From: Micavibrio aeruginosavorus ARL-13
GTDB taxonomy: Bacteria; Pseudomonadota; Alphaproteobacteria; Micavibrionales; Micavibrionaceae
Reading direction: 5' to 3'
Assembly: GCF_000226315.1 (NCBI RefSeq)
Contig: NC_016026.1
Location: 1,860,001 to 1,924,000 of the forward strand
Length of the DNA: 64,000 bases
Part shown: positions 1 through 64,000 of the stretch, piece by piece
Position numbering within the stretch: position 1 is the first letter of the stretch
Layout of the letters: every line of letters starts with the position of its first letter
Notes under the pieces: generated by a model
What the model was told of the DNA's origin: nothing
The model's database searches: none
Seen by the model: the letters and a program-made list of their open reading frames with translations, nothing else
Translations under genes and position numbers: made by a program

Positions 1-907
1 CCGCCAAAAACAGCAGGGTAAACGGCAAATCAACCAGCGTCGTCAGCGTTGCCGATGTCATAAATTCACGCACAGAATCAAATTCACGCAGCATGTTGGC
101 AAACGCCCCACCCGACGGCGGACGGGCCGAGAGTTTCATATCCAGCAATTGCCCATAAATACGCCGCGCCGCCACCACATCAATTTTACGCCCGGCAAAA
201 TCAATGAAGTACCCGCGCAAGGTCCGCATCAGAAAGTCAAAGCCAAAAATGGTCAGCGCCCCGATCCCCAAAACCCATCCGGTTTCCACCGCCGCATTGG
301 GAATAACACGGTCATACACCGTCATGATGAAAATCGGGCTGGTCAGCGCGAACATATTGATCATCACGGCGGCCAAACCGACCTGTCCGTAAATTGCGCT
401 GTTATTCAAAAACGGGCCCCAAAACCAGTGACGGTCGGTATCCTGTAAATGCGGGGCCTGTGGGTCATGAAATTCCGCATTCGGATGAATGTAAATTGCA
501 TACCCGCCGTAATTTTTATCCAGCGTATCAATCGCCACATCTTTTTCCGCCCCGGTTTCGGGCAGGAAGACGCGCGCCGTATTTTTATCACTCTCCAGCG
601 CCAGCAAAACACACGCCCCGCCCCCCTGCATCACCAGGACAACCGGCAAGGCATAGGACGAAATATGCGTCACAGTTTTGCGTTTAACGATGCTGGTTTT
701 CAGGCCAATACGCCCCGCAGCTTCGCAAAATAAATTCGGTCCCATGCCACGTTCATCATAGGGCATCCCGGCATGCAGGGCCTCAGCGGAACGGGCATGA
801 CCGAAATGCCCGGTCAGGAAGACCAGACAATTCAGCAACGGGTCAACCGATTGCGCCGCAGGAATTACAGGAGTCTGTATCGACGAATCCACGGGTGCGT
901 CATTCAT
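1..907 (-). CDS. Type I secretion ABC transporter (LapB-like), C-terminus outside window
   Basis: Reading leftward from an ATG at 907, the frame is open to the window edge (about 302 residues). It looks like the N-terminal half of a type I secretion inner-membrane ABC exporter. Residues 1-130 resemble a C39-peptidase-like domain without the catalytic cysteine motif. The transmembrane part follows, with hydrophobic helices and the family-typical stretch TSPIFIMTVYDRVIPN. The ATPase domain lies beyond the edge. The start overlaps the end of the TolC-type gene by 8 bp, so the two are probably one operon and form the inner- and outer-membrane parts of one exporter. The membrane-fusion protein and the substrate are not visible here. 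The family call is from motif recognition only. Confidence 0.85.
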   Translation of the reverse strand, partial: MNDAPVDSSIQTPVIPAAQSVDPLLNCLVFLTGHFGHARSAEALHAGMPYDERGMGPNLFCEAAGRIGLKTSIVKRKTVTHISSYALPVVLVMQGGGACVLLALESDKNTARVFLPETGAEKDVAIDTLDKNYGGYAIYIHPNAEFHDPQAPHLQDTDRHWFWGPFLNNSAIYGQVGLAAVMINMFALTSPIFIMTVYDRVIPNAAVETGWVLGIGALTIFGFDFLMRTLRGYFIDFAGRKIDVVAARRIYGQLLDMKLSARPPSGGAFANMLREFDSVREFMTSATLTTLVDLPFTLLFLA

Positions 908-2336
908 GCGCCGCGCCCGACTTCGCTTGATCTGCCATTTGAGCCTCTGCACGCGCCTCGTCCTGCGCGTTTTCGTGAGCGGATACGATGCTCATCACAT
1001 CCTGCAGATACCCCATATGGGCCAGTACGGCATATTGCGCAGCCAAATGGCGGTAATCGGCATTCACCACACCCAGACGGGCATTGAAATTGTTGTTTTC
1101 CGCCTGTAACAGATTCAGCAACGTGACCTTCGCCGCCTCGAACTGCTTTTCGTAGGTGGTCAATAAATCCTTGGTCACGCCGACACGATCGCGGCCATTG
1201 TCCAGACGGTCCTTGGCGGCCTGCATCTCGGCATAAGACGTGCGGATCTGACGCTCGATATTGCGGCTGATTTCATCGCGGCGCGCCTGGCTTTCGGCAT
1301 AACGACTGGTCGCTTTACGAATGCGGGCCAATTCCGCCCCGCCCGTCGAAAATGTCCAATCCATCCGCACGACGGCTTTGGCATCAACCACTTCGCCGCC
1401 GATAATATCGGCTTGATCTTTTTTCAGATAGGACAGTTCACCACTGAAATCCGGGTACAGGGCCCCTTTTTCCGCATCCGCATCACGCGCGAACGCTTCC
1501 TTTGTTTCATCGGCAACGCGCAAGGCCGGATGTTCCTGCAACGCCATGGCAACGGCCTCATCCACGCTGGCCAAAACCGCACCAGATGGCAAATCCGGAC
1601 GGACCAGCGGATCGGTCGGCACCTGCCCCACGACTTCGCGGTATTCGGCAACGGCCTTGGCGAACTCACCTTCGATATCGGCCTGTGTGCTGTCCAGCTG
1701 AATTTGAATGTCGTGCGCCTGCACCGCCATGGATTCATCGGCAGCCCCTTGCTCCACCATGGAATCAATACGGGTGCGGTAATCGGCAATCAGCTTGTTA
1801 TGATCGGTGATCATGGTTACGGCTTCTTTGGTCCGCAACACATCGAGATAGGCCAGCACAACACGCAAGCCCAGATTTTCCCGTACATCGGCAACATTGC
1901 TTCCAGCAGACCGCACACGCGCATCGGCGGCCCCAACGCGATTGACCGTTTCCAACCCGTCCCAGATTGTCTGGCGCACGGCGACGCTGCCTTCATACAG
2001 CCAGGAATAGCCCGCTCCCCGCTCGACGGTCAGACCGCGGCTGGTGCTGTTGTCACCATAAATCCGGCCCATGGATCCACTGGCGTTCAGCTCGGGGAAG
2101 TAACCGGAGCGCTGTTCCTGTTTTTCTTCGGCGTAGTAATCCCGGCTTTTCATTGCTGCCTGCACTGTGGGGTGCGCGTTCAGGGCCGACACCATCGCCT
2201 CTTGCAATGTTTCTGCCCGCGCGCCCGTCGCAAGACCAAAAACCGATACCCCCGCAAGAACAGCAAAGGTTGCCGTACGCGCCAACAAGAAGGCCCGCGG
2301 AGAGAAAGCCGGAAAAAATTTCAATGACATGGACAT
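900..2336 (-). CDS. TolC-family outer-membrane channel of type I secretion
   Basis: About 478 residues from the ATG at 2336. That start puts a signal peptide at the N-terminus (MSMSLKFFPAF, a hydrophobic run, then ATGARA before the mature ETLQEAM). The open frame extends upstream to 2480, but the extra 48 residues look non-coding. The mature protein has the duplicated alpha-helical repeats of TolC/AggA proteins, starting with the typical LQEAMVSALNAHPTVQAA and including coiled-coil stretches around the YRTRIDSMVEQG and YEKQFEAAKVTLLNLLQAEN segments. It would form the outer-membrane and periplasmic tunnel for the exporter encoded just downstream. No strong Shine-Dalgarno is visible at the chosen start. 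Confidence 0.85.
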   Translation of the reverse strand: MSMSLKFFPAFSPRAFLLARTATFAVLAGVSVFGLATGARAETLQEAMVSALNAHPTVQAAMKSRDYYAEEKQEQRSGYFPELNASGSMGRIYGDNSTSRGLTVERGAGYSWLYEGSVAVRQTIWDGLETVNRVGAADARVRSAGSNVADVRENLGLRVVLAYLDVLRTKEAVTMITDHNKLIADYRTRIDSMVEQGAADESMAVQAHDIQIQLDSTQADIEGEFAKAVAEYREVVGQVPTDPLVRPDLPSGAVLASVDEAVAMALQEHPALRVADETKEAFARDADAEKGALYPDFSGELSYLKKDQADIIGGEVVDAKAVVRMDWTFSTGGAELARIRKATSRYAESQARRDEISRNIERQIRTSYAEMQAAKDRLDNGRDRVGVTKDLLTTYEKQFEAAKVTLLNLLQAENNNFNARLGVVNADYRHLAAQYAVLAHMGYLQDVMSIVSAHENAQDEARAEAQMADQAKSGAAHE

Positions 2337-2657
2337 ACAGGGGCGCGTTCGTTTTATAAGAACAAAGAATAGCCCCTTGAATCTAAACAAAAACGACACA
2401 ACAGGCAAGGCCGCAGACCAAGATGGAGACCAATTGCACCGCTCGCGTGCGGTGCGCCATGGATACCCGTGCAAGAACACCGCTATTCCCGGGGGTCAGG
2501 CTTCACAAAAAGCGCCATATCTGCCATGGTTTTATCGCGCGATTACGCGCAGAGAATCAGGCGAAAAACAAAATACCATAATGATTTTTCAGAACACCGA
2601 TTCTTTTCAAGCAGACCTCCGGCCCCATGGCCGGAATTATCAAGGGATTCTACGACC
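2337..2657. promoter_or_regulatory. Divergent intergenic region between tolC-like gene and pntAA
   Basis: This 321-bp region without a gene must hold the promoters of both divergent operons. It carries GANTC motifs at 2379, 2554, 2599 and 2646, and a fifth at 2660 just inside pntAA; this is more than the roughly one expected by chance. A 7-bp perfect inverted repeat (TCCGGCC, loop CCAT, GGCCGGA) at 2618-2635 lies 22 bases before the pntAA start and could form a small leader hairpin. I could not assign -35/-10 elements with confidence. Confidence 0.4.
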
Positions 2658-3839
2658 GTGAGTCTGACCATCTTCATTCCCAAAGAAACCGCCCAAGCCG
2701 AACGCCGCGTTGCCGCCACGCCGGAGACCGTCAAAAAACTAATCGCGCAAGGGTGCGCGGTCCGCGTTGAAAAAGGGGCCGGTGTTGAATCATCCATCCC
2801 CGATGCGCTGTACACGGATGCGGGCGCAACCATTATCGACACCGCCGCTGATGGATTTTCCCAAGCCGACATCGTCCTGAAGGTACAGGCCCCGACCGAC
2901 GACGAGGCCGCAAAAATGAAAAAGGGTGCGTTGCTGGCCTGCATCATGGCCCCGTACCAGAATGCAAACCTGATTGCCGCACTGGCCAAACAGGGCGTCG
3001 ATGTCTTTTCGATGGAGCTGGTCCCGCGTATCACCCGGGCGCAAGCGATGGACGTTTTGTCGTCCCAATCGAACCTGGCGGGGTATAAGGCCGTTCTGGA
3101 TGCTACCGAACATTTCAACCGCGCCTTCCCCATGATGATGACCGCTGCGGGCACCGTGCCCCCGGCCCGCGTCTTTATTATGGGCGTTGGCGTTGCCGGG
3201 TTGCAGGCGATTGCCACCGCCAAACGTCTGGGCGCCATCGTATCCGCCACCGACGTGCGTGCGGCGACGAAGGAACAGGTGCAATCGCTCGGCGCATCCT
3301 TCGTGATGGTTGAAGATGACGAATCCAAAGCCGCCGAAACCGCCGGCGGATACGCCAAAGAAATGTCCGATGCGTACAAGGCGAAACAAGCGGCCCTGAT
3401 CGCCGAAACAATCGCGAAGCAGGACATTGTGATTACCACCGCGCTGATCCCTGGCCGCAAAGCCCCAACACTGGTCACCGCCGCCATGGTGAAAACCATG
3501 AAACCGGGATCGGTGATTGTTGATCTGGCCGTGGAGCAAGGCGGAAACTGCGAACTGTCGAAAGTCGGCGAAGTGGTCGACGTTGATGGCGTGAAAATTA
3601 TTGGCCACCGCAACGTGCCCAGCCGCCTGTCCGCCAATGCTTCGGCCCTGTATGCGAAAAACCTGCTGAACCTGCTCGGCCTTGTCTTGAATAAAGACGG
3701 CGCGAAGGACATTCCGTGGGATGACGATATTATCAAGGGCGTCGCCCTGACCCGTGACGGTGCACTGATCCACCCGCAATTTGGCGGACCAGCACCAGCA
3801 CCAAAAGAACAACCGACAGAGAAGGCAGCCGCACAATGA
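2658..3839 (+). CDS. pntAA: NAD(P) transhydrogenase subunit alpha, part 1 (NAD-binding)
   Basis: 393 residues from a GTG at 2658, preceded by AAGGGA about 10 bases upstream. The open frame continues further upstream but that part looks non-coding. The protein begins [24 protein letters not shown], the conserved start of the alanine dehydrogenase/transhydrogenase family, and has the Rossmann motif [18 protein letters not shown]. It is the soluble NAD(H)-binding domain dI of the proton-translocating transhydrogenase, which couples hydride transfer from NADH to NADP+ to the proton gradient. Its stop overlaps the start of the next subunit (ATGA at 3836-3839). The split alpha subunit is the usual alphaproteobacterial form. 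Confidence 0.95.
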
Positions 3840-4261
3840 CCAGCGAAACCCAAACTGACATCAGCACCAGTGCCGTCGATCTGGCCAACGCCGCCCGCGC
3901 ACTGGCCGATCAGGCCGCCACACTGGCCATGCAGGCCGGACAAAGTATTTCCGACAGCGGCGCAGCCCATGGCGGTGATGCGTTTCTGGTCACCGGGCTG
4001 ACCGTGTTCGTTCTCGCCTGCTTCGTCGGATATTACGTGGTGTGGAAGGTGACACCCGCGCTGCACTCGCCATTGATGGGCATTACCAATGCGATTTCAT
4101 CGGTGATCATCGTCGGCGCGTTGATCGCCGCGGGCCCGTCCGATTTTTCGTTTTCAAAAATCCTTGGTTTTCTGGCCGTGATGCTGGCCTCCGTCAACAT
4201 CTTTGGCGGTTTCATCATCACGCGGCGCATGTTGCATATGTTCAAGAAAAAGGGAGCATAA
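3836..4261 (+). CDS. pntAB: NAD(P) transhydrogenase subunit alpha, part 2 (membrane)
   Basis: 141 residues. An Ala-rich N-terminal segment of about 45 residues is followed by the membrane domain of the alpha subunit (dII part) with about three hydrophobic helices. These include [20 protein letters not shown] and the conserved [20 protein letters not shown] loop and helix. It contributes to the proton channel in the inner membrane with PntB. It is translationally coupled to pntAA by an ATGA overlap and ends 3 bases before the next small ORF. Confidence 0.95.
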
Positions 4262-4264
4262 AAA

Positions 4265-4534
4265 ATGAACATGAAACCGCACCCGTCCAAACCGATGGAC
4301 ATCACCATCGAATATACCGGCCCCATCAACGGCTATGCGTTGTGGGAGAAGAAAAGCTCCCTCAGCAATGCGTTTAACTCCATCTCCGGTATTCTGGCCC
4401 GCCATGGCGCGACCATTTACAAGGATAGCTGGTCCATCCACGACCCGATTGCGGATGGATCTGTGCCGACCGCGAATGTCCGCGCCCTGTTGTTCGAACT
4501 GCGCCCGCTGGGCTTTATCGTCAAACGCGGCTGA
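4265..4534 (+). CDS. Unknown 89-residue protein inside the pnt operon
   Basis: 89 residues, starting 3 bases after the pntAB stop and ending 36 bases before pntB, so almost certainly co-transcribed with the transhydrogenase. The upstream end of pntAB supplies AAAAGGGAG as a ribosome-binding site. I do not recognise the family. The protein is soluble, with no signal peptide or membrane segment. Features include DITIEYTGPINGYALWEKKSS near the N-terminus and a C-terminal ALLFELRPLGFIVKRG. The pattern looks like a small alpha/beta domain. Transhydrogenase operons normally run pntAA-pntAB-pntB without an insert, so it may be an accessory or regulatory factor. That role is inference from position alone. 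Confidence 0.7.
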   Translation: MNMKPHPSKPMDITIEYTGPINGYALWEKKSSLSNAFNSISGILARHGATIYKDSWSIHDPIADGSVPTANVRALLFELRPLGFIVKRG

Positions 4535-4570
4535 TACACACGAAACACCCTGTTTTAGGAATAGATAAAA

Positions 4571-5968
4571 ATGGCCTCGCTTGCCCCCCTCTTCTACCTG
4601 ATCGCGTCCGTCTGCTTCATCATGGCGTTGCGCGGATTATCCAGCCCGGAAAGCGCACGCCGCGGCGTCGTTTACGGCATGGTGGGCATGGCGCTGGCCG
4701 TGGCAACCACATTGATGATGCCGGGCGTGGTCTCTTACTTCTGGATTATCCCGGCGATCGCCATTGGCGGATCCATCGGCACAGGCATCGCCCTAAAAAT
4801 CCAGATGACCGCGTTGCCGCAATTGATGGCGGCGTTCCACTCGCTGGTGGGTCTGGCGGCTGTATTCGTGGCCTCTGCCGCGTTTACAAATCCGGAGGCT
4901 TATAATATCGGCCAATCCGGGGCGATCCGCCTGAACAGCCTGATTGAAATGGCGCTGGGCACGGCGATTGGTGCGGTAACCTTTACCGGGTCCATTATCG
5001 CATGGGGCAAATTACAGGGCACGATTTCCGGCAAGCCGCTGACCTTCCCCGGTCAGCATAAACTGAACGCCTTGCTGGGCTGTTTGTTGCTGTTCTTCAT
5101 TATCATGCTGTGCGCAACGCAAAGCGGCCTCTGGTTTATGGCCATCGTTGTGCTGGCCCTGGCGCTGGGCGTTTTGATGATCGTCCCGATCGGCGGCGCG
5201 GATATGCCGGTGATCGTGTCGATGCTGAACTCCTATTCCGGCTGGGCGGCGGCGGGCATTGGCTTTACCCTGCATAACAACCTGCTGATCATCGTCGGCG
5301 CGCTGGTGGGGGCATCGGGTGCGATCCTGTCTTATATCATGTGCAAGGGCATGAACCGGTCTTTCCTGAACGTTCTGCTGGGCGGCTTTGGCAATGACGC
5401 ATCGGCGTCCGGCGGCCCGGCATCGGATGCGGGTGATCGCCCGGTCAAAATCGGATCCGCCGATGATGCGGCCTATATCATGAAAAACGCCTCCAGCGTG
5501 ATCGTGGTTCCGGGATACGGCATGGCCGTGGCCCAGGCCCAGCACGCGCTGCGCGAAATGGCCGACATTCTGAAGAAAGAAGGCGTCAGCGTAAAATACG
5601 CCATCCACCCCGTTGCGGGCCGCATGCCCGGCCACATGAACGTGTTGCTGGCCGAAGCCAACGTACCGTATGACGAGGTGTTCGAGCTGGAAGACATCAA
5701 TCGCGATTTCGCGCAAACCGACGTCGTCTACGTCATCGGGGCCAACGACATTACAAACCCGGCCGCAAAAACCGACCCGACATCACCGATTTACGGCATG
5801 CCCATTCTGGACGTGGCCAAGGCGAAAACGGTGCTGTTCGTCAAACGCTCCCTCGGTTCCGGTTACGCCGGTGTGGACAACCCGATGTTCTATCAGGACA
5901 ACACCATGATGCTGCTGGGCGATGCCAAGGCCATGACGGAAAGCATTGTGAAGGGGCTGGAAGATTAA
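4571..5968 (+). CDS. pntB: NAD(P) transhydrogenase subunit beta
   Basis: 465 residues, normal length for PntB, with an AGGAAT ribosome-binding site just upstream. The first half is a polytopic membrane domain (about eight to nine helices, including the conserved GGADMPVIVSMLNSYSGWAAA region). The second half is the NADP(H)-binding domain dIII with VIVVPGYGMAVAQAQHALREM, HPVAGRMPGHMNVLLAEA, VIGANDITNPAAKTDP and FVKRSLGSGYAGVDNPMFY, all hallmarks of the family. With PntAA and PntAB it forms the inner-membrane proton-pumping transhydrogenase that supplies NADPH. It is the last gene of the operon; a strong terminator follows within 70 bases. Confidence 0.97.
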   Translation: MASLAPLFYLIASVCFIMALRGLSSPESARRGVVYGMVGMALAVATTLMMPGVVSYFWIIPAIAIGGSIGTGIALKIQMTALPQLMAAFHSLVGLAAVFVASAAFTNPEAYNIGQSGAIRLNSLIEMALGTAIGAVTFTGSIIAWGKLQGTISGKPLTFPGQHKLNALLGCLLLFFIIMLCATQSGLWFMAIVVLALALGVLMIVPIGGADMPVIVSMLNSYSGWAAAGIGFTLHNNLLIIVGALVGASGAILSYIMCKGMNRSFLNVLLGGFGNDASASGGPASDAGDRPVKIGSADDAAYIMKNASSVIVVPGYGMAVAQAQHALREMADILKKEGVSVKYAIHPVAGRMPGHMNVLLAEANVPYDEVFELEDINRDFAQTDVVYVIGANDITNPAAKTDPTSPIYGMPILDVAKAKTVLFVKRSLGSGYAGVDNPMFYQDNTMMLLGDAKAMTESIVKGLED

Positions 5969-5998
5969 GTCCTTATAGAAAAACCACAAAAATACACC

Positions 5999-6036
5999 AA
6001 ATGGGGCGCAAAAATCACATTTTGCGCCCCATTTTT
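5999..6036 (+). terminator. Rho-independent terminator after pnt operon
   Basis: A near-perfect hairpin: 15-bp stem (5999-6013 with 6020-6034, core ATGGGGCGCAAAA against TTTTGCGCCCCAT), 6-base loop, then a short T run. It lies 30 bases after the pntB stop. Confidence 0.85.
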
Positions 6037-6105
6037 GCCCCTTTCGGCCGCGAGAATGAGAGCATAAGGTTTTTAACCGTCGGATCATCAATCGGAGTGG
6101 GATCA

Positions 6106-6489
6106 ATGAAAAATATCAAATTATACGTTCTGGGTACTGTTCTGGTCAGCGCACTGAGTGTGCCTGTGTCTGTGCGCGCCGAAAATGTCGCGGACAACGC
6201 CGCCAATGATGCGATGAAACGCCCGCCTGCTGGCGAACGCATGATCGAAGCCCTGGACACCGATAAATCCGGCGATGTGTCGCTGGAAGAATTTCAGGCC
6301 AAGCACGCTGAACAATTCAAAACCATGGACGCCAACAATGATGGCAAATTGACCAAGGATGAGATTGGCAAAGCCCACGAGCAGCGCAAAGCCAAGATGA
6401 AAGAGCGCATGCACGAAAAGCGCGAGCAGATGAAAGAGAAAGCAGCGAAAGAAGCGGCCCCGGCAGAAGAAGCGCCGAAAGCCGAGTAA
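6106..6489 (+). CDS. Secreted EF-hand calcium-binding protein
   Basis: 127 residues from the ATG at 6106, preceded by a purine-rich GGAGTGGGA. Residues 1-25 form a signal peptide ending VSVRA before ENVADN. Two canonical 12-residue EF-hand loops follow: DTDKSGDVSLEE and DANNDGKLTKDE, with acidic residues at positions 1, 3, 5 and 12. The C-terminal 45 residues are a highly charged Lys/Glu/Ala helix. It is probably a periplasmic Ca2+-binding protein; its target is unknown. It is monocistronic, with terminators on both sides. Confidence 0.85.
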   Translation: MKNIKLYVLGTVLVSALSVPVSVRAENVADNAANDAMKRPPAGERMIEALDTDKSGDVSLEEFQAKHAEQFKTMDANNDGKLTKDEIGKAHEQRKAKMKERMHEKREQMKEKAAKEAAPAEEAPKAE

Positions 6490-6789
6490 GCACAAACCGT
6501 TCCCCGCACGGATTTGTTTTTGGGTCTGTTCCTCCTCCCCCGTTGGTGGCCCTGTCACAAAACAATCCGTGAACCCGAACCCCGGATCAGTGTCCCCCCT
6601 GATCCGGGGGTTTTTTTAATACGGACTTCGCACCGCAAAACCCCGAAAACTTGACAATTTCGCCTATTTTCATAACAATGAAACCAAGTTTTAAGGCCCG
6701 CCCTGCTAAAACAAGGGCATCACAAAAAAACAGGCCATAAACAGGGATTAACCCGGACAGAGTCACCGGGTTCTGCGTGGGGGAAATAT
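6490..6789. other. Intergenic region: terminator plus hydrolase promoter region
   Basis: These 300 bp contain the terminator of the EF-hand gene (6578-6617) and then about 170 bp of relatively AT-rich leader before the first hydrolase. No reading frame with coding character was seen on either strand. A GGGGGA ribosome-binding site lies just before the hydrolase start. No promoter elements could be assigned with confidence. Confidence 0.5.
6578..6617 (+). terminator. Rho-independent terminator after EF-hand gene
   Basis: An 11-bp stem CCCCGGATCAG (6580-6590) pairs with CTGATCCGGGG (6599-6609) around a C-rich loop, followed by a run of seven T. Confidence 0.9.
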
Positions 6790-7884
6790 ATGCCGGCAAT
6801 CCGGAGTCTGACCGACAGTTTCAATCGCGTAAGCATGCCGCCCGAGGGCTGGCACGAAGCCATGTTCGTCAACGCGGACAATCAGCGCATTCGTTATGCA
6901 CAAATCCCCGCCCATACGGCCCCCGGTGAATCGCCACGCGGTACCGTCGTGTTGACACATGGCTATGGTGAGTTTGTTGATCTGTATTACGAAGCGATCA
7001 AGGAATATCAGGCGCAGGGGTTCAATGTCTGGGCCATGGATTGGCAGGGCTTTGGCGGATCCGACCGCGACAATCCCGACAAACCGCATCTGGTCGACGC
7101 ACAGGGCATGAATCAACACGTGCGCGATCTGAACCAATTTGTTCGTAACGTTGTCCAGCACGATAAAAATACACCCCTGATCATGTCGACCCATTCCATG
7201 GGCGGGCACCCCGGCATGCTGTATCTGCAACGCCATCCCGGCGTTTTTGACGCCGCAGTGATGAGCGCGCCGATGTTTGACATTCACCGCCTGGGAGCCG
7301 GGCCATGGGCGCGCCCGCTGGTACACGCGATTTTTAACGCCGCATCCCATATCGGTTTACAAGATCGCCCCGTCCCCGCATTGGAAGGCGTTTTGGCCAA
7401 AGTCGGGCAATGGCGTGAGGAAGATGGGCGCCGCACCGTCGGCATGCACAATTTGCGCGAAGTGTGGAGCAACGCCGTGCGGGCCAATGCCCCGGAACAC
7501 AATATCGCACGCCCCAGTTTTGGATGGATCAATTCCGTTTATGACACCGTGAAGGAATTGAATGACCCCACAAATTTGCGCAAGGTCACCATTCCCGTCC
7601 TGATCGGCAGCGCCGGGCACGAAACGCTGGTTGATAATGGGGCACATGCCCGTGCGGCGGCAGCCCTGCCCAACGCAAAGCACATCACCCTGCCCACGGC
7701 GGGACACAGCCTGTGGCTTCAGGATGAGCCGAATTATACCCGTTGGGCATCCAGCGTGAATGGATTCCTGGAGGCGACCGTGCATGATTTTTACAATCGC
7801 CGCAACGCACCAACGCCCGCGCCGCCCCCAGATCCGGCCCAGATCGTGACACGGGCCCCGCAAGCCGCGCCAAACGCCGCATAA
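6790..7884 (+). CDS. Alpha/beta hydrolase (S33 / monoacylglycerol-lipase-like), copy 1
   Basis: 364 residues with a GGGGGA ribosome-binding site. It is an alpha/beta-hydrolase of the serine aminopeptidase/lysophospholipase type. The oxyanion region is VLTHGYGEFVDLYYE, the nucleophile elbow is STHSMGG (catalytic Ser), and a late catalytic His sits in LPTAGHSLWLQDE. The probable acid residue is in the strand IPVLIGSAGHETLVDN. No signal peptide is present; the C-terminal 35 residues are Pro/Ala-rich. A paralogue follows 101 bases downstream on the same strand. The substrate cannot be told; lipid ester hydrolysis (monoglyceride or lysophospholipid) is the commonest activity in this family. Confidence 0.85.
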   Translation: MPAIRSLTDSFNRVSMPPEGWHEAMFVNADNQRIRYAQIPAHTAPGESPRGTVVLTHGYGEFVDLYYEAIKEYQAQGFNVWAMDWQGFGGSDRDNPDKPHLVDAQGMNQHVRDLNQFVRNVVQHDKNTPLIMSTHSMGGHPGMLYLQRHPGVFDAAVMSAPMFDIHRLGAGPWARPLVHAIFNAASHIGLQDRPVPALEGVLAKVGQWREEDGRRTVGMHNLREVWSNAVRANAPEHNIARPSFGWINSVYDTVKELNDPTNLRKVTIPVLIGSAGHETLVDNGAHARAAAALPNAKHITLPTAGHSLWLQDEPNYTRWASSVNGFLEATVHDFYNRRNAPTPAPPPDPAQIVTRAPQAAPNAA

Positions 7885-7985
7885 AAGACCATAAAAACCA
7901 GGGAGACGGGGCCTTCCTCCTTGCATAAGGGACAGGGCCGATTTACCCTTCTGAGTTGTCACATTTTGGGCCTTAGCATCAGACC

Positions 7986-8990
7986 ATGGACCGTAAAACA
8001 GATCATCCCGATCTTAATCCCCGCTTCCTGCAACCCGATGGGTGGCGGTGGCATAATTTTACGAATCCGCAAGGCCGCACCCTGCGCTTTGGCACGGTCA
8101 GCCCGCGTGACAAAATTCCGGATGCGGTCGTCGTCTGCCTGCCTGGCTTATCCGAATTTGGTGAGAAATATTTTGAACTGGCCCACGACATGCTGGACCG
8201 CAATCTGGCCTTCTGGGTTCTGGATTGGCAGGGGCAGGGAAAATCCCACCGCCATCTAAACAATAAACACCGTCGCTACTCCACCGGCTTTGACGATGAT
8301 GTCGCCGATTTGCATTTCTTCCTGAACGAGTACGTGAAACACGCCGCGGTTCAGCCGGACGTGGGCCGCATTCCGCTGGTCATGCTCGCCCATTCTATGG
8401 GCGGGAATATCGGCCTGCGCTATCTGTCACATCATCAGGATATGTTTGCCTGTGCCGCGTTTTCGGCCCCGATGCTGGGGATACAGGCCCTGAACATCAT
8501 GCCACAGCGCGTGCACCTGCTGCTGACGGGATTGTTTAATGAAATTGCCGGGACACAGTATGTTTTCGGCGGTAAAGACTGGTCCCCGGTCGAACGCGAT
8601 GACCCGAAACGCAACATTTTTTCATCCCACCCGGGCCGAGCCGCCATTCACAACGCATGGAGCCGGTTTGACCCCGCGTTACAGGTTGGAAACGTCACGT
8701 TCCGTTGGTTGTATGAAGCGGCCCGGTCCTGTGCCCTGCTGCAACAGAAAAACATCCTGGAAGATATTCATACGCCCTGTTTCCTGGCCTGCGCCCAAAA
8801 TGAAAAACTGGTCGACAACCGCGCCACACACAAGGCCGCCGCACGCATGCCCCATGCAAAGGTGATGGATCTGCAGGAATCTTTGCATGAAATCCTGATG
8901 GAACGCGACCCGATCCGGAATGCCTTCCTCAACGGTTTTGACGAATTATTACAGCACAACAAAATCCGTACACAACGCACGCCCTTTTAA
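7986..8990 (+). CDS. Alpha/beta hydrolase (S33-like), copy 2
   Basis: 334 residues, a diverged paralogue of the preceding gene. It shares VVCLPGLSEFGEKYFELAHDML, the strand FWVLDWQGQGKSHR and the nucleophile elbow LAHSMGGNIGLRYL. An acid-residue strand follows, PCFLACAQNEKLVDN. Where copy 1 has a GHSLW-type histidine motif, this one has LQESLHEILMERD, so the catalytic His is probably in ESLHEIL. No signal peptide. The ATG at 7986 has no clear ribosome-binding site. Tandem duplication with divergence suggests two related substrates. Confidence 0.82.
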   Translation: MDRKTDHPDLNPRFLQPDGWRWHNFTNPQGRTLRFGTVSPRDKIPDAVVVCLPGLSEFGEKYFELAHDMLDRNLAFWVLDWQGQGKSHRHLNNKHRRYSTGFDDDVADLHFFLNEYVKHAAVQPDVGRIPLVMLAHSMGGNIGLRYLSHHQDMFACAAFSAPMLGIQALNIMPQRVHLLLTGLFNEIAGTQYVFGGKDWSPVERDDPKRNIFSSHPGRAAIHNAWSRFDPALQVGNVTFRWLYEAARSCALLQQKNILEDIHTPCFLACAQNEKLVDNRATHKAAARMPHAKVMDLQESLHEILMERDPIRNAFLNGFDELLQHNKIRTQRTPF

Positions 8991-9020
8991 AAACAAGAAG
9001 AACAATAAATGGAGTCAACC

Positions 9021-9275
9021 ATGACCACCCCGATCGACAAAAAAGCCCAGCGCGAAGTGCGCCTGAGCGATCGCATTCTGTATGCGCTGGAACTGGCGCT
9101 GGAGCAGGAAGATGTACAGGTCGCCGATATGCTGACCCGCGCGTTGGAAATGTCGATGACCCGCAACACGGGCGGCGGTGAATTCGTTGAACGCCGTGAT
9201 TACCCGGCCGAGATTGAAGAAGCCATGCGCAAACTGCATGCGCTGAAGGCCCGCAAGGGCGTCGCAGGACATTAA
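9021..9275 (+). CDS. Small conserved-looking protein of unknown function
   Basis: 84 residues from the ATG at 9021. An upstream in-frame ATG at 9009 exists, but GGAGTC between them gives 9021 a well-spaced ribosome-binding site. The protein is charged and predicted helical: LSDRILYALELALEQEDVQVADMLTRALEMSMTR, then a Gly-rich turn and FVERRDYPAEIEEAMRKLHALKARKG. It has no membrane segment or metal motif. It starts 30 bases after the second hydrolase and ends 3 bases before the convergent ligA, so it is probably part of the hydrolase operon. It resembles small hypothetical proteins of other alphaproteobacteria; no function can be given. Confidence 0.65.
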   Translation: MTTPIDKKAQREVRLSDRILYALELALEQEDVQVADMLTRALEMSMTRNTGGGEFVERRDYPAEIEEAMRKLHALKARKGVAGH

Positions 9276-9278
9276 GGT

Positions 9279-11431
<2,153 letters not shown>

Positions 11432-11445
11432 GGTTAGAGTTTTCA

Positions 11446-13119
11446 TTACCCCGCCTTCGCTTCCAGCAATCGATCCGCGGCCGCGCGGGCTTCGGTGGTG
11501 ATGGTGGCGCCGGACAACATGCGGGCAATTTCTTCGCGGCGTTCGGCCAACTCATCCAGCGGAATGATTTTCGTGGTCAAATCCGCTCCGCCCGACTTCA
11601 TCACGATCAAATGATGGTTGGCGCGCGCGGCCACCTGTGGCGAATGGGTGACGACCAGAATTTGTTTCTGCCCCGACAGGCGGGCCAAACGTTCACCCAC
11701 GGCATCCGCCGTCGATCCGCCAATCCCCGTATCCACCTCGTCAAAAATCAGCGTATGAGCGGCACCCGTATCGGCCATCACAACCTTCAGCGCCAGCATA
11801 AAGCGCGCCATTTCACCGCCCGATGCAATTTTATTCAACGGCCCCGGATCAGACCCCGGATTGGTGGCGACCAGAAACTGCACCCGGTCCATACCCGTCG
11901 GGCCCCAGAGTGTTTCATCATCCACCGCATCCACACGCGTAAAGAACCGCGCCTTGTCCAATTTCAACGGCGGCAATTCGGCGGCAACCAACGTATCCAT
12001 TTTCTTGGCGGCCTTAATACGGGCATCGGAAATTTTCTGGGCCGCAGCTTTATATTCTGCGCGCGCGCCTTCCACCGCCTTCATCAGGCCAGACAGAATA
12101 TCATCGGTCCGATCGGCCAGACGCAATTTATCGGTCATCTCGGTATGCAAACGCGGCAAATCATCCGGGCGGCACCCGAATTTACGCGCCGCCCCGCGCA
12201 GGGCATAAAGGCGATCTTCCGCCGCTTCCAACGACATGTCGCCATCGCTTAAAGATGACGTCATGGATTCAATATCGCGCACGGCATCCTGCAGCGCGCT
12301 GGCAGCATTATCCAACGCGGCCAGAACCGGATCAATGGAGGCCGGAGCCTTGTCCCCAATACGCGTGACCACACGGGCGGCGGCGGCAATCCGCATTTCC
12401 GCGCCGTCATCGGAACTGATGGCCTGCCACGCTTCGTCCAACGCGCTGAGTACGTGCGCCTTATGCTTCATGGTTTCACGGATAGTCAGGAGAGCATCTT
12501 CCTCCCCTTCTTCGGGATTCAGCTTGTCCAGCTCGGCAACGGCATGGCGTAAATATTCTTCTTCCGCACGGGCTTTTTCGGCTTCGACCTGTGCCGTCTT
12601 TAACGCCGCGCGGGCATCGGACCACGCATTCCATTGCCGGTTCAAGGCCCGCACATCGTTATGCAACCCGGCATAATCATCCAGCAAATCGCGGTGCGTT
12701 GTCGGGTCCAGCAGGCCGTGCGTATCAAACTGGCCATGGATTTCCACCAATTGGTCGCCCACCTGTTTCAACAGGCCAACACCCACGGGCTGGTCATTGA
12801 TAAAGGCCCGGCTGCGCCCATCGGCCCCCAGCACACGGCGCAGGATCAGCGTGTCATCGCCCGCAATGCCCTGTTCGTTCAACAGCGTTAAAACAGAATG
12901 TTTGGAATCAATGTGAAATTCGGCGGTGACGCTGGCTTGATCCTGCCCTTTTCGGACCAGACCGGAATCGCTGCGCGCGCCCAAGGCAAGACCGAGCGAG
13001 TCGAGAAGGATGGATTTCCCCGCCCCCGTTTCACCGGTCAGCGCGCAAAAGCCATGGTCAAACCCGACCGTCAGCTGGTCGATCAAAACAATATTGCGGA
13101 TGGTCAGCGTGACGAGCAT
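11446..13119 (-). CDS. recN: DNA repair protein RecN (SMC-like ATPase)
   Basis: 557 residues. The N-terminal ATPase lobe has the conserved LVTLTIRNIVLIDQL start and Walker A GETGAGKS at 29-36. The centre has long helical coiled-coil stretches (about 150-370). The C-terminal lobe has the signature IASGGEMARFMLALK, Walker B-type LIFDEVDTGIGGSTA and the QILVVTHSPQVAA switch. RecN acts at double-strand breaks before RecA-mediated recombination. It starts 18 bases after the bamD stop, so the two genes are probably co-transcribed, as is common in alphaproteobacteria. Confidence 0.96.
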   Translation of the reverse strand: MLVTLTIRNIVLIDQLTVGFDHGFCALTGETGAGKSILLDSLGLALGARSDSGLVRKGQDQASVTAEFHIDSKHSVLTLLNEQGIAGDDTLILRRVLGADGRSRAFINDQPVGVGLLKQVGDQLVEIHGQFDTHGLLDPTTHRDLLDDYAGLHNDVRALNRQWNAWSDARAALKTAQVEAEKARAEEEYLRHAVAELDKLNPEEGEEDALLTIRETMKHKAHVLSALDEAWQAISSDDGAEMRIAAAARVVTRIGDKAPASIDPVLAALDNAASALQDAVRDIESMTSSLSDGDMSLEAAEDRLYALRGAARKFGCRPDDLPRLHTEMTDKLRLADRTDDILSGLMKAVEGARAEYKAAAQKISDARIKAAKKMDTLVAAELPPLKLDKARFFTRVDAVDDETLWGPTGMDRVQFLVATNPGSDPGPLNKIASGGEMARFMLALKVVMADTGAAHTLIFDEVDTGIGGSTADAVGERLARLSGQKQILVVTHSPQVAARANHHLIVMKSGGADLTTKIIPLDELAERREEIARMLSGATITTEARAAADRLLEAKAG

Positions 13120-13137
13120 TCACCAACCCCAGATGCA

Positions 13138-13974
13138 TCAGTTCGGTTTAAACAGGGAATCGACCGTACGATCAACGAAGCCGCGTTCGTCCATAATCTT
13201 CTGACGCATCGCGGGGTCAAGCAATTCATACGTATCTTCATACCACGAGCTGCCCGGATAGTTGTAGCCGAGAACAGCCGCCACGCGCGTGGCCTCATCC
13301 GTCAGGCCCAGCGTGATATAGGCCTCGACCAGACGGTGCAGCGCCTCGGGCACGTGGGTGGTGGTTTGGTAATCCCGTACGACAACACGGAAACGATTGA
13401 TGGAGGCGTTGATTTCGCCGCGGGTCAGGTAATAACGCCCGATTTCCATTTCCTTGCCAGCCAAGTGATCCAGCGTCAGATCGCGTTTCAGGATGGCATC
13501 ACGTGTGTAACGGCTGTCCGGGAAACGGCGGATCAACGTGTCAAAGGCCTTCAATGCCTCATCCGTCATATACTGGTCGCGGGCCACGTCACTGATTTGT
13601 TCATAGAAGCACAGGGATTTGAGATACAAGGCGTAATCAATGTCCTTGTGCCCCGGGTGCAGTTCAACGAACCGGTCCAGCGACAGGATGGCTTCGTCAT
13701 ACCGCATGCTTTCATACTGGGCATAAGCCGCCATCAATTCCGCGCGCACGGCCCATTCGGAATACGGGTGCTGGCGCTCAACTTCCTGGAACAGGCGGGT
13801 GGCTTCGCGGTAATTCTTGGCATCCATCGCGGCGGCGGCATTGGTGTACAATGTTTCCACCGGCGTATCGACTTCGGTCTTTGTGTCTTCCTTGTTGCCC
13901 GTGCTGGAGCACGCAGCCGTAGCCAGCAAAACCGGCACGCACAGGATGGGGAGAATTTTATTCAAACGCTTCAT
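13138..13974 (-). CDS. bamD: Outer-membrane assembly lipoprotein BamD
   Basis: 278 residues from the ATG at 13974; upstream residues of the open frame lack coding character. The signal peptide ends in a lipobox, LLATAAC, with the lipidated Cys at 22. The mature part is a set of TPR-like helical repeats (ETLYTNAAAAMDAKNYREATRLFQEVERQHPYSEWAVRAE and DTLIRRFPDSRYTRDA). These match the BamD/ComL family in length and pattern. It anchors to the inner leaflet of the outer membrane and works with BamA to insert beta-barrel proteins. Confidence 0.95.
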   Translation of the reverse strand: MKRLNKILPILCVPVLLATAACSSTGNKEDTKTEVDTPVETLYTNAAAAMDAKNYREATRLFQEVERQHPYSEWAVRAELMAAYAQYESMRYDEAILSLDRFVELHPGHKDIDYALYLKSLCFYEQISDVARDQYMTDEALKAFDTLIRRFPDSRYTRDAILKRDLTLDHLAGKEMEIGRYYLTRGEINASINRFRVVVRDYQTTTHVPEALHRLVEAYITLGLTDEATRVAAVLGYNYPGSSWYEDTYELLDPAMRQKIMDERGFVDRTVDSLFKPN

Positions 13975-14083
13975 GACACACCCGGTCAAAATCAACGGAA
14001 ATCCATTGAAATTCATAGCCCGAAGCCCCCCGGATTGAAAGGGGGGACGGGGCAGAAAAGCCCCCTTGTCAACAGGTTGATTT

Positions 14084-15097
14084 TCAATAAAACCGGGTCC
14101 GGGTCCGATGCGGCGGGGTGGCCATATAACGCGGGTCTTCAACCGAACGGTGCCACAGCACATGGTCAATATCCATGACCCGCACGCCCTTGATGGCGCA
14201 AATGCGCTCCACCGCCTCAACGGCGCAGGCGCGCAGTTCGATTTCTTCGTCACTGCCCGCGGGGATAAACACCCCGGCGGCAATCCGGGCGGCCAGATCG
14301 TCGGACAGCGTCAACACCCCGTCGGTCACCAGCACATGGGGCACGGCATTGTCGGCAAACAGGGTCAGACGGTCCATATCCCCGAACAAGGGGCGGCCAT
14401 GGCGGACGAAGGCCAGATGCAAATCCGCCGCCGCGATCTGGGCCCGTTTATACAGCGGGATGGCCCGGCCATGATAATTGTGAACATCCTGGAACCCCGG
14501 CAATTCGACCAGACGGCACACCAGCCGCGCCGCGTGCCCATCGGCATCCTGCACCAGTTTCAGGAACGATCCATCAAAATGATCGCGGACAAAGGTCCCC
14601 AGTTCGTTCAGGGCGGCGGCGAACAACACCGCCACCTCCGTCCCTACCGTGCGATGGGGCAGACCGAACATGCGGTGACAATCCAAAACACTTAAATTCG
14701 CCATGGTGGCCGCATCCATCGGCCCCTGACTGTCAAAATGGTATTTCAACGCGGTGGACACGGTGTAGTAAATGGAATGGTCGCGCAGACGCCACCCCTC
14801 CTCTACCAATGCCGCTTCATACCCCGATCCAAAATTGATTGCCTCCAGCGCCATGATATAGGCGGCCAGAGATTCCAGATCGTTGCTGTCGTAATGGTAA
14901 TCGAGATCGAGAACATTATTCGGCGCGCGCGGCGATAATGTTTGCGCATAATCCCGCAAGACCCAGTCATTGATCGTCACATGTTGCGCATGATCGGCAA
15001 CGAAGCGGCAGCCTTCACGCACACGGCCAAAAACATCGCAAGGCACGCCCGCATTATTCAATACGCTCTGGTTCGTTTTTTTTCGAAAGGGCCACAT
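14084..15097 (-). CDS. Probable queuosine salvage protein (Q_salvage/DUF2419, Qng1-like)
   Basis: 337 residues from the ATG at 15097; an upstream ATG at 15157 would add 20 residues, and neither has a clear ribosome-binding site. Several stretches match my knowledge of the queuosine 5'-phosphate N-glycosylase family: an acidic and aromatic DLDYHYDSNDLESLAAYIMAL, the hallmark AINFGSGY (87-94), LTLFADNAVPHVLVTDGVL, AAGVFIPAGSDEEIELRA and a C-terminal DIDHVLWHRS. Members release queuine from salvaged queuosine monophosphate for tRNA modification. The gene sits between lpxC and bamD, a locus with no obvious link to tRNA. Confidence is moderate because the call rests on remembered motifs. Confidence 0.68.
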   Translation of the reverse strand: MWPFRKKTNQSVLNNAGVPCDVFGRVREGCRFVADHAQHVTINDWVLRDYAQTLSPRAPNNVLDLDYHYDSNDLESLAAYIMALEAINFGSGYEAALVEEGWRLRDHSIYYTVSTALKYHFDSQGPMDAATMANLSVLDCHRMFGLPHRTVGTEVAVLFAAALNELGTFVRDHFDGSFLKLVQDADGHAARLVCRLVELPGFQDVHNYHGRAIPLYKRAQIAAADLHLAFVRHGRPLFGDMDRLTLFADNAVPHVLVTDGVLTLSDDLAARIAAGVFIPAGSDEEIELRACAVEAVERICAIKGVRVMDIDHVLWHRSVEDPRYMATPPHRTRTRFY

Positions 15098-15260
15098 AGA
15101 GGTTCTACTTCGTATCGTATTGACGAAAACGCGATAAAAAACACGCCCCAAGCCCATCGTCAAGAGAGTCTTGAAGTACGTCGCATAACATCTTGTTTTT
15201 CATGGAAATCAAAGCCCGGCGCGATTGCGAAACGATCCGCACCGGAACATGTTTTTAGGA

Positions 15261-16196
15261 TCAGGCAATCGCCACGGAACCAACACGCGCATCATCCGGA
15301 ACGGCGGACAACACACCATCATTCATCGCATCATATTCGACGAACAAATCGACCGGAACCCAGGCCCCCGGCGTGGAAAACAGAACGTGCAGGATCTGAT
15401 TGTTCAGGGCATGACCAGCCTTGAACCCGTCATATTCCCCGATGATCGGGCCACCGGCCAGATACAAATCACCGATCGCGTCCAACAATTTGTGACGGAT
15501 GAATTCATCCGCAAACCGCAGGCCGCCATCATTCATAACGCCCGCGTCATTCAACACGATTGCGTTATCCAGCGAACCGCCGCGTGCCAAACCTGCTGCG
15601 CGCAGGGCCTCGACTTCCTGTACGAAGCCAAAGGTGCGGGCATCGGCAATATCGTGACGGAAATTGCCGTTGACCAGACGCGTTTGGTACGTCTGGTGCC
15701 CGATGGACGGGTGGTTAAAATCAATGGCGCCGCCGAACACGGCCCCGTTGGACGGGCGCAGACGCACGACCTTGTCGCCGTCACGCACTTCGACTTCTTT
15801 CAATACGCGGATGGCGCGGCGCGGGGCTTCCTGCGCCTTCGTTCCGACGGAGTCGATCAAGGCCACGAACGGTGCGGACGAACCATCCATCACCGGAATT
15901 TCCGGGCCGTTCAGTTCGATCAGCGCGTTATCCACGCCGCAACCACGCAAAGCAGCCATCAAATGTTCGATTGTTCCAACGCTGGCGCCGTTTTTATTGG
16001 CGACCACCGTGCACATGCGCGTATCGACCACATGATCCCAGCGGGCGGGAATGCGGTTATCACCGTTCGTCACATCGGTCCGAACAAACACAATGCCATG
16101 ATCCGCCCCAGCCGGGTTGATCACCATGGTGACATCGGCCCCGGAATGAAGGCCCACACCAACGCATTGTACGGATGATTTCAAAGTCTGTTGCAT
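15261..16196 (-). CDS. lpxC: UDP-3-O-acyl-N-acetylglucosamine deacetylase
   Basis: 311 residues from the ATG at 16196; the open frame upstream is not family-like. LpxC catalyses the committed step of lipid A synthesis. The zinc ligands are visible: His78 in TIEHLMAAL, and His235 and Asp239 in HKLLDAIGDLYLAG. The catalytic His262 is in GFKAGHALNNQ. Spacing matches the E. coli enzyme (79, 238, 242, 265). It starts a leftward series after the ftsZ terminator, so it needs its own promoter; TATATAG around 16256-16262 on its strand is a possible -10. Confidence 0.97.
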   Translation of the reverse strand: MQQTLKSSVQCVGVGLHSGADVTMVINPAGADHGIVFVRTDVTNGDNRIPARWDHVVDTRMCTVVANKNGASVGTIEHLMAALRGCGVDNALIELNGPEIPVMDGSSAPFVALIDSVGTKAQEAPRRAIRVLKEVEVRDGDKVVRLRPSNGAVFGGAIDFNHPSIGHQTYQTRLVNGNFRHDIADARTFGFVQEVEALRAAGLARGGSLDNAIVLNDAGVMNDGGLRFADEFIRHKLLDAIGDLYLAGGPIIGEYDGFKAGHALNNQILHVLFSTPGAWVPVDLFVEYDAMNDGVLSAVPDDARVGSVAIA

Positions 16197-16359
16197 ACGC
16201 GTATTACACCACCGGAAGGCCCGGCCCATTGGAAAGAGAGATCTCGTAAAGTGACTATATAAGACTCTGATTTTCCAAAACAAATCACGCTTTATTGCGG
16301 TTTGTTACAAACGCTAACGCATTGATTTTAATAGACCAAACCCCAACCACCCTCCCAAC

Positions 16360-16391
16360 AAAAAAAGAGGGGGTTGGATAAACCAACCCCC
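16360..16391 (-). terminator. Rho-independent terminator after ftsZ
   Basis: On the minus strand CCAACCCCC pairs GGGGGTTGG (16383-16391 with 16369-16377) around a 5-base loop, followed by a T run at 16360-16366. It ends the dcw transcript 40 bases past the ftsZ stop. Confidence 0.88.
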
Positions 16392-16429
16392 TTGGAAGGA
16401 GAGGCCAACGCCCCTGATGAAATCAGGGA

Positions 16430-18286
16430 TTAATTGGCCTGGCGACGTAAGAAAGCCGGAATATCCAGGTCTTCATCATTTTGCAGACCCGGCTTGGTGG
16501 CTACTGGCGCATCGATGGCCAGTGCCTGCTGAACCGGAGCATGGTGCCCGGCGCGCAGACCACCCGCATTGGTGTGGTTTTCGCCAGCATGCGGAGCGGC
16601 TTGTTCACGAACATCCAGCACGTCCTCTTCTTCGTGGCGGCGTGTAAACCGCTCGAAAATGGACGGGGTGCGTTTTTTCGGCTGGGCCGCCTGTTGCGTT
16701 GCCACGGATGGCGGACGCAGGGTCAGACCAGAGGGTTGTACCGGAGCTTCGACCGTGCGGTGCATCGGTGCGGGAGCGCCATAGGACACAACATCCGGCT
16801 GGCGTTCCGGTTCAACGGCACGCGGCGGGATAAAGGATTCACCGTAACGGCTGCCGCGCATCGAGTCTTGCGTTGGGCGGGTTACCGGTTGCGGTGCGGC
16901 TTGCTGCTCATACTGATGATAGTACGATTGCTGAGCCTGAACGGTTTCCTGGACCTGAACCTGCACTTGGGCTTGTTCCTGCACATAGGCCCGAACCGGA
17001 GCCACTTCAACGGCCTGCTGTTCAAACATGTCCATTTCAACGGATTGGTCCATCTTGCGCGCAGCGGAACCAACCATTGAACCGGAAACAGCCGACGTTG
17101 CCGCCGTGCGAACCGGAGCCGATACAGCGGAATGCGTCGTCGTTGGGCGAACCGGCGCGGACGTTTGTGCCGGAGCCGTTACCTTTGCAGCCGGAGCCAC
17201 AACAGCATCAGCCGGACGCGCGGTGCGATCAACGCGGCGTTCCGCCTGTTGTGCGCTGGTCAGCGCGTTCAGAACCGTGTTGGTTACGTTTTTTGGGCCA
17301 CGTGATTTGGCAACAGCCTCAACATCGATACCCGTTGCGAAAACGGATACGCGCATCACGCCATCCAATGTGCCATCGAACGTCGAACCGAAGATGATAT
17401 TGGCATTCGGGTCAACTTCGTCACGGATGCGGTTACAGGCCTCGTCCACTTCGAACAGGGTCATGTCGTAACCGCCGGTCACGTTGATGATCACGCCATG
17501 GGCGCCCTTCATCGATACGTCGTCCAGCAACGGGTTGTTGATGGCGGCTTCGGCGGCCTCAACGGCACGGCGTTCGCCAGTGGCTTCGCCCGTCCCCATC
17601 ATCGCCTTGCCCATTTCCATCATCGCGGTGCGGATGTCGGCAAAGTCCAGGTTGATCATACCCGGCATAACCATCAGATCGGTCACACCGCGTACGCCGG
17701 ATTGCAAAACGCCGTCCGCCATTTTGAAGGCATCGGCAAAGGTGGTTTTTTCGTTCGCAACGCGGAACAGATTCTGGTTCGGAATGACGATCAGCGTGTC
17801 GACATAGTCTTGCATCTCAGCAATACCAGCCTCGGCCATCTTCATGCGCAGGGCGCCTTCGAAATGGAACGGCTTGGTCACAACACCGATGGTCAGAATG
17901 CCCTTGTCGCGGCACGCCTTCGCGATAACGGGTGCAGCGCCCGTTCCCGTACCACCGCCCATACCGGCCGTGATGAAGGCCATGTTCGCGCCATCCAGGA
18001 AGCGCAGAACATCATCCAGAGATTCTTCAGCCGCAGCGCCACCGACTTCCGGTCGCGCACCCGCGCCCAGACCGCCGGTTACGGCCATACCCAACTGAAC
18101 CTTGTTTTCACACAGGGAACCATCGAGCGCTTGCGCATCGGTATTGCAGACCACGAACTCCACACCCTCCAGGCCGGAGGTGATCATATTATTGACGGCA
18201 TTGCCGCCCGCGCCGCCGACACCGACGACCGTAATTTTCGGAGACAATTTCTTAACCTCTTTGTGCTGCATTCTTACATTGATCAT
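16430..18286 (-). CDS. ftsZ: Cell division GTPase FtsZ
   Basis: 618 residues with a strong GGAGGTCC ribosome-binding site 9 bases before the ATG. The tubulin-like GTPase core covers about 15-335, with [14 protein letters not shown] and the tubulin signature GGGTGTG at 110-116. A long Gln/Ala/Val-rich disordered linker follows (about 345-600; [17 protein letters not shown]). The conserved C-terminal peptide [11 protein letters not shown] ends the protein and would bind FtsA and other anchors. The linker makes it longer than most FtsZ proteins but is typical in kind for alphaproteobacteria. It polymerises into the Z ring at mid-cell. The upstream region carries nine GANTC sites and a DnaA box. 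Confidence 0.98.
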
Positions 18287-18642
18287 TTGGAAAGGACCTC
18301 CGTGGACGCGGTGGAGTTGACTACTCGTGATTCTATGGGGGATGATTCGCCTTTAAAAGAGCCTTCGCGCCACAGAAGCGCGGAAAAGCCCAGAAATACG
18401 CGCCATTTCCCCCGTTTAATTTATTGTTTTTCAGATGAGGACGAACCGCTAAGTGATTCATCCGACTCAAGACTTTCCCAGTGTGGCAAACCCACCTTGA
18501 TTCGGAAAGAGTCACACAACGTTTTCCTGTGGATAAATATTGATTCTGTGCATGGATTCAATACGATTCGTCCACAGGCATCAGGGGATGAAGGACGGGA
18601 TAACCATGGGGATGATCAGGAAACGCCGACAGCACAGGTGTT
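18287..18642 (-). promoter_or_regulatory. ftsZ upstream region with nine GANTC sites and a DnaA box
   Basis: This 356-bp gene-free stretch lies upstream of ftsZ. GANTC motifs (the CcrM methylation site) start at 18329, 18344, 18455, 18464, 18499, 18509, 18542, 18555 and 18565: nine in 241 bp, where about one is expected. Several pairs are spaced 9-10 bp. A consensus DnaA box, TTATCCACA on the minus strand, is at 18528-18536. In Caulobacter, ftsZ transcription is controlled by DnaA, CtrA, GcrA and CcrM methylation. No TTAA-N7-TTAA CtrA site was found here. The promoter itself is not pinned down. Confidence 0.7.
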
Positions 18643-19431
18643 TTAGGGCGCAATCCCGTACAACGTGGCCCAAAATTCGGCGCGCGGATTGCGGTGATGG
18701 CGTTCAAATTCACGACGCCGCTGGGCCGCATCCGCATCGATGAAAATTTCCGGGTCAAAGGTCACAACCTGTCCCGTTGGTAGAATGCCGACATTCTGGG
18801 GTTCGGAATCATAATCAAACCAGTCGCGCGGATAGGCTTTGTTCGTCCCCCACGACAGATCCAGAATGGCATTGGTATAGGCACGATCACCCCTCGCACC
18901 CACACGTTCGGGCAAGCGCGTCAGCGGCACCACCTCGGGCAGCATTTCAATGCGCACCTGATCAAAATCATCCAACATATTCTGGTTACTGACAAAAGCC
19001 TGCAACACAGTTGGATGAACGGGGCGCAGTTGGCGGCAATTATGATCAGCCTCAACCCGAACAACGCGCATTTCACCGCTGGCCCCATGCCGCGCACGAA
19101 ACGCCACGGCGCGCCCACCATTCCCCAGATAGGATAAATCGGTATAGCCCTGATCGGCGACAAAGTCGGCCATGCGTTTTTGCACAGCATCGGGCATTGG
19201 ACCCCACGCCCGCATCGCCAAATTCCCACCTAGATTACAATAGGCAGGCGCCAATTGATTCAAAGCATTAAATGCATCGCTTAACGTGGCATAGCGGGTT
19301 GCGGGAACATCGTTCGTGGGTTGCCAGATCGCATCGTGATTGACCATGCCATCCGCATGATAGCTGGCACGCGCCTGTGCGCGCAGCCATTCGATCCGCC
19401 CACTCCATGTCCGTATATTGGGTTTTGCCAT
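18643..19431 (-). CDS. Unknown protein with kinase-like motifs between ftsA and ftsZ
   Basis: 262 residues from the ATG at 19431; the open frame reaches 19566, overlapping ftsA, but that extension is not coding-like. No signal peptide or membrane helix. The centre reads YLGNGGRAVAFRARHGASGE then RVVRVEAD, resembling the glycine-rich loop and beta-3 Lys strand of protein-kinase folds, though the Lys would be Arg or Val. Later, DSEPQNVGILPTGQVVTFDPE resembles the catalytic-loop Asn and the Asp of the metal-binding motif in kinase-like phosphotransferases. No canonical HRD or DFG is present, so it may be an atypical kinase or a pseudokinase. It starts 43 bases after the ftsA stop and may be co-transcribed with ftsA. 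Function unknown. Confidence 0.7.
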   Translation of the reverse strand: MAKPNIRTWSGRIEWLRAQARASYHADGMVNHDAIWQPTNDVPATRYATLSDAFNALNQLAPAYCNLGGNLAMRAWGPMPDAVQKRMADFVADQGYTDLSYLGNGGRAVAFRARHGASGEMRVVRVEADHNCRQLRPVHPTVLQAFVSNQNMLDDFDQVRIEMLPEVVPLTRLPERVGARGDRAYTNAILDLSWGTNKAYPRDWFDYDSEPQNVGILPTGQVVTFDPEIFIDADAAQRRREFERHHRNPRAEFWATLYGIAP

Positions 19432-19474
19432 AGGGGTGGTTATAGCGGGTTTATCCCACCCCAACCACCGGATT

Positions 19475-20743
19475 TTACCAGTTTTCCCGCAGCCAGAGGC
19501 GCACGCGGTCGAACAGATTGCCCGGTTCCGCCTGTGCCATGATGGCGGCAGGCATTTCATCGGCATGTTCGGAAATAAAGGTCAAAAGCCCCGCCGTCGT
19601 GGCAAAGGCCGGGCCGCTGACCGCTTCGGGCAAGGCCCCAACGCGCAAGGGGCGCCCCAAGCGCACTTGTTTATCCAGCACATGCTGACCGAGATCGCGC
19701 AGCCCCGGCAACTGGCTGGCCCCGCCGGTCAACACCACACGGCGGCCGATGGCCGAACCCAGCCCGGAATCATCCAGACGCGCCCGCACCAATTCAAAAA
19801 TTTCTTCCAGACGCGGCTGGATAATCCCGACCAGCAAAGAACGCGGGACATGGTTGGGCGCAACATCCGGGTCTTCGCCGATTTGCGGCACGTCGATCAG
19901 TTCGCTTTCATCCGTGGACGACGCCATGGCCGAGCCATAGAGGGTTTTCAACCGCTCCGCCGCCGCCATGGTGGTGGTCAGACCGCGGGCCACATCACTG
20001 GTGACATGCTGGCCACCGACGGGAATAGAGTCGGCATAAATCATTGATCCGCCTTGGAATACGGCCAACGACGTCACGCCCCCGCCCATATCGATCACAG
20101 TGCAGCCCAGATCCATTTCATCTTCGACCAGACTGGCCAGACCAGCGGCGTAGGACGACAGGCACATCGCCGTTATGTCCAGATGCGAGCGTTCAATGCA
20201 GGTTGCAATATTGCGCAGCGCCCCGGTATCCCCCGTGACCAGATGGATATGGGCCTGCATTTTTTGCGTAAACAACCCGCGCGGATCGCGCACGCCGCCA
20301 TGCCCATCAACGGTAAATCCCGTCGCAATCGTGTGGACCAGTTCGTGATCGGTGCTGAGCGCCTGCGTTTGTGCGCGGGCCAGCGCGCGGCGGATATCAT
20401 GGTCCGTGACCTCATGCCCCAGAACGTCGATATCAACACCAAAGGAATGCGATTGCGCGTGAATGCCGGGCACGTTGATAACAACTTCGCGCAAGGGATA
20501 ACCCTTGATCGTCTGCGCCGCCATGTGTTCGGCCGCGTTCACCGCCTGACGGATGGAGGCCTCGGCGGCCTCCAGATCAATAACGGTACCGCCCTTGATC
20601 CCGTTCGACGCCTGATGGCCGATGCCCAAAACTTCGAACCCGCCTTCATCATCAATAATGCGCGCGATAAAGCATGCGATCTTGCTGCTGCCAATATCCA
20701 GCGCAGCGAGGACGGAGCCCTTTGGTTTTGGTTTGTGTTTCAT
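19475..20743 (-). CDS. ftsA: Cell division protein FtsA
   Basis: 422 residues, an actin-fold ATPase. The phosphate-1 motif AALDIGSSKIACFIARI is at about 12-28, the 1C subdomain follows (ATGFTVDGHGGVRDPRG), and the phosphate-2 motif is CTVIDMGGGVTSLAVF. The adenosine motif GRRVVLTGGASQLPGL is near the end. The C-terminal stretch FDRVRLWLRENW is the amphipathic membrane-targeting helix. FtsA tethers FtsZ to the inner membrane. It lies 23 bases downstream of ftsQ. Separation from ftsZ by another gene is unusual. Confidence 0.97.
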   Translation of the reverse strand: MKHKPKPKGSVLAALDIGSSKIACFIARIIDDEGGFEVLGIGHQASNGIKGGTVIDLEAAEASIRQAVNAAEHMAAQTIKGYPLREVVINVPGIHAQSHSFGVDIDVLGHEVTDHDIRRALARAQTQALSTDHELVHTIATGFTVDGHGGVRDPRGLFTQKMQAHIHLVTGDTGALRNIATCIERSHLDITAMCLSSYAAGLASLVEDEMDLGCTVIDMGGGVTSLAVFQGGSMIYADSIPVGGQHVTSDVARGLTTTMAAAERLKTLYGSAMASSTDESELIDVPQIGEDPDVAPNHVPRSLLVGIIQPRLEEIFELVRARLDDSGLGSAIGRRVVLTGGASQLPGLRDLGQHVLDKQVRLGRPLRVGALPEAVSGPAFATTAGLLTFISEHADEMPAAIMAQAEPGNLFDRVRLWLRENW

Positions 20744-20766
20744 AAGCTTATACGCCGTTCATACCC

Positions 20767-21651
20767 TTAAATATCATTCTCGCCAGACAGGCTGAAACTG
20801 GCTTTATATTCCTGTACACGCCCCGGCGCGGTGCGCACGGTGATGCGATTGCCTTCACGCAAATCAACAATCGTGATGTCTTTTTTCAGCAGACCATCTT
20901 CGGCATCGGCTTTGGCCAGACGGGACAGCGCCAATGCCACATCCCCCTCCGGCAGACGGACAACAACACCATTTTTCATTTTCAAATCCCAGCGACGCTC
21001 GCCCACCCATGTGATGGCCTCCACCTGATCGCGGATATCGGGCTCACCGCCCAGCAAAGAAATCAGCGGAGCCGCATGGAACGGCGCGTCTTCGCCCACA
21101 ATCAAGGGCAGATCGCGGAATTTCGCCAGATTTGTTTCGGCCAGAACGGCGCCCTTACCATCAACCAGACGAATTTTCCCCTGATGTTGCCACAACGCCA
21201 GCGGCGCACGTTCGGTCAAACGCACATAAATCGTATCGGGCAAACGGCGTTCCACGTGGGCGCTTTCCACCCAGGACACGCGTTCCAGTTGGGTTTTCAC
21301 AGCGGCCGGGTCAAACGCCATAATCGGGTCGCCCCGGCGCACATTAATCAGCCCCAGCAAAACATCCGGGTCCGCATTCACGCGGCCTTCGACCAAAACA
21401 TTCTGTACAGCATAACCCGCTTCGGCGGCAGAGGATTGAAAGGCCTGTTCGGCATTATCGATCGTGCGCGTCACCGTGCCGGACATCCACAGCCAAGCAC
21501 CACCCCACGCGCTGGTCACGACCAACGCGGTGATAAAACCAAAACGGCGTAACGCGTTAATTATGCGCGTTTTTTTTGCGTTGCGGCTGCGCCGTCCGAG
21601 GACGGAGCTGCGGCGTGCGCCGTTTGATTTGCCTGATCGAGAGCGTGGCAT
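20767..21651 (-). CDS. ftsQ: Cell division protein FtsQ
   Basis: About 294 residues from the ATG at 21651 (an upstream in-frame start at 21678 is possible). The N-terminus is a basic cytoplasmic segment, and a single membrane helix follows (FGFITALVVTSAWGGAWLWMSG). The periplasmic POTRA domain has VLVEGRVNADPDVLLGLINVRRGDPIMAFD, and the beta domain has SWVESAHVERRLPDTIYVRLTERAPLALWQ, the clear FtsQ/DivIB signature. It overlaps the 3' end of ddl by about 91 bases, longer than any other overlap in this cluster. Confidence 0.94.
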   Translation of the reverse strand: MPRSRSGKSNGARRSSVLGRRSRNAKKTRIINALRRFGFITALVVTSAWGGAWLWMSGTVTRTIDNAEQAFQSSAAEAGYAVQNVLVEGRVNADPDVLLGLINVRRGDPIMAFDPAAVKTQLERVSWVESAHVERRLPDTIYVRLTERAPLALWQHQGKIRLVDGKGAVLAETNLAKFRDLPLIVGEDAPFHAAPLISLLGGEPDIRDQVEAITWVGERRWDLKMKNGVVVRLPEGDVALALSRLAKADAEDGLLKKDITIVDLREGNRITVRTAPGRVQEYKASFSLSGENDI

Positions 21652-22559
21652 CGGGCATTCTCCACAAGGTGGGCACAAAGTTCGGCAAAGGTTTTGCCGT
21701 TGCGAATAACCTGGGACGGACCGATGGATTCAGCCGTGCATCCAGGTTGGGTGTTAATTTCGAGGAAGCACAATCCCGTTGCACCCGCCTTTGAATCGTC
21801 ATAGCGGAAATCACAGCGGGCCAGCCCTTCGCACCCGAGAACATCGTAGACACGCTTCGCGTAGTCAAGCGCCGTGTTGTAAACATCATCCGGCACGGGG
21901 GCCGGCATGACGTAGGATGTACGGGTGTCGTGGTATTTGGCTTCGTAATCAAAGAAACGGGTTTGGGATACAATTTCGGTCACAGCCTGGGCCACGCCGT
22001 CCAGAACGGCCACGGTCAATTCGCGGCCCGGAATATAGCGTTCAACCAGAACGGTTTCACCGTAAACCCAGCTATCCGCATCCAGCGGCGGATGATTGTC
22101 GTTTTCCAGCACGATGCGCACGCCCACGCTGGAGCCTTCGTTCGTCGGCTTCACAACATACGGCGCATCCATGACTTTGCCGGACAGCACTTCATCCTTC
22201 GTCGCGACGCGACCTTCGGCCACTGGCACGCCAACCGATGCGGCCAAGCGACGGGCAATCGGCTTGTCCATCCCGATGGCGGATGCCAGAACGCCGGAAT
22301 GGGTGTAAGGAATTTCGAGCATTTCCAAAACGCCCTGAATAACGCCATCTTCGCCGCCGCGGCCATGCAGGTTATTGAAAACCGCATCCGGTTTCGGCGT
22401 CAGCGCGGCGATCAGCGCCGGAATATCTTTCTTCACATCAATAACGGTCACGTCATAGCCCGCTTCGATCAGGGCTTTTTCGACGGATTTACCTTTATCC
22501 AGAGACACTTGACGCTCGGCAGACCAACCGCCAACCAGCAATGCAACCTTCTTCGCCAT
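21561..22559 (-). CDS. ddl: D-alanine-D-alanine ligase
   Basis: 332 residues from the ATG at 22559, with AAAGGGG as ribosome-binding site. It has the ATP-grasp fold: VALLVGGWSAERQVSLDKG at the N-terminus, NLHGRGGEDGVIQGVLEMLEIPYTHSGVLASAIGMDK, VVKPTNEGSSVGVRIV, and the ATP/Mg site GLARCDFRYDD then LEINTQPGCTAESIGPSQ. The usual consensus is NTxPGMT, so GCT in place of GMT is a small deviation. It makes D-Ala-D-Ala for the peptidoglycan stem peptide. The last 28 residues are an Ala-rich extension that overlaps ftsQ in another frame. Confidence 0.95.
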   Translation of the reverse strand: MAKKVALLVGGWSAERQVSLDKGKSVEKALIEAGYDVTVIDVKKDIPALIAALTPKPDAVFNNLHGRGGEDGVIQGVLEMLEIPYTHSGVLASAIGMDKPIARRLAASVGVPVAEGRVATKDEVLSGKVMDAPYVVKPTNEGSSVGVRIVLENDNHPPLDADSWVYGETVLVERYIPGRELTVAVLDGVAQAVTEIVSQTRFFDYEAKYHDTRTSYVMPAPVPDDVYNTALDYAKRVYDVLGCEGLARCDFRYDDSKAGATGLCFLEINTQPGCTAESIGPSQVIRNGKTFAELCAHLVENARCHALDQANQTAHAAAPSSDGAAATQKKRA

Positions 22560-22593
22560 GATGAGCCCCTTTCGCTTTCGTGACCTGTTACCA

Positions 22594-23580
22594 TCATTGC
22601 AGATGTTGGGGGTCGGGGACAAGCGCCGGATCGGGCAAAACATCACCAATTCGGCGAATTTCCCACCGTAACGTCACACCGGTTTGATCCAGCACACGGC
22701 GGCGGATCTCTTCCCCCAGATTTTCCAGATCAGCGGCCGTGGCCGTTCCGGTATTAATCATAAAATTACAGTGCAAATCCGACATCATCGCCCCGCCGAT
22801 GGTCAGACCCCGGCCGCCCACGCGGTCGATCAATTGCCAGGTCTTCGTTCCCTCCGGCAATCCCGCCGCGGCCAGTTCATCGGCGGATGGGTTGGCGAAG
22901 GTTGATCCGCCGGTTTTTTCGCGGATCGGCTGTGTCGTCGCGCGCTTGGTTTTAATGTCGGCAATATGGGCGCGAATGGTGTCGGCATCGCCCGGCGTTC
23001 CACGGAACACGGCGTGCGTGAAAATCCAATCCTCTGGCACATCGGTATGGCGGTACGTCATGTGCATATCGGCGAGCGTCAACTGGCGCACGCACCCCGC
23101 ACGATCCACCGCCGTGGCGCGGACCAGAACATCTTTCGTTTCCGTTCCATATGCACCCGCATTCATGCGCAACGCGCCACCGATCGTACCGGGTACACCA
23201 CTTAAAAATTCCAATCCCGCAAGCCCCGCATCGGCGGCGACATTGGCCACATTGCCATCCAGCGCCGCAGCCCCGGCGAATACGTCCATCCCATCAATGC
23301 GGATATCAGCAAATTCACGGCCCAGACGGATGACAACACCGCGCAAACCCCCATCACGCACGATGGTGTTGGACAAAACGCCCAATGTCGTCACGGGAAT
23401 ATCCACCGGACACGCCGACAAAAACGCCACCAGATCATCCAGATCCGCCGGCTTGAACAGCACATCCGCCGTACCCCCGCACCGGAACCACCCCACACTG
23501 CCCAACGGGGCATTGTCGGTGTAGCGTCCGCGCACGGACGGCAATTGGGTAGATGCAATTTTAACGGCGGGTTTTGTCAT
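22594..23580 (-). CDS. murB: UDP-N-acetylenolpyruvoylglucosamine reductase
   Basis: 328 residues. It is a FAD-dependent enzyme (VAO fold) that makes UDP-MurNAc. Visible motifs are SVGWFRCGGTADVLFKP, the FAD-binding LGVLSNTIVRDGG, GLEFLSGVPGTIGGALRMNAGAYG, a Ser in KTGGSTFANP and the Glu/Gly-rich C-terminus LHCNFMINTGTATAADLENL. The type I MurB length fits. It is 8 bases downstream of murC. Confidence 0.96.
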   Translation of the reverse strand: MTKPAVKIASTQLPSVRGRYTDNAPLGSVGWFRCGGTADVLFKPADLDDLVAFLSACPVDIPVTTLGVLSNTIVRDGGLRGVVIRLGREFADIRIDGMDVFAGAAALDGNVANVAADAGLAGLEFLSGVPGTIGGALRMNAGAYGTETKDVLVRATAVDRAGCVRQLTLADMHMTYRHTDVPEDWIFTHAVFRGTPGDADTIRAHIADIKTKRATTQPIREKTGGSTFANPSADELAAAGLPEGTKTWQLIDRVGGRGLTIGGAMMSDLHCNFMINTGTATAADLENLGEEIRRRVLDQTGVTLRWEIRRIGDVLPDPALVPDPQHLQ

Positions 23581-23588
23581 GGCAGGGT

Positions 23589-25034
23589 TTACGCAGCGCT
23601 TCCCGATTTTTTCGTCAGGCCGCGTAAATTTTCAATCTGCCCCGGCAGAGCATAGGCCCATTTGGTAATGTCCCCAGCCCCCAGACAAACAACATAATCC
23701 CCCGGTTTCGCCACGGCATTGATCGCCACCGGCAACCCTTCGGGTCCGGCCAGAACGGCCACGCGATGGTGGCCGGATTGTTCAACCCCTTCCGCCAAAA
23801 TCTGGTGATCGACACCATTGATCGGCGTTTCACCGGCGGCATAGACGGGCGCAATAAACACATAATCCGCATCGGCGAAGCACGCACAGAAATCACCGAA
23901 CAACGACGACAAACGCGAATAACGGTGCGGTTGCATCACGGCCAGAACACGGCCACCTGTTTCCGATACAGCCATGCGCGCGGCCTTTAACACCGCCGTA
24001 ATTTCAATCGGGTGATGGCCGTAATCATCAATCACGGTGATGCCATCAACCACGCCCGTGCGGGTGAAGCGGCGTTTGACCCCGGCGAAATTCGCCAAAG
24101 CTTCGCGCATGGCCTCTTCGGCAAAATTCAATTGATGACCAATGGCCAGTGCCGCCAGAGAATTCTGCACGTTGTGCAGACCCAACATCGGCAGATGCAT
24201 ATCGGACAAGGTCAAACCATCATCGAAAATCACATCGAAAACGGACACACCATTTTCAACACGCACATTTTCGGCGCGTACATCCGCATCATCGGCAAAG
24301 CCATAGGTGATGATTTTGCGATCAGTGACGGATTCGGCCAGATCGCGCACTTCCGGATGATCGAGGCACAGAACGGCGAAACCATAAAACGGAATGTTTT
24401 GTACATATTGGCGATAGGATTCACGCACAGCATCAAAATCGCCGTAATGATCCATATGTTCCGGGTCGATATTGGTGACAACGACATGCGTTGCGGGCAG
24501 GCGCGTGAATGTACCATCGCTTTCATCCGCTTCGGCCACCATCCAATCACCAACGCCCATACGCGTGTTGGTGCCATAGGCATTGACGATACCGCCATTG
24601 ATCACGGTCGGGTCCAATCCGCCGGATTCCAGCATCGCACCCACCATCGATGTCGTGGTGGTTTTACCGTGCGTGCCGCCAATGGCGATGGCCCGGCGCA
24701 AACGCATCAATTCGGCCAGCATATCCGCCCGGCGCACAACGGGCAGACGCGCATCCCGCGCGGCAACCAATTCCGGATTCGTCGATTTCACCGCAGATGA
24801 CACAACGACAACCGCCGCCATATCACCCTTCGGCGTCTTCAAATTTTCTTCCGCGTGGCCGATGGACACGTGAATGCCCTTGTCCCGCAGGCGTTGCACG
24901 TTGGCGTTTTCGGATTGGTCCGAACCCTGCACGCTGTAACCCATGCCATGCAAAATTTCGGCGATCCCGCTCATGCCAATGCCGCCGATACCGACGAAAT
25001 GCAATGTTCCGGTGTCGCAGGGAATAATACGCAT
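23589..25034 (-). CDS. murC: UDP-N-acetylmuramate-L-alanine ligase
   Basis: 481 residues from the ATG at 25034, which has AGGA about 10 bases upstream; another in-frame ATG lies at 25049. Mur-ligase architecture: an N-terminal Rossmann domain ([18 protein letters not shown]), the ATP P-loop [24 protein letters not shown] and a C-terminal domain with [18 protein letters not shown]. It adds L-Ala to UDP-MurNAc in the cytoplasm. The start almost abuts the murG stop. Confidence 0.97.
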
Positions 25035-25035
25035 C

Positions 25036-26190
25036 TTACTTATCCTCATTACTGGGCGTCGGCCCTTGCGGACGCATCGCTTCGCCGTCCCAGCCAGAGG
25101 CCACGGCCATCACCAAATTGCCCAAGCGCCGCGCCGCATCCGGGCGGCCAACGCTGCGCGCTGCTTCCGCCGCACGGAACAAGGTTTGCGGGTTTTGCAG
25201 GAACGTTTCAACACGAGCCAACAATGCTTCTTCGGTAAACCCGTTCTGAGTCATCACCCATGCTCCGCCCGCATCGGCTACCATATCGGCGTTGGCTTTT
25301 TGCTGTTGGTCGGCATGGTGCGGATACGGCACGAAAATCGCCGGGCGGCCGGCGGCGGTCACCTCGGCCACCGTGCTGGCACCGGAACGGCCAATCACCA
25401 AATGCGTATGCGCCAAACGGTCCGGCACATCGCGGAAAAATGTTTCCAATTCCGCCTTGATCCCGGCTGCATCATAAATACGGCGTACATTTTCAATGTC
25501 GCTTTCGCGGCATTGCTGAACCACTTCGATCCGCGCGCGATAATCCGGGGACAGGCGCGACAACGCCGCCGGAACCACATCGGAAAACACGTGCGCACCC
25601 AACGACCCACCCATAACGAAAATGCGCAGAATGCCATCCGGCTGGATGATGGGGTATGGTTTGTAGCTTAAAGACGAAATTTCTTCGCGCACAGGATTGC
25701 CCGTGACAACGGCGCGGGCATTATCCGCCGGTTCCAACCCATGCACATGCGGCATGGACAGTGCAATACGGCTGGCTCGCCCGGCCAGCATGACGTTGGC
25801 GCGCCCAACAATCGCATTTTGTTCATGGATGATTGTATCAATCCTCATCCCCTGCGCCGCGAACACGGCGGGGAAAGACGGATACCCACCAAACCCGGCA
25901 ACGACGACCGGTTTCAATTTCTTCACCAGATTGCGCGCCTGAATAATCCCGAGGGCCAGTCCGGCCGCGCCGCGCACCTTGCCCACCAGACCACGGCCCA
26001 GCGTTCCCGCACTGATCACATGAACCGGGATATCTTCGAAAATATTGGCGAACTTGCTGCCGCGCGCATCGGTGACCAGTTCGACGCGATAGCCACGCGA
26101 AATCAGATCGCGCCCCAACGCCGCCGCCGGGAACACATGGCCACCGGTCCCACCGGCACTCAAAAGAATCAGTTTGGATGTATCTGTCAT
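25036..26190 (-). CDS. murG: Lipid II synthase MurG (GlcNAc transferase)
   Basis: 384 residues. GT-B glycosyltransferase with the N-terminal glycine loop [17 protein letters not shown] and [14 protein letters not shown]. The C-terminal donor-site region has [20 protein letters not shown] and the UDP-GlcNAc motif [32 protein letters not shown]. It transfers GlcNAc to lipid I at the inner face of the cytoplasmic membrane. There are 74 bases between ftsW and murG, one of the few gaps in the cluster. Confidence 0.97.
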
Positions 26191-26264
26191 AATGACGTTT
26201 TACTGCCTGAAAACGGGTCTGTACAGACCCGCATCATGCCACAAACCCGTCTTATCCCAAAGGT

Positions 26265-27458
26265 TTAGGAGGCATTCATCTGGGTTTTCGGGGCCATTCC
26301 GCCCTTGGCGATGGTCGACCGCCCCTGCCGCCGGGTCAAAGCCAGCAAAAACCCCATCCCGATCCCCACGGCGACCAGCGACGATCCACCGTAACTTAAG
26401 AAAGGCAATGTCATCCCCTTGGTCGGGATCAGGGCCAGATTCGACCCCATATGGACCAAGCTCTGGCACCCGAACATGGTCAGCAGACCACCCGTGCCCA
26501 GAATGACGAACATGTTATCCGAATCCATCACGCGGTTCAGCCCGCGCAAAATCACCCAGGCGAACAAGCCGATGATGATCAGCAACAGGACCAACCCCAT
26601 TTCCTCACCCGCCACCGAAAACACGAAATCGGTATGGGCATCGGGAATGGCCAGTTTCACCGTGCCCTGCCCCGGGCCGGCACCAAACGCGCCACCCTCC
26701 TGAAACGCTTGACGCGCCAGATCGATCTGGTACGTGTCACCCGTTTCGGGGTTAAGGAAGCGATCAATACGGCTGCGCACGTGGTGCAGGCCGAAATAAG
26801 CCCCCACACCGCCGAGTGCCGCCACACCGCCCAGCCCAACGACCAAACGCAACGGCAGACCAGCCAGAAACACCTGCCCCACAATAATCGCGGTGACCAG
26901 CATCGACATCCCGAAATCGGGCTGCAGGATCAGCAGTGAAATCAGCAACGCATACAGCCCCGCCGCCAGACGGTCCCCCGGGAATCCCGGCTGATCCTTC
27001 TGCCGCGCCATGAACCAGGCGATGACAACGGCGAAGGCAGGCTTGGCAAATTCACTGGGCTGGATGGATCCGAATGGCAAGTGAATCCAGCGCTGCGCGC
27101 CCTTCACCTCCGCCCCGGCGACCAGAACGAACGCCATACACAAAATGCTGCCCGCCAGAATAACACTGGCAATACGCCAGATGGTCCGGTGCGAACACAT
27201 CGACAGCCCGATCATCGCCAGAAGTGATGGCACCAAAAACACCATATGGCGTTTGAAGAAATAATATTGGTCCAACCCCAGCCGTTCCGCCACCGGCGGC
27301 GATCCGGTCACCACCATCACAATCCCGATCCCGGCCAAGGCCAGCATGATGGACAGCAACACGCGATCCACCGTCCACCACCATTGCCCGACGATGGATT
27401 GGTCGGTCCGGGAAAACATGCGGCCCGTGCGGGCGTGGTTGGTGGATAATCCAATCAT
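26265..27458 (-). CDS. ftsW: Septal lipid II polymerase FtsW (SEDS family)
   Basis: 397 residues with about ten membrane helices. SEDS-family signatures are visible: SIQPSEFAKPAFAVVIAWFMA, LLILQPDFGMSMLVTAI, GPGQGTVKLAIPDAHTDFVFSVAGEEMGL and TKGMTLPFLSYGGSSLVAVGIGMGFLLAL. It is the septum-specific peptidoglycan glycosyltransferase that works with FtsI, also encoded in the cluster. Its start overlaps the murD stop by 4 bases (ATGA). Confidence 0.97.
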   Translation of the reverse strand: MIGLSTNHARTGRMFSRTDQSIVGQWWWTVDRVLLSIMLALAGIGIVMVVTGSPPVAERLGLDQYYFFKRHMVFLVPSLLAMIGLSMCSHRTIWRIASVILAGSILCMAFVLVAGAEVKGAQRWIHLPFGSIQPSEFAKPAFAVVIAWFMARQKDQPGFPGDRLAAGLYALLISLLILQPDFGMSMLVTAIIVGQVFLAGLPLRLVVGLGGVAALGGVGAYFGLHHVRSRIDRFLNPETGDTYQIDLARQAFQEGGAFGAGPGQGTVKLAIPDAHTDFVFSVAGEEMGLVLLLIIIGLFAWVILRGLNRVMDSDNMFVILGTGGLLTMFGCQSLVHMGSNLALIPTKGMTLPFLSYGGSSLVAVGIGMGFLLALTRRQGRSTIAKGGMAPKTQMNAS

Positions 27459-28858
27459 GCCTTGTCCCCTTCGGGCAGCGCCATGACCATTTTCGTGAAT
27501 TCATCGCCCCGGTGTTCAAAGGACCGGAATTGATCGAACGACGCACAGGCCGGGGACAACAACACAACGCCGGCCCCGCCCGGTTCACCCCGCGCGGCCT
27601 GCGCCGTGATATGGGCATCATTCACCGCGCGGTCCAGCGTTTCACTGCGCACATATTCAACGCCGTGATTGTCCAGCCACTTGCAAAAATCATCCATGGC
27701 CGCGCCAATCACGAACGCCTTGCGGACGCGATCCATAAACGGCTCCAGACCGTTCAGCCCGCCATCCTTCGGCTTGCCCCCAACGATCCAGCAGATATTG
27801 CGGTAGCAAACCAAAGCCTTGGCTGTCGCATCGGCATTGGTGGCCTTGCTGTCATTGACATAGGCAACACCATTGATCACCCGCGTCATAAACTGACGGT
27901 GCGGCAAGCCCGGATAGGTTTTGATGGCGTTCATAATCGTATCGGCATCCAAACCAGACAGACGCGTGGCGATATAGGCCGCACAAATATTCTGGTGATT
28001 ATGCACACCGGGCAAGGTCGTCAATGCGGATACGGACCCAATCTCACGTGCTTCCCCATCCATGCAATCAAACAACACGCCGTTTGATACATAAACACCG
28101 CGTTCCACCGCATTCACGACGGAAATCGCGTACACATCGCGATCACCCGTATCCTGCACCTGTTTGAACATGGCGCGGGACGGTTCATCATCCACACCGA
28201 TAATGGCCGCCCCGGCCCCGCGAAAAATCCGCATCTTCGCCGCCGCATATCCGGCCATGTCGCCGTGGCGATCCAGGTGATCGGGCGTTAAGTTCATATG
28301 CACGCCAATATCGGGCGCAAAGGTCGGGCACAAATCCAATTGATAGGATGATAATTCCAGAACGATCACGCCATCTTTCGGCGGCAATTCAATATCCAGC
28401 GCCGCACGACCAATATTTCCGCCGACGGATGCGGTCACGCCACCGGCATTCAAAATATGCCCAATCAACGCTGTGGTTGTCGATTTACCGTTTGTGCCGG
28501 TGATGCCGATGGTTTTACGGCCATGGTGAACACGGTGCAATAATTCGACATCACCCAGAATTTCAACGCCCGCATCCTGCGCCCGCGCTACAACCACGTG
28601 CGGTTCCGGGTGCGTCAACGGAATGCCCGGGGCCACCACCAACATGGCAAAACCGGACAAATCGGCCAGCGCCAGATTGCTGATCGTTGCGCCTTCGGAT
28701 GCCGCTTGGGTACGCTTGGTTTCATCATCGTCCCATGCCGTGACGGAGACACCCGCCCGCACAAAAGCCGAAACGGTGGCCAGGCCGGACAACCCCAACC
28801 CGAACACCGCAACAGGACGACCACCCAGACCGGCGGCTATAGACGATAGATCAATCAT
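27455..28858 (-). CDS. murD: UDP-N-acetylmuramoyl-L-alanine-D-glutamate ligase
   Basis: 467 residues from the ATG at 28858, which overlaps the mraY stop (ATGA); 28 further residues upstream in the open frame lie inside mraY and are rejected. Motifs are [21 protein letters not shown], the P-loop [53 protein letters not shown] and [15 protein letters not shown] near the C-terminus. It adds D-Glu to UDP-MurNAc-L-Ala. Confidence 0.96.
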
Positions 28859-29940
28859 CGCAATTTCAATGTTGAAAGCCCGATCAAAGCCAGAATGACA
28901 GCAATGATCCAGAAACGGATCACAACGGTCGGTTCCGACCACCCTTTTTTCTCATAATGATGGTGCAGCGGCGCCATCCGGAACACGCGCTTGCCCGTTA
29001 ATTTAAACGATGCGACCTGAACAATCACAGATACAGTTTCCAGCACGAACAGACCGCCAATAATGGCCAGCACCAGTTCGTGTTTCGTAATCACCGCCAT
29101 CGCACCCAGAACACCGCCCATGGACAATGATCCGGTATCGCCCATGAACACCATCGCCGGGGGCGCGTTGTACCACAGGAATCCCATCGCCGCACCAACC
29201 AATGCGCCACACAGAATGGCCAGTTCACCCGTGCCCGGAACAAACGGAATTTGCAGGTAGTCGGAATAAATCGCATTACCGACCAGATAAGCAATCAGAC
29301 CAAAGCATGCCGCCGCAATCGCCACCGGAACAATCGCCAAACCGTCCAGACCATCGGTCAGGTTGACAGCGTTCGACGCACCAACCATGACCACAACCGC
29401 CCATGGAATGAAGAACCACCCCAGATTCAGGAACAGCGATTTAAAGAACGGAATGGCCACATGATGGTTCAGCGTTTCCGGCGCCACATGCATGACCCAC
29501 AGAGTCGCAATCAAACCAATGCTCACCTGTGCCACCAGTTTCAATTTCCCTGACAGCCCCTTGGAATTTTTCTTGGTCAGTTTCAGATAATCATCGCCAA
29601 ACCCAATCAAGCCGAACCCGACCATGACCATCAGTGCGATCCACACATAATGGTTGGACAGGTCCGCCCACAGCAATGTGGAGATGGTCACGGAGATCAG
29701 GACCATCAACCCACCCATGGTCGGCGTACCGGCCTTCTTCGCGTGGGCTTCTTCCAGATATTCGCGGATGTTGCTGGCGCTGCCCTGTTTGGATTTCAGC
29801 CAACGGATCATGCCGGGGCCGATCAGGAAACAGATCACCAGCGCCGTCATAATGGCGCACCCGGTCCGGAAGGTCAGATACCGGAACAGGTTGAAAAAGA
29901 TAAAATCATCGCCCAGCGGGGCCAGCAAATTATAAAGCAT
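28855..29940 (-). CDS. mraY: Phospho-MurNAc-pentapeptide transferase (lipid I synthase)
   Basis: 361 residues from the ATG at 29940, overlapping the murF end by 11 bases. It is a polytopic membrane enzyme with about ten helices. Diagnostic motifs are [35 protein letters not shown] (catalytic Asp pair), [14 protein letters not shown] (Mg-binding Asp) and [22 protein letters not shown] with the HHH motif. It attaches the UDP-MurNAc-pentapeptide to undecaprenyl phosphate. Confidence 0.98.
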
Positions 29941-31426
29941 CTTCGACCTCGCGGCGTGATGTGTTTGCGTTTTTCTTTTGTTTTCGCGTTTGTGGCAGGT
30001 GACGCAGTGTTTCCACCACAACATCCATCCGGCTGCCATGTGATCCCTTGACCATCACGACATCGCCTGGCACCAGAACTTCGGGCACGATTTCAGCTAA
30101 TTCCGCACTGGTCGCACGATGCGCGCCGCGCTGTTCCGGCGGCAGGGCATCATGCAGATTTTTCATCAACGCCCCACATGTATAAACCAGATTCACATCG
30201 GCGGCCTGTAACGGCAAAGCCAGATCCGCGTGGAGGCGCGCGCCATCGGCCCCCAGTTCCAGCATATCACCCAGCACCGCAATACGGCGGCCACCACGGC
30301 CCGGATCAATCAGGGCCAGAACCTTGAACGCCGCCTGCATCGCCACGGGGGATGCGTTATAGCTTTCGTCGATCAATGTGACAGGATTACGGCGATCGCC
30401 GATATTGATGCGCTCGCGGCGACCACGGCCCACCGGCGGCTGAACTTTTTCCAATGCTTTCGCGGCCTTACGCACATTGCCCCCGGCGGCGGATACCGCC
30501 AGCAACACGGCAATTGCATTCATGGCGATATGGCGTCCGGCGATCAGCAGGGTGAAGGACACTTCCTCCCCGCAGATTACGGCCTTCACGCGCGACCCGT
30601 TGGAGGCCAGCAGGCATTCCACCAACCGCCCATCAACATCTTCGCCGCCACCAAAGGACAGAATTTTTCCAACGCCGCATTTGCGCGCGGCCTGTGCCAA
30701 TTGGTCAAAATGCGGATTGTCGGCGTTTAAAATGGCCACACCGTGCGCATCCATGCCCTCGAAAATTTCTGCCTTCGCTGCGGCAATAGCTTCGGTCGAG
30801 CCGAAATGTTCGATATGGACCGGTTCAATGGTGGTAATGATCGCAATATCCGGGCGCACTTGTTGCGTCAGATTTGATATTTCGCCTGCATGGTTCATAC
30901 CCATTTCAAAAATGCCGTAATCACATCCCGCATGCATGGTGGACAGCGACAGCGGAACACCCCAATGGTTGTTGTGGCTGGCCTTGCTGTAATGGGTTTG
31001 GCCCAGGGCACCAAAGGCCACAGCCATCATTTCCTTCGTTCCGGTTTTACCAACCGAACCGGTGACACCAATAATTTTTGCACCCGTGCGATTGCGCGCG
31101 CCCTGGCCCAAGGCCTGCATTCCCTTGAATGTATCATCCACCATCAAAACTGGAGCATGATCAGGCAGGCCATCAACAGCGCGCGCAACCATGACCGCAG
31201 CCGCACCCTTTTCCAACGCCATTTTCACATAGGCATGCCCATCGCTGGCATCGCCCTTGATCGCGATAAACAAATCGCCCGGCTGCAATGTGCGCGTATC
31301 AATCGAAACGCCCGTGGCGGCCCAATCCTGCGACCCCAGCAAACGTCCGTTCGTGGCTCTCGCCGCGTCCGCTGCACTCCAGATCACGTGTGATGCCGGC
31401 TTCTGCCTATGCTTACAAAATAACAT
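29930..31426 (-). CDS. murF: UDP-MurNAc-tripeptide-D-alanyl-D-alanine ligase
   Basis: 498 residues from the ATG at 31426, just 2 bases after the murE stop. It has the MurF N-terminal domain ([42 protein letters not shown]), the P-loop [27 protein letters not shown] and [20 protein letters not shown]. It adds D-Ala-D-Ala, the product of the ddl enzyme in the same cluster. The length is slightly above average because of a C-terminal basic tail that overlaps mraY. Confidence 0.96.
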
Positions 31427-31428
31427 TC

Positions 31429-32892
31429 TTATGCTTCCCCAAGCCCGATATTCAAAATTGCTGTAGTGGCCTCTTCGACATCGTCGAACGGGTCCACTCG
31501 ATTCCCGATAATTTGCCCCTGCTCATGCCCTTTGCCGGCAATGACCAGAACATCCCCTTTTTTCAACATGTGTACGGCGTGTTGAATGGCCGCACGACGA
31601 TCGCCGATATTTTCGGCATGGTTTCCGGTTACACCGGCCATAATTTCGGCGCGAATGACATCGGCTTGTTCAAAGCGCGGATTATCATCGGTAACGATGA
31701 CATGGTCGGCCAGATCAGCGGCAATCCCCCCCATCACCGGGCGTTTTCCCTTGTCTCGATTTCCACCGCAGCCAAACAAGCACACCAATCGCCCAACCGT
31801 ATGCGGGCGCAATGATTGCAAAACATTGACCAACGCGTCCGGCGTATGCGCGTAATCGACATAGACCGCAGCCCCCTTCGGATGACCGGGAATATTCTGC
31901 AACCGCCCCGGTGCCCCCTGCAGGCGGGACAGACCCTCGACCAACGCATCCACACGGGAAATATCTTCGGCCATAGCCAGACCGAGCGCGCACAACGCAT
32001 TCATCGCCTGAAACTGCCCGACCAGCGGTAACGCCACCGTGTAATCACGCCCCAGAACATTGATCTGCAAATCCTGTCCATCCGGGCGCAAAGCGCGGGA
32101 TTTCAAAACGATATCCTGCGCCTTTTGCCCATAGGACCACATTCGCAGGCCACGCGATTTGCAAATATCGGCCAGCGCCCCGAATGCCTCATCATCTGCA
32201 TTCAAAACCGCCGTGCCACCATCGCGCAGAACGGATGAAAACAGACGCGCCTTGGCCGCCAGATAGGTTTTCATGTCACCGTGATAATCCAGATGGTCGC
32301 GGGTCAAATTGGTGAACCCCGCCGCCGATACGCGCACACCGTCCAGACGGTTTTGATCCAGCCCGTGGCTGGAGGCTTCCATCGCCAGATGGGTCACACC
32401 CGCATCGGCCATCTCGGCCATCAGCGCCATCAGCGATACCGGATCCGGTGTTGTCATTGACCCGTCACGGTTAAAATGCGTACCGCGCACACCGATCGTA
32501 CCCAAACTGGCCGAGGCCATATTTAACCCAGCCCAAAGCTGTTGCGTGAAATGTGCGGTTGATGTTTTGCCGTTGGTACCAGTCACCGCCGCAATCATCT
32601 CTGGCTGGCGCCCATAAAATCGGGCGGCCATGATCGCGGCCACATGGCGCGGATGATCATGCGTGATAAAAATGGCCTTCCCATCGGGTGTTGTCCCGGT
32701 TGGAACAACGATGGCCACAGCCCCTGACTCAATCGCAGCGGATATAAAATCACGTCCGTCGACTTTCGCCCCTGGAACAGCGATAAAGACGTAGCCCGGC
32801 TTGACCGCCCGGCTGTCCAGCGCAATGCCGGATATATTGATATCTGGCCCTGCATAATCATCGATCAGGGTTGAAAGCATCATGGCCATCAT
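31429..32892 (-). CDS. murE: UDP-MurNAc-L-alanyl-D-glutamate-2,6-diaminopimelate ligase
   Basis: 487 residues from the ATG at 32892, overlapping the ftsI stop (ATGA); the start region holds several nearby ATGs. Motifs are SGIALDSRAVKPGYVFIAVPG, the P-loop AVTGTNGKTSTAHF, EASSHGLDQNRLDG, LTRDHLDYHGDMKTYLAAKARLF and VYVDYAHTPDALVNVLQSLRPH. The substrate-selecting loop reads DNPRFEQ, i.e. DNPR, the usual sign of meso-diaminopimelate specificity. This agrees with Gram-negative peptidoglycan and with the asd gene elsewhere in the window. Confidence 0.97.
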   Translation of the reverse strand: MMAMMLSTLIDDYAGPDINISGIALDSRAVKPGYVFIAVPGAKVDGRDFISAAIESGAVAIVVPTGTTPDGKAIFITHDHPRHVAAIMAARFYGRQPEMIAAVTGTNGKTSTAHFTQQLWAGLNMASASLGTIGVRGTHFNRDGSMTTPDPVSLMALMAEMADAGVTHLAMEASSHGLDQNRLDGVRVSAAGFTNLTRDHLDYHGDMKTYLAAKARLFSSVLRDGGTAVLNADDEAFGALADICKSRGLRMWSYGQKAQDIVLKSRALRPDGQDLQINVLGRDYTVALPLVGQFQAMNALCALGLAMAEDISRVDALVEGLSRLQGAPGRLQNIPGHPKGAAVYVDYAHTPDALVNVLQSLRPHTVGRLVCLFGCGGNRDKGKRPVMGGIAADLADHVIVTDDNPRFEQADVIRAEIMAGVTGNHAENIGDRRAAIQHAVHMLKKGDVLVIAGKGHEQGQIIGNRVDPFDDVEEATTAILNIGLGEA

Positions 32893-34649
32893 TCCCCCGC
32901 CTTCTTTGGATCATGGACATAGCGAACCAGTTCGGCAGAAATATCTTTTTCCGGCGGGACATCTTTTGGCGGCAAGGCCAGAACCGAAGCCATCGCCGTA
33001 ATCACACGCCCAACAGCGGGAGCCCCAACCCAGCCGCCGGTGGCATAGCCATAGGTCGATTTGTTACCCTGTGGCTCGTCCACAATCACCAAGACGACAT
33101 AGTCCGGATCATCTGATGGGAAGACACCGAGGAATGAAGACAGCAAACGCTTTCGGTCATATCCACCGCGCGCACCCGGTTTTTCCGCCGATCCGGTTTT
33201 TCCGCCCACCATATAGCCGGGAACATCGGCTTTACCACCCGTACCGTGGCTGACCGTCAGGCGCAGCAATTGACGGATGCGGTGCGCCGTTTCCGCCGAC
33301 ACAACACGCACAGATGCGCTTTCTTTATCATCTGCAATGTTATCCAAAACTACATGCGGATTAACGCGCAGACCGCCATTAACAATCGACGATGCCGCCG
33401 CAGCCACATGCAAAGGCGATACCGCAATACCGTGACCATAAGACGCCGTCAGGGTACTGGTTTCACGCCATGGCGACGGGATAATCGGCTGACCAACCTC
33501 GTCAATTTCCACCTTGACCGGGGCCATAAAACCCAGATCAGCATAGAAATTTTTCAATGCATCCGTCCCCACAGCCTGGGCCATCAAGGCCGACCCAATA
33601 TTCGACGAATACATGAAGATTTCAGGAATGGTTAGAACGCGTTTTTGCGCGTGATAATCCCGGATCGAAAAACGACCGATGGTCAGCGGCTTGGTCGCAT
33701 CAAAGGTCTGACCAATCGGTGCATTTTTTAATTCCAGATAAGCCGCGGTCGAAAACAGCTTGAAGGTCGAGCCCATTTCATACACGCCCAGTGACAGGCG
33801 GTTGAACAAATTATCCGGCTTGGCCGATCCCGCGCTGTGCGGATCGAAATCGGGCAGCGATACAGCCGCCAGAATTTCGCCGTCATGCACGTTCATAATC
33901 ACGCCCATGCCGCCCTTGGCGTTGAACTCCTTCATCGTGCGGGAAATCTCACGGCGCAGAACGTGTTGCAAACGCACATCGATGGTCAGCTGCACGGGCT
34001 CCTTACCCGCCTTCAACACTTTGTCGAAACTGCGCTCAACCCCCGCCAGACCGTTGCCGTCCACATTGGTGTAGCCCACCAAATGCGCCCCCAAGGCCCC
34101 TTGCGGGTACAAACGGTTGGCTTCGGTTTCAAAGGACAGGCCCGGATGCCCCAGACCAAGAACCGCGTATTGATCTTGAGGCGCAAGGTTGCGCTTGATC
34201 CAGACAAAACGCCCCTCACGCTGCAATTTTTTCAAAACATCGCCATAGGACAGGTCCGGTAAAACCTTGACCAGATCGCGCGCGACCCCTTCCGGGTCCG
34301 GAATTAATTTCGGATCGGCGTAAAGTGATGCCGTTTGCACGGATCGCGCCAGAATAACGCCGTTGCGATCGACAATATCGGCACGCAAAGCCGTTGGTGC
34401 CGTCTTCGCCCCCTGCGCATAATCACGCGGGGATGATTCTTGTGAAAATCCACTGGACAACCCTTGGCTCAAACGCGGCAATTCACCCTGCAAAATCGTC
34501 AGGTCGAACCCACGTACAGCCACCAGAACGAAGGCCGAGGCAAAGCACAGCCGCATAAACATGATTCGCCCGCGCGCCAGATCGAGCGCAGAGCGCCGTG
34601 TCCCGATCAGCTTCATGACCTTTTGACGGAAGAACGGGGATGGATTCAT
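32889..34649 (-). CDS. ftsI: Septal transpeptidase FtsI (PBP3, class B)
   Basis: 586 residues. A basic cytoplasmic N-terminus and one membrane helix (about 29-46) precede the PBP dimerisation region (DIVDRNGVILARSV). The transpeptidase domain has all three active-site motifs: S294-x-x-K297 in MGSTFKLF, S348-x-N350 in YSSNIGSAL, and K484-T-G in GGKTGSAEK. It cross-links septal peptidoglycan with FtsW. It is coupled to ftsL upstream and murE downstream through ATGA overlaps. Confidence 0.97.
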   Translation of the reverse strand: MNPSPFFRQKVMKLIGTRRSALDLARGRIMFMRLCFASAFVLVAVRGFDLTILQGELPRLSQGLSSGFSQESSPRDYAQGAKTAPTALRADIVDRNGVILARSVQTASLYADPKLIPDPEGVARDLVKVLPDLSYGDVLKKLQREGRFVWIKRNLAPQDQYAVLGLGHPGLSFETEANRLYPQGALGAHLVGYTNVDGNGLAGVERSFDKVLKAGKEPVQLTIDVRLQHVLRREISRTMKEFNAKGGMGVIMNVHDGEILAAVSLPDFDPHSAGSAKPDNLFNRLSLGVYEMGSTFKLFSTAAYLELKNAPIGQTFDATKPLTIGRFSIRDYHAQKRVLTIPEIFMYSSNIGSALMAQAVGTDALKNFYADLGFMAPVKVEIDEVGQPIIPSPWRETSTLTASYGHGIAVSPLHVAAAASSIVNGGLRVNPHVVLDNIADDKESASVRVVSAETAHRIRQLLRLTVSHGTGGKADVPGYMVGGKTGSAEKPGARGGYDRKRLLSSFLGVFPSDDPDYVVLVIVDEPQGNKSTYGYATGGWVGAPAVGRVITAMASVLALPPKDVPPEKDISAELVRYVHDPKKAGE

Positions 34650-35134
34650 TGCGCCCCTCCGCTTGATGGTTCCGTATCGGTCAGACGATTGATCAGCGTA
34701 TCAAAATTTTCAGACGAGGGAGATGATGTTGCCGGAGAGGCCACAGGATCGTGGGCAGCAACAGAAGGCGGAGAACCCGCCGGAGGAGTGGATGGTGCAA
34801 GGACAGCGCGGCGCAACGCTGGATCGGGTTTACGCGCGGGAATAATCGGCTCAATCTGGTCGGGCAACGCCCCACCATCACGCACCAGCAGAGCCGGGTC
34901 AATCGGCTCCATCTTCAAATGCTGGCGTGCCAATTCTTCCAATCGGTCAGGGCGATTGAGGTAATCCCATTCCGCCTCCAAGACGCGCAGGGCTTCGCCT
35001 TCTTTGGTCAGTTGCGCATTCAATCCGCGCAATTGATGCTCGGCCTGTTGGACGTTTTGACTGGTCTGGAACAGCATGAATCCTGCCATCCCGGCTAAAC
35101 CAAGCGAAACAATCGACGAAAGGCGAATGCGCAT
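34646..35134 (-). CDS. ftsL: Cell division protein FtsL
   Basis: 162 residues, starting with a one-base TAATG overlap with rsmH. It is a bitopic protein: a short basic N-terminus, a helix (about 7-23, IVSLGLAGMAGFMLFQTS), then a coiled-coil heptad region (NVQQAEHQLRGLNAQLTKEGEALRVLEAEWDYLNRPDRLEELARQHL) typical of FtsL. The C-terminal 70 residues are a Pro/Ser-rich periplasmic tail, longer than in most FtsL proteins. It is a partner of FtsQ and FtsB at the divisome. Identification rests on position plus the helix and WDYLNRPDRLEELA pattern. Confidence 0.9.
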   Translation of the reverse strand: MRIRLSSIVSLGLAGMAGFMLFQTSQNVQQAEHQLRGLNAQLTKEGEALRVLEAEWDYLNRPDRLEELARQHLKMEPIDPALLVRDGGALPDQIEPIIPARKPDPALRRAVLAPSTPPAGSPPSVAAHDPVASPATSSPSSENFDTLINRLTDTEPSSGGAQ

Positions 35135-36141
35135 TATCCACGCCCCCCTTTCGCAAATTTTTTGGATGTTTCCTCACTCCATGCCGGAGCATTGGTACGG
35201 ATAGCACTCCGCAATTTTGCGGATCTTGAACGGGGATTGCGCCGAGTTTCGGCATCGGTGGGATCAATCGCCTTACGTTGCGTAAGACGGAAGGTCGGTG
35301 CCGGATGATCGCTGAGCGCGGTCATCGGTGCGTGACGGGACGGTGCAGGCACATCACCCGACCGCGTTTTGAAGAAGTTTTTGACGATACGATCTTCCAG
35401 AGAATGGAAGGTGACGACAACCAGACGCCCGCCCTCCTCCAGAATATGTTCGGACGCGGCCAGAGCGCGCTCCAGCTCACCCAATTCATCATTCACGGCG
35501 ATGCGCAGGGCCTGGAACGTGCGGGTGGCCGGGTGAATGTCATTGGGTTTGCGACGGCCCGGCATGGCTTTTTCAACGATGGATGCCAATGCGGCCGTGG
35601 TTTCAATCGGCGCGACGACACGCGCATCAACTATGGCACGGGCAATGCGGCGGGAATGGCGCTCTTCGCCGTAATTGTAAATCAGATTGGCCAGATCGGT
35701 TTCATCCATATCACGGACAATGTCGGCGGCGCTTTCGCCCGCGCTTTGATCCATGCGCATATCCAGCGGACCATCAAAGCGGAATGAAAAACCACGATCG
35801 GCATTATCAATCTGCATCGACGATACACCGATATCCAACATAAAGCCCTGAACGCGGTCAATGCCCGCCTGATCCAGCAGATCCCGCACATTGCCAAACG
35901 TGCCGTGTAACAAAATCAGCTTATCGCCGTATGTATCCTTCCACGCGACGGCGCGGTCATGCGCGGTTTGATCACGATCAATCCCGACGATGCGGCATCC
36001 CGGTGCGCGGTCCAGCGTCGCGCGGGAATATCCGCCCGCACCAAACGTGCCATCAACGTAGGTTTCGCCCGCAACGGGCGCCAATGCCGTTAAAACTTCA
36101 TCCAGCATCACTGGAATATGCGGCGCTGTATCCTGAATCAT
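35134..36141 (-). CDS. rsmH: 16S rRNA (cytosine-1402-N4) methyltransferase RsmH
   Basis: 335 residues, start overlapping the mraZ stop (ATGA). Hallmarks are HIPVMLDEVLTALAP, the SAM motif YVDGTFGAGGYSRATLD, GFMLDIGVSSMQIDNADRGFSFRFDGPLDMRMD, IYNYGEERHSRRIARAIVDAR, HPATRTFQALRIAVNDELGELE and VTFHSLEDRIVKNFF. It methylates C1402 in the ribosomal P site. It is the second gene of the dcw cluster, its usual position. Confidence 0.98.
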   Translation of the reverse strand: MIQDTAPHIPVMLDEVLTALAPVAGETYVDGTFGAGGYSRATLDRAPGCRIVGIDRDQTAHDRAVAWKDTYGDKLILLHGTFGNVRDLLDQAGIDRVQGFMLDIGVSSMQIDNADRGFSFRFDGPLDMRMDQSAGESAADIVRDMDETDLANLIYNYGEERHSRRIARAIVDARVVAPIETTAALASIVEKAMPGRRKPNDIHPATRTFQALRIAVNDELGELERALAASEHILEEGGRLVVVTFHSLEDRIVKNFFKTRSGDVPAPSRHAPMTALSDHPAPTFRLTQRKAIDPTDAETRRNPRSRSAKLRSAIRTNAPAWSEETSKKFAKGGRG

Positions 36142-36602
36142 GATGCGGCCCCCCCGATGATGGAGGGCAGCGTCAAACCTTTATCCCGCGCATTGGCACG
36201 TGCGTGAACCTGACGCGCTTTCAAGGCGGATGGTTCCCACAATTGGAATTTACGACCCAAACCGACGAACGCCACCTGATCCGCAATATTGGCATGCGCA
36301 ATTAAATCCGGCGTCAACGTCACGCGGCCATCGCCATCGAACGCCATCGGCGTGGCATCACCGAAAATGGCGGTGGCCAGATCATCCTGTTCGGCGGAGA
36401 ACAAATCGAATTGATCGAGGCGCGTGGCCAGATCATCCATCTTCGCACCATCAAATCCTTCGAGGCAGGCATGAACGGGCGAACGGAATACAACAATGCC
36501 CTGAAACGCCTGTGCGCTCAGAGCGGTGCGAAACGCCGCCGGAACGGATACCCGTCCCTTGCGGTCAACGCGATTGATGTATGTCGAAAGAAACAACGCC
36601 AT
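36138..36602 (-). CDS. mraZ: Transcriptional regulator MraZ
   Basis: 154 residues, first gene of the dcw cluster. It has two SpoVT/AbrB-like swapped-hairpin domains; the start MALFLSTYINRVDRKGRVSVPAAFR and the later GDATPMAFDGDGRVTLTPDLIAHANI are typical of the family. MraZ forms ring oligomers, binds TGGGN repeats and represses its own operon in E. coli. A matching repeat array lies 118 bases upstream (36720-36754). No Shine-Dalgarno is visible before the ATG. Confidence 0.96.
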   Translation of the reverse strand: MALFLSTYINRVDRKGRVSVPAAFRTALSAQAFQGIVVFRSPVHACLEGFDGAKMDDLATRLDQFDLFSAEQDDLATAIFGDATPMAFDGDGRVTLTPDLIAHANIADQVAFVGLGRKFQLWEPSALKARQVHARANARDKGLTLPSIIGGAAS

Positions 36603-36719
36603 GGAGGACGAATGCGTTCCGTTTGCTGCAAAGGGTTCATGTCAAAGAAGGTCGAAGGCCGGCGCCAGCTTCACAGTCCTGACAAGCGCGAATCACGGAA
36701 CGCCCGCCACGGTGAAACA

Positions 36720-36754
36720 TGGTTCTATATGGGATATCATGGGATGGCATGGAA
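36720..36754 (+). promoter_or_regulatory. Predicted MraZ operator (four TGGNN repeats, 10-bp period)
   Basis: TGGTT (36720), TGGGA (36730), TGGGA (36740) and TGGAA (36750) are spaced exactly 10 bp apart, i.e. 5-base boxes with 5-base spacers. This is the known E. coli MraZ-binding pattern of TGGGN direct repeats. The array lies upstream of the mraZ start at 36602 on the opposite strand, and a TATAGA (minus strand, 36729-36724) lies inside it as a possible -10. Confidence 0.75.
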
Positions 36755-36810
36755 TTCAACGGACGCACCACCCAAAAACCCCGGTTTTCCAAGGGTTTCG
36801 GGCACCCCGC

Positions 36811-36819
36811 TTATCCACA
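36811..36819 (+). promoter_or_regulatory. DnaA box (consensus TTATCCACA)
   Basis: An exact match to the DnaA-box consensus, about 210 bases upstream of mraZ. Confidence 0.6.
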
Positions 36820-36943
36820 GAGGCGCCCCCAAAATGGGGAAAAGAGAAATGCAGGGAACCCTTGTAAAACCGCATCAAAATCGCTTTTCGCCCGACCCGT
36901 TCAGGAACCGAAACACAGGCTTATCCCACCCCAACACACAGAG

Positions 36944-36952
36944 TTATCCACA
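36944..36952 (+). promoter_or_regulatory. DnaA box (consensus TTATCCACA)
   Basis: A second exact DnaA-box match in the same orientation, 133 bases from the first; a weaker TTATCCCAC lies between them at 36921. Confidence 0.6.
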
Positions 36953-37226
36953 GATTGACCCCCATGTTTTTGAATTACCCCCCAGCAGCCACCCAACACC
37001 CCTGCCGCCCGCGTAAGCACCGGCCTCAAAACCCGCAGAAATCCACAGCTTTGCTGACCACCCCGCTAAAACGAAATTTTATTATGAAAAAATTGATTGC
37101 TCCGCAAGATTCGTTATGGTAAACCATCGATCGTCCTGGCGACAGTGTGTGGAACCGGGACATGTGTGTGAAAAACGAAAACGGGCGCAATACCGCGCCC
37201 ATCATTTGTGTGTGGGGAGATTTTCC

Positions 37227-37358
37227 ATGATTGCTATTCTGTTACTTCTGACCTTGGCCATTAATGGCGGCCTGTATGTGGGCACCATTTTGCACACGGC
37301 CGTTGAAACCGCACGGTTCGATCAGGTGCTGGACCTCTATCAAAAACTCTGGGGCTAA
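37227..37358 (+). CDS. 43-residue predicted membrane peptide
   Basis: It starts at the ATG at 37227, with GGGGAGA 6 bases upstream as a good ribosome-binding site. The peptide has one hydrophobic helix (IAILLLLTLAINGGLYVGTIL) followed by a short amphipathic, charged tail ending DLYQKLWG. The open frame reaches further upstream but the earlier part is not coding-like. It lies between the dcw control region and a palindromic repeat, followed by a terminator. It is a plausible small single-pass membrane protein of unknown function; family unknown. Confidence 0.5.
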   Translation: MIAILLLLTLAINGGLYVGTILHTAVETARFDQVLDLYQKLWG

Positions 37359-37374
37359 TTCGCTCCACCCTGAT

Positions 37375-37460
37375 GTGTCATTCCCGCGAAAGCGGGAATC
37401 CAGAAGACCGGGACAATATGCGCCCTATTGCTCTGGATCCCCGCTTTCGCGGGGATGACA
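37375..37460. repeat. Intergenic palindromic repeat pair (REP/dRS3-like), copy B
   Basis: Two inverted copies of a unit of the form TGTCATTCCCGCGAAAGCGG then GAATCCA (37375-37401) and its near reverse complement at 37434-37460, separated by 32 bases. The inner part is ATTCCC-N8-GGGAAT, the same form as the dRS3 element described in Neisseria. It is related to the repeats at 11365 and 52794. Confidence 0.8.
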
Positions 37461-37470
37461 AAGAAAAGAA

Positions 37471-37500
37471 AAAAGCCGCCCCATTTTCAGGGCGGCTTTT
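37471..37500. terminator. Bidirectional Rho-independent terminator
   Basis: AAAAGCCGCCC (37471-37481) pairs with GGGCGGCTTTT (37490-37500) around an 8-base loop. It would end transcripts from the small membrane-peptide gene. Confidence 0.85.
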
Positions 37501-37512
37501 CACAAATGAAAT

Positions 37513-37889
37513 AAAAAAACCAGAGCGTCTGTAAGCCGGGTTCTGTATCCATCCGAAGATGGATGATGGCCATTCATCTGGGATGCGTGTTACCACGCAC
37601 CTCAAGCAACCAACCCGGGCCGCGATGCGGAAACGCACCATATGCGGCCCCTATTCGGTCTTGCGTCCGGTGGGGTTTGCCATGCCGTCCCTGTTACCAG
37701 GTCCGCGGTGCGCTCTTACCGCACCGTTTCGCCCTTACCTGTGATCCCGAAAGATCCATCGGCGGTTTGTTTTCTGTTGCACTGTCCGTCGGGTCGCCCC
37801 GCCCGGGTGTTACCCGGCACCGTGTTTCCGTGAAGCCCGGACTTTCCTCACCCATCTTGCGACAGGCGCGGCCATCCGACCCTCTGGCG
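37513..37889 (-). ncRNA. rnpB: RNase P RNA (type A)
   Basis: The minus strand shows the conserved core GAGGAAAGTCCGGGC at about 37849-37835 near the 5' side. The 3' side has ACAGAACCCGGCTTACAG ahead of the last helix. The ends pair as P1: CCAGAG near 37887 with CTCTGG near 37521, with a T run right after (37519-37513) as terminator. Length is about 377 nt, normal for bacterial type A. It is the catalytic RNA that trims the 5' leader of tRNA precursors. End positions are estimated from P1 pairing and could be off by a few bases. Confidence 0.93.
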
Positions 37890-37927
37890 TCGCCACCATC
37901 GGGGAAATCGTATGGTTTTGCAAGAAA

Positions 37928-38689
37928 TTATGGCGTTGGCGCCTTGGCGGCCGTGTTTTTCATCCGCAACAGCCAATGCAGCCGCGCCGCCAATTCCCGG
38001 TCGCTCCGCCCCCGGCGGGCCGGGTCAACGAAGGCATCGGGCTGAAAATGGCGTTGGAACGCCGGGATCAGCTCATCCAGCTTCAAACGCGGGTCATACC
38101 CATATTCCGTCAACGCCCGGTGCAAATCCGCCGCATTGCCAAGGAAGATATCACCCAGATCATAATCACGCTGGTCCGGTTGCGGCCACAGGCCAATGCC
38201 GCGCGCGGCCAGCCACGCCCAATCCAGCTTTTCACCCGGGTCCGGTTTGCGCGTCGGCGCAATATCGGAATGGCCCAAAACATAATGGGCCGGAATCGGA
38301 TTGCGCGACAAAATACCCTGCACCAAAACATGCAACGCATCCATCTGCGCCTGCGTAAAATCGACGTAGCCGTAATTAATGCCGGGATTGACGATTTCAA
38401 TGCCGATGGAATGGCTGTTGATATCATCGCGCCCATCCCACCATGACGCACCGGCATGCCATGCGCGTTTATCTTCCGCCACGAATTGCGTGACGGTACC
38501 GTCATAATCAATCATGTAATGCGGACTGACCGGCCCCGGCGATTTTTGCTTCGGCGGGTTCGTGTCCATGTACACATCTTCGGCATCCTGCGCCGTTTTT
38601 GTTCCGGTGTAATGCAGGATCAAAACGGTGGGCGCAACACCGCCCGCCCGTTCGTTGAAGTTTGGTGAATGTTTTGTCCGCATGGTCAT
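37928..38689 (-). CDS. N-acetylmuramoyl-L-alanine amidase (AmpD/AmiD-like, Amidase_2)
   Basis: 253 residues. It has the zinc amidase fold, with predicted ligands His26 (LILHYTGT), His140 and Asp150 in LGHSDIAPTRKPDPG. The His-Asp spacing of 10 and Lys148 match AmpD. Aromatic substrate-site residues lie in RAWHAGASWWDGRDDINSHSIGIEI. No signal peptide is seen, so it is probably cytoplasmic and acts on anhydro-muropeptides in wall recycling. The C-terminal 65 residues (helical, ALTEYGYDPRLKLDELIPAFQRHF) are a common extension in alphaproteobacterial members. Confidence 0.88.
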   Translation of the reverse strand: MTMRTKHSPNFNERAGGVAPTVLILHYTGTKTAQDAEDVYMDTNPPKQKSPGPVSPHYMIDYDGTVTQFVAEDKRAWHAGASWWDGRDDINSHSIGIEIVNPGINYGYVDFTQAQMDALHVLVQGILSRNPIPAHYVLGHSDIAPTRKPDPGEKLDWAWLAARGIGLWPQPDQRDYDLGDIFLGNAADLHRALTEYGYDPRLKLDELIPAFQRHFQPDAFVDPARRGRSDRELAARLHWLLRMKNTAAKAPTP

Positions 38690-38695
38690 GGTTGA

Positions 38696-39577
38696 TTATG
38701 CCGCTTTCTTCAAACCTTTTTGCACACCCCAGTCAGAGATGAAACGCAGAACCAGTTTGGTCAGCTTTTGCCCGGCAATTGCCGCCCATTCAATGGTTTG
38801 ATCGTGGCTCAAAGCCTCGTCACCCATCCCAGCGGCCATGTTGGTGATGGCGGAACACCCAACAACCTTCAACCCGCAATGACGCGCGATAATGCATTCC
38901 GACACGGTGGACATGCCCACCGAATCCCCGCCCATCGCCTTCACCATGCGGATTTCCGCCGGGGTTTCGAATGTGGGGCCGAGGAAACCGGCATAGGTTC
39001 CCTCGATCAACGGCGTACCAATGGCGGCCGCGGCATTGAACAACATGCCGCGCAATTCGGCATCATAGGCATTATCCATCGGCGGGAAACGCGGGCCCCA
39101 TGCATCGTCGTTCGGCCCCGCCAGAACGTTCAGACCCGTAAAATTGATCTGGTCGGCAATGGCAATCAATTCACCCGCCGGCGCTTCCGGACGCAACGAA
39201 CCCGCCGCGTTGGTCAGGAACAAAACCTCAACCCCCAGCGTTTTCATGGTGCGGATCATCACCTTCAGCGGGGCGGGACCCACACCTTCGTACAAATGCG
39301 CGCGGCCCTTCAGGAAGATGGCTGGAACACCATCAATCGTACCGGCGATCAGGGTGCCGGCATGGCCCTCAACACTGGGGCGCGGGAAGCCGGGCAAATC
39401 GGTGTATGGGATGGTGGCCACAACATCCGCCGCATCGGCCACACCGCCCAGACCGGAACCCAAAATCACGGCGATTTTCGGCTGCATCCCGTTCAAACGG
39501 TTCAGAATGATATTGGTGGATTCGGCAATCGCGATATCCAGATTTTCATGTTCTTTCTTGCGGCCAAAAATGCTCAT
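38696..39577 (-). CDS. Purine nucleoside phosphorylase
   Basis: 293 residues. It is a trimeric-type PNP (PunA/DeoD-2 family): VILGSGLGGVADAADV, GHAGTLIAGTIDGVPAIFLKGRAHLYEG (phosphate/ribose site), TNAAGSLRPEAPAGELIAI, GTYAGFLGPTFETPAEIRM with the purine-site Glu, and KAMGGDSVGMSTVSECIIARHCGLKVVGCSAITNMAAG. It splits purine nucleosides with phosphate for salvage. Its start overlaps the stop of the upstream MFS gene (TAATG), so the two form an operon that may import and salvage nucleosides; that link is inference. Confidence 0.93.
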   Translation of the reverse strand: MSIFGRKKEHENLDIAIAESTNIILNRLNGMQPKIAVILGSGLGGVADAADVVATIPYTDLPGFPRPSVEGHAGTLIAGTIDGVPAIFLKGRAHLYEGVGPAPLKVMIRTMKTLGVEVLFLTNAAGSLRPEAPAGELIAIADQINFTGLNVLAGPNDDAWGPRFPPMDNAYDAELRGMLFNAAAAIGTPLIEGTYAGFLGPTFETPAEIRMVKAMGGDSVGMSTVSECIIARHCGLKVVGCSAITNMAAGMGDEALSHDQTIEWAAIAGQKLTKLVLRFISDWGVQKGLKKAA

Positions 39578-40911
39578 TACTCGGACTCCTCTTCTTCATC
39601 GTGAATTGTAAACAAAAACGCCATCCCGACAATCCAGAACAGCAAAATACTGATCATTCCGGCGCGCTGTGTTTCAAAAACCGCCACAGCCAGGCCATAA
39701 ACAAACGGCCCCACCATCGCCACGGCCCGCCCGGTAAAGGAATACAGACCATACGATTGCGCCACCAGTTCCGGCGGCGACAAACGGGCGACATAGGTCC
39801 GGCTGGCCGATTGCACCGGGCCAATAAACAGGCCGAGCGCCAACGCCAGGAACGTAAACAGCATCTTATCCTGCGCCAGCAAGACAGCCGCCCCAGCCAA
39901 AATCAGCCCGGCCAGAGACAAGATCAACGTCTGGCGCGATCCACGGTCATCATCCATGCCCGCAAACAAGGCCGCCCCAATGCCCGACGACACGTTCAGC
40001 AAGATGGCGAAGATCAGCAAATCGGTGAACGACATGGCGAACGTCGCCGCCGCGTACAGCCCGCCCATGGCGAACAACGTGTTCAACCCGTCGCGGTAAA
40101 TCGCACTGCCAATCAAGAAGCGGACCATATTTTTCTGCCGCCCCACGGTATGAACAGAGTCTTTCAACTGGCGCAGGCCGCGGCGCACGGATTCCATGAT
40201 GGAAATTTTTGACCGCGCCACATCCCCCGTCCAGATCAGCATCGGGATGGTAAACAACCCGAACCATATCGCCACCAGCGGCGCGACCAGACGCAAATTC
40301 TGGCCGCCGTCCTCCGACACAGGCAGAAAGGGCGGAACATCACCAAGCCCGACCAGCCCAAACAGAGACAGCGCCAGACAGATCAATCCGCCCATATACC
40401 CCATACCCCACGCCCACCCGGACACACGCCCAATCAAACGATGCGGGGCAATGTGCGGCAGCATGGCATTGTTGAACACCAAGGCAATTTCATAAGAGAC
40501 GTTTGCCATCACCAAGAGCGTCAGCACAAAAGCAATATTGCCCGGTGAACCATTCGGCTCGCCAAAATACATCAGGGCGGTACAGACGATACAGATCGCG
40601 CTGAAAATCCCGACCCAGGGTTTACGCGCACCAAAATGGTCGGCAATCGCCCCCAAAATCGGGCTGAGCACGGCGATGATCAAACCGGATATGCCAATCG
40701 CCATACCCCACTGCGCCGTGCCCGATACTTCGTTACCGACAATATTGCGGGCAAAAAAGACGGAGAAGATGAACGTAATGATCACTGTGGCAAAGGCCGA
40801 GTTCGCCCAATCATACAGGCACCATGCCGCAATTGATCGCCGTGTTGTGCGATCAAGCTGTAAAGGCGGCGATGGGACCATTGTTGTGGCCATACCGGAA
40901 GACCCAGTCAT
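39577..40911 (-). CDS. MFS permease, UMF1 / Atg22-like family
   Basis: About 444 residues from the ATG at 40911, with AGGAG 12 bases upstream; the open frame runs to 41136, over the divergent msrA start, which rules out the longer form. About twelve membrane helices. The N-terminal signature SIAAWCLYDWANSAFATVIITFIFSVFFA and the loop SPILGAIADHFGARKPW are typical of UMF1-type carriers. The C-terminus is acidic (DEEEESE). The substrate is unknown; coupling with the phosphorylase gene hints at nucleosides. Confidence 0.85.
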   Translation of the reverse strand: MTGSSGMATTMVPSPPLQLDRTTRRSIAAWCLYDWANSAFATVIITFIFSVFFARNIVGNEVSGTAQWGMAIGISGLIIAVLSPILGAIADHFGARKPWVGIFSAICIVCTALMYFGEPNGSPGNIAFVLTLLVMANVSYEIALVFNNAMLPHIAPHRLIGRVSGWAWGMGYMGGLICLALSLFGLVGLGDVPPFLPVSEDGGQNLRLVAPLVAIWFGLFTIPMLIWTGDVARSKISIMESVRRGLRQLKDSVHTVGRQKNMVRFLIGSAIYRDGLNTLFAMGGLYAAATFAMSFTDLLIFAILLNVSSGIGAALFAGMDDDRGSRQTLILSLAGLILAGAAVLLAQDKMLFTFLALALGLFIGPVQSASRTYVARLSPPELVAQSYGLYSFTGRAVAMVGPFVYGLAVAVFETQRAGMISILLFWIVGMAFLFTIHDEEEESE

Positions 40912-40976
40912 AGGGGGCCTTTTCTCCTGTTTCCAATGAATTAGATAGTTATAATAGCTAAACGATTGGACCTGAA

Positions 40977-41657
40977 ATGAAAAGCCGGATTCCCCCATTA
41001 TCCCGCCTCTTCCCGCTGATTTTGCTGGCGATTTTGCTGGCTTTTTATGCGGTTGCAGCAAAAGCGACCGATGGGGCCGTGACGGCCAAACCCAACAACC
41101 CTGATTTGGTGAGTACCATGCCCGACAATCTTCCAAAAGCGACCTTTGCCGGTGGATGTTTCTGGTGTCTGGAAAGTGAATTCAGAAAACAGCCCGGCGT
41201 TGTTTATACCGTTTCCGGCTATGCCGGGGGCCATGTTGAACATCCCAGCTATGAACAAGTGAGCCAGGGCCGCACTGGCCATGCCGAAGCGCTGGAAATT
41301 TATTACGATCCCACAAAAACGAATTACCAGACATTGCTGGATCACTTCCTGCGCCGCGCCCATGATCCGACGACGAAGGATGCGCAATGGGTCGATCACG
41401 GATCACAATATCGCTCCGCCATTTTCTATCATGACGAGGCACAGAAAAAGATCGCCGAGGACACCATTGCCCGGATCAACGCCGAAAAGATCTATAAAAA
41501 CCCCATCGTGACGGAAGTAACGGCGGCCCCCACCTTCTGGCCCGCAGAGGATTACCACCAGCAATATTACGAGAAGTACGAAGGCCGCACCGGGCAAGCC
41601 CATGTCCGCGTGATTGCGAAAGAGAAAATGAAGTCAGAAAAATATGGCACGAAATAA
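40977..41657 (+). CDS. msrA: Exported peptide methionine sulfoxide reductase MsrA
   Basis: 226 residues. A signal peptide covers about 1-30 (LFPLILLAILLAFYAVAAKA), so the enzyme works in the periplasm, unlike most cytoplasmic MsrA. The catalytic motif GGCFWC has the nucleophile Cys61; YEQVSQGRTGHAEALEIYYDP and HFLRRAHDPTTKDAQWVDHGSQYRSAIFY are classic. It reduces the S-epimer of methionine sulfoxide. It diverges from the MFS gene across 65 bases and overlaps the next gene by 14 bases. Confidence 0.95.
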   Translation: MKSRIPPLSRLFPLILLAILLAFYAVAAKATDGAVTAKPNNPDLVSTMPDNLPKATFAGGCFWCLESEFRKQPGVVYTVSGYAGGHVEHPSYEQVSQGRTGHAEALEIYYDPTKTNYQTLLDHFLRRAHDPTTKDAQWVDHGSQYRSAIFYHDEAQKKIAEDTIARINAEKIYKNPIVTEVTAAPTFWPAEDYHQQYYEKYEGRTGQAHVRVIAKEKMKSEKYGTK

Positions 41658-41943
41658 CGATTTAAACGGTGCTGTATTGCATATCCGCCTGTCCCCCGGC
41701 GCATCGTCAGACGGGTTTCGCGGATGGATGACGGATGAACAGGGGCGCGATGTCCTGAAAATCAGCGTGACCGCCATTGCCGAAAACGGCAAAGCGAATG
41801 AGGCGTTGATCAAGCTCCTGTCCAAAACACTCAAACACCCCAAAACCGCGATTGAAATTCGTAGCGGCCACACGGACCGGAACAAGGTTTTGTATTTTGA
41901 CGGGCTGGCGGCGGATACGTTGGCCAGCCGACTGCCCCGTTGA
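41644..41943 (+). CDS. DUF167 / UPF0235 (YggU-like) protein
   Basis: 99 residues. It starts 14 bases inside msrA, so translation is probably coupled. The family core is visible: LHIRLSPGASSDGF, ISVTAIAENGKANEALIKLLSKTL, and IRSGHTDRNKVLYFDG (the conserved G-x-x-x-R-x-K element). It is a small alpha/beta protein of unknown function, widely conserved in bacteria and eukaryotes. Confidence 0.9.
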   Translation: MARNNDLNGAVLHIRLSPGASSDGFRGWMTDEQGRDVLKISVTAIAENGKANEALIKLLSKTLKHPKTAIEIRSGHTDRNKVLYFDGLAADTLASRLPR

Positions 41944-41956
41944 TATCCGCATAATA

Positions 41957-41984
41957 AAAAAGCCCCCGATTACGGGGGCTTTTT
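41957..41984. terminator. Bidirectional terminator between DUF167 and DUF1761 genes
   Basis: AAAAAGCCCCCG pairs with CGGGGGCTTTTT around a 4-base loop. A-tract and T-tract on both sides let it serve both convergent genes. Confidence 0.9.
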
Positions 41985-42000
41985 AAAAAATCTCTTTTGC

Positions 42001-42432
42001 TTATGCCGCGGCTTTCAACAAATCCGCCATCACGATATGCGTGACCGCGAACAAATAATATCCACCCAGTTGATACGCACTGTCGATGGCCACGGCGTTC
42101 AGCGGATAACCCGTATAAAACGCGCCCATAATGGTCGGCGGCATCGCAAACGCCACCCACAGCAAACACGCCAGAGAAATCAGGCCCGGAGCGGAATGAA
42201 TATCCATCGCCACGACGAAGAAGGAGAAGAAGAACGCCGCCATCATCCACAGCATGAAAGACACAACGATGGGCAACGGCGTGGGTTGCATGTCACCCAG
42301 TCCCTTGCCACGGGCCTCCACCCATTTTTTACCCAGCACCTTCGGATGATACCAGAGCAGACCCAGAAGGAAGGCCGCCATGCCCGATACAACGGTTTCA
42401 ACGATCGGAAACGCAAAGCCTGAAAATTCCAT
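42001..42432 (-). CDS. DUF1761-family membrane protein
   Basis: 143 residues with an AGGAGG ribosome-binding site. Four hydrophobic helices (VVSGMAAFLLGLLWY, VVSFMLWMMAAFFFSFFVVAM, LISLACLLWVAFAMPPTIMGAFY, and the last near LGGYYLFAVTHIVMA). LLWYHPKVLGKKWVEARG after the first helix is the typical family motif. It is an inner-membrane protein of unknown function. It sits downstream of sdhB and is convergent with DUF167. Confidence 0.8.
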   Translation of the reverse strand: MEFSGFAFPIVETVVSGMAAFLLGLLWYHPKVLGKKWVEARGKGLGDMQPTPLPIVVSFMLWMMAAFFFSFFVVAMDIHSAPGLISLACLLWVAFAMPPTIMGAFYTGYPLNAVAIDSAYQLGGYYLFAVTHIVMADLLKAAA

Positions 42433-42474
42433 TCTGATCCTCCTGATAAATTATTTTTTAAAGTGGACGCCCGG

Positions 42475-43272
42475 TTAGGCCTGGCGCGCCACCATCAATT
42501 TCTTCAATTCGGCAATCGCCTTCGCCGGATTCAACCCCTTCGGACAGGCGTTGGTGCAGTTCATAATCGTGTGGCAACGATACAGGCGGAACGGATCTTC
42601 TAATTGATCCAGACGTTCGCCCGTGGCTTCGTCGCGGGAATCGATAACCCAGCGATAGGATTGCATCAAAATGGCCGGACCCATAAAGCGGTCGCCGTTC
42701 CACCAATAGCTGGGGCAGGATGTCGAGCAGCAGAAGCACAGAATGCACGCTGCCGGACCGCGCCCGTCAGTACCGTTCAACAGGTCCGCATCCTCCGCGC
42801 TTTGCAGACGTTCGCGCGTCGGGGCTGGGGATTCCGTTTTCATCCACGGTTCAATCGATTGGTATTGCGCAACGATGTGCGTTTGGTCCGGGACCAGATC
42901 CTTCACCACCGGCATATGCGGCAGCGGAGAAATTTTGGCGTCGCCGCTGATCTCGCTGATCGGCTTCAGGCAGGCGAGCGTGTTTTTCCCGTCGATGTTC
43001 ATCGCGCAGGACCCACAAATCCCCTCGCGGCAGGAGCGGCGGAAAGTCAGCGTGGAATCGACATCGTTCTTAATATGGATTAGCGCGTCCAGAACCATCG
43101 GGCCGCATTTTTCCAGATCGATTTCATAGCGATCCTCGCGCGGGTTCTCATCCTTCTCCGGATCCCAGCGATAGATCTTGAACGTTTTTTTCTTCTTCGC
43201 GCCCTCGCCCGCGGCTTTCACCGTGCGACCGGGTTTGACTTTGGAATGCTGAGGCAGAGACAATTGAACCAT
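42475..43272 (-). CDS. sdhB: Succinate dehydrogenase iron-sulfur subunit
   Basis: 265 residues from the ATG at 43272 (a GTG at 43287 is possible). The 2Fe-2S ligands lie in [24 protein letters not shown]. The 4Fe-4S and 3Fe-4S ligands lie in [17 protein letters not shown] and [21 protein letters not shown]. It passes electrons from SdhA to ubiquinone at the inner membrane. The first 40 residues are Lys-rich and longer than usual. It is separated from sdhA by about 2 kb and three unrelated genes, which is unusual. Confidence 0.96.
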
Positions 43273-43457
43273 GATGGCAGACGTCACATTGAAGTTTGTT
43301 GGAAAAACCCGCCCGTCGAATATTCCATAAAACAGTATAAATCGGGAGCGGTTACGCTTCCTTTAAAGTACGCTTTTGCAGACGCAAAGAAAAGGCGAAA
43401 AAACGCCCTTTTCCTGTGAAAAATGTGCGGGTTAGATCGATTTTTCAGGGGAGGATG

Positions 43458-43835
43458 TCAGGACGGATTGATCGAGCCCGGCTTCAAAGACCGCAATGTG
43501 TTCACGGCGACACAGGCTCCTTTGATCCCGCCATTCACCACGGTGGTAAAACGGCGGCTCAAATCATCGATCTGGGCATCATGGCGCGCGCGTTGCGCGG
43601 TATCCAGCGTTGGTTGAAATTCCGTCTGCAGGCGCTGGATCTCGTCGCCAATGGCCTTGCGGGCCTTCAGCCGCAAATCCCGGGTCATGTCGTTGACTTT
43701 ATCATTAAACGCTTCCCACAGGCTCCGACGCGGGTCCGGCGGACCGCCAGAGCCCCCGCCACGGCGGCGCTCTTCCGCCTCGACATCATGCCAGGTGGCG
43801 GCGCGAACCTTGGGAATTTCGTTATAATAGGCCAA
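43458..43835 (-). CDS. Hypothetical 125-residue protein
   Basis: I do not recognise it. It has an Arg/Gly-rich low-complexity stretch (EERRRGGGSGGPPDPRRSL, about 21-39). A helical, charged region follows (FNDKVNDMTRDLRLKARKAIGDEIQRLQTEFQPTLDTAQRARHD), and a C-terminal part has a hydrophobic bias (FTTVVNGGIKGACVAVNTL). No signal peptide or metal motif. It lies in the insert that separates sdhA from sdhB, 88 bases downstream of the 2OG-oxygenase gene and possibly co-transcribed with it. Confidence 0.6.
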   Translation of the reverse strand: MAYYNEIPKVRAATWHDVEAEERRRGGGSGGPPDPRRSLWEAFNDKVNDMTRDLRLKARKAIGDEIQRLQTEFQPTLDTAQRARHDAQIDDLSRRFTTVVNGGIKGACVAVNTLRSLKPGSINPS

Positions 43836-43923
43836 AATCGCATCCTTTCGCGGGACGAATACGACAATTATCGCAACAAAATACCACGAAAAGAGTTAAA
43901 ACAGCAATAAAACACCCCTGACC

Positions 43924-44859
43924 TTACGGTTTAGGGGCGTCTTTCGTCTTATGAATCTGCTGGATCTGCCAGGTCACAAAATCGCGCACCGAAACGGCCA
44001 CCCGCCCATCCGCGCCCGCCGGCGGGAAATAATCAGGCCGCACGCCATCCGCCACCTGATTGAATTTCTTCAACGGGGTCAGGATAACATCCGGATTCGG
44101 GTGCACGAAAAACACGATTGTCTGGCGCGGGGAATGCGCCTCAACACGGTGCCATGACGGTTTCAAATCATTGTTGGTCATCAATCCCAACATCATGCCG
44201 CCATTCAGGATCAGCTCGTCATCGCTCTCCGCAACGACCGCATATTCATGGCCATCACGCGCCGTGACGAACAGGCCCGGTTCATCCGCGCGCAGCCATG
44301 TCAGGAAGTTCAAATCAAGATGGTTCGCCGCGCTACCCGCCTTTGGGTAATGCAGCAGGCGCATCATGCTTAAACTATCCTGTAATTTGTCATCGAAGAA
44401 GGCCTCGTCCTCGCCCATATAAACCGCCAGCGGCTTCACCACACGGGCGGTTAAATCTTCAAACGCGGAATACAACGACATCATCGATGGTTTGAAGGAT
44501 GATTGGCGCGGCACAGTCAGAATTTTTTGCTCTTGCCCGGCCAGTGGATGACCCGACGGCAACCGCGCGCGAATGTTCCATTGTTCTTTCATATCGGGAA
44601 CATCTTGCCCGCGCGCCGTTTCATGGTTGCGCGAATACCCGATCAGCCCCTCATTGCCATGCATCTGATGGCGGTCTTTGGTTGCCGGGCGCTTGCGGAA
44701 AAACTGGCGCGCATTGTCCTCGGCCTGGGTGATGATGTCTTTTGAAATACCGTGACCACGCACGCGGACAAACCCAAAATCGTGGAATGCTTTTCCGAAG
44801 GCGGCGGCAAAGGCGGCCGGATCGGCATCATAGTCACGCAAATCAAAAACGGGGATCAT
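43924..44859 (-). CDS. 2-oxoglutarate/Fe(II) oxygenase, isopenicillin-N-synthase-like
   Basis: 311 residues. It has an N-terminal DIOX_N region (IPVFDLRDYDADPAAFAAAFGKAFHDFGFVRVRGHGI) and a C-terminal double-stranded beta-helix. The iron facial triad is HLD in AANHLDLNFLTWL and a distal His in PSWHRVEAHSPRQT; the Arg of SPRQT would bind 2-oxoglutarate or substrate. Members oxidise small molecules, and many bacterial ones have no known substrate. An AGGGAG sequence precedes the start. It diverges from the tautomerase gene across 180 bases. Confidence 0.88.
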   Translation of the reverse strand: MIPVFDLRDYDADPAAFAAAFGKAFHDFGFVRVRGHGISKDIITQAEDNARQFFRKRPATKDRHQMHGNEGLIGYSRNHETARGQDVPDMKEQWNIRARLPSGHPLAGQEQKILTVPRQSSFKPSMMSLYSAFEDLTARVVKPLAVYMGEDEAFFDDKLQDSLSMMRLLHYPKAGSAANHLDLNFLTWLRADEPGLFVTARDGHEYAVVAESDDELILNGGMMLGLMTNNDLKPSWHRVEAHSPRQTIVFFVHPNPDVILTPLKKFNQVADGVRPDYFPPAGADGRVAVSVRDFVTWQIQQIHKTKDAPKP

Positions 44860-45039
44860 GGCCCGGTTACTCCCTGATAAGTGGTACTTTATTATTTTTC
44901 ATACTGATTCCACAGGGGCCGCGCCCTGTAAACCCCTGCCCCGCGGGATTCCGCCCCCAATCCCGCACTTTTCAACGCCCCGCCACTCTGGCATCCTCAA
45001 ACCCAGCTTATAACCCTGACTTAAACAAAGGATACCCCC

Positions 45040-45231
45040 ATGCCCATCGTCCAGATCCATTTGATCGAAGGCCGCACCGTGGACCAAAAACGCGCTTTGG
45101 TCGAAAAGGTCACCGCCGCCGTGTGCGAAACCGTCAACGTCACCCCGGAACACGTCAAAATCATCCTGTCCGACATGGCCAAGCATGATTATGCGATTGG
45201 TGGGGTGTTGAAGCTGGATGCGCAGAAGTAA
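45040..45231 (+). CDS. 4-oxalocrotonate tautomerase family protein
   Basis: 63 residues, the standard length of the short 4-OT family. The sequence MPIVQIHLIEGRTVDQKRAL gives the catalytic Pro1 after Met removal. VTAAVCETVNVTPEHVKIILSDM follows the family pattern, but the usual Arg39 position is not clear. AAAGGA lies upstream as ribosome-binding site. Such proteins catalyse keto-enol tautomerisation or related reactions in aromatic catabolism, but no pathway partners are visible. It is a single gene inserted in the sdh locus on the opposite strand. Confidence 0.9.
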   Translation: MPIVQIHLIEGRTVDQKRALVEKVTAAVCETVNVTPEHVKIILSDMAKHDYAIGGVLKLDAQK

Positions 45232-45252
45232 TTCACGCACCACACGACATAA

Positions 45253-45281
45253 AAAAAGCCCCCGATCACCGGGGGCTTTTT
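45253..45281. terminator. Bidirectional terminator between tautomerase gene and sdhA
   Basis: AAAAAGCCCCCG pairs with CGGGGGCTTTTT around loop ATCAC (approximately), flanked by A and T runs. It is almost the same sequence as the terminator at 41957. It ends the sdhC-sdhD-sdhA transcript before sdhB. Confidence 0.9.
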
Positions 45282-45289
45282 GTTAATCC

Positions 45290-47080
45290 TTAGTACACAC
45301 GCGCCTTTGGCGGGACCGCTTCGACTTCGTCGGTCAGGGTGTGCAGATTGACCGGACGGTAGCCGATGGAGTGGCTGCCATCTGCGCCAACCCATGTCAC
45401 GCTGTGCTTCAGCCAGTTCTGGTCATCGCGTTCGGAGAAATCTTCACGCGCATGCGCGCCACGGCTTTCCTGACGGTTCAGGGCCGATTGGATCGTGGCG
45501 ACGGATTGATACAACAGGTTATCCAGCTCCAGCGTTTCAACCAGATCGGTGTTGAACACCAGCGAACGGTCGGTCACGCCGATATCGCCGCGTGCAGCAA
45601 AGCACTTCGCGATTTTCTCACAGCCTTCGGCCAGAACATCGCCCGTGCGGAACACGGCGGCGTGGTCCTGCATCGCCTTCTGCATTTCGAGGCGCAGCTT
45701 CGCCGTCGGGGTTGAACCCGATGCGTTGCGGTAGCCATCAAAACGCGCCAGCGCGCCATCCAGATGATCGGACGGCAGAGCGCGGTGCGGCGCGCCCGGA
45801 CGAACAATATCCGCCGCGCGGATCGCCGCAGCCCGGCCAAACACGACCAGATCGAGCAGAGAGTTGGAACCCAGACGGTTCGCGCCGTGAACAGATACGC
45901 ATGCGGCCTCACCAATCGCCATCAGACCCGGCACCACGCGGTGCGGATCATTGGCGGTCGGGTTCAGCACTTCGGTATTCACGTTGGTCGGAATACCGCC
46001 CATGTTGTAGTGAACGGTCGGCAGAACCGGAATCGGTTCCTTCGTCACGTCCACGCCAGCGAACACGCGGGCGGATTCAGCAATACCCGGCAGGCGGGAA
46101 TGGATGATATCCGGGTCCAGATGCTCAAGGTGCAGGTGAATATGGTCCTTATCCTTGCCAACGCCGCGCCCTTCACGGATTTCGATGGTCATGGAGCGGG
46201 ATACAACGTCACGCGACGCCAGATCCTTCGCGCTCGGCGCGTAACGTTCCATGAAACGCTCGCCCTCGCTGTTGGTCAGGTAACCGCCTTCACCACGAAC
46301 ACCTTCGGTGATCAGGCAACCGGCACCGTAAATGCCCGTCGGGTGGAATTGAACAAATTCCATGTCCTGCATCGGCAGACCAGCGCGCAGAACCATGCCG
46401 CCGCCATCGCCCGTGCATGTGTGCGCCGAGGTGCAGGAGAAATACGCGCGGCCATAACCGCCCGTCGCCAGAACGGTCTGGTGACCGCGGAAGCGGTGCA
46501 GCGTGCCCGTGTTCAAATCCCACGCCAGAACACCCGCACATTCGCCTTCCGGCGTCATGATCAGGTCGAGCGCAAAATATTCAACGAAGAATTCAGCCTT
46601 ATGCTTCAGCGCCTGTTGATACAGCGTGTGCAAAATGGCGTGGCCCGTCCGGTCCGCCGCCGCGCATGTACGTTGGGCCGTGCCCTTGCCGTAGTGCGTG
46701 GTCATGCCGCCGAAGGCACGTTGGTAAATCTTCCCTTCCGGTGTGCGCGAGAACGGAACGCCGTAATGTTCCAGTTCGATAATCGCCGGAATCGCCTCGC
46801 GGCACATATATTCAATCGCGTCCTGATCGCCCAGCCAGTCCGACCCCTTGATGGTGTCGTAGAAGTGGAAACGCCAATCATCTTCGCCCATGTTGCCGAG
46901 TGCCGCGGAAATACCGCCCTGCGCCGCAACGGTGTGGGACCGCGTCGGGAACACCTTGGTGATGCAGGCGGTTTTCAAACCCTTTTCCGCCATGCCAAAC
47001 GTGGCGCGCAAACCCGCGCCACCGCCACCGACAACGATGACATCATAGAAATGATCGACGATTTGATACGCGTTGGTCAT
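45290..47080 (-). CDS. sdhA: Succinate dehydrogenase flavoprotein subunit
   Basis: 596 residues. The FAD-binding Rossmann motif is [21 protein letters not shown], the covalent-FAD His is in [18 protein letters not shown], and the substrate region is [25 protein letters not shown]. The capping and C-terminal helical domains are complete ([29 protein letters not shown]). It oxidises succinate to fumarate in the TCA cycle. It follows sdhD by 12 bases and is followed by a terminator rather than sdhB. Confidence 0.97.
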
Positions 47081-47092
47081 GATTATGCGCCC

Positions 47093-47491
47093 TTACGCAA
47101 ATGCGATTTTGAGGATGGAGAAAATGCCGGCAACGCCAGCCGCAATGAATGCCAGGCGGATCGCCGCCAGCTTCACAATCTTGAATCCTTCGTTATGCAC
47201 GTAATCCTCAACCACCACCTGGGTGCCCAGAACGGCATGGTAGAAGGTCGACAGGATCGTCAGGATCATCAGCACGGCATTGACCGGATGCGCCAGCCAT
47301 ACGGTGAACGTTTCATACGTCCACACCGGCATTTGCGTGACTGTCCAGATCAGCCAGCCCATCAGGACAAGGTTGGACACGGCCGTAATGCGCTGGTGCC
47401 ACCAATGCGTTACACCGGAATGGGCCGCGCCCAGACCGCGCGCACGCGCCAGCGGATTTTTATGCGGTGTATCGTTCCATTTCATCGACAT
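47093..47491 (-). CDS. sdhD: Succinate dehydrogenase membrane anchor subunit
   Basis: 132 residues from the ATG at 47491; the longer open frame reaches into sdhC. Three membrane helices and the family start NPLARARGLGAAHSGVTHWWHQRITAVSNLVL are visible. The haem-ligand His is expected in LSTFYHAVLGTQVVVEDYVHNEG. It anchors SdhAB and forms part of the quinone site with SdhC. Confidence 0.92.
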   Translation of the reverse strand: MSMKWNDTPHKNPLARARGLGAAHSGVTHWWHQRITAVSNLVLMGWLIWTVTQMPVWTYETFTVWLAHPVNAVLMILTILSTFYHAVLGTQVVVEDYVHNEGFKIVKLAAIRLAFIAAGVAGIFSILKIAFA

Positions 47492-47505
47492 GTTCAAAAG
47501 CCCTA

Positions 47506-47943
47506 TTAGAATTGTTTCAGCGCGATCAGCATGGAATCCACATCGGACCATGGGCAGACATACCACCACAACGCCGCCGTGGCGGCGAGAGCGCCAACCA
47601 GAACGAGCCAGCCGCTTTCTTTCGCCGTTTTAATTTCAAAACCGCGCCCGATATCCCAGAACAGGTGGCGAATGCCATTCAGCCCGTGGAAAATCAGCGC
47701 AAAGGTCCAGCCGACCAGAAACAGTGTGCCCACCGGATGGGAGGCCGCCTTCTGGAAGAACGCATACGCCTCTGGTCCGATGGCCGCAGCCACCAGCATC
47801 CACACCAGCACAAAAGCGCCAATGGCCAGCGCCATGCCGCTCATCCGGTGCAGGATGGACAGGGCCATGGTGATTTCCCAGCGATAAACCTGAATATGGG
47901 GGGATAACGGGCGGGGCCGTTTGGTGGATGTGGTCGGTTGCAT
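47506..47943 (-). CDS. sdhC: Succinate dehydrogenase cytochrome b556 subunit
   Basis: 145 residues from the ATG at 47943, which has CGGAG as ribosome-binding site. Signature RPRPLSPHIQVYRWEITMALSILHRMSGMAL, three membrane helices, and the haem-ligand His in FHGLNGIRHLFWDIG. It is the first gene of the sdhC-sdhD-sdhA unit; the promoter must lie in 47944-48080. Confidence 0.94.
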   Translation of the reverse strand: MQPTTSTKRPRPLSPHIQVYRWEITMALSILHRMSGMALAIGAFVLVWMLVAAAIGPEAYAFFQKAASHPVGTLFLVGWTFALIFHGLNGIRHLFWDIGRGFEIKTAKESGWLVLVGALAATAALWWYVCPWSDVDSMLIALKQF

Positions 47944-48080
47944 GGACGCTCCGGCAAAAGACAAAAACAGATTGAATTCAGGCGGTTATAATAATACTGC
48001 GCCGCATGAATGCAACCCTCTTTCGCCGGAGAATCCCCAAAATTAAAAGATGATTTTTGTTTTAAATCAAATGGATAGAA

Positions 48081-48596
48081 TTATTCCCCTGACTTAAACG
48101 CCAGCGCCACACCGTTCATGCAATAGCGCAGGCCCGTCGGGGCCGGCCCGTCTTCGAACACATGACCCAGATGGCCGCCACAATTGGCGCAATGCACCTC
48201 GGTCCGCCCCACCCCGATTTTATAATCCGTCGAGGTTCCGACAGCGTCCGGTGTAATCGGCTGGGTAAAGGACGGCCAGCCCGTGCCGGAATTGTATTTA
48301 TCGGATGATTTAAACAAAGCCTGATCGCACCCGGCGCAATGAAACACGCCCGCCCGCTTTTCATCGTTTAAGGGCGACGTAAAGGCCCGTTCGGTCCCAT
48401 GGTCCCGCAACACATGATAAGCCTCAGGGCTCAGGCGCTTTTTCCACTCCGCATCAGACAGGGTGAAGGGAAAAGACTTGGCATCCTGTGTCGTTTTCTT
48501 GTCGCCGAAGAGACCCATGGCCCATGCTCCTTGTGTCAAAATGGTGGCGGCGCCCACAGCGCCAAGACCGGATAAAAATGCACGTCTATTGATCAT
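48081..48596 (-). CDS. msrB: Exported peptide methionine-R-sulfoxide reductase MsrB
   Basis: 171 residues from the ATG at 48596, which has AAGGAT 7 bases upstream (another ATG at 48605 is too close to it). The N-terminus MINRRAFLSGLGAVGAATIL is a Tat-type signal. The zinc ligands are two CxxC pairs (FHCAGCDQ, VHCANCGG), and the catalytic Cys is in RYCMNGVAL. FTSPLNDEKRAGVFHC and SGTGWPSFTQPI are conserved. It reduces the R-epimer of methionine sulfoxide, outside the cytoplasm. It complements the exported MsrA 7 kb away. Confidence 0.94.
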   Translation of the reverse strand: MINRRAFLSGLGAVGAATILTQGAWAMGLFGDKKTTQDAKSFPFTLSDAEWKKRLSPEAYHVLRDHGTERAFTSPLNDEKRAGVFHCAGCDQALFKSSDKYNSGTGWPSFTQPITPDAVGTSTDYKIGVGRTEVHCANCGGHLGHVFEDGPAPTGLRYCMNGVALAFKSGE

Positions 48597-48683
48597 GACC
48601 GACATCCTTGTGTTCCCCAGTAAGAATAGACCTCTGGCCGCAAATGACCAGAGGCCTTAAAACACTTAGGAAACAAGCTTTTC

Positions 48684-49223
48684 TTAAGGCTGGGCGTCGA
48701 ACCAGCTGCGCGGCAAGGCGTTGGGGGCAGCGTATTTTTTCTCGCTGATCGCACTGCGTTCCAGATTGGCCCAAACGTTGAACACTTCCTGAAGACTGGT
48801 CGGGCCGGCATAGGGTTCACCCCGTTTTTTCAGCACGGTAAACCAGGGCAGATACTGCGTTTTTTCGATGGCATAAAAAACATCTTCAACAATGTCCTGG
48901 CCACGGGCCGCAACGTTATAAAACGCACACGCCGTTTTGACCGGCATCAACAGCATATTGTTTTTATACAGCCGTACATCATGCGGATCAGGCGACATGG
49001 CAATCGCAATCCGCAGCGCATTTGTTTTTTCGCGCATGGATTCAACATCCGGCATCACAAAACCGCGATCAATCGCTTCCGCCATAATGGCCTGATGCAA
49101 TCTGCTGTCCAGCACAGCATCCATACGGTTTAACAACGCACAGCTTTCAAGATACAGGACCAGATAGGCCCGGTAGATCATTGGATGGACTAAAACTTCC
49201 CTGCTTCTTACTGGGGCGCTCAT
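48684..49223 (-). CDS. Hypothetical 179-residue protein
   Basis: I do not recognise the family. An AGGAGG ribosome-binding site 7 bases before the ATG supports the gene. It is predicted mostly helical and soluble, with no signal peptide (VHPMIYRAYLVLYLESCALLNRMDAVLDSRLHQAIMAEAIDRG, then MREKTNALRIAIAMSPDPHDVRLYKNNML). It is Tyr- and Leu-rich and has two or three isolated Cys. An inverted repeat (CCTCTGG with CCAGAGG, 48631-48656) follows its stop and may act as a weak terminator. Confidence 0.7.
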   Translation of the reverse strand: MSAPVRSREVLVHPMIYRAYLVLYLESCALLNRMDAVLDSRLHQAIMAEAIDRGFVMPDVESMREKTNALRIAIAMSPDPHDVRLYKNNMLLMPVKTACAFYNVAARGQDIVEDVFYAIEKTQYLPWFTVLKKRGEPYAGPTSLQEVFNVWANLERSAISEKKYAAPNALPRSWFDAQP

Positions 49224-49255
49224 TTGCGGGCCTCCTGTTTCTTTTTTTATTATCG

Positions 49256-49277
49256 GGCCGGGCTCCCTGTGCCCGGC
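49256..49277. terminator. Possible hairpin terminator after asd
   Basis: GCCGGGC (49257-49263) pairs with GCCCGGC (49271-49277) around a 7-base loop, 13 bases past the asd stop. The flanking T tract is weak on the asd strand, so this is a tentative call. Confidence 0.4.
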
Positions 49278-49289
49278 TTTGTCAGGCGA

Positions 49290-50300
49290 TTACATATACT
49301 CCCGCACCAGAATTTCTGCAATCTGCACGGCGTTCAGGGCGGCGCCTTTCCGTAAGTTGTCGGCAACGCACCAGAAATTCAGGCCATTTTCGACCGTCAC
49401 ATCCTCGCGCACGCGGCTGACGAACACGTTATCTTCGCCCGCGATTTCCGCCGGGGTGACGTATTCCATCTCGCTTTCAAGGTCGATCAGGGTGATGCCC
49501 GGTGCGCCCTGCAACGCCCGTTTGGCCATGGTAGCATCAATATCATTTTCAAATTCCACATTCACCATCGCGGCATGGCCGATAAACACCGGAACGCGCA
49601 CACAGTTGGCGCAAACTTTGATTTTCGGATCGAGAATCTTCTTCGTCTCCACCACCATCTTCCACTCTTCTTTCGTCATGTGATCATCCATGAACATGTC
49701 GATTTGCGGAATGACGTTGAAGGCGATGGTTTTGGTGAACACTTCCGGTGCGGGCGCATTGTTCATGAACACGCCGCGCGTCTGGTTGAACAACTCATCC
49801 ATTGCGTCTTTGCCCGCGCCGGATACGGATTGGTATGTCGATACGACAACGCGTTTCACAATGGCCAGATCGTGCAATGGTTTCAACGCCACGACCATTT
49901 GAATGGTGGAACAATTCGGGTTGGCGATGATGCCTTTCTTTTTATAATCGGCAATTGCGTAGGCATTCACCTCCGGCACGACCAGCGGGACATCCGGGTC
50001 CATGCGAAAATGGCTGGTGTTATCAATCACCACGGCACCGGCCGCGGCGGCACGCGGGGCAAATTCCGCCGACACTTTCGCACCGGGGGATGACAGGACG
50101 ATATCCGTCCCTTTGAAATCATATTTCGCCAGATCCTGAATCTTCAGCGTATCGTCGCCAAAGGACACTTCGCGCCCCGCCGACCGGGAGGAAGCCAAAG
50201 CCACAACATCATCCACCGGGAAATTCCGTTCGGTCAGCGTCGCCAGCATTTCCCGCCCGACATTGCCCGAAGCCCCGACAACCGCCACTTTGTAACCCAT
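49290..50300 (-). CDS. asd: Aspartate-semialdehyde dehydrogenase
   Basis: 336 residues from the ATG at 50300, with GAGGGTT upstream. The NADP-binding motif is VAVVGASGNVGREMLATL, the catalytic Cys130 is in IANPNCSTIQM, and the substrate region is YQSVSGAGKDAMDEL. RVPVFIGHAAMVNVEFE holds a conserved substrate-binding Arg and the catalytic His. It makes aspartate semialdehyde for lysine, diaminopimelate, threonine and methionine, feeding the diaminopimelate used by the murE enzyme. It diverges from the hybrid kinase gene. Confidence 0.96.
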   Translation of the reverse strand: MGYKVAVVGASGNVGREMLATLTERNFPVDDVVALASSRSAGREVSFGDDTLKIQDLAKYDFKGTDIVLSSPGAKVSAEFAPRAAAAGAVVIDNTSHFRMDPDVPLVVPEVNAYAIADYKKKGIIANPNCSTIQMVVALKPLHDLAIVKRVVVSTYQSVSGAGKDAMDELFNQTRGVFMNNAPAPEVFTKTIAFNVIPQIDMFMDDHMTKEEWKMVVETKKILDPKIKVCANCVRVPVFIGHAAMVNVEFENDIDATMAKRALQGAPGITLIDLESEMEYVTPAEIAGEDNVFVSRVREDVTVENGLNFWCVADNLRKGAALNAVQIAEILVREYM

Positions 50301-50401
50301 AAGAACCCTCATTTTCCGGTAGATGAAATTAACCTTCCTTGTGATAGGATGAACGGGTTTGGAAGACAAGCCCCTCTTAAAACAGGCCTATACGACCCAC
50401 C

Positions 50402-52735
50402 ATGTCCCGCCTTACGCAAAATCGGGAATTTTTTGAAAATGTGCCGCTGGGCCTCTGCCTGCTGCGCCATGACGACGCCGCCGATAATGGGGGCGCGCTG
50501 GATATTCTGTTTGCTAACCATGCCATGATTTACATGCTGCGCCCGCCCAAGGGCGTGGAGGGCCCCGCCATTGCCGGACCGTTTGATGTGATTGGGCGGT
50601 CGCTGGATGAAATCTGGCCCAGCCCGTCGATCTGCGATCTGGTCAAAAAACTGAAAAACGGGCAACCGCCGCGCGACATCACCCTGCCCATCTATGACGA
50701 TGATGATGGCCGCCAACGCTGGGCCAAAATTACGATCAGTGAAACGGAATTCGAAGGTACTGCCTGCTACGCCCTGTGGATCACGGATATTTCCGCAACC
50801 AAAGAAGCCGAAGCAAAATTGCAACAGGCCGTGCAGGAGGCCGACCAGGCCGCCGAAATGAAGTCAAATTTTCTGGCCACCATGAGCCATGAAATTCGTA
50901 CACCGATGCAATCGGTCTATGGCTTCCTCGAACTGATCTCCGAAGAAAAACCGCCCGCCGCCATTCAAAATATGGTGGATACCGCCCGTGGCTCCGCCGC
51001 TGGCTTGCTGGAAATTCTCGATGACATCCTCGATCTGGCCAAGATTGATGCTAACAAGATGGAGCTGGATGTTTTCGAAGTTCCCGTGCGTACGCTGGTG
51101 CGCGGGATTTTAGAAGCCCTCTCGGTCCGTGTTATCGGTAAGAACGTCTCCCTGCTCGACAACATCGAATCCGATGTACCGTTCGTTATTATTGGCGACC
51201 CCAAACGCCTGCGCCAGATTATTATGAACCTGGCGGGCAATGCGTTGAAATTCACAGAAAGCGGGTCCGTGACCGTGCGTGTCAGCACGAAGGCCAAAGT
51301 ATTACAGCCAAAAGACAACGGCATCATCCTGCGCATCGAAGTGGCCGATACCGGCATGGGCATGACGCCAGAGGTGATGGCGCGGTTGTTCCAACCGTTT
51401 AACCAGGCCGACAACACAACATCGCGCAAATTTGGCGGGACGGGTTTGGGCCTGTCCATCTGCCGCCGTTTGGTTGAATTGATGGGCGGGCAAATCGGTG
51501 TTGAAAGCACGCCGGGCGAAGGCTCCGTGTTCTGGTTCGAAATTCCGACGGAACAGGTTTCAACCGATTCCCCGACCGTGAATTTGCCAGCTTTGGACGG
51601 GCTCAGCATTTTGTCGGTCGAGGATCACCCGCAGGGTGCGCGCGAGATTGTGAAGTCTCTGCAATCCATGGGCGCGACGGTTGAAAGTTGTGGCACTGTC
51701 GCCGAGGCAATGGATCTGATCCAACGCCGGCCGTTCGACGTGGCCGTGATTGACCAGGGCTTGCCCGACGGGCTGGGCATTGATCTGATCCGTAACATCA
51801 TGCAAATCCGTCCCTTTATGGGGCTAATCATGTACACGGTGCGGGATGATATTGGCCTGCAACACACATTGCAGTCTTTGGGCGTCACTTACCTCGCCAA
51901 ACCGGCCAGCCGTCTGGGCCTTGGCACCGCCGTGATGGATGTGGCCAGCAAGGTCAGCCGCGTCAAAATCGACGGCCCGCGCCGCCTGCTGATCGCCGAG
52001 GACACCGCCAGTGTGCGCGCCGTTCTGGAACGGCAGTTACAAAAACTGGGCGTCGATGCCGATTTCGTGGTGAATGGACAAGATGCCCTGAACGCCCTCG
52101 AAACCGGGCTCTACGGCATCTTGCTCACCGACCTGCATATGCCGGGTGTGGATGGATATACGGTGGTGGCCACCATTCGTGATTCCGAACGGGACCGTGA
52201 CGACGATTCTCATATGCCCGTCATCGCCCTCACCGCCGACGTGCAGATGGCACAGCGCCAGACCTATTTGGCCTATGGGTTTGATGAATGTTTGCTGAAG
52301 CCCGTATCGCTGGGGCAATTTAAACGCCTGCTGATCCGCTGGGGATTATTGAACGAAGGGGGCGATGCGCCCGCATCATCCAACACCGCACAGACCACCA
52401 CGGCATCACCTGGTGGCTCCATCGACATTCCCGCCTTGTGCGAGCAGATGGGCACAGACCCCGCCGAAGCCATCGACATGATGCGCATGTTTGTCGACAT
52501 GACCGCCGCACAAATCGACGCCCTGCAACGCGACGCCGCATCGGGGTCCTACGCCGACATTCGCGAAACGGCCCACAGCCTGAAAGGGGCCGCACGATCG
52601 GCCTGCTGCAACCGCCTGGGCGATATCGCCGCCCGCATTCAAAGTGACGCGGAAAATAATGTGATCAATGCCGATTTGATTATTTCCGCCGCCAAGGAAT
52701 TTGAAGCCGTACGGGCGGCGGTTGCGGCGTTGTGA
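50402..52735 (+). CDS. Soluble hybrid sensor histidine kinase with two receiver domains and Hpt
   Basis: 777 residues. The N-terminal 135 residues look like a PAS domain (NREFFENVPLGLCLLRHDD to YALWITDISATKEAEAKL), joined by a short coiled coil to HisKA with the phospho-His163 in FLATMSHEIRTPMQ. HATPase_c has N, G1 and G2 boxes (IIMNLAGNALKFTESG, VADTGMGM, FGGTGLGLSICRRL). Receiver 1 (about 400-515) has VAVIDQGLPDG, receiver 2 (about 525-645) has GILLTDLHMPGVDGY, and an Hpt domain (about 680-777) has AHSLKGAARSACCNRLG. No membrane helix, so it senses a cytoplasmic signal. The output regulator is unknown. Confidence 0.92.
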   Translation: MSRLTQNREFFENVPLGLCLLRHDDAADNGGALDILFANHAMIYMLRPPKGVEGPAIAGPFDVIGRSLDEIWPSPSICDLVKKLKNGQPPRDITLPIYDDDDGRQRWAKITISETEFEGTACYALWITDISATKEAEAKLQQAVQEADQAAEMKSNFLATMSHEIRTPMQSVYGFLELISEEKPPAAIQNMVDTARGSAAGLLEILDDILDLAKIDANKMELDVFEVPVRTLVRGILEALSVRVIGKNVSLLDNIESDVPFVIIGDPKRLRQIIMNLAGNALKFTESGSVTVRVSTKAKVLQPKDNGIILRIEVADTGMGMTPEVMARLFQPFNQADNTTSRKFGGTGLGLSICRRLVELMGGQIGVESTPGEGSVFWFEIPTEQVSTDSPTVNLPALDGLSILSVEDHPQGAREIVKSLQSMGATVESCGTVAEAMDLIQRRPFDVAVIDQGLPDGLGIDLIRNIMQIRPFMGLIMYTVRDDIGLQHTLQSLGVTYLAKPASRLGLGTAVMDVASKVSRVKIDGPRRLLIAEDTASVRAVLERQLQKLGVDADFVVNGQDALNALETGLYGILLTDLHMPGVDGYTVVATIRDSERDRDDDSHMPVIALTADVQMAQRQTYLAYGFDECLLKPVSLGQFKRLLIRWGLLNEGGDAPASSNTAQTTTASPGGSIDIPALCEQMGTDPAEAIDMMRMFVDMTAAQIDALQRDAASGSYADIRETAHSLKGAARSACCNRLGDIAARIQSDAENNVINADLIISAAKEFEAVRAAVAAL

Positions 52736-52793
52736 TATGATATTTTGATTTAAAACAAAGCAATATGGCGGGCATTTGCCCAATCCCCATCGA

Positions 52794-52856
52794 TTGTCAT
52801 GCCCGCGACTTCGTCGCCCGTAGCTTTATGCGAAGGGGGAAAGCGGGTATGACAAT
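52794..52856. repeat. Intergenic palindromic repeat (REP-like), copy C
   Basis: Outer arms ATTGTCATGCCCGC (52794-52807) and GCGGGTATGACAAT (52843-52856) are inverted with one mismatch; the inner part is a degenerate inverted repeat. It shares the TGTCAT...ATGACA ends and GCGGG core with the repeats at 11365 and 37375. It lies between the convergent hybrid kinase and prepilin genes. Confidence 0.65.
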
Positions 52857-52881
52857 GAAGATAAACCCAACGAAACCTAAA

Positions 52882-53613
52882 TCAATTCGGACAGCCAGCT
52901 TCCTGGAACACGGTCGGTGAACCTTTAATTGTCATCCAGACGCGGAAGCATGTGGAATTGGCTGGGCACTCAACACTACCGTCAGTATCCAGATCCACCG
53001 CCGACCCGCCCGCGACAATTGTATCCGCCTCACACTTGCCAAATTTTTCTTCCAGCTTGGCCAAAGCCGTTTGCAGATAAGAGTCGCTCTTCGTCGTGTG
53101 GGTCCAGAAGAAAATCCCGTCATCCCCGTTATAATATTCCCATTTTTCAAACAGAGGTGGCGGCGGCGGCAGGAATTTTCCCGTCTCGGCCGTAAAAATG
53201 CGTTTGTGATCCTGATCATCACCAGGATTACCGGGGCAACGCAGATATTCAACAAAATCATCGGCATCGGCAGGCGGGGTTGCGCCTGTGAAGTGCGTCG
53301 ATGTGGGCTTGATGGGGAATTTTTTATTCGCCCCCGGGTCACTGCCTGTCGGGCTGTTATCAATCGTGTTATCCCCCTTTTCGTGCAGGATCACACATTC
53401 CTGAATCGCGGTACGGATATACTCCGCCTGTGATTCAATTTCAGAAATGGTTTTAAAGGTGTTCTGGCTCTGCGTCTGTTGGCCCGATGGCTCCATAAAA
53501 CTCAGCGTCAGCGCCGCCAGCAACGCAATCGCGATCAGGATGTAGACCAGCGCGCTGCCGCGCTCACGCTTCCGCATATCTTGCTGTTGTATTTTCGCCG
53601 AACCAACACCCAT
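52882..53613 (-). CDS. Atypical prepilin-like protein 1
   Basis: 243 residues from the ATG at 53613, with AAGGTGA upstream. After a short basic leader (MRKRERG) comes a hydrophobic helix SALVYILIAIALLAALTLSFME, placed like a type IV prepilin cleavage site at Gly19-Ser20. The usual Glu at +5 is absent (Tyr there). The rest is a hydrophilic globular part with Cys residues, ending VFQEAGCPN. It is a paralogue of the next gene in the N-terminal helix. By context it is a pilin or pseudopilin of the machine encoded upstream, but processing is unproven. Confidence 0.65.
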   Translation of the reverse strand: MGVGSAKIQQQDMRKRERGSALVYILIAIALLAALTLSFMEPSGQQTQSQNTFKTISEIESQAEYIRTAIQECVILHEKGDNTIDNSPTGSDPGANKKFPIKPTSTHFTGATPPADADDFVEYLRCPGNPGDDQDHKRIFTAETGKFLPPPPPLFEKWEYYNGDDGIFFWTHTTKSDSYLQTALAKLEEKFGKCEADTIVAGGSAVDLDTDGSVECPANSTCFRVWMTIKGSPTVFQEAGCPN

Positions 53614-53744
53614 TTTAATCACCTTTTTAAAAATACCGCTGTGACCATTATACAAAAGAAAAGCTGGCCATCCAACCCTGGACGACCAGCCTTTCAAACT
53701 CAAGCGAAACAGGTCAATGCAAGGGGATCCCCCCCGCACTCTGC

Positions 53745-54482
53745 TTACCGTTCAACCAGAACGTGGTAGTAGACGTAGTCACCAGAGTTGTTTGCATCAT
53801 AGCAACCAAACGGCTGGCCTGTAAAATCGAGACCAATCGTTACCGCAGCCGAACCCGGAGCTGTGTAACCTTCGTTCATATAGTTGGTGTTACCACCCTC
53901 TTGAGCTCCCGTCGGAATATAGTTCGGCCCGGTAGGAATAGCGTCACCATTCGCATCATTACCGCCTGTAGCAACAATCCCAAGCTCATCGTTAATTTTT
54001 CGGCAAACGTTTCTAGACATACCAGGCAGGAAAGCAATCAAGTCATTCCCCCCTGCGCCGTTGATACCAACGTTTGTAATCTCGGCCTGCATGTTAAAAT
54101 ACCAACGACCATCAGCACCAGCTTCTAACATATCAGCCGATGCATTTGTAAACACTGACCCACCGCCTTGCGGGTGAAACACACCGTAGTTTTCTTCCCC
54201 AGCGATTGAAGCAAAATCCGACGGTGGATTGAACAGAAGGTCTTCAACCTGTGCACCGGCAATAATCATCCGGACAATTGAAGTCCGAATGCCAGCCGGA
54301 TACTGTGTCAGCTGCGCTGAGCTAATCAAGTTGGTTTCACCGGACGCGTCACCCGAACCCGAACGGGTGGATTGCGTTACGGCGTAGGACAGGGCGGCAA
54401 ACAAGGCCACCGCGATCAGGATCAGGAACAGCACGTTCCCGCGCTCCCCCGAACGTTTATTTTCAATCATTGTTGTGGTCAT
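53745..54482 (-). CDS. Atypical prepilin-like protein 2
   Basis: 245 residues with a GAGGAG ribosome-binding site. The leader NKRSGERG precedes NVLFLILIAVALFAALSYAV, almost the same pattern as the downstream gene (ERG-x-x-L-x-x-ILIA-x-AL-x-AAL). No Glu at +5. The globular part is Gly/Asn-rich (GATGGNDANGDAIPTGPNYIPTG-like composition) and looks extracellular. Its base composition is less GC-rich than the neighbours. It is probably a surface-variable pilin subunit; function inferred from position. Confidence 0.65.
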   Translation of the reverse strand: MTTTMIENKRSGERGNVLFLILIAVALFAALSYAVTQSTRSGSGDASGETNLISSAQLTQYPAGIRTSIVRMIIAGAQVEDLLFNPPSDFASIAGEENYGVFHPQGGGSVFTNASADMLEAGADGRWYFNMQAEITNVGINGAGGNDLIAFLPGMSRNVCRKINDELGIVATGGNDANGDAIPTGPNYIPTGAQEGGNTNYMNEGYTAPGSAAVTIGLDFTGQPFGCYDANNSGDYVYYHVLVER

Positions 54483-54560
54483 TTTCCACTCCTCTTTCGC
54501 TCGAAAAAATGTTTCAGTCGGTAGTATGCAATGACATCCGGCGACAATCCACCATAAATA

Positions 54561-55091
54561 TTAATTCGGCTTGTCGACAGAAACCTTATTCACCTTCAAC
54601 AGGGCAATCAATTTATCTTTGTCGCATTCGCGGCCCACGCACATACGATCCACCGTGACACGCCAACCGGCGCCGCCATTTTGCATATGGCCGATGGCTT
54701 CGCGAAATTCGGCAAAGCGCGATGTGTCCGCTGATGTCACCTGAATGCTGGATCCCGAAGCCTGAATTTTCAGGCCCCGGTAAATTTGCGCCAGGTTTTC
54801 AGCAAAACTTTTGACATCGGCCGCAGGAACCGGGATATCCGTCACCTTTGGCACCATGGGCTTCAGCGCCTCAACCTGTTTCAGTTCAGCGCGCAGGGTA
54901 ATCATTTTCTGGGTCTGGATGGTGGCATACAGGCCGAGCGCGCCAGCGGCGGCCCAGGCAATGCCCGCGGCAATCAACGCATTCTGCCCCGCCGTTTGTG
55001 GCAGGTTTTCCAAAAAGCGGTTTAAATCTTCACTGGCCTGCGGCTTCATATATTTTTGAAGCGACCGCCAGTCGAACGACTTGAAGTCCAA
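54561..55091 (-). CDS. Bitopic protein, GspM/PilO-like (pilus assembly)
   Basis: 176 residues. A short cytoplasmic N-terminus, one membrane helix (about 37-58, NALIAAGIAWAAAGALGLYATI), a coiled-coil start (LRAELKQVEALKPMV) and a small periplasmic alpha/beta domain with two Cys (DRMCVGRECDKDKL). This is the layout of GspM or PilO, the inner-membrane platform proteins of type II secretion and type IV pili. Family assignment is structural inference, not sequence recognition. The start lies just downstream of a CtrA-type site, so it may begin a separate transcript with the two prepilins. Confidence 0.6.
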   Translation of the reverse strand: MDFKSFDWRSLQKYMKPQASEDLNRFLENLPQTAGQNALIAAGIAWAAAGALGLYATIQTQKMITLRAELKQVEALKPMVPKVTDIPVPAADVKSFAENLAQIYRGLKIQASGSSIQVTSADTSRFAEFREAIGHMQNGGAGWRVTVDRMCVGRECDKDKLIALLKVNKVSVDKPN

Positions 55092-55173
55092 AATTATAAC
55101 CCTTTGACCCGATCAGTTCCTGTCGGTTGATCCGACTTTATGAACCTTAATATAATATCTTAAAGACAAAGAT

Positions 55174-55188
55174 TTAAAAGCTCTTTAA
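55174..55188 (-). promoter_or_regulatory. CtrA-type binding site TTAA-N7-TTAA
   Basis: TTAA at 55174-55177 and 55185-55188 are separated by exactly 7 bases, the CtrA full-site consensus. It lies 83 bases upstream of the 54561-55091 gene in a 191-bp gap. Other TTAA tetramers nearby (55147, 55160) do not have the right spacing. Confidence 0.6.
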
Positions 55189-55282
55189 AGGCGTTAGACG
55201 TGTTTTTGCATGTTGCGACAGCACCAATCTGAAGCCTTTATTAACAAGGACGCACTATCTGGAAAACGCCCCCATCACAGTG

Positions 55283-56278
55283 TTACGACGTTCCCACCAA
55301 ACGCACCCGGCCATCGCCCTCGATCCCCGGTTTGATGGTTCCACGAATCGGCCCTACACCCTGGCTGAACGATTTTGGCACCAGCGCTTCCCACTCAACC
55401 TTGCCGCCCTTAACCTCATAACGCACCAGCGTTCCTTCGATCGTGCGCAACGTGTCCAGCAACTCCTGAATCCGCACCATGTGACGAATGGTGTCCGACT
55501 GCAACGCGCCATAGGCATTGATCATCAGATCGTTGGAGAGTTTTTCACTGTCCGCCTTCACCTTGGCCAGGTCGCGTTTGACAAACCCCGTCATCAGGAA
55601 TTGCAGAACAATGACACCGACGGCCAAAAACGAAACAGCCAACCCGGAATACAGCAACACCATCGCCGTTGCGCGCGACAATTTTTCGGTACGCAGGGCC
55701 CGGTTCCGCCACGGAATGATGGTCGCAACATCCGGGTTGATGGTGACAAAGTTCGCATCCATGCTCTGGATACGCGGCAACAATGTACGCGCCGCGCCGA
55801 TATAAACCTGCATCCGCGCCGTTTCCGGATCCCACCGCAAGGCGCTGGCCATACCTTCCTGTTCATACAGGTAAACCGTTTCACGATCCCAGTATTCGCT
55901 GTTTCCCGGCAACGCCGCCGCCAGCGGACACCATGTATCCGGCGCACTGGCCAGGGCCACAGACGGCACGGCCAAGTACCAGCAGCGCCCGTCATCGACC
56001 GTGTAACAATAATGAACACGTTCCGTACCGCACGCCTGGGACGCGGCATTCCAGACCGCCTCCTCTTCCGTTCCCGGAATATGCGGTAACGATCCGCCAA
56101 AAATTTCAGACGGCAGGAAAGGGGAAAGATCGGTGCGGAAATCCTTCGCCTCGCCCGCGATAATGTCGGCCATGCCCGGTCGCATACGCGCCGGCCCCTG
56201 ATCCGCGCCAACGGACGCCCCCGGCGTTGCACCCGCCCGGGTCATTTTTTTCAATGTGTCTTTCGTCGGGAAAGCCAT
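55283..56278 (-). CDS. Bitopic protein, GspL/BfpC-like (pilus assembly)
   Basis: 331 residues. A cytoplasmic N-terminal domain of about 200 residues contains several Cys (QACGTERVHYCYTVDDGRCW) and a PETARMQVYIGAARTLLPRI segment. One membrane helix (about 204-229) and a periplasmic part of about 100 residues with a coiled-coil start follow. This topology, and its place directly after the GspF-like gene, suggest the GspL/PilM-N/BfpC platform role linking the ATPase to the periplasm. I see no clear actin-fold motif, so the domain type is uncertain. Confidence 0.6.
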   Translation of the reverse strand: MAFPTKDTLKKMTRAGATPGASVGADQGPARMRPGMADIIAGEAKDFRTDLSPFLPSEIFGGSLPHIPGTEEEAVWNAASQACGTERVHYCYTVDDGRCWYLAVPSVALASAPDTWCPLAAALPGNSEYWDRETVYLYEQEGMASALRWDPETARMQVYIGAARTLLPRIQSMDANFVTINPDVATIIPWRNRALRTEKLSRATAMVLLYSGLAVSFLAVGVIVLQFLMTGFVKRDLAKVKADSEKLSNDLMINAYGALQSDTIRHMVRIQELLDTLRTIEGTLVRYEVKGGKVEWEALVPKSFSQGVGPIRGTIKPGIEGDGRVRLVGTS

Positions 56279-56282
56279 AATT

Positions 56283-57503
56283 TTACATTGCTCCGCTCAT
56301 CAGGCCGCCCATCATGCTGTCCATGCTCATGTTCATCACGGTCAGGGCGTAAATGGCGCTACCAAAGGCGATGGTGAGGTAAACACCGGTGAGACCAAAC
56401 GCGATCCAGACGATCAGGCTATGCTTCGTCTTCGCCGCGGCCGCACGCATTTCTGCGATTGACTCCAATACTGTAGCAACTTGTCCCAGATCGGACAAGC
56501 TGGCCAGTTCCATACGCTCGCTCCGGCTCAGCGGGGCACGGTCCAGCGCCGACCCCAGCCCGACCCCACGCTCCAGCTCGGTATTGGCCTCGGTCCAATA
56601 GGCCGCAACCTCCGGCACCGTCGTGGCTTCGGATGATTGTTTCAGCGTATCGGAAATCGGCACCAGCCCGCGCAACATACGCGCCGCGGCCATCATCGAA
56701 TCCACAAAACCCAGATCCCGCAAATAGGCGCCGATCAGCGGGATTTTCCGTACAATCCGCGCCGTCGGCCAGTCGGTTTTCCCCTTGTTAATCCAGAAGG
56801 AGATAACCGCCCACGCCATAAAGGCCCCGGCGGCAAAAGCCGTAAAAATCAGGATATCCCACGTCAGCGCCAGTTGCCCGACCACACGGGTGAATTTTTC
56901 CTGCTCCGCCGGGTCGGTCGGGGCGTTGTTTTTGAACCAGTCCAGAACCATGCCCCGGCCCCAGAACAGCGATTGCACAATCGACACCACGTCGATCGCC
57001 AGCCACGACATGGTGGCCACGATGGCGCGGGTGTTGCGGCGTTTCTGTGTAATCGAGTGGATCGCGTGCGGGATACCATCCTGCAACTTGTTCGCCCGTT
57101 CACTGGCCGCCAGAATGGCAATGGTGCCGTGGTCGAAAATGCGCAACGCTTTGAGCGCGTCAATCACGCCCAGGCCACGCGCCAACGCTTCACGCGCAGG
57201 AGCCAGAATGTTCTGGCGCATCGGGTTGGTTTCGGCCTGAATAATCCGCCAGAACGCCACGCCCGGCGATGTCGCCGTGGACCGGAATTGAATCCCGCGC
57301 AACAATTGCACCTGCCACCATGTGGACCGTGCCAGCATCCGCTCCATCGGGGAGCGTTCATGCGGACGGATCGAGAGGACGTAACCGCCCTTCTTCGACA
57401 CAGCACGGCGCACATCATCCGCCGTCGGCAGATAAAAAGATTCCACAGCGGTTTTTGGCCCACTGGAGGAATCATACGCAATTTCGGCGACCCATTGCTG
57501 CAT
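56283..57503 (-). CDS. GspF/PilC/PilR-like inner-membrane platform protein
   Basis: 406 residues with three to four membrane helices (around VATMSWLAIDVVSIVQSLFWG, LTWDILIFTAFAAGAFMAWAVISFW and the C-terminal IVWIAFGLTGVYLTIAFGSAIYAL). Two T2SSF repeats are seen: PAREALARGLGVIDALKALRIFDHGTIAILAASERANKL and MMAAARMLRGLVPISDTLKQSSEATTVPEVAAYW. It would form the rotating platform above the ATPase in pilus assembly. The N-terminal MQQWVAEIAYDSSSGPKTAVESFYLPTADDVRRAVSKKGGYVLSI part resembles the family's cytoplasmic start. Place beside a GspE ATPase supports the call. Confidence 0.85.
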   Translation of the reverse strand: MQQWVAEIAYDSSSGPKTAVESFYLPTADDVRRAVSKKGGYVLSIRPHERSPMERMLARSTWWQVQLLRGIQFRSTATSPGVAFWRIIQAETNPMRQNILAPAREALARGLGVIDALKALRIFDHGTIAILAASERANKLQDGIPHAIHSITQKRRNTRAIVATMSWLAIDVVSIVQSLFWGRGMVLDWFKNNAPTDPAEQEKFTRVVGQLALTWDILIFTAFAAGAFMAWAVISFWINKGKTDWPTARIVRKIPLIGAYLRDLGFVDSMMAAARMLRGLVPISDTLKQSSEATTVPEVAAYWTEANTELERGVGLGSALDRAPLSRSERMELASLSDLGQVATVLESIAEMRAAAAKTKHSLIVWIAFGLTGVYLTIAFGSAIYALTVMNMSMDSMMGGLMSGAM

Positions 57504-57580
57504 AGCTTGAATAAATCAGGTTTGGACTCTAGACCAAGGCGGGCACGTTTGCCCTGCCCCTTATTATAACGGCAAAAAGC

Positions 57581-59422
57581 TTAATTTTCCAGATTCGAGA
57601 GCGCGAGTTTCGGATCCACCAACCCGCTGAGGACCAGATCCACCAGCCCCTCGCGGCGCGTGTGGACAATCACGCCCCCGACATGCAACACCGCGTTCAC
57701 GTTGGACATCAGCGCTTCGTAAATCTGGTTCCGCTGCGCCGGGCCCATGGGGATCATCACGGCGTCCAGCAGCAATGTCCGGCCCATAATCCCCGTGCGG
57801 TTGCACAGATCACAGCCCGAGCTGTTGTGCGTACGCACGATAGCGTCCGGGTTAATGCCCAGCATGTAAATTTCTTCCTGGCTCATCGCCTCGCCGGCGC
57901 GCGTTTTGTGGGCGCATCCCTGACACAGCGTTTTCACCAAACGCTGGTTCATGATGGCCTTCACCTGTTGTGCCAGGGTAAAGGTGGATGACCGCTCCCG
58001 TTCATGCGGCATCAATGAACGCAGGCGTTCAAATGTCTGCAACGCCGTATCGGCGTGAATGGTGGAAATAACAGTGTGGCCGGATTCGGCGGCCCGCAAT
58101 GCGGTTTCAACCGTATCGCCATCCCGCATCTCCCCGATCACGATATAATCGGGATCGTGACGCATCGCGGCGCGGATCAAGTCAGCAAACTCACCACCGG
58201 GCATACCGGGGCGAACCTGCCACTGCGTCGCGTAACGCAATTCATATTCAATCGGATCTTCAATCGTCAGAACGTGGCGACGGCGACGGTCAATCTGCTG
58301 AACGCACGCATACAAGGTTGTAGTTTTACCGGAACCCGTCGGACCGGACAGCAGGATCAAACCACCACCGCCCTTAATATCGGGCGACAACAACTGCGAC
58401 AAATAATCCGCCACATCCGTATGGCGGCGGAACAATTCGTCAAACCCCTTCAGTGACGCGCGGTCGAGCAAACGCAATGTGATTTTTTCACCGTCCTGCG
58501 CCTGCGGCCCGGCAGCCACACGAATATCGATGTTCCGGCCCTGCCACATAAAGGCAAAACGACCATCTTTCGGTGTCGTTCGATCACCGAAGTTCAAACC
58601 GGCATCCCGTTTGATCAATGTCGTCAGACGCGCCATGGCATCGGACGGCAGCAAGTGCATCGGGATCATGTCACCGTCAATACGGTAACGAATCCAGTTC
58701 GGCGTATCGGGGTTGTTATCCTGCAAAATGTGAATATCCGATGCGCGCATCTGCAACGCTTCGGCCAGCATATCGCGCTGGAATTGGTTCAGCAGCAAAC
58801 CATTGTCCGTATCGGACAACCATTGCGCCAGCGTCTTCTCCGTCCGGTCCGCAGACAGATCGTGCACAGCGCGCAGTGTTTCGAGTAACTCAGCCCGGTC
58901 CCAAACCTCAATCTCAATTCGCTCAACAACCAGGCCGGACCGGTTTGCGGTGGACAACAAGGCTTTGATCTGGCGATCATTCAGTTCGTGCAGGGGCGCA
59001 ACGCGCAACACGCCATCCTGTAAACCGATCAGGTGAATGGACAGCGGCAACCACGATTGCACTGGCAAAATCGAACGCAGCTGGTCCCCGGACGCGCGGT
59101 CACGCAAGCCCTCTTCTTCGGCTTCCGCACCACCGGCCACCGTAGCCCCGGCCATTTCCAGCAACTGTTCCGTAGTTCGGGACACGCCCTGATCCATCAG
59201 GATCGCGCGTTCCTTCTGCACCATGTCCAGATAACGTTCGCGGCCTTCGTTCGCGCGCATCCGGCGACGATCCGCCCACATGCGACGCTCCATCCCACCG
59301 GGCGCACCTTGTTCCGCCTGACGGCGGTCAATGCGCTCACCCGGCATGCGGCGCTCCTCCCCTTCATAGGAAGGGAAAGCATCGGGGTGGTTCTGGTCGT
59401 CTGGATAGTCCTGATCGCTCAT
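57581..59422 (-). CDS. GspE/PilB/PilQ-like assembly ATPase
   Basis: 613 residues with AGGACC upstream. The N-terminal 100 residues are very charged (Arg/Glu-rich, ERIDRRQAEQGAPGGMERRMWADRRRM) and unlike the usual N-domain. The ATPase part has ASDIHI, the Walker A SGPTGSGKT (359-367), the Asp box LTIEDPIEYEL, the Walker B-type YIVIGEMRDGDTVETALRAAESGHTVISTIHADTA, and a zinc tetracysteine motif (CQGC and CDLC). It powers pilus extension or secretion at the inner membrane. The ATPase is of the assembly type; no PilT-like retraction ATPase is visible in the window. Confidence 0.95.
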   Translation of the reverse strand: MSDQDYPDDQNHPDAFPSYEGEERRMPGERIDRRQAEQGAPGGMERRMWADRRRMRANEGRERYLDMVQKERAILMDQGVSRTTEQLLEMAGATVAGGAEAEEEGLRDRASGDQLRSILPVQSWLPLSIHLIGLQDGVLRVAPLHELNDRQIKALLSTANRSGLVVERIEIEVWDRAELLETLRAVHDLSADRTEKTLAQWLSDTDNGLLLNQFQRDMLAEALQMRASDIHILQDNNPDTPNWIRYRIDGDMIPMHLLPSDAMARLTTLIKRDAGLNFGDRTTPKDGRFAFMWQGRNIDIRVAAGPQAQDGEKITLRLLDRASLKGFDELFRRHTDVADYLSQLLSPDIKGGGGLILLSGPTGSGKTTTLYACVQQIDRRRRHVLTIEDPIEYELRYATQWQVRPGMPGGEFADLIRAAMRHDPDYIVIGEMRDGDTVETALRAAESGHTVISTIHADTALQTFERLRSLMPHERERSSTFTLAQQVKAIMNQRLVKTLCQGCAHKTRAGEAMSQEEIYMLGINPDAIVRTHNSSGCDLCNRTGIMGRTLLLDAVMIPMGPAQRNQIYEALMSNVNAVLHVGGVIVHTRREGLVDLVLSGLVDPKLALSNLEN

Positions 59423-59434
59423 CGCTTCAGGTCC

Positions 59435-61066
59435 TTATGGCGTTGGTGTCGCGCTGGTGGACGACGAGGATGTCGACGAAGATGATGTGGTCGATGACGA
59501 TGAACGGCCCGGGCCCACATTCACAGAATTGGACGACAAAGCGCGATCAAACAGCAACAGAACTTTTTCATCACCGCTTTGGAATTCAACGCCACTGGAA
59601 CGGATATTGACGTTCCACAGGAAACCACCAATAACAACTTCTTCGCCATTAAAGACGATACGGCTGCCACCCGGGCCGGTGATAATAGCCCGTTTTGGTG
59701 AGTGTGACGTCACCGCGAAACCATCCAGCACCGTGGCCGGATCAATATCGTTATCACGAACGATAATTTCCTGACGCGTTTCACCCGACGAGCTGGTCAC
59801 AACCGTTTCGGCCAGACGAACAGCCTGATTATCCTTGCTGACAATCCCCGTGGCCGTCCCGCGAACCGGCAGAACGAGAATGCCGCGTGCGCCATCGTGC
59901 ATAATTTGGATGTCATCCAAAATCGCCCCTTCACGCACCGGATTCCACACGACCGTCAACGGGCAAGCCTGCACCGGTTCCAGCATCATGTCCGGGGCAC
60001 AGCCATTTTTCGAAATCGACAACCCCGTATCCGTGTTGGACAAACGAATGTCATTCAGAGTCAAAGCCACATCACCCGCGTTTACCAATGACACCGTCAT
60101 GGCGGAAGATGTGGACACGCCCGTTTCAAAGTTCACTTCTTCCTGAGAGGATACCAACAACCCTTTGCCCGGGATTGCTTCCGGGAACGGTTTGGCCTGC
60201 TCCAGATCTTCCGGATCGAATTCGCCCAAAATGGGTACGCTGGCCACGCTGGTTGGGCCAGAGTGTTCAACAACAAGCACGCCAGACACCTGACCACGCA
60301 GGATCGGTGACCAGATCACAGACACGATACAGGCCTGCCCCGGCCCCAATTTTGCGCAATCGGTGCGGAAGCTGATCCCCGATTTATCGGCAGCCTCAAC
60401 ATAGATGGCTTCAATATCAATGGCCTCGGACGTAATGTTCCGGAACACGACCGGTTTGACGACGGGCTGGCTGGTGTCGACATCTTCGAAATCCAGCTCC
60501 GTTGGGATGGCTTCGATATCACTGCGGAACACATCGGTATCATCATCGTTCGCCTGCACGTCACCCACGACTGTGGCGGTGACCAGACGGGTGGTCCCGC
60601 TGTGGCGCATCAGCATTTCAATACGAAAACGTCCTGCCTGCAAACCCTTGACCGACAGACCAATGGCGCACACGGCACCGGGCGGCAGCATATCGTCCGG
60701 CGACGATCCCTGGCATTCATTGATCGCCACAGACGCGGACACGCTGGATGACGGATACAGATTGATGGCACCCGTCTGCAACGGACGCCCACTGTCGTTA
60801 CGGAACAACACCACGACCTGCGCCGTGGACCCCAGTGAAATCTGGCCCGTATCGACGTTGGGCTGAACCGGGGTCAAGTCACCGATCACACCGCCCTTGC
60901 CCGTCACGTTCCGGCCCGGATCATCAAATGCGCTCTGCGCGGCGGCCTGCGATGAAAAACCGGTCCACAACAACCCTGCGCCAACAGCGCCGATCACACA
61001 TGCACGCAAACCCCGTGAAATCAGGGTGTGTGCGGACGATGGGGCCATATTCAATAATGTCATCAT
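59435..61066 (-). CDS. Secreted protein with Ig-like (choice-of-anchor D) repeats and possible PilP/GspC-type domain
   Basis: 543 residues. Signal peptide about 1-43 (ACVIGAVGAGLLWTG then SQAAA). Three or more beta-sandwich segments follow (about 65-400) with the pattern of choice-of-anchor D / ASH-type domains: VVLFRNDSGRPLQTGAINL, LDFEDVDTSQPVVKPVVFRNITSEAIDIEAI and ETGVSTSSAMTVSLVNAGDVALTL, each ending in a C-x-L/I-motif. The C-terminal GFAVTSHSPKRAIITGPGG region (about 450-520) resembles the GspC/PilP homology domain. It ends in a Ser/Thr-rich tail. It lies between the secretin and the ATPase, where a PilP-type secretin-dock protein would be expected. This combined reading is inference. 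Confidence 0.6.
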   Translation of the reverse strand: MMTLLNMAPSSAHTLISRGLRACVIGAVGAGLLWTGFSSQAAAQSAFDDPGRNVTGKGGVIGDLTPVQPNVDTGQISLGSTAQVVVLFRNDSGRPLQTGAINLYPSSSVSASVAINECQGSSPDDMLPPGAVCAIGLSVKGLQAGRFRIEMLMRHSGTTRLVTATVVGDVQANDDDTDVFRSDIEAIPTELDFEDVDTSQPVVKPVVFRNITSEAIDIEAIYVEAADKSGISFRTDCAKLGPGQACIVSVIWSPILRGQVSGVLVVEHSGPTSVASVPILGEFDPEDLEQAKPFPEAIPGKGLLVSSQEEVNFETGVSTSSAMTVSLVNAGDVALTLNDIRLSNTDTGLSISKNGCAPDMMLEPVQACPLTVVWNPVREGAILDDIQIMHDGARGILVLPVRGTATGIVSKDNQAVRLAETVVTSSSGETRQEIIVRDNDIDPATVLDGFAVTSHSPKRAIITGPGGSRIVFNGEEVVIGGFLWNVNIRSSGVEFQSGDEKVLLLFDRALSSNSVNVGPGRSSSSTTSSSSTSSSSTSATPTP

Positions 61067-61081
61067 CGGATCATTTACCTA

Positions 61082-62869
61082 TCAATATGTTCCGGTCAGC
61101 CGGCCGGATTCGAGAAGATCCACCGGAGCCCCGTTATTAGACGGTGCCGTCATGCGTGCGTCGCGGGCCAGCGTTGCCGGTCGCTGCGTATCCAGCGGCG
61201 CAACCTCGACCGACGAATCCATCGGCGCGCCGGCCGCGGGAACAACAGGCGCGATCGGCGCAACATTGGCCTCCGTCACAGGCGAAACGAACGCCTCACC
61301 GCCCGTTGATGTCGCCACAGGCGCAGGTGCCACATAAGGCGTTTGCCCCGGTGACGGTACGTCCGGATTTACCGGCGCATCGGACGGGGTCGGCATGGCC
61401 GATCCGCGAATGGCATTACGCTGCCCTTCTTCCGAATTCGTGTACACCACCACACGCGGACGCAGCAGGAAGACCAATTCCTGGTTCGTTGTTACGGTCG
61501 AACGGTTGGTGGGCACAATCGGCTCCATCAGCCCCAGACCGTTGGTATTGAAATTGTCCGATTCCTGGACCAGTCCAGCGATCAGAACGGAATCGCCCGG
61601 ACGGACGCGCACCTGGGTGTTCAATTCACGCTCGGTCGTGCGCGGCAACTGAATGGTTGTCGACCCACCGCCGGTGGAGTCAAAGGCAAAATCCTCAATC
61701 TCCAAAACATCGGTCAGGGCGATTTCAATATCGGCATAGACGGTCGCGTTATCCCACGCGCTGCCGACCGTCAGGGTAAAGCCCGTATCCACCGAATCCG
61801 TGCTGACCGACGTGGTCGATTGACCGTTGTCCAGAGTTTCGGAGATTTCCGCGACATAGTTCTGGCGTTCCGCCGCGCGCAAACGTGCCTCAGACCCTGA
61901 CAAAACGGTAATTTGCGGTTGGGATACGGTTTTCACCGCACCAAATTGTGACAGGAAGTTGAAAATTTCACGGGCACTCAAGGAACCATCCGCACCCTCA
62001 ATCCCCTTTGTCGTCGGCAGGCCGATGCTGATCGGGTTGGTGAACCCCTCGCCCAGCGTTGCATCATTGATGCTGAACCCGGTGCCAAACTTGCCCAGAT
62101 CGGCCAGCATATCCCAACGGATACCCGTGGCGTTACCAGCGTTCAGCGACACTTCCCAAATATAGGTTTCAAACACGATCAACGCGGTCGACGCGCGCAT
62201 GCGTTGGAAATACCGCAACGCCATATCGGCAGAATTTTGGTTCGCCGTATAGACCAATGTGCGGGTCGAACTGTCGATAATCGGCGACGTCCCGACAATT
62301 GCCGCCAGACCAGCGGCCACGTTCTGCATGAACGATTCATCTTGGCTGATCGGCGGGATTTTTACGGTGAAGGTCTGGCTTTCTTTCACGACCAGAACAC
62401 CATCTTCGAACGAGCAATAAAGCTGAGCCAATCCGCAGACCTTATTCACGACGGAACTCAACGGTCCGCGCAAATTCGCCACAGTGATGGTGCGCGTCAG
62501 ACCTTCGTTGCTTTCAAAGGCCAGCGGCACATCATAATCCGCCAAAATCAACTGCAACGCACCGGCCAAAGTTTCACCGCGCAGCTCCAGCGGCCCCACC
62601 ATGTCATTGGGCAGCGGATCATCCATGGAAATTTCAGGGATCAGAACATCGCGCCCCAGTGGCAGATACATCACACTGTCCGGGCGTTCGTTGATGGCTT
62701 CCTTGCGCTCTTCGGCAAAGGCTGGCGCGGGAATATCCAGATCGCGCGCGCCCGGCACGTTCGCCTGCGCACAGCCCAGCAACATCAACGGCAACAACGC
62801 AGCCGACATCAATTGTCGCGCCATACCTTTACGGTTCTGCATCTTGCGTGCGTGTGTATTCATCATCAT
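61082..62869 (-). CDS. Type IVb pilus secretin lipoprotein (PilN/BfpB-like)
   Basis: 595 residues. The signal peptide ends in a lipobox, LMLLGC, with Cys33 lipidated. N-terminal secretin domains follow (GPLELRGETLAGALQLILADYDVPLAFESNEGL and the N1-like VNKVCGLAQLYCSFEDGVLVV). The secretin core holds VYIWEVSLNAGNATGIRWDM-like, LSQFGAVKTVSQPQITVLSGSEARLRAAERQNYVAEI, and the C-terminal LNTQVRVRPGDSVLIAGLVQESD then ELVFLLRPRVVVYTN. A Pro/Ala-rich tail of about 95 residues follows. It forms the outer-membrane gate. The lipoprotein character is typical of type IVb and R64-type systems. Confidence 0.92.
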   Translation of the reverse strand: MMMNTHARKMQNRKGMARQLMSAALLPLMLLGCAQANVPGARDLDIPAPAFAEERKEAINERPDSVMYLPLGRDVLIPEISMDDPLPNDMVGPLELRGETLAGALQLILADYDVPLAFESNEGLTRTITVANLRGPLSSVVNKVCGLAQLYCSFEDGVLVVKESQTFTVKIPPISQDESFMQNVAAGLAAIVGTSPIIDSSTRTLVYTANQNSADMALRYFQRMRASTALIVFETYIWEVSLNAGNATGIRWDMLADLGKFGTGFSINDATLGEGFTNPISIGLPTTKGIEGADGSLSAREIFNFLSQFGAVKTVSQPQITVLSGSEARLRAAERQNYVAEISETLDNGQSTTSVSTDSVDTGFTLTVGSAWDNATVYADIEIALTDVLEIEDFAFDSTGGGSTTIQLPRTTERELNTQVRVRPGDSVLIAGLVQESDNFNTNGLGLMEPIVPTNRSTVTTNQELVFLLRPRVVVYTNSEEGQRNAIRGSAMPTPSDAPVNPDVPSPGQTPYVAPAPVATSTGGEAFVSPVTEANVAPIAPVVPAAGAPMDSSVEVAPLDTQRPATLARDARMTAPSNNGAPVDLLESGRLTGTY

Positions 62870-63237
62870 GTCCCCCGGGTCACCAGCACCCGTTCAATCG
62901 CTTTAATCAACCTGTCTTTCACAACCGGCTTGATCAGAACAGCACCGACACCCCACTTGGCCGCCTGTTCCAACAAATCGGTCGTTTGATCGCCCGTCAC
63001 AAGAATGACCGGCGTTTCCAAATCTCTGCCGCGCACCGCGCGAATAAAATCCAATCCACCCATCGGCTCCATACGCACATCGACAACAGCCGCCGCAATA
63101 TTGGCGCTCATCAACCCGAGTGCTTCGTGGCCGTCTTTTGCTTCCACCGTTTCATGTCCGGCATCTTTCAAAAAACGGACGATTTGCATCCGTACAAAAT
63201 CATTGTCTTCGACAACTAAGATCTGGGCGGCGGACAT
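62866..63237 (-). CDS. Single-domain response regulator
   Basis: 123 residues from the ATG at 63237; the open frame extends to 63429 but has no coding character beyond. The receiver fold is complete: ILVVEDNDFVRMQIVRFLKDAGHE with the acidic pair, phospho-acceptor Asp53 in AVVDVRMEPMGG, the Thr in ILVTGDQ, and the conserved Lys in LIKPV. It has no output domain, so it acts by protein-protein contact, like CheY. It is the first gene of the secretin operon (ATGA overlap at 62866-62869) and may control the pilus machine. Its kinase is unknown; the hybrid kinase 10 kb away is a candidate. Confidence 0.85.
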   Translation of the reverse strand: MSAAQILVVEDNDFVRMQIVRFLKDAGHETVEAKDGHEALGLMSANIAAAVVDVRMEPMGGLDFIRAVRGRDLETPVILVTGDQTTDLLEQAAKWGVGAVLIKPVVKDRLIKAIERVLVTRGT

Positions 63238-63523
63238 GGGACGAGCCGGGAACAAAAGAAGGACTGGAGGGTGGTCTGACGTGATTCGCCAAACCGGATA
63301 AATCATAACAAGGGTAAACAAGGAACCCCTTTGATGCAAACGCTTTTGGCGCAAATCCGTGGTTTCCGGCCCGCGACACGCAAATATTAACGATTGCTTC
63401 AGCTTCGTAAAATCGCTGTGAATCACCATGCCCCCGCATATTGAGCCCCACCCCGCCCGGGTGTAGGGTCAGCCCCATCGTTTTTCCCGATAAACCGCCT
63501 CATAAACCGATGGAAAGACTGGC
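63238..63523. other. Divergent intergenic region of pilus operon and prepilin peptidase
   Basis: 286 bp between the leftward pilus operon and the rightward prepilin peptidase gene. It should hold both promoters. I found no TTAA-N7-TTAA site or terminator hairpin in it and cannot assign promoter elements. Confidence 0.4.
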
Positions 63524-64000
63524 ATGTTGGACTGGGTGGCGCTGTTATGCCTTGCGGGCGCGATTGGATTGCTGATCGCGCTGGCCATCATTGATCTGAA
63601 AACCTGGCTGCTGCCCAACGTTTTGGTCGCGCCCTTTGCTCTGCTCGCCATCATTTTCCATTTTGTCGCCCCCACCCAATCCCTGCCTTTGCCCGACATG
63701 ATCGCCGGGGCAGCCCTCGGCTTTGGCGTATTATGGATTATCCGTTATTTTGGCAGTCGTTATTATGGCCAAGACGCGCTCGGCCTCGGCGATGTGAAAT
63801 TGATGGGCGCCGCCGGATTATGGTTAGGGACTGAGGGCATCACACTGGCTCTGACCCTTGGCGCAACCGCCGGGTTACTGCACGGGCTGGGCGTCGCCGC
63901 CCTGACCGCGCGGCGCGAAGGCGGCCCGATGAAGCTATCCCGCCTGCAAATTCCCGCCGGCCCCGGCTTCGTTGTCGGCATCTTGTGTGTCGGGGCCTAT
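63524..64000 (+). CDS. Prepilin peptidase (A24 family), C-terminus outside window
   Basis: 159 residues to the edge, starting at the ATG at 63524 with GGAAAG upstream. Membrane helices and both catalytic aspartate motifs are visible: AIIDLKTWLLPN and the GxGD motif GLGDVKLMGAAG. It lacks the N-terminal methylase domain, so it is the short A24 form (as in CpaA or TadV types) that cleaves prepilin leaders on the cytoplasmic face. It is divergent from the pilus operon, so it is likely the enzyme that processes the two prepilin-like proteins. Confidence 0.88.
   Translation, partial: MLDWVALLCLAGAIGLLIALAIIDLKTWLLPNVLVAPFALLAIIFHFVAPTQSLPLPDMIAGAALGFGVLWIIRYFGSRYYGQDALGLGDVKLMGAAGLWLGTEGITLALTLGATAGLLHGLGVAALTARREGGPMKLSRLQIPAGPGFVVGILCVGAY

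Follow-up and report, generated by a model that had tools for sequence, protein, structure and literature searches.

A dense GANTC array with a DnaA box upstream of ftsZ in Micavibrio aeruginosavorus, a likely methylation-responsive control region

The Micavibrio lineage is known for predatory species. We analyzed a 64,000-nucleotide stretch of the M. aeruginosavorus ARL-13 chromosome (positions 1,860,001-1,924,000 of the single 2,481,983-bp contig), referred to here as the window. Within it, ftsZ occupies 16430..18286 on the minus strand and encodes 618 amino acids from an ATG at 18286, with a GGAGG ribosome binding site visible by eye just upstream. Its product matches TIGR00065 at 386 bits (cut-off 295) and is above cut-off for both PF00091 and PF12327. 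Upstream of the gene lies a 356-bp intergenic control region (18287..18642) that contains nine GANTC sites. On recount these start at 18329, 18344, 18455, 18464, 18499, 18509, 18542, 18555 and 18565, exactly where the initial annotation of this DNA had placed them. A 263-aa ORF (18643-19434, minus strand) separates ftsZ from ftsA; by eye, a glycine loop like that of protein kinases can be made out in it, and searches of Pfam and NCBIfam returned nothing at E 0.001. Most aligned relatives have ftsA ending directly before the ftsZ leader.

Read toward ftsZ, the region begins with a poorly conserved GANTC pair, 18565 and 18555, whose members are 10 bp apart (18555..18569). The next site, 18542 (18542..18546), stands 5 bp upstream of a DnaA box on the ftsZ strand. 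This box, TGTGGATAA at 18528-18536 or TTATCCACA on the minus strand, is a consensus box, as had been claimed, and the single perfect one in the region. It is followed by a second pair 10 bp apart, 18509 and 18499 (18499..18513), and then by a core, TGAGTCGGATGAATCACTTAG (18449..18469, minus strand), in which two further sites, 18464 and 18455, are 9 bp apart. The spacings of 9, 10 and 10 bp for the three neighboring pairs likewise match the first description. The last two sites are 18344 (18344..18348) and, nearest to ftsZ, 18329 (18329..18333).

Two promoters can be predicted among these sites, both on the minus strand. For the distal one, P1, we propose a -35 element TTTCCG (18503..18508) and, 17 bp after it, a -10 element CACACT (18480..18485), giving a predicted start near 18473; several relatives have TTCACG or TTGACA at the place of this -35 element. 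A hexamer scan of the window's own row preferred an alternative -35, TTCCGA, with a 16-bp spacer. P1 was not detected by a scan for E. coli-type consensus promoters. That scan did return the proximal candidate, P2, with a -35-like TTTAAA (18352..18357) followed after 16 bp by a -10-like TAGAAT (18330..18335), as well as one further match on the plus strand (18317-18346). Relative to the predicted P1 start, GANTC sites fall near -30, +6 and +15, all within about 40 bp, with the pair 18509/18499 at the predicted -35 and the core at roughly +6 to +19. The DnaA box would lie at about -63 to -55. At P2, site 18344 is within the spacer and 18329 overlaps the -10 (CATAGAATC on the ftsZ strand), again within about 40 bp of the predicted start.

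The nine GANTC sites at ftsZ are not explained by chance. Dinucleotide shuffles of the 356-bp gap gave a mean of 1.9 GANTC and a maximum of 7, and nine or more were reached in 0 of 5000 of them and in 0 of 5000 mononucleotide shuffles. GANTC is also the commonest word of the form xyNzw in the gap, with nine copies against six for the next word. Over the whole window the site is rarer than in shuffled sequence (133 vs a shuffle mean of 244). We compared this density with a sample made up of the window and 38 stretches of 20 kb taken at even intervals, together 824 kb and thus a third of the genome. There, GANTC occurs at 2.0 per kb and, by a simple longest-ORF rule, is 1.6-fold denser in intergenic than in coding DNA (2.97 vs 1.88 per kb). 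At the sampled rate, the 241 bp spanned by the array would hold about 0.5 sites, compared with the initial figure of about one. The densest 241-bp clusters in the sample are those at ftsZ, with nine sites, and upstream of ccrM, with eight, followed by seven places with five, one of which is between rpsT and dnaA. Random intergenic regions of equal density had been named as the result that would speak against a special role; the sampled intergenic regions are less dense, and 251 of 394 sampled gaps had no GANTC under a rough gap-calling rule, by which the ftsZ gap measured 634 bp and held ten sites. The 9-bp spacing alone is not distinctive, because the whole genome has 26 places where two GANTC are exactly 9 bp apart. 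Enrichment of GANTC between genes is reported to be general in alphaproteobacteria with CcrM (PMC3973325), and an earlier survey refrained from deducing control from the number of sites (PMC2877005).

The array belongs to a wider pattern among relatives. FtsZ was found in 52 of the 58 genomes of the order, this one included, and its start could be placed in 51 (G007 was dropped). In the 350 bp upstream of ftsZ, the 31 genomes of the family contain 155 GANTC against 21-53 for seven palindromes of the same form, making GANTC about 3-7 times commoner; the 20 genomes of other families contain 54 against 13-25 for the control palindromes. Counts per family genome range from 1 to 10, and 11 of the 31 have only 1-3. 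Among named contigs, 51 of 54 loci could be used; this set overlaps the order genomes and is not independent of them. It gave 2-10 sites in 500 bp at 14 Micavibrio-like loci and 0-4 at 37 others, as grouped by us from the alignment.

We aligned 30 family rows, counting this genome's own and omitting the near-identical G002. Conservation of the sites in relatives, a check proposed at the outset, divides the array. Kept in place in at least half of the rows are the 9-bp pair 18455/18464 (23 and 24 rows), 18329 (15 rows) and the DnaA box, which is in register in 27. The other six sites recur in 1 to 9 rows: 18499 in 9, 18509 in 4, 18555 in 3, 18542 and 18344 in 2 each, and 18565 in 1. The 9-bp pair occurs in 24 of the 31 family genomes and in 0 of 20 from other families. 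Its middle base is exclusively A or G, and the pair is followed two or three bases later by TTA in 22 of the 30 rows. At the place of the P1 -10, 16 of the 22 rows having pair and TTA show a hexamer NA(C/G)A(A/C)T, in a scan that rewards A at position 2 and T at position 6; variants among the relatives include CACAAT, GACACT and GAGACT. Outside the core, delimited by a rule of our own, the 30 rows hold 87 GANTC against 43.0 expected by shuffling for all sites, and 24 of the 30 rows exceed their own shuffle expectation.

The genome encodes the proteins that could use such sites. The presence of a CcrM homologue had been left to be checked, and there is a single full gene of the CcrM type (L002:1453-2736, with an alternative internal start at 2664), whose product is above cut-off for PF01555 and PF18755. 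Residues 33-386 match the solved Caulobacter CcrM 6pbd with E 5.6e-153, and the CcrM equivalog model NF050803 is matched with E 1e-182 and 606.8 bits, under its cut-off of 830. The homologue is predicted to be specific for GANTC. GANTC methylation together with a CcrM homologue has been reported for a Micavibrionaceae genome from a metagenome (PMC9296519). GcrA is encoded as well (PF07750, 153.7 bits, cut-off 26.9; 7ye1, E 1.7e-32), its residues 1-45 aligning with the DNA-binding domain of 5yiu, and a dnaA gene is present. A CtrA-like regulator is also encoded, with 75% identity over a 59-residue query of approximate sequence; the 300 bp upstream of ctrA contain a single GANTC, at -299, and no array. 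We rejected a MipZ candidate: PF09140 gives two weak matches in this genome, and the same model matches all 14 control genomes. A copy of the NCBI taxonomy places Micavibrio in Bdellovibrionota, whereas the CcrM, the GcrA and the closest relatives recovered in this analysis are those of alphaproteobacteria.

GC skew over the sampled stretches puts the replication origin close to base 1 and the terminus at about 1.25-1.31 Mb. On this map gcrA (2.26 Mb) lies close to the origin, dnaA (0.40 Mb) about a third of the way to the terminus, ftsZ (1.88 Mb) about halfway and ccrM (1.19 Mb) close to the terminus. Five GANTC in 128 bp with a DnaA-like 9-mer (L146:19709-19887), at most 0.3 kb from the contig end, lie where the skew puts the origin.

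The GANTC array is not unique to ftsZ. The one at ccrM is better conserved in spacing, and those at gcrA and dnaA are smaller. Upstream of ccrM, eight GANTC and a DnaA box are found at L127:11077-11207 (genome about 1,186,477-1,186,607), where by eye TTCACC-17-CACACT is followed directly by GACTC. The 733-bp gap between rpsT and dnaA contains six GANTC, five of them within 146 bp (L115:6696-6841) and about 510-660 bp before the dnaA start; no DnaA-like box was found at this cluster. The perfect box TTATCCACA has 24 copies genome-wide. Within 200 bp of these copies there are nine GANTC at ccrM, nine at ftsZ and six at gcrA, compared to 0-4 at the other 21. Because six or more GANTC accompany the box only at these three places, the combination of DnaA box and array marks three genes of one cell-cycle circuit.

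Two other groupings of boxes and sites were seen along the way. At L179:1492-1514 (genome 803,891 and 803,905), two perfect inverted DnaA boxes stand 14 bp apart with GANTC nearby, just after what by eye is an RNase H-like gene; this may be a DnaA-regulated or titration site. At L181:1512-1639 (genome about 1,081,811), four GANTC lie within 65 bp after a perfect box and a near-match, where the ORF MTFDSASILTDK begins.

Matches to ccrM occur in 57 of the 58 order genomes, and we compared 30 of these loci, using stretches that include the first ccrM codons. They contain 173 GANTC against 21-44 for control palindromes. In G013 and G017 the array is upstream and not coding, because in-frame stops lie between it and the likely start. 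Five slots recur across 26 family rows, in 22, 19, 24, 24 and 18 of them; their spacing is 13, 24, 11 and 7 in the window's genome and varies slightly elsewhere. The middle base at slot -160 is C in 11, T in 6, G in 3 and A in 2 of the 22 rows that keep it, and at -112 it is C in 15, T in 6 and A in 3. At -160, -123 and -112, N takes three or four bases, with GA and TC nearly fixed; it is almost constant at -147 and always T at -105. The middle base varies at conserved slots while GA and TC stay, which argues for selection on GANTC itself.

Multiple GANTC at ccrM appear to be a wider habit, because 28 ccrM upstreams from genomes of other orders, the best-scoring of 118 with a match, are enriched too (121 GANTC against 15-30 for controls, mean 4.3). 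These upstreams from other Alphaproteobacteria resemble the family's in this enrichment, but the family's 11+7 triple occurs in 0 of the same best-scoring 28. The DnaA box at ccrM is kept in 2 of 26 family rows and hence is no family rule. For gcrA, four of 30 loci were dropped for a missing start motif, and the remaining 26 upstreams hold 67 GANTC against 11-24 for controls. The counts are uneven and 8 of the 26 have none, including one upstream of just 42 bp. The gcrA array is thus no family rule either, although the DnaA box at gcrA is retained in 21 of 24 rows.

In C. crescentus, an extended motif, YGAKTCK, has been used for GcrA in a study that did not recover it in Brevundimonas (PMC7987155). 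It fits 185 of 1630 sampled genome sites (11%) and 39 of 239 intergenic ones (16%). With P-values that are only guides, because the test was chosen post hoc and the relatives' sites share descent, the motif fits six of the nine sites at ftsZ (P 0.001 vs intergenic), three of eight at ccrM (marginal alone, P 0.05), three of six at gcrA and three of six at dnaA, or 15 of 29 pooled (P 1e-5), and in the 14 named relatives it fits 29 of 72 ftsZ-upstream sites vs 72 of 329 elsewhere (P 0.002).

The array is real, non-random and partly conserved, and the best reading is that it fits as a variant of a CcrM/GcrA-controlled promoter. We consider it likely that the ftsZ control region, probably with two promoters, reads chromosome methylation and DnaA in the CcrM/GcrA/DnaA manner of Caulobacter, with an array where Caulobacter has a single critical site. 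What carries the case is less the number nine than three other features: a core that is conserved, a middle base that varies at ccrM, and arrays that coincide with DnaA boxes. Because the parts are the same as in Caulobacter, with more sites, we infer methylation-gated, GcrA-assisted transcription of ftsZ with DnaA input. CcrM would methylate the GANTC sites upstream of ftsZ, and the N6-methyl marks would recruit GcrA with sigma-70 RNA polymerase to P1 and P2, raising ftsZ transcription. DnaA, at its box near -59 of P1, would supply a replication-initiation signal. Passage of the fork would leave the whole array hemi-methylated, presumably in mid S phase, given the position of ftsZ about midway between origin and terminus. 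CcrM, encoded near the terminus behind an array of its own, would restore full methylation late. Both ftsZ and ccrM are probably timed in this way by the state of chromosome copying and re-marking. Several close sites could give a stronger or sharper response than the single critical site of Caulobacter ftsZ, in keeping with the original suggestion that methylation and DnaA may time ftsZ, with site density acting as a switch. We take the direction of the effect, in which methylation turns ftsZ on, from Caulobacter, and of all the steps it is the least secure.

Comparison with described systems shows both the likeness and its bounds. The C. crescentus ftsZ promoter shares with this region the presence of GANTC and a genome encoding CcrM and GcrA; in Caulobacter, DnaA is reported to regulate gcrA and ftsZ (PMC4287350). 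The Caulobacter ftsZ promoter needs one conserved CGACTC between -35 and -10, and its apparent activity is described as weakest when unmethylated, middling when hemi-methylated and strongest when fully methylated (PMC3708114). In contrast to that one site (PMC3708114), Micavibrio has nine, a 9-bp pair past the predicted start, and distal and proximal predicted promoters. GcrA is reported to form a dimer, to favor methylated GANTC and to recruit polymerase, with re-methylation being distributive (PMC3667746), and to act via sigma domain 2 (PMC7403470). In Caulobacter ctrA P1 a GANTC stands about -29 from the start (PMC4287350), compared to about -30 for the predicted P1 here; that promoter is switched on by hemi-methylation (PMC8116508), whereas Micavibrio ctrA has no GANTC array. 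Other described promoters with more than one GANTC are the Caulobacter mipZ promoter, where GcrA binds two juxtaposed GANTC (PMC3667746), and Agrobacterium repABC/ori2, where three GANTC in one promoter were mutated individually (PMC11514494). The former differs in having two sites, not nine, and in serving another gene, and the latter in belonging to a replication module with fewer sites. The regulons of CcrM and GcrA are said to differ between close genera (PMC7987155). The Caulobacter logic need not carry over, because in Agrobacterium ftsZ reportedly hardly responds to CcrM depletion while gcrA rises (PMC11514494). Our literature search, which covered largely papers outside subscription, found no description of such GANTC arrays in Micavibrio.

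Other explanations can be weighed against the same data. It is conceivable, though we regard it as doubtful, that the number of sites is itself the timer. Selection would then keep the count high while individual places turn over, the fork would leave all sites hemi-methylated at the same moment, and re-methylation one site after another would postpone full ftsZ activity by a delay that is graded or sharpened. A related device at ccrM, with more fixed spacing, would time CcrM's own synthesis.

We think it unlikely that an ordinary transcription factor binds a box that happens to contain GANTC, such as TGANTCA, with methylation incidental. The ftsZ pair, with its middle base restricted to A or G and a TTA shortly after it in 22 of 30 rows, is what gives this idea its appeal. 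The ccrM array is at odds with it, since N varies at -160, -123 and -112, yet N is almost or wholly constant at -147 and -105. Further against such a factor, GANTC is enriched upstream of ftsZ, ccrM and gcrA alike, and the sites fit YGAKTCK.

Less likely still is an array that serves mainly in replication-linked sequestration or as a methylation sink, with a SeqA-like reader of hemi-methylated GANTC or DnaA titration, and not mainly in promoter activation. Joint clustering of DnaA boxes and GANTC at three loci would suit such a role; however, ftsZ has a single perfect DnaA box, and its conserved sites lie at predicted promoter elements.

Passive accumulation in a gap richer in A+T, driven by base composition or by relaxed constraint, is highly improbable. 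It could draw on the 1.6-fold intergenic excess and on the reported generality of this bias in alphaproteobacteria (PMC3973325), but it is largely contradicted by the 0 of 5000 shuffles, by control palindromes that are about 3-7 times rarer in the family's upstreams, and by the first rank of the ftsZ cluster in the sample. That the conserved pair belongs to an RNA leader, as its place just downstream of the predicted P1 start might suggest, is the least credible of all, given no Rfam match to E 1 in 18200-18700 and an 11-sequence consensus fold of just -1.66 kcal/mol with five pairs.

Methylation-responsive control of ftsZ with DnaA input, which we prefer, would extend the CcrM/GcrA/DnaA cell-cycle logic from Caulobacter to the Micavibrio lineage, in a form where many methylation sites, and not one, mark ftsZ and ccrM. 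The fixed spacing at ccrM and the pair at ftsZ would offer natural variants with which to study how GcrA reads a pair of sites separated by about one helical turn, and to learn whether the number of sites sets the timing of division.
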